Shown piece by piece: positions 1 through 26,593 of a DNA stretch of 26,593 bases; position 1 is the stretch's first letter, and the number at the start of each line of letters is the position of its first letter. The notes under the pieces are model-generated. The model searched no databases and had not been told where the DNA came from. It saw nothing but the letters and a program-made list of their open reading frames with translations. Position numbers and translations under genes: made by a program. The stretch spans positions 1-26,593 of IMG/VR virus record IMGVR_UViG_3300042914_001505. The stretch is one strand, 5' to 3'. This DNA is from a virus.

Positions 1-835
1 CCTGCGGGCTGTCCTCGCCGTACTCCTCAATGATCTGCTCGTAAACGCTCTTGTCCGTGTCCTCGACCGTGCGGGCGTCGATCTGCCGCGTGTTCCAAAA
101 CGCCCGCTTGGCGTTGAAGCACTCGTAGAAGTACCCTTGGTTGCGCCGCGGGTTGCTGAACGCCAGCCAGAACCTGTGCGGCGTGTTCTCCGTGAAGAAG
201 CCCTGCGCCACGTCCCAGATCGTGTCCGGTATGCCGCTGGCTTCGTCAAAGATCAGCAGCACGCCATCTGAGTTGTGCAGGCCGGCGTAGGCGTCGGGGT
301 TTTCCTCCGACCACAGCCGCCCCTCCGCGCCCCAGTACCGCGTGCCCTTGCGCAGGTCGCGCTCCACGATCTCGCTCAACCACTTGGCCGGCGTGATCCG
401 CGTGGCGCTGATCTCCCACCAGTGGCTGTTGATCAGCATCGCCAGCCACTTCGTGATCTCGGCCCATGTGATGCTGCGGAGCTGCGCCTCGCTGTTGGCC
501 GACACGATGACGCTGGCGCCGATGCGCGTGGTCAGCATCCACACCACCAGCCAACTCACCAGCGCCGACTTGCCGATGCCCCGCCCTGACGCCGTGGCCA
601 TGCGCAGCACTTGGTAGGCGTCTATGGTCTGGTTCTTGGCGATGTGGTCGCGGATGTCGCGCAGCACCTGACGCTGCCACGCGCGCGGCCCTTTGTGCTT
701 GGCCAGCGGCGTGCCGTTCTCGCCCCACGGGAACGCGAACAGTACGAACTTTTCAGGGTCGTTCGCTATCGCCGGACTCCAGAGCCTGGCCATCAAGCCT
801 TGCTCTTGTTCCGCCGAGAACCGGGGCTCTTGCAT
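1..835 (-). CDS. Terminase large subunit, partial (C-terminus beyond left edge)
   Basis: This is the packaging motor ATPase/nuclease that cuts phage DNA and drives it into the prohead through the portal. About 278 N-terminal residues are visible and the frame is open to base 2. A Walker A loop, SGRGIGKS, lies at residues 83-90 and a Walker B strand with catalytic Glu, VLLIFDEA, at 192-199; FSNP near 226 fits the coupling motif. The nuclease domain is off the window. I chose the ATG at 835 because GAGGTG stands four bases before it. This makes the gene overlap the small terminase by 83 bases; an internal ATG at 793 would reduce the overlap to 41 but lacks this context. The ATPase assignment is seen directly; the exact terminase subfamily (headful or cos) is not determined. 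Confidence 0.93.
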   Translation of the reverse strand, partial: MQEPRFSAEQEQGLMARLWSPAIANDPEKFVLFAFPWGENGTPLAKHKGPRAWQRQVLRDIRDHIAKNQTIDAYQVLRMATASGRGIGKSALVSWLVVWMLTTRIGASVIVSANSEAQLRSITWAEITKWLAMLINSHWWEISATRITPAKWLSEIVERDLRKGTRYWGAEGRLWSEENPDAYAGLHNSDGVLLIFDEASGIPDTIWDVAQGFFTENTPHRFWLAFSNPRRNQGYFYECFNAKRAFWNTRQIDARTVEDTDKSVYEQIIEEYGEDSPQ

Positions 836-1232
836 CCGTCACCTCATGTACGAGTTCCAACACCCGCGACTGCGCCTGCTCAAGCGCCGCCGTGATGCTG
901 ATCTGCTGCGCCACGTCGATCTGCACCTGCTGCTTGGCCACCCAACCGTGGACGTTCTGCAAGATCGCCAGCGCCGCTTTGTAGTCGCCGTTCAGCGCCG
1001 CCTCATGCAACACCGCGGACATGGCAAGTTCGCTATCCGCGCGGCCTTTCTGTTCGGCCAACTCCGCAATCGGGTCCAGTTCGCGCAAGCGCCGGTACTC
1101 GCTTGGCAACAACCCTGCCGCCAGCGCCAGGTTGTCGCCTTTCAGCCCCCGTTTCGCCGCGTCGTACACGCGGTTTAGCACGGCCTCCGTGGCTTTGACT
1201 TCGCGGATGGTCAGCGGGAGCGACTTGAACAT
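753..1232 (-). CDS. Terminase small subunit
   Basis: A protein of 159 residues directly upstream of, and overlapping, the large terminase, which is the usual place for the DNA-recognition subunit that selects the packaging site. The N-terminal half is helical, with a helix-turn-helix-like stretch around residues 25-55 (DAAKRGLKGDNLALAAGLLP), followed by a helical region (residues 65-95) and a charged, Gly/Arg-rich tail that overlaps the terminase coding sequence. I prefer the ATG at 1232; an upstream TTG at 1301 would add 23 residues read from AT-rich, non-coding-looking DNA. Neither start has a clear Shine-Dalgarno sequence. A TATACT hexamer at 1242-1247 (minus strand) lies so close to the ATG that a transcript from it would be nearly leaderless, but no good -35 is present. 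Confidence 0.78.
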   Translation of the reverse strand: MFKSLPLTIREVKATEAVLNRVYDAAKRGLKGDNLALAAGLLPSEYRRLRELDPIAELAEQKGRADSELAMSAVLHEAALNGDYKAALAILQNVHGWVAKQQVQIDVAQQISITAALEQAQSRVLELVHEVTDARAPVLGGTRARLDGQALESGDSERP

Positions 1233-1272
1233 GGCGGTCTGAGTATAGCGTAAGCCTTTTCCGTTTGTGTTT

Positions 1273-1289
1273 GCAAAAATAATTTTTGC
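1273..1289. promoter_or_regulatory. 17-bp perfect palindrome upstream of small terminase
   Basis: GCAAAAAT-A-ATTTTTGC has 8-base arms around one central base, in an AT-rich island (about 1262-1315) of an otherwise GC-rich region, about 41 bases before the small terminase ATG. The arm geometry equals that of the palindrome at 1686-1702. It looks like an operator for a dimeric regulator; it is also able to form a weak AT hairpin. Confidence 0.5.
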
Positions 1290-1370
1290 TTGTGGCCCCA
1301 AAAAATAAAAATTGTCTGCGAGCCCTTCGTTTTTGACCGCTCAGGTCGCCGGTCCCCCCGGCCCCCCGTC

Positions 1371-1438
1371 CTGGCGCCTGGCCGCGCGCCGTCTGGCGCC
1401 TGGGCCGCACGCCGTCTGCCGTCTGCCGTCTGCCGTCT
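1371..1438. repeat. Direct repeats: 22/23-bp pair followed by four GCCGTCT units
   Basis: Two imperfect copies of a unit beginning CTGGCGCCTGG and ending CGCCGT occupy 1371-1392 and 1393-1415. They run into four tandem copies of GCCGTCT at 1411-1438. No convincing gene covers this stretch. It may be slippage-prone filler or part of a packaging or replication site. Confidence 0.7.
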
Positions 1439-1440
1439 GC

Positions 1441-1456
1441 TAGGTCATTAGGTCAT
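1441..1456. repeat. Tandem 8-bp repeat TAGGTCAT x2
   Basis: TAGGTCAT occurs twice head to tail. Read on the minus strand it gives TGACCTA, which resembles the core of the GTNACCTAAC motif found three times farther right (1762, 1820, 1938). The stretch 1457-1655 around it holds many short palindromes such as CTAGCTAG and CATATG but no supported gene. Confidence 0.55.
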
Positions 1457-1655
1457 GCCTATCAGGGTTGATGCCCTAGCTAGCATGGCATCCAGACCAT
1501 AGGCGACCTATGCCATGTCACGCCATGCGCCTATATGGCCTTAGGGGCGCGAAGCTGCGCGCCGGTGGTCTTGAGGGTATAGGCGGTCATATGCGCTCTG
1601 GGCATAGCATATCGAGGTCGCGCCGGACGCGCGCGCCGCCATGCCCATATATCAG

Positions 1656-1679
1656 TATATACTTATATACTTATATATC
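1656..1679. repeat. AT-only tandem repeat, three 8-bp units (TATATACT type)
   Basis: TATATACT at 1656-1663 and 1664-1671, followed by TATATATC at 1672-1679. It is one of the few AT-rich tracts of the window and lies immediately beside the palindromic promoter at 1686-1702. Such repeats fit a DNA-unwinding element of an origin, and the right part also supplies the -10 hexamers of the leftward promoter. Confidence 0.6.
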
Positions 1680-1718
1680 TTCTTTTGATTGACAGTCAAT
1701 CATCCAATAGCCTAGAAA
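1672..1718. promoter_or_regulatory. Divergent promoters sharing a 17-bp palindromic operator
   Basis: TGATTGAC-A-GTCAATCA (1686-1702) is a perfect palindrome. It contains a consensus -35, TTGACA (1689-1694), for rightward transcription, followed after 18 bases by TAGAAA (1713-1718). On the other strand it contains TTGACT (1699-1694), followed after 16 bases by TATATA (1677-1672), or after 18 by TATAAG. A protein bound to the palindrome would cover both -35 boxes. Rightward transcription leads to the early operon starting at 1948; leftward transcription leads towards the terminase genes. The hexamers are seen in the sequence; promoter activity is inferred. Confidence 0.6.
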
Positions 1719-1761
1719 GCATATCTCCCTAGAAGATGAGCCGCGTTGAGGCGCCTAGACT

Positions 1762-1947
1762 GTCACCTAACGGCACGACTAAGATGATGGCGCCGGATCG
1801 CCTAATCCCCTGCGGTCAAGTTAGGTAACGCCATTCCTTGGCAATCATCATACGATTGGCAAAGCCCCTACACTTTACTGGGTGAACGACAATCCCGTAC
1901 ATTAACACCTGTCGCGCGATTCCCGCGCGTAACCTAGGTGACCTAAC
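1762..1947. promoter_or_regulatory. Three copies of a 10-bp motif GTNACCTAAC in the early-operon leader
   Basis: GTCACCTAAC (1762-1771, plus), GTTACCTAAC (1820-1829, minus) and GTGACCTAAC (1938-1947, plus, ending at the ATG of the first early gene). The last copy is embedded in overlapping inverted repeats (ACCTAGGT, TAGGTGACCTA) that also contain the likely Shine-Dalgarno AGGTG. Binding here would block translation initiation or transcription. A 30-codon open frame at 1736-1828 lies in this leader but has no ribosome site, so I do not call it a gene. Confidence 0.5.
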
Positions 1948-2139
1948 ATGAACAAGTCGGAACAACGCGAAGTCAACAAGCTGCAGCAGTGGCACGCAGC
2001 AGGCCTTGTCGACGTCAGCACCCTCGCGCGCTCCATGTCTGCACTCATTCGCGCAGCCATGACAAACCGCTCTAAGGCTGAACTGTCCCGTGTCGCTGCA
2101 GACATGAAGTGTGACAAGCACTACGACTTCATCGTCTGA
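1948..2139 (+). CDS. Small hypothetical protein, first gene of the rightward early operon
   Basis: 63 residues, charged and probably all-helical, with no family that I recognise. The ATG at 1948 is preceded by AGGTG with a seven-base gap, which is part of the GTGACCTAAC regulatory motif. The sequence has an N-terminal Lys/Glu/Gln-rich helix (residues 3-17) and a second Ala/Arg-rich helix (24-50). Being first behind the 1686-1718 promoter, and followed by a hairpin rather than by direct coupling, it may be the most highly expressed early protein. Function unknown; small early phage proteins often act on host enzymes or defence systems, but nothing in the sequence shows that here. Confidence 0.6.
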   Translation: MNKSEQREVNKLQQWHAAGLVDVSTLARSMSALIRAAMTNRSKAELSRVAADMKCDKHYDFIV

Positions 2140-2148
2140 CGTCAACCC

Positions 2149-2168
2149 GCGCGGCCTACGGGCCGCGC
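2149..2168 (+). terminator. Intercistronic hairpin with UACG tetraloop
   Basis: GCGCGGCC - TACG - GGCCGCGC forms an eight-base all-GC stem closed by a C(UACG)G loop, a member of the very stable UNCG tetraloops. It lies ten bases after the stop of the first early gene and is followed only by ATCTTT. It may be a partial terminator or an mRNA-stabilising 3' end that raises expression of the first gene over the rest. Confidence 0.5.
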
Positions 2169-2185
2169 ATCTTTGGAGCCGCAAC

Positions 2186-2362
2186 ATGCCGAAAATATCT
2201 GCCGCAAAAACACCCTTGGAGGGGTGGCGCGCTGAAATATGGGTTAGCACCTTGAACCGATGGTTCACGATGACGGGATGCCCGTTCTTTCCGAACCCCG
2301 ACGACGCGATCGCATGGGGCAAAGATCAACTAGCGGGGCATCCCGCTCACGCCGACGAATGA
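2186..2362 (+). CDS. Small hypothetical protein
   Basis: 58 residues starting MPKISAAKTP. The open frame extends upstream to 2111, but the ATG at 2186 follows GGAG (2175-2178) at seven bases and comes after the hairpin at 2149-2168, so I take it as the start. The middle part (EIWVSTLNRWFTMTG) looks like a short beta-hairpin with aromatic residues, and the end reads as a helix (NPDDAIAWGKDQL). It resembles the small phage proteins that carry one beta-sheet and one helix, but I cannot assign a family. Its stop is followed after one base by the ATG of the next gene. Confidence 0.6.
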   Translation: MPKISAAKTPLEGWRAEIWVSTLNRWFTMTGCPFFPNPDDAIAWGKDQLAGHPAHADE

Positions 2363-2363
2363 A

Positions 2364-2549
2364 ATGGGCGCGTTTACGGGCTTGCGAATCCCTTACGACC
2401 ACACAGTCGAGGGGGAAGAGCTACCACCGGGCCCGCCACATTATCCGGGTCACCACTCCAGTGAGTTAAGTAACACCCCCTACGTTTACCCATGGGGGCG
2501 TAAAGAACGCAACGCCTTTTTTGTGGGTCCGTACCCAAAGGAGAACTGA
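2364..2549 (+). CDS. Small Pro/Gly/Tyr-rich hypothetical protein
   Basis: 61 residues, starting one base after the preceding stop, so it is probably translated by coupling; there is no strong ribosome site of its own. It is rich in Pro, Gly, His and Tyr (EELPPGPPHYPG around 18-29 and YVYPWGRK around 40-47) and so is likely extended or disordered. It has no recognisable domain. The alternative is that this frame is only a spacer between better supported neighbours; its tight packing and the ribosome site for the next gene placed inside its last codons favour a real gene. Confidence 0.45.
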   Translation: MGAFTGLRIPYDHTVEGEELPPGPPHYPGHHSSELSNTPYVYPWGRKERNAFFVGPYPKEN

Positions 2550-2553
2550 CACC

Positions 2554-2634
2554 ATGCGCACCCGTCCCATTGACGTCCTCTTCGCATGCGCCTACGGCGC
2601 ATCCCTCGGGCTTTTGCTCGCCGCTTTCATTTGA
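2554..2634 (+). CDS. 26-residue putative membrane peptide
   Basis: A very small gene: MRTRPIDVL followed by a hydrophobic stretch (FACAYGASLGLLLAAFI) long enough for a single membrane crossing, with Arg residues at the start that would stay in the cytoplasm. A strong ribosome site, AAAGGAG (2537-2543), stands ten bases before the ATG, which is the main support. The next gene starts 12 bases after its stop. A single-span peptide in an early operon could act on host membrane proteins or on superinfection, but no function can be read from the sequence. Confidence 0.5.
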   Translation: MRTRPIDVLFACAYGASLGLLLAAFI

Positions 2635-2646
2635 TTGGAGTCCAAT

Positions 2647-2976
2647 ATGGCAACCTATTGGGAAACCGCGCATACTGAAACCGCCGCAGGTTTCGAGATT
2701 GTTCTATCCGTCACCCCGGAAGACATGCCCCCGGATTGGGACGAAACCGAGGAGGAGCGAGCCGAGACACTGCGAAAGATCAACGATGGCGTGTGGGTCT
2801 ATTTTGTGGCCCGTGTGGAAGCCCGGAAGGAAGGGATCACGCTTGGCACTACATACCTCGGGGGATGCTGCTATGACAGTGTGAGCCAGTTTGTAGCATC
2901 CTCCGACTACTACGGGGACATGGTGAAAGAGGTTGTAGAAGAAGCCCGAAAGACCATCGCAAAGCTAACGGACTGA
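2647..2976 (+). CDS. Conserved-type hypothetical phage protein, 109 residues
   Basis: The ATG at 2647 follows GGAG (2637-2640) at six bases; a TTG at 2635 would add four residues and is less likely. The acidic first half (residues 24-46, rich in Asp and Glu) is followed by a predicted strand (GVWVYFVARVEAR) and a short loop with two adjacent Cys (LGGCCYDS, about 71-78), then a helical C-terminus (DMVKEVVEEARKTI). Proteins with this order are familiar from phage genomes of Proteobacteria, but I know no function. The gene ends before a hairpin at 2988-3008. Confidence 0.65.
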   Translation: MATYWETAHTETAAGFEIVLSVTPEDMPPDWDETEEERAETLRKINDGVWVYFVARVEARKEGITLGTTYLGGCCYDSVSQFVASSDYYGDMVKEVVEEARKTIAKLTD

Positions 2977-2987
2977 CCCATCCGTCT

Positions 2988-3008
2988 AGGCGCCCCCAAC
3001 GGGCGCTT
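2988..3008 (+). terminator. Intercistronic hairpin before the Cys-rich gene
   Basis: GCGCCC - CCAAC - GGGCGC (2990-2995 with 3001-3006), extendable by one wobble and one A-T pair. No U-tract follows, so complete termination is unlikely; attenuation or RNA processing is more plausible. Confidence 0.35.
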
Positions 3009-3058
3009 ATGGGATGCGCCAGCATCACACAGTCCAATCCAATCCACTGAGGTACACC

Positions 3059-3814
3059 ATGCCAAACACCAACAGCCTGATTGTTTACGATGGCCCCTCC
3101 ACCATCGATGGCAAGCCTATCGTCGTGATCCTGACAGGGCTCGACCAATCCAGCGCCAATGGCAAAACGGGCGATCTGGTGCAGTCTTTCATCATCCGGT
3201 CGGACGTCGAGCCTCACACTGCACTCAAGACGGGCGATGATGCCAGCGTATGCGGACTGTGCCCGCATCGTCCAATGCTCGCGCGCGCTACCGGCGACGC
3301 CCCATGCTACGTTCGCGTGGGTGAATCCGTGCTCTCAGTCTATCGGGCTTATCGTCGCGGGTCCTATGCGCGCGCATCATCAATTGATCAAGTAGCTGCA
3401 GCGCTGCGCGGTCGGAAATTGCGTCTCGGCACTTACGGCGATCCCGCAGCGGCGCCCGTGGAATTGTGGGCGCTACTGGTGTCGCTGAGTGCCGGGCATG
3501 TTGGATACACCCACCAATGGCAAGCCCACGGGTTCGACGCGCGCGCATGGTCGCCCCTGGTGATGGCATCTGCAGACTCTGCCGACGAAGCCCGTCAAGC
3601 TCAGTCCATGGGAATGCGCTATTTCCGGGTGTCGATTGGCGTGGACAAGGCCCCCCTTGAGGTTACGTGCCCTGCCAGTGCCGAGGGTGGTCGCAAGGCC
3701 CAGTGTTCCGATTGCATGCTCTGCGCAGGGACGTCAAAGCAAGCCCGTTCCATCGTCATTGCCGACCATGCTGCCGGGCATGAGAAGCGTGTCATATCCA
3801 TCCGTTCTATCTGA
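3059..3814 (+). CDS. Cys-rich phage protein of unknown function (two Cys clusters)
   Basis: 251 residues from the ATG at 3059, which follows GAGG at about seven bases; 15 further codons upstream are open but have no ribosome site. The largest protein of the early operon. It has a CGLCPHR motif (about residues 74-80), a conserved-looking core with YRAYRRGSYA, RLGTYGDPAA and a GYTHQW segment, and a C-terminal cluster of the form C-x12-C-x2-C-x2-C beginning about residue 202. I recognise this pattern as a family spread through phages and plasmids of Proteobacteria and annotated as unknown function. The Cys groups could bind zinc or an iron-sulphur cluster; that is inference. Its conservation in mobile DNA makes it the most promising unknown of this operon. 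Confidence 0.8.
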   Translation: MPNTNSLIVYDGPSTIDGKPIVVILTGLDQSSANGKTGDLVQSFIIRSDVEPHTALKTGDDASVCGLCPHRPMLARATGDAPCYVRVGESVLSVYRAYRRGSYARASSIDQVAAALRGRKLRLGTYGDPAAAPVELWALLVSLSAGHVGYTHQWQAHGFDARAWSPLVMASADSADEARQAQSMGMRYFRVSIGVDKAPLEVTCPASAEGGRKAQCSDCMLCAGTSKQARSIVIADHAAGHEKRVISIRSI

Positions 3815-3824
3815 GAGGTCAACT

Positions 3825-4022
3825 ATGCCTGACGTCATTTTTTCCCGCACCAGTCCATCGGACGGGCTAGCCGTCACGGTAACCGCTGATTGGCCTAGCG
3901 GCCGATTCACTGTGCGGTTTACCGATACCGATTCTGGAAACGATATCGAGCGTAGGGTTTATTCAAACCCTGAAGCCGCACAATGGTTCGCCAACAAACT
4001 GCTACCGGAGACAACACAATGA
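3825..4022 (+). CDS. Small hypothetical protein
   Basis: 65 residues starting MPDVIFSRTS. The frame is open far upstream, but the ATG at 3825 is preceded by GAGAGG and lies ten bases after the previous stop. The pattern of alternating hydrophobic residues (VTVTADW, RFTVRFTD) suggests a small beta-sheet followed by one helix (NPEAAQWFANKLL). It overlaps the next gene by ATGA, so the two are translationally coupled. I do not recognise a family. Confidence 0.6.
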   Translation: MPDVIFSRTSPSDGLAVTVTADWPSGRFTVRFTDTDSGNDIERRVYSNPEAAQWFANKLLPETTQ

Positions 4023-4348
4023 AGACCATGCAAGCCCGTTTCCCCGGCCGGTGCGCCCGTACTGGCGCCCCTATCCGCCCCGGTGACACCATCGTTTACG
4101 CTGGCAAGGGCCGGGCTTATCTGTCCGACCTGATCCCTGCGATTGACCCGGACCTAGCCCTAGCCCGTTCGATTGACCCTGATCTGGCGGATGCCGACCC
4201 GGATGCTGCAGCGCATGCCGGCCGGTATCTGCGCCAGAGTCTCGAGCGTGGGGTTTCCCATGTCTGGACATCGGGAGGGAGGGAGTTCTATCGGAACCGC
4301 AAGGGACGGTGTGAAGATGCCCCATGCTGTGGCTGTTGCAATGCATAG
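4019..4348 (+). CDS. Small Cys-containing hypothetical protein (FPGRCARTGAPI type)
   Basis: 109 residues; start at the ATG overlapping the previous stop, with CGGAG (4005-4009) about nine bases before. The N-terminus, with FPGRCARTGAPIRPGD, resembles a treble-clef or zinc-ribbon-like element that occurs at the start of many phage and bacterial proteins. The C-terminus has a second group, CEDAPCCGCC. Together they could bind a metal ion. The middle is an acidic and Pro-rich linker (IDPDLALARSIDPDLADADPD) with an internal repeat of IDPDLA. Function unknown. Confidence 0.6.
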   Translation: MKTMQARFPGRCARTGAPIRPGDTIVYAGKGRAYLSDLIPAIDPDLALARSIDPDLADADPDAAAHAGRYLRQSLERGVSHVWTSGGREFYRNRKGRCEDAPCCGCCNA

Positions 4349-4357
4349 GGGTTGACC

Positions 4358-4513
4358 ATGTCCCGCTCCAACCCTATGCACCCCGCCACGCCACCCCGTC
4401 CCCGCCCGTGGCCCTTCCCTGCCACGTTACCGGCCCCCGGCCACGCCCCGGACCCCAAGCCCGTGCGCGCGCCAGTGCCCTATCCCGTCAACGCGCCAGC
4501 GGCGCCATTTTGA
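4358..4513 (+). CDS. 51-residue proline-rich protein
   Basis: MSRSNPMHPA followed by a chain in which about every third residue is Pro, with Ala and Arg between them. AGGGG (4347-4351), overlapping the previous stop, precedes the ATG by six bases. No membrane segment or fold is expected; such chains usually work as disordered linkers or bind other proteins. Codon composition alone could produce this in a GC-rich region, so the ribosome site and the exact fit between its neighbours are the main support. Confidence 0.45.
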   Translation: MSRSNPMHPATPPRPRPWPFPATLPAPGHAPDPKPVRAPVPYPVNAPAAPF

Positions 4514-4525
4514 GAGGATCGCAAC

Positions 4526-4696
4526 ATGAAACGCTACGCAACTGTTACCGAAACCGTGGTTTACCGCGTGGAATTTGACGCGCCAGAAGGTGCAGACGAC
4601 GACACGCTCGACGACTTGGCCCACGACGAATGGGAATCGAACCCCGGTCGCAAGCCCGTGGATTACTTTGTGGAAATCGAAACGGTGGAGGCCTGA
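4526..4696 (+). CDS. Small acidic hypothetical protein
   Basis: 56 residues, MKRYATVTETVVYRVEFD followed by an acidic middle (DDDTLDDLAHDE) and a terminal strand (DYFVEIETVEA). The layout of two long strands around a helix is that of a small alpha/beta protein. AGAGG stands about eight bases before the ATG at 4526. The strongly negative charge would suit a DNA-mimic or an inhibitor of a nucleic-acid-binding host enzyme, but this is only a possibility. Two bases separate it from the next gene. Confidence 0.6.
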   Translation: MKRYATVTETVVYRVEFDAPEGADDDTLDDLAHDEWESNPGRKPVDYFVEIETVEA

Positions 4697-4698
4697 CC

Positions 4699-4923
4699 AT
4701 GTACGGACCCGCTATGCCCTGTCTCGACCCTGACCGGCCCCTTAACGCCGAGGAATTGGCCGATGAACGCTGGGAAGCCCGCCGTGCCCGCGTACGGACC
4801 CGTGCTCACATCGAGCACCTAGAAACCGCGCTACGCTGGGCGCTTGAACAAATTGAGGATGATCTTTGCCCGGACCACCAGGCCGCGCTGGCGGACGCTT
4901 GGTCACTTTTGGAGGATGAATGA
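4699..4923 (+). CDS. Small helical hypothetical protein
   Basis: 74 residues from the ATG at 4699, preceded by GGAGG (4687-4691) at seven bases. After a short N-terminal arm (MYGPAMPCLDP) it is one long Arg/Glu/Ala-rich helical stretch (residues 14-55), probably a coiled coil, ending in an acidic tail. It overlaps the following 20-codon gene by ATGA. No family recognised. Confidence 0.55.
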   Translation: MYGPAMPCLDPDRPLNAEELADERWEARRARVRTRAHIEHLETALRWALEQIEDDLCPDHQAALADAWSLLEDE

Positions 4924-4982
4924 TCTGGGCCGGCCTGGCCCTGCTGCTGGCTGCTGGACTGATCATCATCCTTGATCTATAG
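4920..4982 (+). CDS. 20-residue putative membrane peptide
   Basis: MIWAGLALLLAAGLIIILDL, nearly all hydrophobic and the right length for one membrane span. GGAGG (4911-4915) precedes the overlapping ATG by four bases, so ribosomes finishing the previous gene could restart here. It is the last gene before the operon terminator. Peptides this small are easily missed and easily over-called; the strong ribosome site and the ATGA junction are the evidence. Confidence 0.4.
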   Translation: MIWAGLALLLAAGLIIILDL

Positions 4983-5025
4983 TCGGGCCTGCCAACTTTC
5001 TCCTGACGCCCCTCCCGGGGCCTTC

Positions 5026-5062
5026 AAGCCCGCCCGGCCATAAGCCCGGCGGGCTTTTTCTT
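5026..5062 (+). terminator. Rho-independent terminator of the early operon
   Basis: AAGCCCGCC (5026-5034) pairs with GGCGGGCTT (5048-5056); an inner GGC/GCC pair closes the loop CATAA. A T-tract runs from 5055 to 5059. It is correctly oriented only for rightward transcription. It lies between convergent genes and stops the early operon before it runs into the antisense strand of the primase gene. Confidence 0.88.
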
Positions 5063-5067
5063 GCCTG

Positions 5068-7389
5068 TCAGCCCTTGACCCGCGCGATGATGTCAGCCGC
5101 GCTGGGCTCGGGCAGGTCCACCAAGCGGCGCGCCTCGGACTTGCTGCCGGTCCAATCAGGCGCGCGAAACACATGCTTCTTCGTCGGGTGCTCAACCGAG
5201 TAAACCCGCCCCATGTCTTCCCATCCGGCCTCACGGAACGCATGCAGCAGGGCAGGGACTACCAGCTTGATATGGGCCGGTGCACGGGCCTGCAAGCCCT
5301 CCAGGAAGCCCTGCCACGGGCCACCGACCACGCCACGGGCGAACAGGCCCACACGGTGCGTCATCTGTTCGACCAGCCACGCCTCGGACCCGCTAAGGCC
5401 CGCCTGCAGCATGATGGCCTTCGCCTCAGTCATGGGCGGCGCGGCGCCAGGCTGGAACGTCGAAACATCCCGCGAGTGAAGCCAGGCCGCCACGCTCGCC
5501 AGGCCACCGCCCGCGTACCAGGCCCACAGGCGCGCCGCAACGTCAGGGGGCATGATCTCGGCCTCGGACCACAGGACGAACCAACGGCGGTCATCTGACG
5601 GCAGACTGATCGCGGCGCGCTCGTTCGAAAACGCCAAGACCAAGAGCCTGTTCGCGGCGTCGTAGGGGTGTAGTCCCTTACGCTGGATCGAGATTAGTTC
5701 AGGCGGCGCGGCAAGCAGGGGCTTGAGTCGGTTCTCCAGCGCGCGGCGGTCGGACGCCTCGGGCTGGCGCAGTTCGTTCAGCACCAGCACCTCGGACTCG
5801 AACGCATAGCCCCACTGCGAGTTAATCTCTTCGTTCCGCACGGTCGCAACATTCGTTTTCCCCTCGCCACCTACCGCCCACAGGAACGGCGCCCAGAGGG
5901 AGTCTTTACCACTGCCAGGCCGGCCGGCGTGCAGCACGCCGTGATTGATCTTGATGCTGGGCTGCTGAACCTTGAACGCCATCACGTTCAGGACATGCTC
6001 ACGCTCTGCCGGATCCGGGATCATCCGCTCGGCGTGCTCAAGCCACTGGCGCACGGCAGCGTCCGATGCCCCGCCAGTAGCCGCCGGGCGCCCGTCGCGC
6101 CACTTGTTGCCGTACACGCCACCGGCCCGGGCCACCAACACGTCATCGCCCGCGCTGTACGCGATACCGTCCAGCACCCGCCCGCCCTTCGTCTGGCGGT
6201 GCTCGTCAAAACAAATCGACGCCTCGATTTTGGGGTTCTTGCCGTGGATGCTGCGGCAGGACACATGGCGGAACAGCGCGTTGAAGTTTGTCCGCGTGAA
6301 CTGGCGCCGCTCGCGCATGTCAAAGTACGCATCATCGGACACAACGTACGCAAACCGGTGCCACCAGTCGGCCTTGTCGGTCCGCGCGGCCTCGGCCCGG
6401 TCCACCTCGGCCATGACCTCGGCCACGGCGCCGGCCAGCTCGGGCGTGGGGGTCAGCCGCCCGATGGTCTGCAGCATCGCCTGCTGCAGCAGTTCGTCCC
6501 GCAGGCCAGGCGTGTGCTTAGGCCCGCCACGCTCGGCCACCCACTCAAGGAACCAAGCGCTGTCAAGGTCAATGCAGTGCGAGTGCAGGCAGCAGAACGC
6601 CCGCCCACTGGGCAGGTAGCGGCCCTCGGGGTTCCCGTCGGTATGCGCCTCGGCGTTGGGGCACACCACGCCCATCCAGCCCTCGGTGTTCGGACGCGAC
6701 AGCACCAAGCCCTGCTCGGACAACCATGTCGCCACGTCATCAGCCCCGTCATCGGACAGGCGCACCGGGCGCGGCCCCAACGACTCCACCACCTCGGGCG
6801 TGACGCCCAGGCCGGCGCAGATCTCGGCCAGCGTGTACTCACGCCCGGGCGTGAACTCCACCAGGCGCGAGGCGAACGCGTCCTTGCCGGGCTTGAAGTT
6901 GACCGAGCCAGGCAGTCGGAAATTTCTGACCGGGTTGCAGGCCCCCGCGTCGGTGTAGCCCGCAGCGGCGATGGCGTTGATGGCGCCAACAAACTCCAGT
7001 TTGGTGGGCTGGTCACTGAAGACGTAGCCCCACTGATAGTTCCCGGCTGACGTCTCCATGATCCACGTCGGAGCCAGCGGGGGCGTCTTGCTCTTGGTGC
7101 CCACGTCGTCCAGCATCATCACCAGCACGTACTCGCAGTTGGCCGCACCGGCTGACGGTTTGCCGTCAATGAATCGGTCGACGATGAACGAGGCGGTGTT
7201 ACCGAACCACGCCTCACCCTGCTTGATCCGCCGTGTGGGCAGGTACGCCGGCCAGCTTGCTTTGATCGCGCCGTTGGCGTGGAACTGCATCTCCCCGTTC
7301 ACCAGGCGCGGCGTCTGCCGCACGATGAGCGCCGTCTCGCCAGCAGGCGCGAGCGCGGACAAGTACTCAATGAATTCTTGTGATGTCAT
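5068..7389 (-). CDS. Primase-helicase: AEP/RepB-type primase fused to SF3 (D5-like) helicase
   Basis: 773 residues. The N-terminal half looks like an archaeo-eukaryotic primase-type domain: an acidic strand MLDDVG at 92-97 and RLPGSVNFKPG at 158-168, the latter typical of phage and plasmid replication primases. A zinc-binding segment follows with CPNAEAH (243-249) and FCCLHSHC (265-272). The C-terminal half is an SF3-type ATPase: Walker A GRPGSGKDS (489-497), Walker B-like VLVLNEL (534-540), sensor strand LLVLAFSNE (582-590) and DDRRWF (599-604). It would prime and unwind DNA at the fork. The start is the ATG at 7389, overlapping the polymerase stop as ATGA; an in-frame start at 7446 lies inside the polymerase gene and is less likely. 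Last gene of the replication operon; no integrase or initiator adjoins it. Confidence 0.87.
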   Translation of the reverse strand: MTSQEFIEYLSALAPAGETALIVRQTPRLVNGEMQFHANGAIKASWPAYLPTRRIKQGEAWFGNTASFIVDRFIDGKPSAGAANCEYVLVMMLDDVGTKSKTPPLAPTWIMETSAGNYQWGYVFSDQPTKLEFVGAINAIAAAGYTDAGACNPVRNFRLPGSVNFKPGKDAFASRLVEFTPGREYTLAEICAGLGVTPEVVESLGPRPVRLSDDGADDVATWLSEQGLVLSRPNTEGWMGVVCPNAEAHTDGNPEGRYLPSGRAFCCLHSHCIDLDSAWFLEWVAERGGPKHTPGLRDELLQQAMLQTIGRLTPTPELAGAVAEVMAEVDRAEAARTDKADWWHRFAYVVSDDAYFDMRERRQFTRTNFNALFRHVSCRSIHGKNPKIEASICFDEHRQTKGGRVLDGIAYSAGDDVLVARAGGVYGNKWRDGRPAATGGASDAAVRQWLEHAERMIPDPAEREHVLNVMAFKVQQPSIKINHGVLHAGRPGSGKDSLWAPFLWAVGGEGKTNVATVRNEEINSQWGYAFESEVLVLNELRQPEASDRRALENRLKPLLAAPPELISIQRKGLHPYDAANRLLVLAFSNERAAISLPSDDRRWFVLWSEAEIMPPDVAARLWAWYAGGGLASVAAWLHSRDVSTFQPGAAPPMTEAKAIMLQAGLSGSEAWLVEQMTHRVGLFARGVVGGPWQGFLEGLQARAPAHIKLVVPALLHAFREAGWEDMGRVYSVEHPTKKHVFRAPDWTGSKSEARRLVDLPEPSAADIIARVKG

Positions 7390-9383
7390 TTGCCGTATCT
7401 CTCCATTGTTTTGATGCCGATGCCCAGCGGCAGACCCGCCGCCCATGCTGGCGGGTTGGTCATCACCCGCTTCATCAGTTCGGTTGTTCGCGCAGGATCG
7501 CTCGTCTCGCAGACAATTTCGTCGTGGACGTGCAGGACCACATCCTCGCCCTCGCGCTCAAGTTCACGCAGCGCATGGCGCAAGATGTCATGCGCCGCGG
7601 CTTGCGTGACGTTCTCGCACGCCAGACCCGGCCACAGGCGCGCGCGAGGCCACTCCTTGGCATCAGCGGCGGGTTTCCATGAGGCTTTGGCGTAGCTGAT
7701 GCCATCCGAGTCGAGTCGCGCGTGGGGGTAGCAGAGTATGCGCCCAGACGGCAGCGCGTACCAGAGATGAGCCCCATCAAACAGGTAGGACACTCGCCCT
7801 GCCGGCACCGCCTGACTCTTGCGCCGCATGGCACCCATGTAGGCCCGCTCAAGATCACTCCAAAACAGCGGCGCCCACGGGTTGGCCTTGCGCCAGGCGC
7901 CCACCATGCGCTTGGCCTCATGCTCTGGCAGGTTCACGCCATACACGCGCCCCATCGCGGCAAACGCGCCCACGCCACCCCCGAACCCGCAGGCGAGTTC
8001 CTGCACCTTGCCGATCTGCCGCTGCCCGGTGGACACAGCGTCCTCGGCCTCGTAGCCGGCCAATATGGCGTCGTATGTGACGCCGAACGTCGCGGCAGCG
8101 TTGACGATATAGGCGTCCAGCCCGCGACGGAACGCCTCCAGCTTGGTGTCCCCCGCAGGCGTTGCGGCCAGCCACGGGTTCACGCGGCCTTCAATGGCCG
8201 ACCAGTCAGCGACGACGAACTGTTTACCCGCTGCCGGGATCAACGCCGGGCGCAGCATCCCCTTTAAGACGTCGGTGACCCGCTTGCCGAACGCAGGAAC
8301 GATCTGATGTCCACGGCACATCGCATGACGGACGGCCTGCGGATCTTTGGCGACTTTGCGGGCGAAATTGTGGACCTGCAGGCCGTAGCTGGACGCCCGG
8401 CCTGTGGCAGCACCGCCAGCGAACACGAACGCGCCACGCACACGGTGATCTTCGACATCCGCAAGGTTGGCCATACGGACGAACTTGGCGACCGATGAGG
8501 CCCAGAGGTCATCTGCGCACTGGATGACGGTCGCCGCGTCAGGGGGTACTTCATCGGGGTTCTCCTCTGCTAGGATCAGCAGCGCGGCACGGACGGTTTT
8601 GTCGATGGACTGCTTTTCTTCTCCGTCTTTGTGGACCGTCATCAAACGGCGCGCCTCGGGGCCGACCCGCCACCACACCCACTCGCGCATCCGGGGCGAG
8701 CGCACCGACGTGATCTCGCCGTCCGTCACCTCGCGCACCTCCTGCTGGATCGCGTCCAGTTCCTCCACAGCGTAGGGCTGCGCGGCCTTGGCCAGGTCTA
8801 CGTCCACCAGCACGCCGCGGTCGTTGATGCGCTCGTTTGCCCAGTAGTCGGACAACTCCTCGGCAGACAGCGGGCGCAGGGCCTTGCTGATGGCCCGCAT
8901 CGCACGGACGTCCTGCGCGCAGTAGTGGACCAGGTCGGCCAGGTCTTGCTCGGTGTGCTTGAACGGCGGGATGCAGCACTTGCGCACCAGCGCAGCGCCC
9001 TTGTGATCCTTGCGCATACTGGCGCCGGCAAACCGCCCCACGTCCTCCAGCGAGCCAGGCGCGCAGTTGGCGCGGGCCTGCGCGGCGGTGCAGACGAACT
9101 GCTCCAGCTTAGGCACGGGCGCGTTGTGGTCTGACCACAGGACATACGTCCAGATCAGCCGCTCAAACGCGGCGTTGTGGGCATAGACGCGCTCACCGGC
9201 CAGCACGGCCTGCCGAACTGATTTTGGAAATTCTTGGCTCGGTTGCCAAATTTGCACCTCATCATCGTCATGCGCATACGCCATGCACAACACTTCTGTG
9301 CTCGCGTCTTGCGCGTAGTTGTAAACGCCCGCGGTCGTGAGGTCGCAGGCGCTGCGGGTTTCGAAGTCGATCCAGATGGGCAT
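7386..9383 (-). CDS. Family A DNA polymerase with 3'-5' exonuclease
   Basis: 665 residues; the phage replicative polymerase. The exonuclease domain begins at once, with DFE (6-8), AHNAAFE (68-74) and YCAQD (154-158). The polymerase domain has motif A DWSAIEGR (393-400), motif B RQIGKVQELACGFGGG (455-470) and motif C HVHDE (618-622). In motif B, counted from the conserved Arg and Lys (455, 459), Leu463 occupies the position of E. coli Phe762 and T7 Tyr526, and Phe467 that of Tyr766. There is no 5' nuclease domain. The start codon ATG (9383-9381) is preceded directly by the T-tract of a terminator hairpin and has no ordinary ribosome site, yet the DFE motif so near the N-terminus argues against a later start. 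Confidence 0.95.
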   Translation of the reverse strand: MPIWIDFETRSACDLTTAGVYNYAQDASTEVLCMAYAHDDDEVQIWQPSQEFPKSVRQAVLAGERVYAHNAAFERLIWTYVLWSDHNAPVPKLEQFVCTAAQARANCAPGSLEDVGRFAGASMRKDHKGAALVRKCCIPPFKHTEQDLADLVHYCAQDVRAMRAISKALRPLSAEELSDYWANERINDRGVLVDVDLAKAAQPYAVEELDAIQQEVREVTDGEITSVRSPRMREWVWWRVGPEARRLMTVHKDGEEKQSIDKTVRAALLILAEENPDEVPPDAATVIQCADDLWASSVAKFVRMANLADVEDHRVRGAFVFAGGAATGRASSYGLQVHNFARKVAKDPQAVRHAMCRGHQIVPAFGKRVTDVLKGMLRPALIPAAGKQFVVADWSAIEGRVNPWLAATPAGDTKLEAFRRGLDAYIVNAAATFGVTYDAILAGYEAEDAVSTGQRQIGKVQELACGFGGGVGAFAAMGRVYGVNLPEHEAKRMVGAWRKANPWAPLFWSDLERAYMGAMRRKSQAVPAGRVSYLFDGAHLWYALPSGRILCYPHARLDSDGISYAKASWKPAADAKEWPRARLWPGLACENVTQAAAHDILRHALRELEREGEDVVLHVHDEIVCETSDPARTTELMKRVMTNPPAWAAGLPLGIGIKTMERYGK

Positions 9384-9410
9384 AAAAAAAGCGGGGCCTC
9401 TCAGCCCCGC
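9384..9410 (-). terminator. Terminator hairpin abutting the polymerase start codon
   Basis: On the minus strand GCGGGGC (9410-9404), loop TGAGAG, GCCCCGC (9397-9391), then seven T (9390-9384) and at once the ATG of the polymerase. It starts 12 bases after the upstream gene's stop. A stem-plus-T-tract of this form is a textbook intrinsic terminator and should separate the two upstream genes from the polymerase and primase, so expression of the latter may depend on read-through. Confidence 0.85.
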
Positions 9411-9422
9411 CCCCTTCTCTGG

Positions 9423-10070
9423 TTAGGCCGCGCGACGACGACGGCCAGGCGCTGCCGGCTCGGCGGCGGGCGCCTCGGCAGGCGTCTTGGCTTCGTCAGC
9501 CGCGCCGTCCATGCCGACCCAGTGCTGCACCTTGAACTCGGGCGTGTAAACGCGCCCGTAGGACTTGTGCTGGTAGTGATCCTTCCCGAGAACGATCACC
9601 GGCACCGGCTTGGTCTGGTCCCTCTCCACCTGAGTGGCGATCTCGACCGCCAGCGTCTGCACTGCGCGCTTGCCGCCGACAGAAGTCACGGTGTACCGCG
9701 CCTCCATGCCGGCGTCTTCGCCGCTGATGCACTTCAGAGAGAACCCGACCTGAGCCTCCCAACCCCGCTTGGCGCCGGGGGGCGCCACGTCGAGTTCGGG
9801 CAGCGGCTGGGTGATGCCGACCATCTTCTCGCCCAGCACCTCACCCTCACCCCAGGCGATGAAGCCGTGGACAAAACTGAAGGGATTGACAGCCCACAGG
9901 GAGCCGTCTTCCACCTCGGTCTGATCCGCGCCGAACACCCAGTGGCCCGTCTTGTCCATCTTCACGATGACGGTGGCAGAGCCCACGTCAGGTGCGATGG
10001 CGCGAAGGGCCGTGGAGAGGGAAGAAACTGCCGGCAGGCCGGCTTGAGAGAACGCAACGATATTGGACAC
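9423..10070 (-). CDS. Unassigned replication-module protein, possible ssDNA-binding protein
   Basis: 215 residues from a GTG start (10070) with AAAGG seven bases upstream. No motif that I can name. The protein looks like a beta-rich globular domain (about residues 30-185; segments SATVIVKMD, EARYTVTSVGG, VQTLAVEIATQ, PVPVIVLGKD) followed by an Ala/Pro-rich tail ending in GRRRRAA. In comparable phage modules the gene between the DUF2800-type nuclease and the family A polymerase encodes a ssDNA-binding (DUF2815-type) protein, so this role is plausible by position. The basic tail is unlike the acidic tail of bacterial SSB. A terminator lies just downstream, which suggests that it and the nuclease are made in larger amounts than the polymerase. 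Confidence 0.6.
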   Translation of the reverse strand: MSNIVAFSQAGLPAVSSLSTALRAIAPDVGSATVIVKMDKTGHWVFGADQTEVEDGSLWAVNPFSFVHGFIAWGEGEVLGEKMVGITQPLPELDVAPPGAKRGWEAQVGFSLKCISGEDAGMEARYTVTSVGGKRAVQTLAVEIATQVERDQTKPVPVIVLGKDHYQHKSYGRVYTPEFKVQHWVGMDGAADEAKTPAEAPAAEPAAPGRRRRAA

Positions 10071-10081
10071 GATTGAACCTT

Positions 10082-11197
10082 TTACTTCAGTTTATGAAGG
10101 GCCGCAACGAGTTGCTGCCCGATGAGCACCGCCGCGGGCCGGGGATCGCTCTCCGGTGCGAGGGTGTTGCCAGACGAGACGCTCACGACCTGATTGGCCG
10201 GGAACTCCACGCCGTGCTCCTTGCAGACCTTCTCCATTTGAGAAGGACTGCGCAATTTGGTCTCTTGGTACTTGGTAGGGCAGATGCCGGCGTTCAGCCA
10301 CAGGACGTGCATCCAATTCTCATCCGCCCACTGACGGGTCGCCCGCTTGGGCACCAGTTTATAACCCGGCACGGGCATGCCCTTCTCCAGCCGCGCCTGC
10401 GCCAGCTTGCGGGCGTCAGCGATGAAGTCCTCCAGCCGCTCGGCCAGCGCCAGCGCCTGGCCCAGCGCCTCGGGGTCCACCGTGGCCAGCGCCGTGTGCG
10501 TGACGCGATCAACCGCGCCACTGACTTGCGGGCAGATCGGCTTGGCGGTACACCATCGGCAGTGGTCACCGATGACGACGGGCGCGTCGGGTCGCTTGGC
10601 GGCTTGCACGGCCACGACCAGTTCGCGTTCGAACTCATGCACGCGCTTGAACGTCGTCACCCAGCGGCGCACATGGGGCGGCTGGACGATCACGATCTCA
10701 ACCTCGGTCGCACCGTCAAAGGCCCACTGCACCTTGCTGGTCTTGAGCGCCGCCGCGGCGTAGAACAGCCCCTGCTCGGACTCCTCGGCCTCGACCATCA
10801 CCCCGTCGCCGAACTTCCAGTCAAGGATGATCGCGCGGTCGCCGATACGGCCCACTAAATCGGCGTTGCCGAAAACGCCTTCCAGCGCCTTGACGCCTTC
10901 AAACTCCACCTCGACCTCTTGAACGAACTGCATCTTTTGATCGGGGTCGATCTGGTCGAGCGCGTCAATGCAGAACTGCAGCTTCTCGGCCTGCTCGGGC
11001 GACAGGTTGTGCTTAGCGATCACGTCGCCCATCTCGCCATCGGCCAGCAGGTCTTCCATGCAGCCGTGCAGGAGCGTGCCCTCCTCGGCGTACTTGGACG
11101 ATGCCTGCGGCGGCATCTTGGCAACGAGCGCCACACTGCCAGGGCAGTTGATGACGCGCTTGGCGGAGGAGCCGCCGACTACTTTACTGTGCTGCAT
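10082..11197 (-). CDS. DUF2800-type Cas4/RecB-like nuclease
   Basis: 371 residues. The pattern is that of PD-(D/E)XK exonucleases with an iron-sulphur cluster: an N-terminal Cys in NCPGS (C18), GTLLHG with His44, Asp113 in GNADLVG, the catalytic ILDWK (D126, K128), and three further Cys in HCRWCTAKPIC (213, 216, 222) which with C18 make the four cluster ligands. Such proteins in phages process DNA ends for recombination or replication. GGAG stands five bases before the ATG. First gene of the leftward replication operon, divergent from the VRR-NUC gene; ends 11 bases before the next start. Confidence 0.88.
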   Translation of the reverse strand: MQHSKVVGGSSAKRVINCPGSVALVAKMPPQASSKYAEEGTLLHGCMEDLLADGEMGDVIAKHNLSPEQAEKLQFCIDALDQIDPDQKMQFVQEVEVEFEGVKALEGVFGNADLVGRIGDRAIILDWKFGDGVMVEAEESEQGLFYAAAALKTSKVQWAFDGATEVEIVIVQPPHVRRWVTTFKRVHEFERELVVAVQAAKRPDAPVVIGDHCRWCTAKPICPQVSGAVDRVTHTALATVDPEALGQALALAERLEDFIADARKLAQARLEKGMPVPGYKLVPKRATRQWADENWMHVLWLNAGICPTKYQETKLRSPSQMEKVCKEHGVEFPANQVVSVSSGNTLAPESDPRPAAVLIGQQLVAALHKLK

Positions 11198-11313
11198 GTG
11201 AACTCCAGTGAACTGATGAGGCTTGCAGTGTATCGCACAAAAAAGACTTGCACAAGACTTTTTGCCGCTGTAAAGTTACGGACGTGGCCAAACACAAAAT
11301 TTCGGAGAAGACG
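11198..11313. promoter_or_regulatory. Divergent promoter region with AAGACTT direct repeat
   Basis: AAGACTT occurs at 11243-11249 and 11254-11260, eleven bases (one helical turn) apart, inside an imperfect inverted repeat of the form AAAAAGACTTG/CAAGACTTTTT. Rightward, TTGCAC (11248-11253), 17 bases, then TAAAGT (11271-11276). Leftward, the mirror arrangement TTGTGC, 17 bases, TACACT. Both hexamer pairs are only moderate matches, so activation by a phage factor is possible. It separates the leftward replication operon from the rightward VRR-NUC/helicase operon. Confidence 0.5.
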
Positions 11314-11595
11314 ATGCGTGAGAAAGATGTTGAGAAGCGGCTTGTTTTTGGGATAAAGGCCCTTGGCGGCGAGGCGTACAAGTTCTCGTCGCCCTCCCGC
11401 CGGGGCGTGGCCGACCGTCTGGTCGTGATGCCTGGTGGTCGCGTGTTTTTCGTGGAGGTCAAGACCGAGACGGGCAAGCTGTCGCCGTCGCAGGAATTCT
11501 TTCGTTCGGAGATCACCAATCTGGGCGGCAACTACGCCTGCGTCCACGGCGCAGCGGACGTGGATCGCTTTCTGCGTTGGGTGGTGAAGGTATGA
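11314..11595 (+). CDS. VRR-NUC domain nuclease
   Basis: 93 residues, which is the usual size for stand-alone phage VRR-NUC proteins. The catalytic set of the PD-(D/E)XK fold is visible: Glu7, Asp34 (RRGVADRLVV), Glu48 and Lys50 (FFVEVKTE), and Gln60 (LSPSQ). Members of this family cut branched DNA, so a role in resolving recombination or replication intermediates is likely. The start is the ATG at 11314 with GGAG eight bases before; a TTG at 11248 lies within the promoter region. It overlaps the next gene by ATGA and lies two genes before a SNF2-type helicase, a common phage pairing. Confidence 0.93.
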   Translation: MREKDVEKRLVFGIKALGGEAYKFSSPSRRGVADRLVVMPGGRVFFVEVKTETGKLSPSQEFFRSEITNLGGNYACVHGAADVDRFLRWVVKV

Positions 11596-11819
11596 CCCGC
11601 GAAGAAGTAATGGATATGGCGTATGAAAGCGGAATGATTGCTGGATATGAAGGAGAGCCGGACCTGCTTGAACGCTTCGCCGCCCTTGTCGCTGCGCAGG
11701 AGCGCGAGGCGTGTGCGAAGGTGTGCGATGAACTTGCAGCAGAGCGACCAACCACTGGAGCGGGGAAGCTGATTGCACAGGAGTGCGCTGCCGCCATCCG
11801 CGCAAGGAGCCATGCATGA
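11592..11819 (+). CDS. Small phage protein with EREACAKVCD / CAAAIRAR signature
   Basis: 75 residues starting MTREEVMDMA, ATG overlapping the previous stop. The C-terminal half carries EREACAKVCDEL and, after about 18 residues, ECAAAIRAR. The same two blocks close the protein encoded at 13972-14307, so the two share a module. It is a frequent ending of small proteins in phages and prophages of Burkholderiales; function unknown. The three Cys and helical pattern suggest a small helical hairpin, possibly metal-binding or disulphide-forming. Coupled by ATGA to the helicase gene. Confidence 0.75.
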   Translation: MTREEVMDMAYESGMIAGYEGEPDLLERFAALVAAQEREACAKVCDELAAERPTTGAGKLIAQECAAAIRARSHA

Positions 11820-13108
11820 AACTGCGCCCCTACCAAGAGCAGGCCGCTGACTTCTTGTACGAGCACGACCGGGCGATGATCCTCGCGCCAGTGGGTGCAG
11901 GCAAGACAGCGATCACGCTGACGGCCATGCGCGACCTGGTGGAGGACGAAGGCATTCGCCCCCTCGTCGTCGCGCCGTTGCGGGTGGCCACCTCGGTCTG
12001 GCCTGTGGAGGCCACCAAGTGGGCGCCAAACCTCAAGGTGCGTGTAGCGGTCGGCACGCCCGCCCAGCGTAAAGCAGCACTTGACAGCGACGCTGACGTC
12101 ATCGTCACCAACTACGACAACCTGCAGTGGCTCGCCGAACAGGACGTGCAGTTCGACGCGGTGGTGTTCGACGAACTCACGCGGCTGAAGAACCCCGGCG
12201 GCAAACGCTTCAAGGCGTTTGAGAAGGTCATCAAGTCCGTCGAGATCCGCTGGGGCTTGACAGGTTCGTTCACCAGCAACGGGCTGGAGGATGTGTTCGG
12301 GCAGTGCAAGGTGATCGACCAGAGCCTGCTGGGCCGCAGCAAGGGTGCGTTCATGCAGCAGTACTTCTACCAAAACAACCGCGGCACGCACACCGAGTGG
12401 GAGCCTCGGCCCGGCTCGCTGCCCGCCGTGATGCAGCGCATCAAGCCGGCCACCTATGTGCTGGAGCCTGGCGAGTACAAGGACAAGCTGCCCCCGCTGC
12501 ACACGGTGGAAATGCCCTGCAGCATGGCGATGGACGACTACGCCAAGATGAAGAAGGATTTCGTGCTGCAGTTCAACGACGAGACGACCATTGCGCAGAA
12601 CGCTGCGGTGGTCACGCAGAAGCTGCAACAGATGTCCAGCGGGTTCCTGTACACCGACAACGGGCCGCGGTGGTTGTCGCCGCACAAGTTCGACGCGCTG
12701 GACGACATCCTGTCGGAGAACCAGCACGCCAACACCATCGTCGTCTACAACTACGTAGAGGAGTTGAACGAATTGCGCAGGCGCTACCCCACGCTGGCGG
12801 CGATGGATGAGAAGTGGGACGTCATCGGGGGCTGGAACGCTGGCCAGGTGCGGCTGCTGGCTATCCATCCCAAGAGCGCCGGCCACGGGCTGAACCTGCA
12901 GCACGGCGGGCACCACATGATCTGGCTGTCGCTGCCGTGGTCGCTGGAGTTGTACGAGCAGACCATCGGGCGGCTGCACCGCAGCGGCCAGGCGCGTGAC
13001 GTGTGGAACTACGTCCTGCTGACCGCAGACACCGTGGACCAGAAGATCTGGGCGGCGCTGCACGACAAGCAATCCCTTTCCCAACTGGCCTTGGAGGCAC
13101 TGAAGTGA
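11816..13108 (+). CDS. SNF2-type (SF2) DNA helicase/translocase
   Basis: 430 residues, a compact version of the family. Motif I is APVGAGKT (24-31), motif II reads FDELT (118-122) instead of the usual DEAH or DEVH, motif III is LTGSF, and the second RecA domain ends in HPKSAGHGLNLQ, and TIGRLHRSGQAR (about 383-394) as motif VI. The Q-motif region LRPYQ is at the very start. Such phage proteins remodel or unwind DNA during replication and recombination, and they often accompany VRR-NUC. The start is the ATG overlapping the previous stop; an earlier in-frame ATG at 11783 would overlap by 37 bases. Confidence 0.93.
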   Translation: MKLRPYQEQAADFLYEHDRAMILAPVGAGKTAITLTAMRDLVEDEGIRPLVVAPLRVATSVWPVEATKWAPNLKVRVAVGTPAQRKAALDSDADVIVTNYDNLQWLAEQDVQFDAVVFDELTRLKNPGGKRFKAFEKVIKSVEIRWGLTGSFTSNGLEDVFGQCKVIDQSLLGRSKGAFMQQYFYQNNRGTHTEWEPRPGSLPAVMQRIKPATYVLEPGEYKDKLPPLHTVEMPCSMAMDDYAKMKKDFVLQFNDETTIAQNAAVVTQKLQQMSSGFLYTDNGPRWLSPHKFDALDDILSENQHANTIVVYNYVEELNELRRRYPTLAAMDEKWDVIGGWNAGQVRLLAIHPKSAGHGLNLQHGGHHMIWLSLPWSLELYEQTIGRLHRSGQARDVWNYVLLTADTVDQKIWAALHDKQSLSQLALEALK

Positions 13109-13275
13109 ACAAGTTTGCGGAGCGGCTGAAGGTAGCGCGGGCCGAGCACAAGATTGCGCTCAAGGCGTTCAACATGGCGCAGCGCAGGCTGCATAGGGTG
13201 CTGGTCACCATCAACACACTGGAGAAGAAGCATGAACTGGCGATGGCTCAACGAGCACCTGTCAAGCAAGACTGA
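13105..13275 (+). CDS. Small coiled-coil protein
   Basis: 56 residues from a GTG overlapping the helicase stop, with GGAGG eight bases before. Lys/Arg/Ala-rich and helical throughout (residues 3-45), with Leu and Val at heptad-like spacing. First of three consecutive small helical proteins that may form a hetero-oligomer. Function unknown. It overlaps the next gene by 44 bases in another frame. Confidence 0.55.
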   Translation: MNKFAERLKVARAEHKIALKAFNMAQRRLHRVLVTINTLEKKHELAMAQRAPVKQD

Positions 13276-13414
13276 GCAGGAGGTTAGCGCCCTGCTGGAG
13301 CAGGAGCGCAAGACGCTGCGCCGTGTCACCATCTTGGAGCGGCTGCATCAACGCTACACCGTCCTGCGCGCTGCGCGGGAACGCATGGAAATTCTGAAGG
13401 AGGCAATCAAGTGA
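13232..13414 (+). CDS. Small coiled-coil protein
   Basis: 60 residues, starting MNWRWLNEHLSSKTE, with GGAG ten bases before the ATG. The remainder is one long charged helix (LLEQERKTLRRVTILERLHQ). The 44-base overlap with the previous gene is longer than elsewhere in the operon, but the ribosome site and the GTGA junction with the next gene support it. No family recognised. Confidence 0.5.
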   Translation: MNWRWLNEHLSSKTEQEVSALLEQERKTLRRVTILERLHQRYTVLRAARERMEILKEAIK

Positions 13415-13602
13415 TCCGCGACCACATCCGCCGCCTGTGCGGCAACATCAACCACGCTGAACTCATGCAGCGCGAACTCGACCAGGCCCACCGCAGCCTG
13501 CTGGAGGCCTACAGCGCCCGCGAATACGCCGAGGCAATGGTGACGTACCACCAGAATCGCATCGAACGCTTGCGCAACACGTTGGCACGGGAGGCAGCAT
13601 GA
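13411..13602 (+). CDS. Small helical protein
   Basis: 63 residues from a GTG start overlapping the previous stop, with a near-perfect AAGGAGG ribosome site. The protein is helical with His, Arg and Glu (HRSLLEAYSAREYAEAM, HQNRIERLRNTLAREA), again coiled-coil like. It has a single Cys. Ends in ATGA overlap with the first of two duplicated genes. Function unknown. Confidence 0.6.
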   Translation: MIRDHIRRLCGNINHAELMQRELDQAHRSLLEAYSAREYAEAMVTYHQNRIERLRNTLAREAA

Positions 13603-13802
13603 GCGAGATGCCGAAAGGCTGTGACCAACAAGGTCGCTACCCCGAAGCCGCTGAGGCGGCAACTGAGATCGGTCAGGACGAGTCCAATTTTTACGGGCTA
13701 GAGTTCTGGAAGTTGGAGGTCATCGACGCTCTGATCTTCGCCATCGGATTGGTGGCGTGCGCTGGCGCTGTGGTGCTGGTGTTTGGTGGGGGTGCGGCAT
13801 GA
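13599..13802 (+). CDS. Small single-span membrane protein, copy 1 of a tandem pair
   Basis: 67 residues. The N-terminal half contains PKGCDQQGRYPEAAEAATEI, nearly identical to the next gene, and a hydrophobic segment at about 45-62 (IFAIGLVACAGAVVLVFG) forms one membrane span. A charged N-terminus of this kind would sit in the cytoplasm. The DQQGRYPEAAEA signature is one I associate with phages of Comamonadaceae and relatives; function unknown. ATGA overlaps join it on both sides. Confidence 0.7.
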   Translation: MSEMPKGCDQQGRYPEAAEAATEIGQDESNFYGLEFWKLEVIDALIFAIGLVACAGAVVLVFGGGAA

Positions 13803-13975
13803 AGAAACTACCCAAAGGCCTTGACCAGCAAGGCCGCTACCCCGAGGCGGCTGAGGCGGCAACCGAGATCGGCGTTGATGACGCCCCTGAATCCTTGGGC
13901 ACCCTGGTGGTGCTGGGGCTGTGCGTTGTTGTCCTTGTCGGTGCGATTGCGCTTGCGGTGGGGGTGTTGGTATGA
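13799..13975 (+). CDS. Small single-span membrane protein, copy 2 of a tandem pair
   Basis: 58 residues starting MKKLPKGLDQQGRYPEAAEA, with the same 20-residue block as the preceding gene but an unrelated, shorter linker and a different membrane span (about 35-57, LVVLGLCVVVLVGAIALAVG). The DNA of the shared block (around 13619-13671 and 13819-13871) is alike but differs mostly at third codon positions, so the duplication is not recent and the protein sequence is under selection. Joined by ATGA to the next gene. Confidence 0.7.
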   Translation: MKKLPKGLDQQGRYPEAAEAATEIGVDDAPESLGTLVVLGLCVVVLVGAIALAVGVLV

Positions 13976-14307
13976 CCACCCTACGCGAAGCCGCCCAGCA
14001 GGCGCTGGAGGCGTGGGAGCACATCAACAAGTACGGCTTTGTCTTGGCCGATTACGAAGGCCCGATGGAGCAAGCCATCACAGCCCTCAAGGTTGCGCTG
14101 GAGCAGACGGTGCAGGAGCGCGAAAGCTACGAGCACACCTTGGCCTTGCAGCAGCGCAGCTACGAGCGAGAGATCGAGATCGAGGTGGAGGCCGAGCGCG
14201 AGGCGTGTGCAAAGGTGTGTGACGCCCGCTACATGGGCGACAACAACCGCGAAGATATGGAGGCGCGTAGGTGCGCCGCAGCAATCAGAGCAAGGGGCAA
14301 CCCATGA
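13972..14307 (+). CDS. Phage protein with coiled coil and EREACAKVCD / CAAAIRARG ending
   Basis: 111 residues. Residues 1-40 form a small helical region (LREAAQQALEAWEHINKYG), typical of phage proteins that begin this way, followed by a long Glu/Arg-rich coiled coil (45-78) and the terminal module EREACAKVCD...CAAAIRARG that also ends the 11592-11819 gene. The coiled coil suggests oligomers; role unknown. The ATG overlaps the previous stop. An upstream in-frame ATG at 13921 lies inside the preceding gene and is not favoured. Confidence 0.75.
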   Translation: MTTLREAAQQALEAWEHINKYGFVLADYEGPMEQAITALKVALEQTVQERESYEHTLALQQRSYEREIEIEVEAEREACAKVCDARYMGDNNREDMEARRCAAAIRARGNP

Positions 14308-14570
14308 GCATCGTCACCCACGTGGCGGTTTTCTTTGCCCGCAATCCCGAAGAAGAGCTGACAACCCACGACGTCGGCATCAAGTGGGACATAAAGCCCA
14401 ACAACGTGGGCGCATCCCTGCGCTATGCCGAGCAAGCAGGCTGGGTCACCCGCACCAAGCGCGCCGACCCGACCACGCGGACCAAGTTCCGGTGGGTCTA
14501 CACCGCTGGCCCGCTGCTGCTACAGAACCCGCTTGGTGAGCGCGAGGCGGCTATTTCGTCACACCCTTGA
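14304..14570 (+). CDS. Winged-helix DNA-binding protein, putative regulator
   Basis: 88 residues starting MSIVTHVAVFFARNPEEELT. The order of helix, acidic turn (NPEEELT), helix (HDVGIKWD), recognition helix (NNVGASLRYAEQAGWV) and a beta-wing with basic residues (TRTKRADPTTRTKFRWVY) is that of a small winged helix-turn-helix. It is the only DNA-binding candidate regulator seen in the window and could act at one of the palindromic sites, for instance to turn on late genes. It ends inside the holin gene of the opposite strand (20-base overlap). Target and sign of regulation are not known. Confidence 0.72.
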   Translation: MSIVTHVAVFFARNPEEELTTHDVGIKWDIKPNNVGASLRYAEQAGWVTRTKRADPTTRTKFRWVYTAGPLLLQNPLGEREAAISSHP

Positions 14571-14952
14571 ACTTCTCCACCGTGCGAAGCCCGCCAATCC
14601 CCAACATGCCGGTGATGACGACCCACAGCAGATCAAGGTTCAGCGTGGGTGGTGTGGGCCAGCCCTTGATAGCTGCCAGCCAAGCCAGCAGCGGCTGCAG
14701 GATCGTGGCGTAGATGAATCCTGCACCACCGGCCCACCCGAAAAACGGGCGCCAGCCGGCCACGAACACGCTGGCGTGACTGGCCTCGCGGGCGTTGATC
14801 TCAAGCTGTGCGATGGTCTGCTGCAGTTCACCCTGCGCGGCCATCCGCACAAGCTCCATCTCAGCGGCTTGCTTCTGCGCCGGGTCAGGCACAAACCGAT
14901 CCAGCAGCGTCTTGCCGATCTCAAGGATCGGGCCGAGGATCAGCGGATTCAC
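14551..14952 (-). CDS. Holin of the GTA/3TM type
   Basis: 133 residues from a GTG start. The N-terminal half is amphipathic and Glu/Gln-rich; the C-terminal half carries two to three hydrophobic segments with the signature AGWRPFFGWAGG (about 75-86), a Trp/Leu-rich span, and GMLGIGGLRTVEKFKG near the end. This matches the holin family known from gene transfer agents and many proteobacterial phages, whose members permeabilise the inner membrane to time lysis. It follows the endolysin in the late operon. A GTG start with a weak ribosome site would keep production low, as is usual for holins. Last gene of the leftward late operon. Confidence 0.85.
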   Translation of the reverse strand: MNPLILGPILEIGKTLLDRFVPDPAQKQAAEMELVRMAAQGELQQTIAQLEINAREASHASVFVAGWRPFFGWAGGAGFIYATILQPLLAWLAAIKGWPTPPTLNLDLLWVVITGMLGIGGLRTVEKFKGVTK

Positions 14953-14953
14953 G

Positions 14954-15430
14954 TCAGGTTTCCATCAAGTCAGCGATACGGCGAGCCCAACCGCGCGAAA
15001 AGGCAGGCCAGTTGGCCAAGTTGGTCATGAAGCGCAGTCGCTGCGCCAGCACCCGCAACCGCAACGCGTTCATGTCCTGCGCATACGCTGCGGCCAGCGT
15101 CTTGGGGCCGATGATGCCGTCAGCTTCCACACCCAGCGCCCGTTGTAGCCACAGCGTGGCTTGACGCGGGCCCGAGTTCACCGCGGCGTCGAACGTGGCG
15201 TAGCGGATGCCTGGCGGCAGATCGTCAGCGCGGATCGGCTTCCAGTACCGCTCAAGATAGATCCGCTTGGCCAGATCCAGCGGCAACTCGCGCATGTCGC
15301 CCTTGTAGCCGACCTCGCGGGCCACCGCCTCGGTCACCCCGAAGCGGGTCTTGCCTCCGGGGTCAGCCGGGTGATCGCTGAAGTCGCCTTCGTGGCCAAG
15401 CAGCAGCGCGAACGCAGTGTCGAAGTTCAT
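14954..15430 (-). CDS. Endolysin, glycoside hydrolase family 108 with PG-binding domain
   Basis: 158 residues; degrades peptidoglycan at the end of infection. The N-terminus carries LLLGHEGDFSDHPADPGG with the catalytic Glu14 and then KTRFGVT, characteristic for family 108 muramidases. The C-terminal part (about 80-158, with NSGPRQATLWLQ, GVEADGIIGPKT) is the PG_binding_3-type domain. There is no signal peptide, so release depends on the holin. The start is the ATG at 15430, overlapping the previous stop as ATGA; a start at 15457 would add nine residues and has no support. Confidence 0.93.
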   Translation of the reverse strand: MNFDTAFALLLGHEGDFSDHPADPGGKTRFGVTEAVAREVGYKGDMRELPLDLAKRIYLERYWKPIRADDLPPGIRYATFDAAVNSGPRQATLWLQRALGVEADGIIGPKTLAAAYAQDMNALRLRVLAQRLRFMTNLANWPAFSRGWARRIADLMET

Positions 15431-15633
15431 TTGCCAGGCCAGTGAGTAGCGACCCAAGACACGATGCCGCCGAACGCAGACGCGATGGTCATGCCCATCC
15501 AGAAGCCGCCCTTGCCCTTGTTGGCCAAGGCCAGCAACTCCTTGATGTCACTCTGCATCGCTGCCACTTGGTCTTCCAGTGTCTTGACCTGGCCGATCAG
15601 CAGACCGAATTTCACGGGGTCGATGTCGCTCAT
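15427..15633 (-). CDS. Small coiled-coil/membrane protein of the lysis cassette (XhlA-like)
   Basis: 68 residues: a heptad-repeat stretch (residues 12-38, IGQVKTLEDQVAAMQSDIKE) followed by one membrane span (about 45-62, MGMTIASAFGGIVSWVATHW) and a short basic end. The layout is that of XhlA-type proteins that help holins, or of a small second holin. It is placed directly before the endolysin and overlaps both neighbours by ATGA. No Rz/Rz1 spanin pair was found. Confidence 0.7.
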   Translation of the reverse strand: MSDIDPVKFGLLIGQVKTLEDQVAAMQSDIKELLALANKGKGGFWMGMTIASAFGGIVSWVATHWPGK

Positions 15634-17771
15634 GGTGCTAAGGCGTTTTGGTTTTGGGACTCGGGGGCGAGGGCGTTGACCGTAGGCATGACTGTTGACG
15701 GCGCAATCTTGGCCGCTTCAGTCACGCCTCGGCCCAATGGATTCTGCATCAACTTGGACACGCGCAGACGCTCCGCGCCTGACAGCGTACTGAGCAAATC
15801 CTCTGCGCCCTGCGGCGTCTTCAGCGCCTGCGTCAGCGTGTCCAGCGTCTTCTTGCCGACCGCTTCTTCCAGCAGTTGCAGTGACCTGTTGGTGTTGGTC
15901 ACCCACGCGCTCAGATGCGACGGCAGGCGGAACTTGGAGACGTTCTGGCGCAGCAACTCGCGCAGCGCGGCTTGGCCTTCGCCAGCCTGTTCCTTGACCG
16001 ATACCTGCTTGATGCGTTGCTGGGCCTGCGCACGCAGCGTTTCCAACGTGGAGTCAGCCACCTCGGTGGCGATGTTGTAGTTGCCCTTGCCGAGAAATTT
16101 CTCAACCACTTCGGGCGACTCGTTCTGCACCAGTTTTACAAAGGCGTCCTTGTCGGTCTTCCACAGCCGCGCCGCCTCGCCCACCAGCTTGCGCTCGGAG
16201 ATCTGCTGCATGCCCTTGGTGTAGTCGGCGAGGTACTGCCGGTAGCCCGTGCCGCCAGCCGACTCAATGGCGTCGATCAGCGCGGGCTTGATTTCGGACA
16301 GCACGCCAGCGGCAAGGTTGCGCTGCGCGGTGGCGTCCATGCCAGGCCGCAACTGCTGAATGGCCGCGTTGACGGAGTTCTTGCGGATGGCGTCAAGGGC
16401 GCGGGCGTCGATGACGCCGCCGCTGCTTGTCCACTTGGCGATGTCATCAGTGACGTTCTTCAACGCGCCGCTGATCAGATCGTTGCCGGCAAACTCAGGG
16501 TTGCGCCCCGCCGCTGTCAGGCTGCGGATCAGCGGCTCGCCCTCCAGCGGCTTGATGCCGACCGAGCGCAGCGCATCCGCCGCTCCTTGCGCGAAACGGG
16601 CGCCTTGGCCGAGGTCAAGTGAAGCGTTGGCGGCTTGGCTTGACCATTCGTTGAACGCCTTGTCGGCCAACTCGCCAAAGTGCGTGTATTTGGTGGCGCC
16701 AACCGGCAGGCCGCGCTTGATGAGGTCGAGCCGCGCCCAAGCCTCGGCAGCGTTGCCGGCGCTGATCAGGTCGCGCACTTTCTGCACTTCTGCCGCAGCC
16801 TCAGCGCCGAGTTTGCCAGCCTGCGCTTCGTATTCCGCGACCGCTTTGCCAAGGTTGGCGCGACTCAACGCCGCTTCGCGCTGCGGGCCGGTCATGGCGT
16901 TCAGCGCATTCTTGGCCGACTCGACAGTGGCGCGGGTTTCGGCAGCGGTCGTACCGCCAGCCAGTTGCGCCAACGCATTGCGCGACTCACGCTCGCCCAG
17001 CAGGTTGAACTTGCGGACGAACTGCGGATCGCGCTCCAACGAACGCTGGATCAGCGCCTGCCAAGTGGGGTTCTCAATACCCGCAGTGATCTCGGCCACA
17101 CTGGCGTTGGGCGGCGCGTTGCGCAACGTGCCGATCACCGTTTCCAGATCGCGCCCGAGCGCCTGCTTGGCAATGTCGGCGGCTTTCTGCTTGGGGATCT
17201 GCCGCAGATCAGCGATCTTGCCGGCGGCACTGCCAAGCGCCTGCACGGCACCGCGCCCAACACCCTCCATCAGACCACCAACGCCGACGTCTTGCGCAGC
17301 GCCGAGAATGGCCTGTGGTGCGGATGTCGGCCCCTGCCGGTAGCCGAGCGCCGTCTCTAGGGTGTCCAGCCCGCCCTTGGCCAGCCCATAGCCAAGGCCG
17401 GCGCCACCCACAACACCAAGGGGGCCAGCAGGCGTGCCCAGCACCGCGCCGCCCGCGCTGCCCAGCGCCTCGACTGAAGGTCGTACAAACTGAATGGCAT
17501 CTTGCCCGGTTGGGCGAGCACCCAGAATGCGCCGACCAAAAGGAACTTCAGATGACACCGCAGGCGGGGCTACCATACCCGGCGCTGCGCCGGGGATCTG
17601 GCCTGCGGGGGTTGCGGGTGCGGCTTGCCGACCACCGTCAAGCGACTTGACAGTCTTGCCAAACTCCTTGGTTGCGCGGGCTTGCACCGCGTCAGGCGTA
17701 ACGTCATCAGGCGCGCCGCGGTAGACGTGCGAGGTGCCGTCGTCGAAGGTGACCGTGATGTCGCGCGGCAT
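15630..17771 (-). CDS. Putative internal virion/DNA-ejection protein (large)
   Basis: 713 residues. The first 50 residues form a small domain, ITVTFDDGTSHVYRG...TPDAVQARATKEFG, which I recognise from the N-termini of many phage structural proteins. A Pro/Ala linker follows, then a Gly/Ala-rich hydrophobic segment (about 105-145, AGGAVLGTPAGPLGVVGGAG) that could insert in a membrane, and a long helical rest to the C-terminus. Position, length and the helical-plus-amphipathic build match ejection proteins of P22-like phages, which leave the capsid and form a channel through the cell envelope. No lytic transglycosylase motif is apparent. It shares an A with the stop of the upstream gene (TAATG). 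Confidence 0.65.
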   Translation of the reverse strand: MPRDITVTFDDGTSHVYRGAPDDVTPDAVQARATKEFGKTVKSLDGGRQAAPATPAGQIPGAAPGMVAPPAVSSEVPFGRRILGARPTGQDAIQFVRPSVEALGSAGGAVLGTPAGPLGVVGGAGLGYGLAKGGLDTLETALGYRQGPTSAPQAILGAAQDVGVGGLMEGVGRGAVQALGSAAGKIADLRQIPKQKAADIAKQALGRDLETVIGTLRNAPPNASVAEITAGIENPTWQALIQRSLERDPQFVRKFNLLGERESRNALAQLAGGTTAAETRATVESAKNALNAMTGPQREAALSRANLGKAVAEYEAQAGKLGAEAAAEVQKVRDLISAGNAAEAWARLDLIKRGLPVGATKYTHFGELADKAFNEWSSQAANASLDLGQGARFAQGAADALRSVGIKPLEGEPLIRSLTAAGRNPEFAGNDLISGALKNVTDDIAKWTSSGGVIDARALDAIRKNSVNAAIQQLRPGMDATAQRNLAAGVLSEIKPALIDAIESAGGTGYRQYLADYTKGMQQISERKLVGEAARLWKTDKDAFVKLVQNESPEVVEKFLGKGNYNIATEVADSTLETLRAQAQQRIKQVSVKEQAGEGQAALRELLRQNVSKFRLPSHLSAWVTNTNRSLQLLEEAVGKKTLDTLTQALKTPQGAEDLLSTLSGAERLRVSKLMQNPLGRGVTEAAKIAPSTVMPTVNALAPESQNQNALAP

Positions 17772-19111
17772 TACCAGTTACTCACAGTTGCGCCAGACTT
17801 GGTGGCTGCAGGCGCTGCGTTTGGTGCGCCGCCGCTTTGCCGGTACTCGTAAGTGTCTTCAAACGCTTCCCGCGCTCGCTGCCTGACAAGTTTGGCGTTC
17901 TCGGCCGCGCGCAACAGCGCCTTTTTGACGCTTTCTGTAGCCTGTTCCCGGCCAATTTCGGCGAAGGCTTGCTTGAGTTGCGCGCCTTCTACGTTTGATA
18001 CGTTACCCAAAGCACCCCCGGTCGGGGACGCCGCACGCATGTTTTGCAATTCCGAGAAGCCGCCGCGAGCCACGATTTTGTCGTACAAAGCCTGCGCTTC
18101 TCTAGCTTGGGGAGTCACACTCGGGGTGCGCCCGTAGACAACGCCCGTGATTCCAGTAAGCCCGGGATGGGCAGCAAGATTTTCCAAGTCCGCGACAAGA
18201 TCACCCATCGTAGTTTCAACCGTGGCGACCGCCTGCTTGGCTTTCGGGAACAGCGCTTCGCGCTTCTGACGTTCTTTTGGCGTCAGGCCCTCCATGAACT
18301 GCGGCGGCGTCATGCCAACCGCTTGATCACGCGGTACATACTTCACTTGGCCAGTGGCCGGGTCAACCACAGGAATCGGCGCTGGCGGCTCCCTGGGTTC
18401 ACGCGGTTGCGGCGGCGGGCGGCTGGCCAATGCGATGCGCGTCTTTTGCGCTTCTTCTTCCGGCGTCAGCAGCTGCGATGAGCGCGGCGTAAGTTCCTTC
18501 GGCAGCGTACTCACCAGCGCCTTACCCTGCTCACGAATGCGGGGGTCAGGGCTGAGGATCATCTGCTGCGCCATCTCGCGAGTAATGCCCGCGGGCGCGG
18601 CGGCAGCGGGCGGCGCAGCCAGAGCATTGGCGGGGGCAACAGGCGCCGCAGCGCCCGGCAGGCCAAGACGATTGGCTTCAGCCGTGTAGGATTCCTTTTC
18701 CTCCAACGCTTGGACCGTCTTGGTCATCATCTGAATGGCGTTGGGGTCGCGGGACTTGATTGCAAACGCCAAGCCCTGACGCGCCGTGGCCATATTGAGC
18801 GGCGTGTTGTTCTGCGCAAACAGCGCGCTGACTTTCCCCAAATACTCATCGGCCTCGGCTTGCCTTACGGCAGCAGCGCGGCGGGCTCTCGCCTGCTCCT
18901 CGCGGTCAGCGGCCATCGCTTGACGTTCGCCGCGCTGCGCCAGCATGTTCTCGCGCTGCGCCAGCATGTTCTCGCGCTGCATCGCCATCTGTTCGACTTG
19001 CGCCTGACGCAGCATGTTGCGCTCCTGCTGCGCCTGCGCGGCCTGCTGGCCGGCTGCGAACTGCTGGCCGAACGAAGGAACTTGCGAGAGGATGCCGAAG
19101 TTGAGTGCCAT
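17771..19111 (-). CDS. Putative DNA-ejection protein with coiled coil
   Basis: 446 residues. After a short N-terminus (MALNFGILSQVPSFG) comes a Gln/Arg/Met-rich coiled coil (about 18-90) containing a perfect tandem of ENMLAQR, then a Pro/Ala-rich linker and a helical C-terminal part (about 275-430). The first residues resemble the opening of other phage proteins of the ejection set. It stands between two other long helical proteins in the place of the P22 gp7-gp20-gp16 block. The start at 19111 is the only ATG near the previous stop (gap nine bases). Function is inferred from place and build, not from a catalytic motif. Confidence 0.55.
   Translation of the reverse strand: MALNFGILSQVPSFGQQFAAGQQAAQAQQERNMLRQAQVEQMAMQRENMLAQRENMLAQRGERQAMAADREEQARARRAAAVRQAEADEYLGKVSALFAQNNTPLNMATARQGLAFAIKSRDPNAIQMMTKTVQALEEKESYTAEANRLGLPGAAAPVAPANALAAPPAAAAPAGITREMAQQMILSPDPRIREQGKALVSTLPKELTPRSSQLLTPEEEAQKTRIALASRPPPQPREPREPPAPIPVVDPATGQVKYVPRDQAVGMTPPQFMEGLTPKERQKREALFPKAKQAVATVETTMGDLVADLENLAAHPGLTGITGVVYGRTPSVTPQAREAQALYDKIVARGGFSELQNMRAASPTGGALGNVSNVEGAQLKQAFAEIGREQATESVKKALLRAAENAKLVRQRAREAFEDTYEYRQSGGAPNAAPAATKSGATVSNW
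18935..18976. repeat. Perfect 21-bp tandem repeat encoding ENMLAQR twice
   Basis: Two identical 21-base units inside the coiled coil of the 17771-19111 gene, giving ENMLAQRENMLAQR. Since a coiled-coil heptad is seven residues, one unit equals exactly one heptad; addition or loss keeps both frame and register. Confidence 0.85.
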
Positions 19112-19120
19112 GTCCGTTCC

Positions 19121-20965
19121 TTACGGGCGAGGATAACCGAGGTACTGGCCGCCCAAGTAGCCTAGATCGCCAAACGCCCTGCCATACGCCGCGCCTTGCG
19201 CCAGCAGCGCGTTGCCTGCGGTTTGCCCCTGCTGCATGGCGAGGTTGCTCAAATTGGTCGCGGTGTTGGCCATCAGGTTACCGGCTTGGCTGCCGTAATT
19301 CTGACCCGCAGCCGTCAACTGCTGCGCCGTCGTGCCGCCGATGCCGGCCAGCCCAGCCAGACGGTTGTACTGATCGGCCTCGCGTTGGCGCAGCGCGTTG
19401 TAGCCGGTCAGCGCCCGGCCATACATATCGCTCTCACGCGAACGCAGCGCGTTGTAGCCGGTCAGCGCCCGGCCATACTGCTCCTGCTCCCGCTGCCGAC
19501 CGATGTCGTAGCCGGTCAGCCCGCGCCCGTACTCCTGCGCCTCGCGTTGGCGGGCGATGTCAAAAGCGGTCAGCCCCCGCCCGTACTGCTCTTGCTCGCG
19601 CTGACGCGCTGCGCCGTATTCATTGAAGGCCCGACCGTAAGCGTTGCCGAACTCCTGAGACGCCATCTCTTGGCCAAAACGAGTCAGCGCCTTGCCAGTA
19701 CCGCCGCTCAGCAGACCGCCACGCGCAGCAGCGCTGCGCTCCAGCGCCTTCAGGCCCTCGCTCAAACGGAACCCGTAGCCAGGATCGGCTTGGAAATTCT
19801 CAGCGGTGAACTTGAACGCTTCTGGCGGCTGCCCACCGTACTCAAATGTCGGCTGCTGGCCGGTGTACTGGAACGCTGCCGGCTGCTGGCCGGTGTACGA
19901 AAACTGAGGAATCTCGCCGCCATACTGGAACGCTTCCGGCATGGCGTTGGTGCGCTGCTGCATCTGCGCAAGCGCGTTGGTGCCGGCTTGGTAATACGGC
20001 TGCTGACGAGCAACCGCCTCGTCATACATCCGCGCCTGCAGCGCCAGCGCCTCACGCTGCGCGTCGCGCTGCATTTCCGCCGCCCGCGTAGACGCCGCAG
20101 CGGTTACTTCCGCTGCCTCTTTGGCGGACTGCCCTTGCGTGTAACCGCTGATCAACGAGCCGATGGCTGGCAACAAGTACGCGAACGGGTCGGTAGTTGC
20201 ACCGCCGGGAGGCGTAACGCCGGGCGGCGTGCCGGTGGGGGTTGTTGCAACAGCGGGTGTGCCGCCGGGTGGCGTACCGCCGGGAGGCGTACCGCCGGGA
20301 GGCGTACCGCCGGGAGGCGTACCGCCGGGAGGCGTACCGCCGGGAGGCACAATTTGCGTTGCGGCAAGATCAGCCGCAGCTAATGCGTCTGCGGCGGTTC
20401 CGCCAGCAGCCATAACTGCGTCATACGCGGCGGTCTGCGCGCCAGTCATACCGAAATCAGCAGCCGACATGCCTGCAAAGCCAGCAGACGGCGTGATGCC
20501 CGACGCGGCAGCAGCAGCGTTGTACCCGTAGCCTGGCGTGCCAATGGCGGCTTCCAGCGCAGCGGGCGTCAGGTTCGTAGCACCAGCGCCAGCACCAGCC
20601 CCGGCAGCAGCACCCGGGCCAAAAATGCTGGCTTGCCCCAACCCTGCGCCTAAAGCATTGACACCTAGAGCGGCCAACGCCAGCGGCGCCACATCCTTAC
20701 CAATGCTGCCGGCGTGGCTTACCAAACCACCAAAGAATCCGCGATCTTTTTCCCCTTCGTACGTACCAATTACTTGCCCCGTTGTCGGGTCAAGCGTCTC
20801 ATAGGTGTTCTGACCGGGGGTGTGGCGCTGGATGTAGGCCAAATACCCACCTTCCATGACGCCGCCTTCGCCCGCAGTTTGACCCTCAAACACAGGTGAA
20901 TACGTTATGCCATTGATGATCTGCGAGCCTTTAGACCAGTCAACAGACCGAAGATCGATTGCCAT
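19121..20965 (-). CDS. Repeat-rich putative DNA-ejection/internal virion protein
   Basis: 614 residues. N-terminal 70 residues look globular (WSKGSQIINGITYSPVFEG, TYETLDPTTGQVIGTYEG), followed by an Ala/Gly-rich hydrophobic region (about 75-200), six PPGGT units (about 205-235), a further hydrophobic stretch, a coiled coil (about 275-310), short FxYxGQQP repeats (about 335-385) and four 18-residue units of the type YGRGLTAFDIARQREAQE (about 461-532). The last part is Ala/Gln/Gly-rich. It resembles, in position and in the C-terminal repeats, the phage proteins sometimes named DNA transfer protein. Probably in the virion and delivered into the host; this is inference. It follows the fibre gene after an eight-base gap. 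Confidence 0.6.
   Translation of the reverse strand: MAIDLRSVDWSKGSQIINGITYSPVFEGQTAGEGGVMEGGYLAYIQRHTPGQNTYETLDPTTGQVIGTYEGEKDRGFFGGLVSHAGSIGKDVAPLALAALGVNALGAGLGQASIFGPGAAAGAGAGAGATNLTPAALEAAIGTPGYGYNAAAAASGITPSAGFAGMSAADFGMTGAQTAAYDAVMAAGGTAADALAAADLAATQIVPPGGTPPGGTPPGGTPPGGTPPGGTPPGGTPAVATTPTGTPPGVTPPGGATTDPFAYLLPAIGSLISGYTQGQSAKEAAEVTAAASTRAAEMQRDAQREALALQARMYDEAVARQQPYYQAGTNALAQMQQRTNAMPEAFQYGGEIPQFSYTGQQPAAFQYTGQQPTFEYGGQPPEAFKFTAENFQADPGYGFRLSEGLKALERSAAARGGLLSGGTGKALTRFGQEMASQEFGNAYGRAFNEYGAARQREQEQYGRGLTAFDIARQREAQEYGRGLTGYDIGRQREQEQYGRALTGYNALRSRESDMYGRALTGYNALRQREADQYNRLAGLAGIGGTTAQQLTAAGQNYGSQAGNLMANTATNLSNLAMQQGQTAGNALLAQGAAYGRAFGDLGYLGGQYLGYPRP
19370..19585. repeat. Four 54-bp repeats encoding an 18-residue unit
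   Basis: Units starting YGRGLTAF, YGRGLTGY, YGRALTGY and YGRALTGY, each with an RQRE-type block at the same place. DNA of neighbouring units is very similar (two share a long stretch around 19385-19420 and 19439-19474), which points to growth by unequal exchange. Confidence 0.85.
20259..20350. repeat. 15-bp tandem repeats encoding PPGGT x6
   Basis: Units of GGCGTACCGCCGGGA, nearly perfect, encode a Pro-Gly-rich flexible linker within the 19121-20965 gene. The degenerate copies on the left (GGTGTGCCGCCGGGT and similar, about 20205-20258) show that the array was once longer or is decaying at that edge. Confidence 0.85.
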
Positions 20966-20973
20966 GTTTTACC

Positions 20974-21975
20974 TCACCCGATGCGCCAGTTGGTGCCGTC
21001 GCTGTACACAGGAACGCCGTTCGCCCCACCGGCAGCCACAATCGACGCGAACGTCGTGGCGTTAGCGTCCGTCACAAAGGCCCGCGCCCCAGCGCCTGCG
21101 GTGGCCGCAGCCGGAAGTGTAGCCACCGTCAGCGTGCCGTGATTGAAATACTTGACGCTGAACGTGAGCGTCAGGCCAGGGATGCGAAACGACGTGACGC
21201 TGCTATTGCCGATTGTCACCTCGTTGCTGACCGTGGCCGACGAGACGTCAGCGTCGTGGCCGATCATCGTGTTGTTGGACCCCGTGGTCAGCGCGTTGCC
21301 CGCCAAGTAGCCGATGGCCGTGTTGTTGGCTCCCGTGGCCAGCAGCAGCGCGTCGCTACCGAGCGCGGTGTTGCCAGCACCTGTCAACGCCGCGTTCAGC
21401 GCCCGGTAGCCAACCGCCGTGTTGTAGTTGGCCGTGGTGGCAGTCGTCAGCGCGCTGTAACCCACAGCCGTGTTGTAGTCGCCGCCCGTGTTGGCGTCCA
21501 ACGCCGAAGCGCCGACCGCCGTGTTCTGGATGCCGTCCGTGTTGGCCGTCAGCGCGTCGTAGCCGGTCGCGGTGTTGTTGGTGCCGGTCGTGTTGGAGTC
21601 CAGCGCCGTGTTGCCGACCGCCACGTTGGTGGCGATCTGGTTGCCGCCTTGGCCGACCGTGACGCCGACCTCTTTGGTCAACTCATACGAAGCGTAGATG
21701 TTGTCGTCCGTCTTGATTAGCACGCCCGTAGACGTCTGCAGCACGAACTTGTACGACGCACCTGCCGTCAGCCAAATCTGCGCTGGCGTGCGGCCAGCGC
21801 TGTCCAGCACGATAGGGTTGGTGTTGTTGGTAACCGCAGACGAACTGGTGTACGTCGACACGGGCGTGGTGGTGCCAGCGCCGTAGGTGTATATCAGCCC
21901 GCCGTTGAGCGGCACACCGTTGTTGTCGAAAAACTGAGCGCCTGCGCCCGCGTACAAGGAAAGGCTGACCGCCAT
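20974..21975 (-). CDS. Tail fibre/receptor-binding protein with NTAVG repeats
   Basis: 333 residues. The N-terminus (about 1-90: AQFFDNNGVPLNGGLIYTYGAGTTTP..., LDSAGRTPAQIWLTAG) resembles the head-binding domains of podovirus tailspikes. From about 117 to 255 there are six or more units built around NTAVGxxAL, like the YadA-head type repeats that form trimeric beta-rolls. The C-terminus (GARAFVTDANA...GVPVYSDGTNWRIG) is the common fibre-tip pattern. It would attach the virion to the host surface. The DNA of the units is similar but not identical. Follows the C1q-like protein gene after nine bases. Confidence 0.83.
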   Translation of the reverse strand: MAVSLSLYAGAGAQFFDNNGVPLNGGLIYTYGAGTTTPVSTYTSSSAVTNNTNPIVLDSAGRTPAQIWLTAGASYKFVLQTSTGVLIKTDDNIYASYELTKEVGVTVGQGGNQIATNVAVGNTALDSNTTGTNNTATGYDALTANTDGIQNTAVGASALDANTGGDYNTAVGYSALTTATTANYNTAVGYRALNAALTGAGNTALGSDALLLATGANNTAIGYLAGNALTTGSNNTMIGHDADVSSATVSNEVTIGNSSVTSFRIPGLTLTFSVKYFNHGTLTVATLPAAATAGAGARAFVTDANATTFASIVAAGGANGVPVYSDGTNWRIG

Positions 21976-21984
21976 AGTGTCCTC

Positions 21985-22953
21985 TTACTGTTGAACCTGA
22001 GTGACTGCCACCCACACAGAAGCAGCGGAAGGTGCGTAACCCGTAGCCGCCACTGCCGACAGCGAGAGTGCAGTATTGTCAACCGCCCACATCAACTGAA
22101 TGTAATCGTTTGCCGCCAATGAAACGACTTCGGACGTTGATATTGTGGCGTACCCGTTGTTGGAGTCAACTGACACGATAGCGGCGCTGTGGTCCAAGTC
22201 GGTTGCGCCGTTTAACCGATACCAAAACCGCGCGTTTTTCAAGGACGAACTGGTAGACGACAACTGATACCGGGCCGAGAACTGGTACAGGCCCGACTGC
22301 GGGACTTGAAGCCGGTCAGTCGGTGAGCCGGTCAGAGTCACCCCGCCAGCCACCTCAGTGTTGGTCAGCGCGATTGGGTACGCCGTGTCGATCGCCGCGG
22401 CGCTCAGGTTGGTGGTGCGGGTGAACTCGCCGTAGTACGACTCCTGCTCAATCGTTGGCCGCACAAAGATGACGCCTGTTGTGGCGCTCTTAATCAGCAC
22501 TGCGGCCAGCGGGATCACGTTGTTCGGCGCGGTAGGCTTGACGTTGGTGAACGCCCCGGCCACTGTCGGGCTGGCGTACAGAATGTCCCCGACGTTGAAC
22601 GCGCTGGTGTCGATGCCGCTGACCTCGCCCCACACGCAGCACAGCCCCGTCGATCCGCTGTCAGGTATCTGCTCGGCCAGCACTCCAAGAATGAACAGCG
22701 TGGGCGTGCTGCCGTTGGCGAGGTAGGGTGTAACTGACAGCACGTTGTTGCTGCCCACGCCCGCAAAACCCACCGCCGTGCCTTTGGCCATCGTAAACCC
22801 GGTGGAGTTTTGCACGATGGTGTATTGACGCAGCGCAGAATTCTCAACTGAAGATTCCAGCAACTGAAAGAAGCGGAACCAGGCGCGGGTGGTCAGCGCC
22901 CCAGCATCTACCAGCGGGTCACGCGAAGCCGGCACGCGGGGGGCCAGTTGCAT
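21985..22953 (-). CDS. Tail/receptor-type protein with C1q-like C-terminal domain
   Basis: 322 residues. A short N-terminal part (DPLVDAGALTTRAWFRFFQLLE, about 12-33), typical of phage structural proteins that anchor by this helix, leads to a beta-rich middle (about 45-170; FTMAKGTAVGFAG, VWGEVSGIDTSAFNVGD) and a C-terminal jelly-roll of C1q/TNF type (about 215-320; LQVPQSGLYQFSARYQLSS, SEVVSLAANDYIQLMWAVD). Such domains usually form trimers and bind receptors or glycans. It lies between the gp10-like tail protein and the fibre gene, so an adaptor or second receptor-binding role is plausible. One base separates it from the gp10-like gene's stop. Confidence 0.68.
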   Translation of the reverse strand: MQLAPRVPASRDPLVDAGALTTRAWFRFFQLLESSVENSALRQYTIVQNSTGFTMAKGTAVGFAGVGSNNVLSVTPYLANGSTPTLFILGVLAEQIPDSGSTGLCCVWGEVSGIDTSAFNVGDILYASPTVAGAFTNVKPTAPNNVIPLAAVLIKSATTGVIFVRPTIEQESYYGEFTRTTNLSAAAIDTAYPIALTNTEVAGGVTLTGSPTDRLQVPQSGLYQFSARYQLSSTSSSLKNARFWYRLNGATDLDHSAAIVSVDSNNGYATISTSEVVSLAANDYIQLMWAVDNTALSLSAVAATGYAPSAASVWVAVTQVQQ

Positions 22954-22954
22954 G

Positions 22955-24472
22955 TCACGCCCTCGTCGGAGACATCAACACTTCGGCCCCCATGATGGCG
23001 ATCTTCACGGGGTCTGTGCCGCTGATTTCGTACACGCGGTCGCGCAGTTTCAGCGTCATGCCCAACCGGCGCCAAAACACGCGGTGGTAATACTCGCCGA
23101 TCTTGCCCATGCGGGACCAGTGCTCGTTAGACCAGGTGTGACCGCCATCGTCGCTCCAGCGCAGCATGACCTTGGGATCAGCCCCCAGCACCGTGCCGGC
23201 GCTGGTAGACGCGATGTAGTCGCCGTTTTCCAACAGCAAATAGTCGCCATCTTCAAGCAGCAGCAGGAACGTCTCAGAGTCCAACACGCCGACCCCCGCC
23301 TCACAGTCAAGCTGCAGCGTGTGATGCGCCGTACGACGCAGGTCGTTCTGGCCGGTCGGCAACGCCCGCCACGACCGCAGCCAACGCTGGATCGCATTGT
23401 TGTCGCTGTAGATCTCGGGGTCAAAAGCGTACACAAGGCCGTTGAGCCAATCGCCGACCAAGATCTCGTTGTTGAAGTTGGCTTGGCAGTTGCTGCGGTG
23501 CCGCACAAACTTCACGCCGTCCCACCCCGCACGCTCATGCCACGCGCCAGTCGTGGCGTCATAGCACCACGTTGCGTTGGCGGTAGGGAACGTGAGGATG
23601 TAGAACAGGTGGCCGTCTTGCTGGTACGAGTACCCGATGGCGTCGTTGATGACGTCGTACTGCTGGATTTGCCACTCGATGGCGTGCGTGCTGATGCGCT
23701 GGGCGTTGTAGCCGTTGTTGCGGTAGATGATGCCGTTGCCGCGAATATCGGACCCCAGCCAAAACACCGAGTTGTCCAGCTTGGCCACGCTGTACGGCGC
23801 CGCGCAACCAACTTCCATGAACGCGCCCGCGATGCGTGCGAGCGGAAAGTCAGCCAGGCCAGCGTTGTACCAGACCTCCACCGTGCTGGTGCCAAATAGC
23901 CACACCTCGCGGTGATTGACGTTCAGCGCCACCACATCGTCCGGGTTGCCCTCGGCGCTGGCAAAGTCCAAGGGGTCGATTTGCGTGCCGTCGTTGAGCG
24001 ACGTCACCCAGAACCGTTGGCTGTTGGGCTGGTTGAAGACAAAATAGCCGTCGAGGTAGCCAACAGTCACGGCGCCGGGAAAGTCAGGGTCCGTGATCTG
24101 CTCAAAAACGCCCGTGCTGGCGTTGTAGATGAACGCGCTGGGGTTGCAGGCGACGAACAACTGCTCGCCGTTGTCCACCATGCTGACCGGCCCGCTGCCG
24201 TCGATGTAGCCTAAAAACGACGTGTTGTAGTTGCCGTCGGCTCGGTACAACTCTCCGCCCGACGCAACGTACAAGTAGTCGCCAAACTTCCACAGCCCGC
24301 GTATCGGCCCTTGGCCGACTGGAAACACCTGCCGCAAGCCAGCGCATCGCTGCAGGAATGCCGGTTCCTTGCCGCCTTCCAGCACAACTTCCGGAAACAG
24401 GTTCACCATGCGGCTGTCCGCAGCATTGACGCTGCGGGCCACATAGCTGGAGCCGAGGATCGGCGTTTTCAT
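22955..24472 (-). CDS. P22 gp10-like tail accessory / packaged-DNA stabilisation protein
   Basis: 505 residues. The opening MKTPILGSSYVARSVNAADS followed by RMVNLFPE is the hallmark of the P22 gp10-like family that forms the tail hub under the portal and plugs packaged DNA. The remainder is beta-rich with repeated short segments (DYLYVASGGELYRADG, YNASTGVFEQI, WCYDATTGAWHE), fitting the beta-propeller-like build of this family. Near 415-425 a double GDYLLLENGDYI stretch occurs. The ATG overlaps the stop of the gp4-like gene (ATGA), so the two tail factors are made together. Confidence 0.9.
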   Translation of the reverse strand: MKTPILGSSYVARSVNAADSRMVNLFPEVVLEGGKEPAFLQRCAGLRQVFPVGQGPIRGLWKFGDYLYVASGGELYRADGNYNTSFLGYIDGSGPVSMVDNGEQLFVACNPSAFIYNASTGVFEQITDPDFPGAVTVGYLDGYFVFNQPNSQRFWVTSLNDGTQIDPLDFASAEGNPDDVVALNVNHREVWLFGTSTVEVWYNAGLADFPLARIAGAFMEVGCAAPYSVAKLDNSVFWLGSDIRGNGIIYRNNGYNAQRISTHAIEWQIQQYDVINDAIGYSYQQDGHLFYILTFPTANATWCYDATTGAWHERAGWDGVKFVRHRSNCQANFNNEILVGDWLNGLVYAFDPEIYSDNNAIQRWLRSWRALPTGQNDLRRTAHHTLQLDCEAGVGVLDSETFLLLLEDGDYLLLENGDYIASTSAGTVLGADPKVMLRWSDDGGHTWSNEHWSRMGKIGEYYHRVFWRRLGMTLKLRDRVYEISGTDPVKIAIMGAEVLMSPTRA

Positions 24473-25185
24473 CAGTAGTTGCCGGCGTACACGTTGAACC
24501 GCTGGCGAGTAGCCACCAGCGAGTACGGCAGGCTCATGATGTCGTCCGGGTTGTTGATGCGCTTCAGGTTGCGCTTGGACGTCATGGCGATGCGTTGCAC
24601 TTGCGGGCTGGGCTCGACGCCAAACTCAGGCGCGATCTCCATCGCCAAGTTGTAGACAAACGCTCGCAGGTAGCCTGGCGGGAACGACAGCACCGTAGAC
24701 AGTGTGGCTGGCTGCGACAGCTCCTCCACCGATATGAAATGCCACTCCAGCAGCCGCGTGGGCACCGGGTAGATGTACATCTCGATGTCGGGGTACGTCA
24801 TGTTGACCCACAGCACCTGCGGGTACGTTGACGTAACCGTCTTGACCGCAATGCCGTTGTATTGCTGCTGGTTGATCAGCTTGATGCCGAAACTGACGTT
24901 CGTGCTGGGGTCGCGGAAGTACGTCGCGTCGTCCAGCAGGATGGGCCGGTTGCCCACAAAGTCGCCCGTAGGCCCCAGCGTGCGGCTGATTGTGCTGGTA
25001 GGCCAACTGAAAACTTGATCCTGCGTCGAGAACACCGACAGCCGTTCGGTGTTCCACGATTCAATCATTTGGTTCAGCGCCGTCAGCGAATCCTGCATGA
25101 CGGCAGCAGAAGACGTTTCGCCCTCTGCCAAGACGCCCAGCAGACGCAGGGCGCGGTTGATCTGGTCACCCGCGGTGGTGGACAT
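24472..25185 (-). CDS. P22 gp4-like tail accessory factor (head-closure adaptor)
   Basis: 237 residues. The pattern TAGDQINRALRLLGVLAEGE, ALTALNQMIESWNTERL-like N-terminal helices, LPPGYLRAF-type (here FPPGYLRAFVYNLAMEIAPEFG) middle helix and a C-terminal RQRFNVYAGNY is that of P22 gp4-like adaptor proteins, which bind the portal ring and are followed by gp10. No lysozyme motif is evident. It overlaps the upstream 65-residue gene by 20 bases and the downstream gp10-like gene by ATGA. Confidence 0.88.
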   Translation of the reverse strand: MSTTAGDQINRALRLLGVLAEGETSSAAVMQDSLTALNQMIESWNTERLSVFSTQDQVFSWPTSTISRTLGPTGDFVGNRPILLDDATYFRDPSTNVSFGIKLINQQQYNGIAVKTVTSTYPQVLWVNMTYPDIEMYIYPVPTRLLEWHFISVEELSQPATLSTVLSFPPGYLRAFVYNLAMEIAPEFGVEPSPQVQRIAMTSKRNLKRINNPDDIMSLPYSLVATRQRFNVYAGNY

Positions 25186-25363
25186 GCTCGGGCTCCTTGC
25201 GACGGCGGCGGCCCAGCGTGTTCACGGGCGGCGCGGTGTCGGGTTCATCCTCGGTGCCGGGAGTATACCGCTCCCATCCGCTACGCTCATCGTAAACCGC
25301 TTCCATTTCCAGCGTGGCGATCTTGGCGCCATGAATGGGGTGACGCAGATAGATGTTGGGCAT
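25166..25363 (-). CDS. Small head-tail region protein, MPNIYLRHPIHG type
   Basis: 65 residues. The opening NIYLRHPIHGAKIATLEMEA followed by a Tyr/Trp-containing stretch (YDERSGWERY) and a basic Pro-rich tail is familiar as a small protein just before the gp4-like gene in P22-type phages; function not established. The ATG at 25363 lies seven bases behind a strong hairpin (25371-25390) and lacks a clear ribosome site, so its translation may be low or structure-dependent. Overlaps the next gene by 20 bases. Confidence 0.72.
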   Translation of the reverse strand: MPNIYLRHPIHGAKIATLEMEAVYDERSGWERYTPGTEDEPDTAPPVNTLGRRRRKEPEHVHHRG

Positions 25364-25370
25364 AGAGAAG

Positions 25371-25390
25371 ACGGGGGCCGAAGCCCCCGT
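25371..25390 (-). terminator. Hairpin with UUCG tetraloop after the 25396-25809 gene
   Basis: Minus strand: ACGGGGGC - TTCG - GCCCCCGT, an eight-base stem closed by the extra-stable C(UUCG)G loop, starting five bases after the TAA of the upstream gene. The 3' side reads CTTCTCT, a poor U-tract, so partial termination or mRNA 3'-end protection is more likely than full termination. On the plus strand TTTT follows, so it could also stop rightward transcripts. Its stem is identical to that at 26267-26286. Confidence 0.7.
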
Positions 25391-25395
25391 TTTGC

Positions 25396-25809
25396 TTACG
25401 AGGTCATGATGACCCAGTTAGTGCCGTCGCACACCAGCATGGCGTTGGCGCCCGCCGTCCCCGCGAGGATCGCGGTGCCGGGAGTAGCCGAGCTAATCGG
25501 CAGCACGTTGGACGACGCAGACACGACGGTCTGGGCAGCAATCGTCTTGATCCACACCACGCGGCCAGTGTTGGCCGACGCAGTGGGGAACGTGACGGTG
25601 ATGCTGCCCGCGCCGTTGCAGACGACGAAGTTTTCCGTGTCAGCCAGAGAGAACGAAGCCGCCTTGGTGACGGGCGCGTTCAGATCCAGTTGCGTGCCGT
25701 TCAGAACACCCGTGACCGCGACCGAAGCGCCAGTGATGGCGCCCGTGACGGTCACGCTCTCGAACAGCGGGTCGGCGTAGGCAACGCCGATTGCTTTGGT
25801 ATCAGGCAT
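25396..25809 (-). CDS. Putative head decoration/fibre protein (second gene after coat)
   Basis: 137 residues, Thr/Ala/Val/Ser-rich and beta-strand dominated (VTVTGAITGASVAVTGV, ITVTFPTASANTGRVVWIK), ending in LVCDGTNWVIMTS, a pattern common at the end of phage fibre and decoration proteins. A perfect AAGGAGG stands before the ATG (25809), suggesting high expression. The order coat, two small beta-rich proteins, then head-closure genes makes capsid decoration or short head fibres plausible. Not homologous by eye to the neighbouring 138-residue protein. Confidence 0.6.
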   Translation of the reverse strand: MPDTKAIGVAYADPLFESVTVTGAITGASVAVTGVLNGTQLDLNAPVTKAASFSLADTENFVVCNGAGSITVTFPTASANTGRVVWIKTIAAQTVVSASSNVLPISSATPGTAILAGTAGANAMLVCDGTNWVIMTS

Positions 25810-25821
25810 GATGCCTCCTTA

Positions 25822-26238
25822 TCAGGCCACGCGATACAGCGTCCAAGCACCCGCGGCGCTCTTGCGAGCAACCATGCTTGCGCCGGTCGTGACGGGGATC
25901 GTCATGGTCAGCGAACCCGAGACAGTCCAGCCGGTGCCCGCGGCGATGATCGCGGTAGCGGAAGACGTGCCGAGGTTGACCACACGGAAGGTGAACGTGG
26001 TGCCAATCCGGTCAGAATTGATCAGCACGTTTTCCAGGTCCGTGACCGTGGGCAGCGTGTAGGTCTGGGCCGCGGCGGTGACACCGCTGTTGGCCAAGAT
26101 CAGACCGTTCAGCACTTGCGCGGGGGTCAGGGTTGCAGTAGCGGTAACCGCCACCGGATCTGCGGTCAGGTCAATGAACGGGTCGTTGACGTTGCCGTCA
26201 CCAAGCTGGTAGCCACCAGCGCCATTAGGGAGAGCCAT
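25822..26238 (-). CDS. Putative head decoration protein (first gene after coat)
   Basis: 138 residues. MALPNGAGGYQLGDGNVNDP opens the protein; the rest is beta-rich (VAVTATATLTPAQVLNGLI, TYTLPTVTDLENVL, FTFRVVNLGTSSATAII, TMTIPVTTGASMVARK). AAAGGA stands nine bases before the ATG. The location directly behind the coat gene, with a hairpin between, is that of capsid decoration or cement proteins in many phages. The function is inferred from place and build. Confidence 0.62.
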   Translation of the reverse strand: MALPNGAGGYQLGDGNVNDPFIDLTADPVAVTATATLTPAQVLNGLILANSGVTAAAQTYTLPTVTDLENVLINSDRIGTTFTFRVVNLGTSSATAIIAAGTGWTVSGSLTMTIPVTTGASMVARKSAAGAWTLYRVA

Positions 26239-26265
26239 GATGAGTTCCTTTCAGATGAAGTTCAG

Positions 26266-26287
26266 AACGGGGGCCTTAGCCCCCGTT
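26266..26287 (-). terminator. Hairpin after the coat gene
   Basis: Minus strand: AACGGGGGC - TAAG - GCCCCCGTT, a nine-base stem starting five bases after the coat TAA. There is no U-tract (CTGAAC follows), so it probably protects the 3' end or attenuates rather than ends transcription. The inner eight pairs are the same as in the hairpin at 25371-25390, with a different loop. Confidence 0.65.
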
Positions 26288-26292
26288 TCGGT

Positions 26293-26593
26293 TTAGCCCC
26301 AGAGACGGCAAGCCATCTGCGGACGGATCACGCCGTAGCCGTACAGCACGTCGATCCGGCAGGGCATCCGGTCGTTGTTGATGTCGTACTGACGCACGAC
26401 ACGCAGGCTGATGCCGTTGTGGTTGGCGCGGCTGGCCATGTCCACGCCTTGCGGCAGAAGCAGGTCGGCGGTGGCAAACGTGATGGCGTCCTTGTGGTAG
26501 ACCAAGTTCTGCGGGTACTGCGTGGACGCAGCGCCGATGAACGTGACCGTTTGGCTGTTGGCCGGCAGAGAGCTGACGGTGGCCAGCGCCTGG
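26293..26593 (-). CDS. Major capsid (P22 gp5-like coat) protein, C-terminal part
   Basis: The last 99 residues of a protein that runs in from the right edge; the frame has no stop up to base 26593, so the TTG at 26505 is not its start. The end carries QYPQNLVYHKDAITFATADL, then LPQGVDMASRANHNGISLRV, VRQYDINNDRMPCRIDVLYG and a terminal RPQMACRLWG. This is the conserved C-terminus of the P22 coat protein family, whose members assemble the icosahedral shell. It is followed by a hairpin and by two small head-associated genes. The scaffold and portal genes are expected farther right, outside the window. Confidence 0.9.
   Translation of the reverse strand, partial: QALATVSSLPANSQTVTFIGAASTQYPQNLVYHKDAITFATADLLLPQGVDMASRANHNGISLRVVRQYDINNDRMPCRIDVLYGYGVIRPQMACRLWG

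Follow-up and report, generated by a model that had tools for sequence, protein, structure and literature searches.

Genes and features at the junction

The window, that is, the whole stretch of viral DNA analysed here (26,593 nucleotides), carries a run of replication genes on its minus strand, in which the DNA polymerase gene follows a gene for an ssDNA-binding-protein-like product (ssb-like) after an intergenic gap of 39 nt (Table 1). The ssb-like product had no Pfam match; it matched PHROG 9528, "nucleotidyltransferase" (E 4e-15), and the top PDB matches of its AlphaFold model were mostly SSBs, but weak ones (best E 0.058). The name given to this gene is thus tentative. The nearest complete relative is a P22-like podovirus (57.8% polymerase identity) whose annotation lists no RNA polymerase, so that the host RNA polymerase probably reads the operon.

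Table 1. Genes and sequence elements at and around the ssb-like/polymerase junction.
Feature	Position	Strand	Basis or remark
DUF2800/PD-(D/E)XK exonuclease-like gene, first in replication run	10082..11197	minus	Pfam PF10926, E 1.6e-51
ssDNA-binding-protein-like gene, OB-fold suspected; hairpin after its stop	9423..10070	minus	AlphaFold pLDDT 78
ssb-like stop TAA	9425-9423	minus	read from sequence
CCAGAG	between ssb-like stop TAA and AAGGGG	minus	read from sequence
AAGGGG, proposed Shine-Dalgarno (SD), 5' side of hairpin	9416-9411	minus	relatives with SD-like sequence at same place
Hairpin GCGGGGC-TGAGAG-GCCCCGC	9391..9410	minus	-16.5 kcal/mol
5' arm GCGGGGC	9410-9404	minus	read from sequence
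Loop TGAGAG	9403-9398	minus	read from sequence
3' arm GCCCCGC	9397-9391	minus	read from sequence
Seven T, terminator-like tract, also 7-nt spacer from folded hairpin to ATG	9384..9390	minus	
DNA polymerase ATG	9383-9381	minus	read from sequence
Family A DNA polymerase	7386..9383	minus	Pfam PF00476, E 1.9e-10; PHROG 17, E 2e-94
Primase/DUF5906 (VapE-like) ORF	5068..7446	minus	domain search

Residues 4-9 of the polymerase, WIDFET, were read as the DxE exonuclease motif. Because this motif begins at residue 4 and the relatives start at the same place, the polymerase ATG is the true start, and a start farther downstream, which an earlier note on this DNA had named as an outcome that would count against its proposal, is ruled out. 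An upstream extension was also rejected, as no ATG, GTG, or TTG lies in frame back to the ssb-like stop. The same holds for a leaderless start, since the 3' end of the ssb-like gene has no promoter-like site and the only nearby consensus match lies inside the polymerase gene. The primase probably starts at the ATG at 7389-7387 and not at 7446, given an ATGA overlap with the polymerase stop and the SD GGAGAG. Elsewhere in the window, most genes carry an ordinary SD at a distance of 5-10 nt from the start codon.

The minus strand reads, in gapless order, TAA, CCAGAGAAGGGG, the 7-bp GC hairpin, TTTTTTT, and the polymerase ATG. The coordinates that the earlier note had given for the hairpin, AAGGGG, T-tract, and ATG all hold, as does its statement that the ATG lacks an ordinary ribosome site, the T-tract ahead of it containing no SD. 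AAGGGG, with an anti-SD duplex of -6.7 kcal/mol, lies 27 nt from the AUG in linear RNA and 7 nt in folded RNA. The element is unique in the window in a strict Watson-Crick scan and had 0 matches in 40 dinucleotide shuffles; a hairpin of equal stability arose in 3 of 500 shuffles of the 39-nt gap. Matches to the Rfam families Sphinx_1 and flpD were sub-threshold and were taken as chance, none reaching the gathering score, and no gathering-level Rfam match was found in 17 relatives.

The anatomy is that of a terminator, with seven GC pairs, a 6-nt loop, and seven T immediately after the stem (at least 5 pairs and a loop of 3-8 nt being the limits used). A consensus terminator scanner did not list the element, apparently because G-U pairing lets GGGGAA join the T-tract, so that the stem swallows the tail. 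AAGGGG is indeed paired with the T-tract in the predicted fold, GGGG being ~1% and AA ~35% unpaired. Opening this extension costs ~6 kcal/mol, near the anti-SD return, and the polymerase site may therefore be weak. This predicted pairing is the main weakness of the ribosome-binding role discussed below; it may weaken the polymerase start, or may even be the purpose of the T-tract.

Conservation of the hairpin in related loci

Searches with the polymerase and the ssb-like protein gave 162 loci; the sequences are environmental contigs. Close relatives (polymerase identity at least 93%) have the same layout with unrelated yet complementary stems. The stems observed at this place include GCGGGGC/GCCCCGC (in the window), GATGGCCC/GGGCCATC, CGGGGGC/GCCCCCG, and GCCGGGGTC/GGCCCCGGC. 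Two leaders of the close relatives read GATGGCCC-TTCG-GGGCCATC-TTTTTT-ATG and CGGGGGC-TACG-GCCCCCG-TTCTTTTTT-ATG. Since such different stems occupy one position, the structure and not the sequence is conserved. The comparison for paired changes that the earlier note had proposed thus came out in its favor, with unrelated complementary stems and an SD-like sequence at the position of AAGGGG. The pairing of the arms, full by construction in natural leaders and 55% when arms were swapped, is descriptive only, and it is the gap shuffles that test stability. The loops among relatives are UUCG, UACG, UCCG, GAAA, or GCAA, and most close relatives have a T-tract of T5-T7. Stem and flank vary freely among the relatives, so that no conserved alternative pairing was noticed of the kind that a regulated attenuator (by leader peptide, riboswitch, or protein) might use.

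The hairpin remains behind the ssb-like gene when another gene follows (L004, L016, L019, L026, L031, L033, L042, and L054), and the genes that replace the polymerase there, such as a methyltransferase or a PAPS reductase, have their ATG 5-9 nt after the hairpin. Judged by these arrangements, the hairpin is part of the upstream gene's 3' end and would serve whichever gene comes next. Neither this link to the upstream gene nor the ability of AAGGGG to pair with the T-tract was part of the earlier note.

Distant relatives are more varied: some have an ATGA overlap of the two genes without a hairpin (L115, L134), others a hairpin plus an SD of their own (L048, L066, L135), and in L043 and L095 the hairpin runs into GGAAAGGAG. 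The earlier note had held relatives with a normal ribosome site in place of the hairpin to be evidence against its proposal. Some relatives do combine an ATGA overlap with the absence of a hairpin, or a hairpin with a normal SD, but the 5' SD is then gone too.

In another set (L047, L121, L124, L129), the SD GGAAAGGAG shares bases with the outer stem CTTTC/GGAAAG; here the hairpin would hide the SD and not bridge to it.

Location of the Shine-Dalgarno sequence

A clear SD lies immediately 5' of the hairpin in 16 of the 27 ssb-linked leaders in which the hairpin abuts the start. The strongest is AGGAGG in L056 and L063, the former reading AGGAGGGA-hairpin-TTTTTTATCAG-ATG, while GAAGGA precedes the hairpin in L037, L038, and L042 (in L037, GAAGGAC-hairpin-TTTCACC-ATG), all three without a T-tract; L010, L012, and L017 have weak SDs (-3 to -4). 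Within the ssb set alone, abutting and distant starts did not differ significantly (16/27 versus 3/10, p = 0.15). When the 37 ssb-linked hairpin leaders were split by the presence of an SD between hairpin and start, a split chosen after inspection of the table, a 5' SD was found in 19 of the 28 leaders without such a downstream SD and in none of the nine with one (p = 4e-4).

The comparison was also made over 3.2 Mb of loci (ORFs of at least 80 aa), a set which includes the ssb family itself. A 5' SD precedes 16 of 43 hairpins located 3-11 nt before an ATG, as against 5 of 111 whose start is at least 14 nt away (p = 9e-7), and 12% of hairpins with no following start.

Occurrence of the layout at unrelated phage genes

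The IMG/VR scans used a UUCG hairpin pattern, and their counts are lower bounds. Among the matches listed, AGGA followed by a hairpin and by an ATG 5-11 nt after it opens an ORF of at least 60 aa in 53 of 69 deduplicated cases, compared with 9 of 36 for the control pattern with ATGA in place of AGGA (p = 7e-7). With the hairpin excised, the SD-ATG spacing is 5-11 nt with a mode of 8, a range restricted to some degree by the scan pattern itself; ordinary AGGA-ATG sites in the same contigs have a mode of 7-9. The two half-spacers do not add up to a fixed total, their sum being no narrower than in permuted pairs, and only the agreement of the mean with ordinary spacing is used here. When no ATG was imposed, the next starts in viral contigs formed two clusters among the matches listed, one at 5-11 nt and one at 16-22 nt, the examples of the second mostly having their own SD. 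In cellular genomes, only 6 of the 88 next starts listed fell at 4-11 nt.

A tail-protein family (PHROG 394; L730-L776), gathered by protein search alone, has the SD-hairpin-ATG order without a T-tract in every one of its 23 distinct leaders (identity at least 71%). The hairpins are of the UUCG type, and a few of the leaders carry a weak SD. The covariation score of the stem, formally computed for this family only, was 0.234, a value reached by 0 of 500 shuffles and due mainly to the two outer pairs. In L777, a relative of the tail protein at 36% identity, the hairpin is absent and an ordinary SD is present.

In the cultured Alcaligenes phage Piluca (L782), a terminator-like hairpin ends a few nt before the tail gene ATG; it has no 5' SD, and the annotated ribosome site (276-279 of the locus) lies in its 3' arm.

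Termination and other explanations

Partial termination or attenuation at the stem and T7 is plausible from the sequence. It is nevertheless unlikely, in our view, that the element acts solely as an intrinsic terminator or attenuator for the ssb operon, with no role in initiation, the polymerase being made from read-through mRNA by reinitiation of ribosomes that end the ssb-like gene 39 nt upstream. The stem with T7 is a textbook terminator, and runs of at least 4 T follow the stem in 14 of the 27 abutting family leaders. Furthermore, relatives in which the two genes overlap as ATGA need neither a hairpin nor an SD, which shows that coupling can suffice and suggests that reinitiation from the ssb-like gene could also serve the polymerase here. 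However, the frequencies given above for abutting hairpins, distant hairpins, and hairpins without a following start indicate that a 5' SD is no general trait of terminators. In addition, L037, L038, L042, and L051 keep the hairpin layout without a T-tract, as does the tail-protein family, so that termination is not the common denominator.

A hairpin that goes with the ssb-like 3' end and not with the polymerase would also agree with a role in shielding the ssb mRNA from 3' exonucleases, or in its processing, the nearness to the ATG then being due to genome compactness. We regard this as improbable, because compactness predicts neither a 5' SD that folding places at the right distance nor the either-or pattern of SD position. 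The proposal of the earlier note that GAGAGG (9402-9397, in the loop and 3' arm, 13 nt from the ATG) acts as the SD once the hairpin opens has an anti-SD energy of -5.8 kcal/mol within the last 22 nt in its favor, but is rejected, as the motif is not conserved and the UUCG, UACG, UCCG, or GAAA loops of close relatives contain no SD.

Proposed function and comparison with known systems

We consider the element to be, with fair probability, a split ribosome-binding site with the terminator-like hairpin at its core. Comparative data back the SD-hairpin-ATG order, the conservation of structure, the spacing, and the use with unrelated downstream genes, and they lend good support to structure-assisted initiation of the kind known from T4 genes 25 and 38. 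Of the readings in the earlier note, the one in which the folded hairpin brings AAGGGG to the ATG is thus supported by the relatives and by many unrelated phage genes.

On leaving the ssb-like gene, RNA polymerase would at once meet the hairpin, and the T-tract may end some transcripts. As the stem starts just 12 nt past the ssb-like stop, a ribosome close behind should often block termination. In the read-through mRNA, the hairpin would refold and take 20 nt out of the distance between AAGGGG and AUG, and the seven U left as ordinary SD spacing would allow a 30S subunit to start the DNA polymerase. This order of ribosome-dependent read-through, refolding, and initiation is likely, each functional step being one that we infer. 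We also hold it possible, while leaning somewhat against it, that the element is a portable junction with two functions on the ssb-like 3' end, which terminates unless a ribosome trails RNA polymerase through the ssb-like gene, and whose same fold, in read-through RNA, is the ribosome-binding site of the next gene.

To our knowledge, structure-assisted starts were previously known from two T4 genes only, and a search of open-licence papers found none on a wider SD-hairpin-ATG class. As summarized in a review (PMC3014915), hairpin folding cuts the SD-AUG distance from 22 to 5 nt in T4 gene 38 and from 27 to 11 nt in T4 gene 25 (Nivinskas 1999; Malys and Nivinskas 2009). Similarly, the hairpin here lies between SD and AUG, and its folding would shorten the spacing from 27 to 7 nt; like the gene 25 site described in that review, which occurs only within one group of related phages, it occupies an intercistronic junction. 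In contrast to the T4 sites, there is a T-tract after the stem, the element is tied to the 3' end of the gene before it, the downstream genes vary, and related layouts with UUCG, UACG, or GAAA hairpins occur at many unrelated environmental phage genes. Function was proven for the T4 genes according to the same review, whereas here we infer it.

In a study of the lambda terminator tR2, the ribosome repressed a terminator close behind a stop codon, almost fully at short distance, and termination recovered by ~30 nt, the values between these distances depending on sequence (PMC4824070). The GC stem, short loop, and T-tract located 12 nt past the stop resemble such a terminator within the range of repression (PMC4824070). 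Unlike in an intrinsic terminator, the T-tract runs into a start codon, an SD lies at the 5' base of the stem, and some relatives have no T-tract.

The operator of T4 gene 43 is likewise a hairpin ahead of the start of a phage DNA polymerase, but it lies ~40 nt upstream and binds the polymerase (PMC3014915), whereas the stem sequence here varies and the polymerase gene can give way to other genes. A polymerase-binding operator is unlikely for these same reasons.

If the portable-junction reading is true, split sites would be a common and unrecognised class of start sites in environmental phages. Should the layout be in use as widely as the sequences suggest, many phage genes may be misjudged by gene finders and RBS calculators that look for an SD at 5-10 nt, and a good many supposed terminator hairpins may be parts of start sites. 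The use of one hairpin to end transcripts and to start translation would be a compact means to hold the polymerase below the ssb-like protein.

Other leader structures

A candidate for an unreported structured RNA was observed directly after the ssb-like stop in L059, L061, L067-L069, L071, L072, L074, L076-L082, L149, L150, and L154, with the form GGGG-GAAAGCGGAU..variable stem..GCAGCGAGUA-CCCC-ACCU(U/A). Its outer stem covaries (GGGG/CCCC, GGGCC/GGCCC, GGGGU/ACCCC), and GAA/AGUA resembles a loop-E motif; L067, L076, L079, and L149 had no Rfam match at gathering level. Between this candidate RNA and the polymerase gene, L059, L064, L067, L068, L076, and L077 have a conserved five-codon ORF, M(A/T)(P/L)V(I/T)-stop.

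Further classes of long ssb-pol leaders are found in L032, L050, L130, and L132 and in L099, L104, and L106. L032 shares only the 5' part of its class, and the others may have a closing stem whose end lies just ahead of the polymerase ATG (AUAGGGGCGG...CGCCCCGCCUUUC and CAGGUGGUUCGG...CCACCACCUUUUU).
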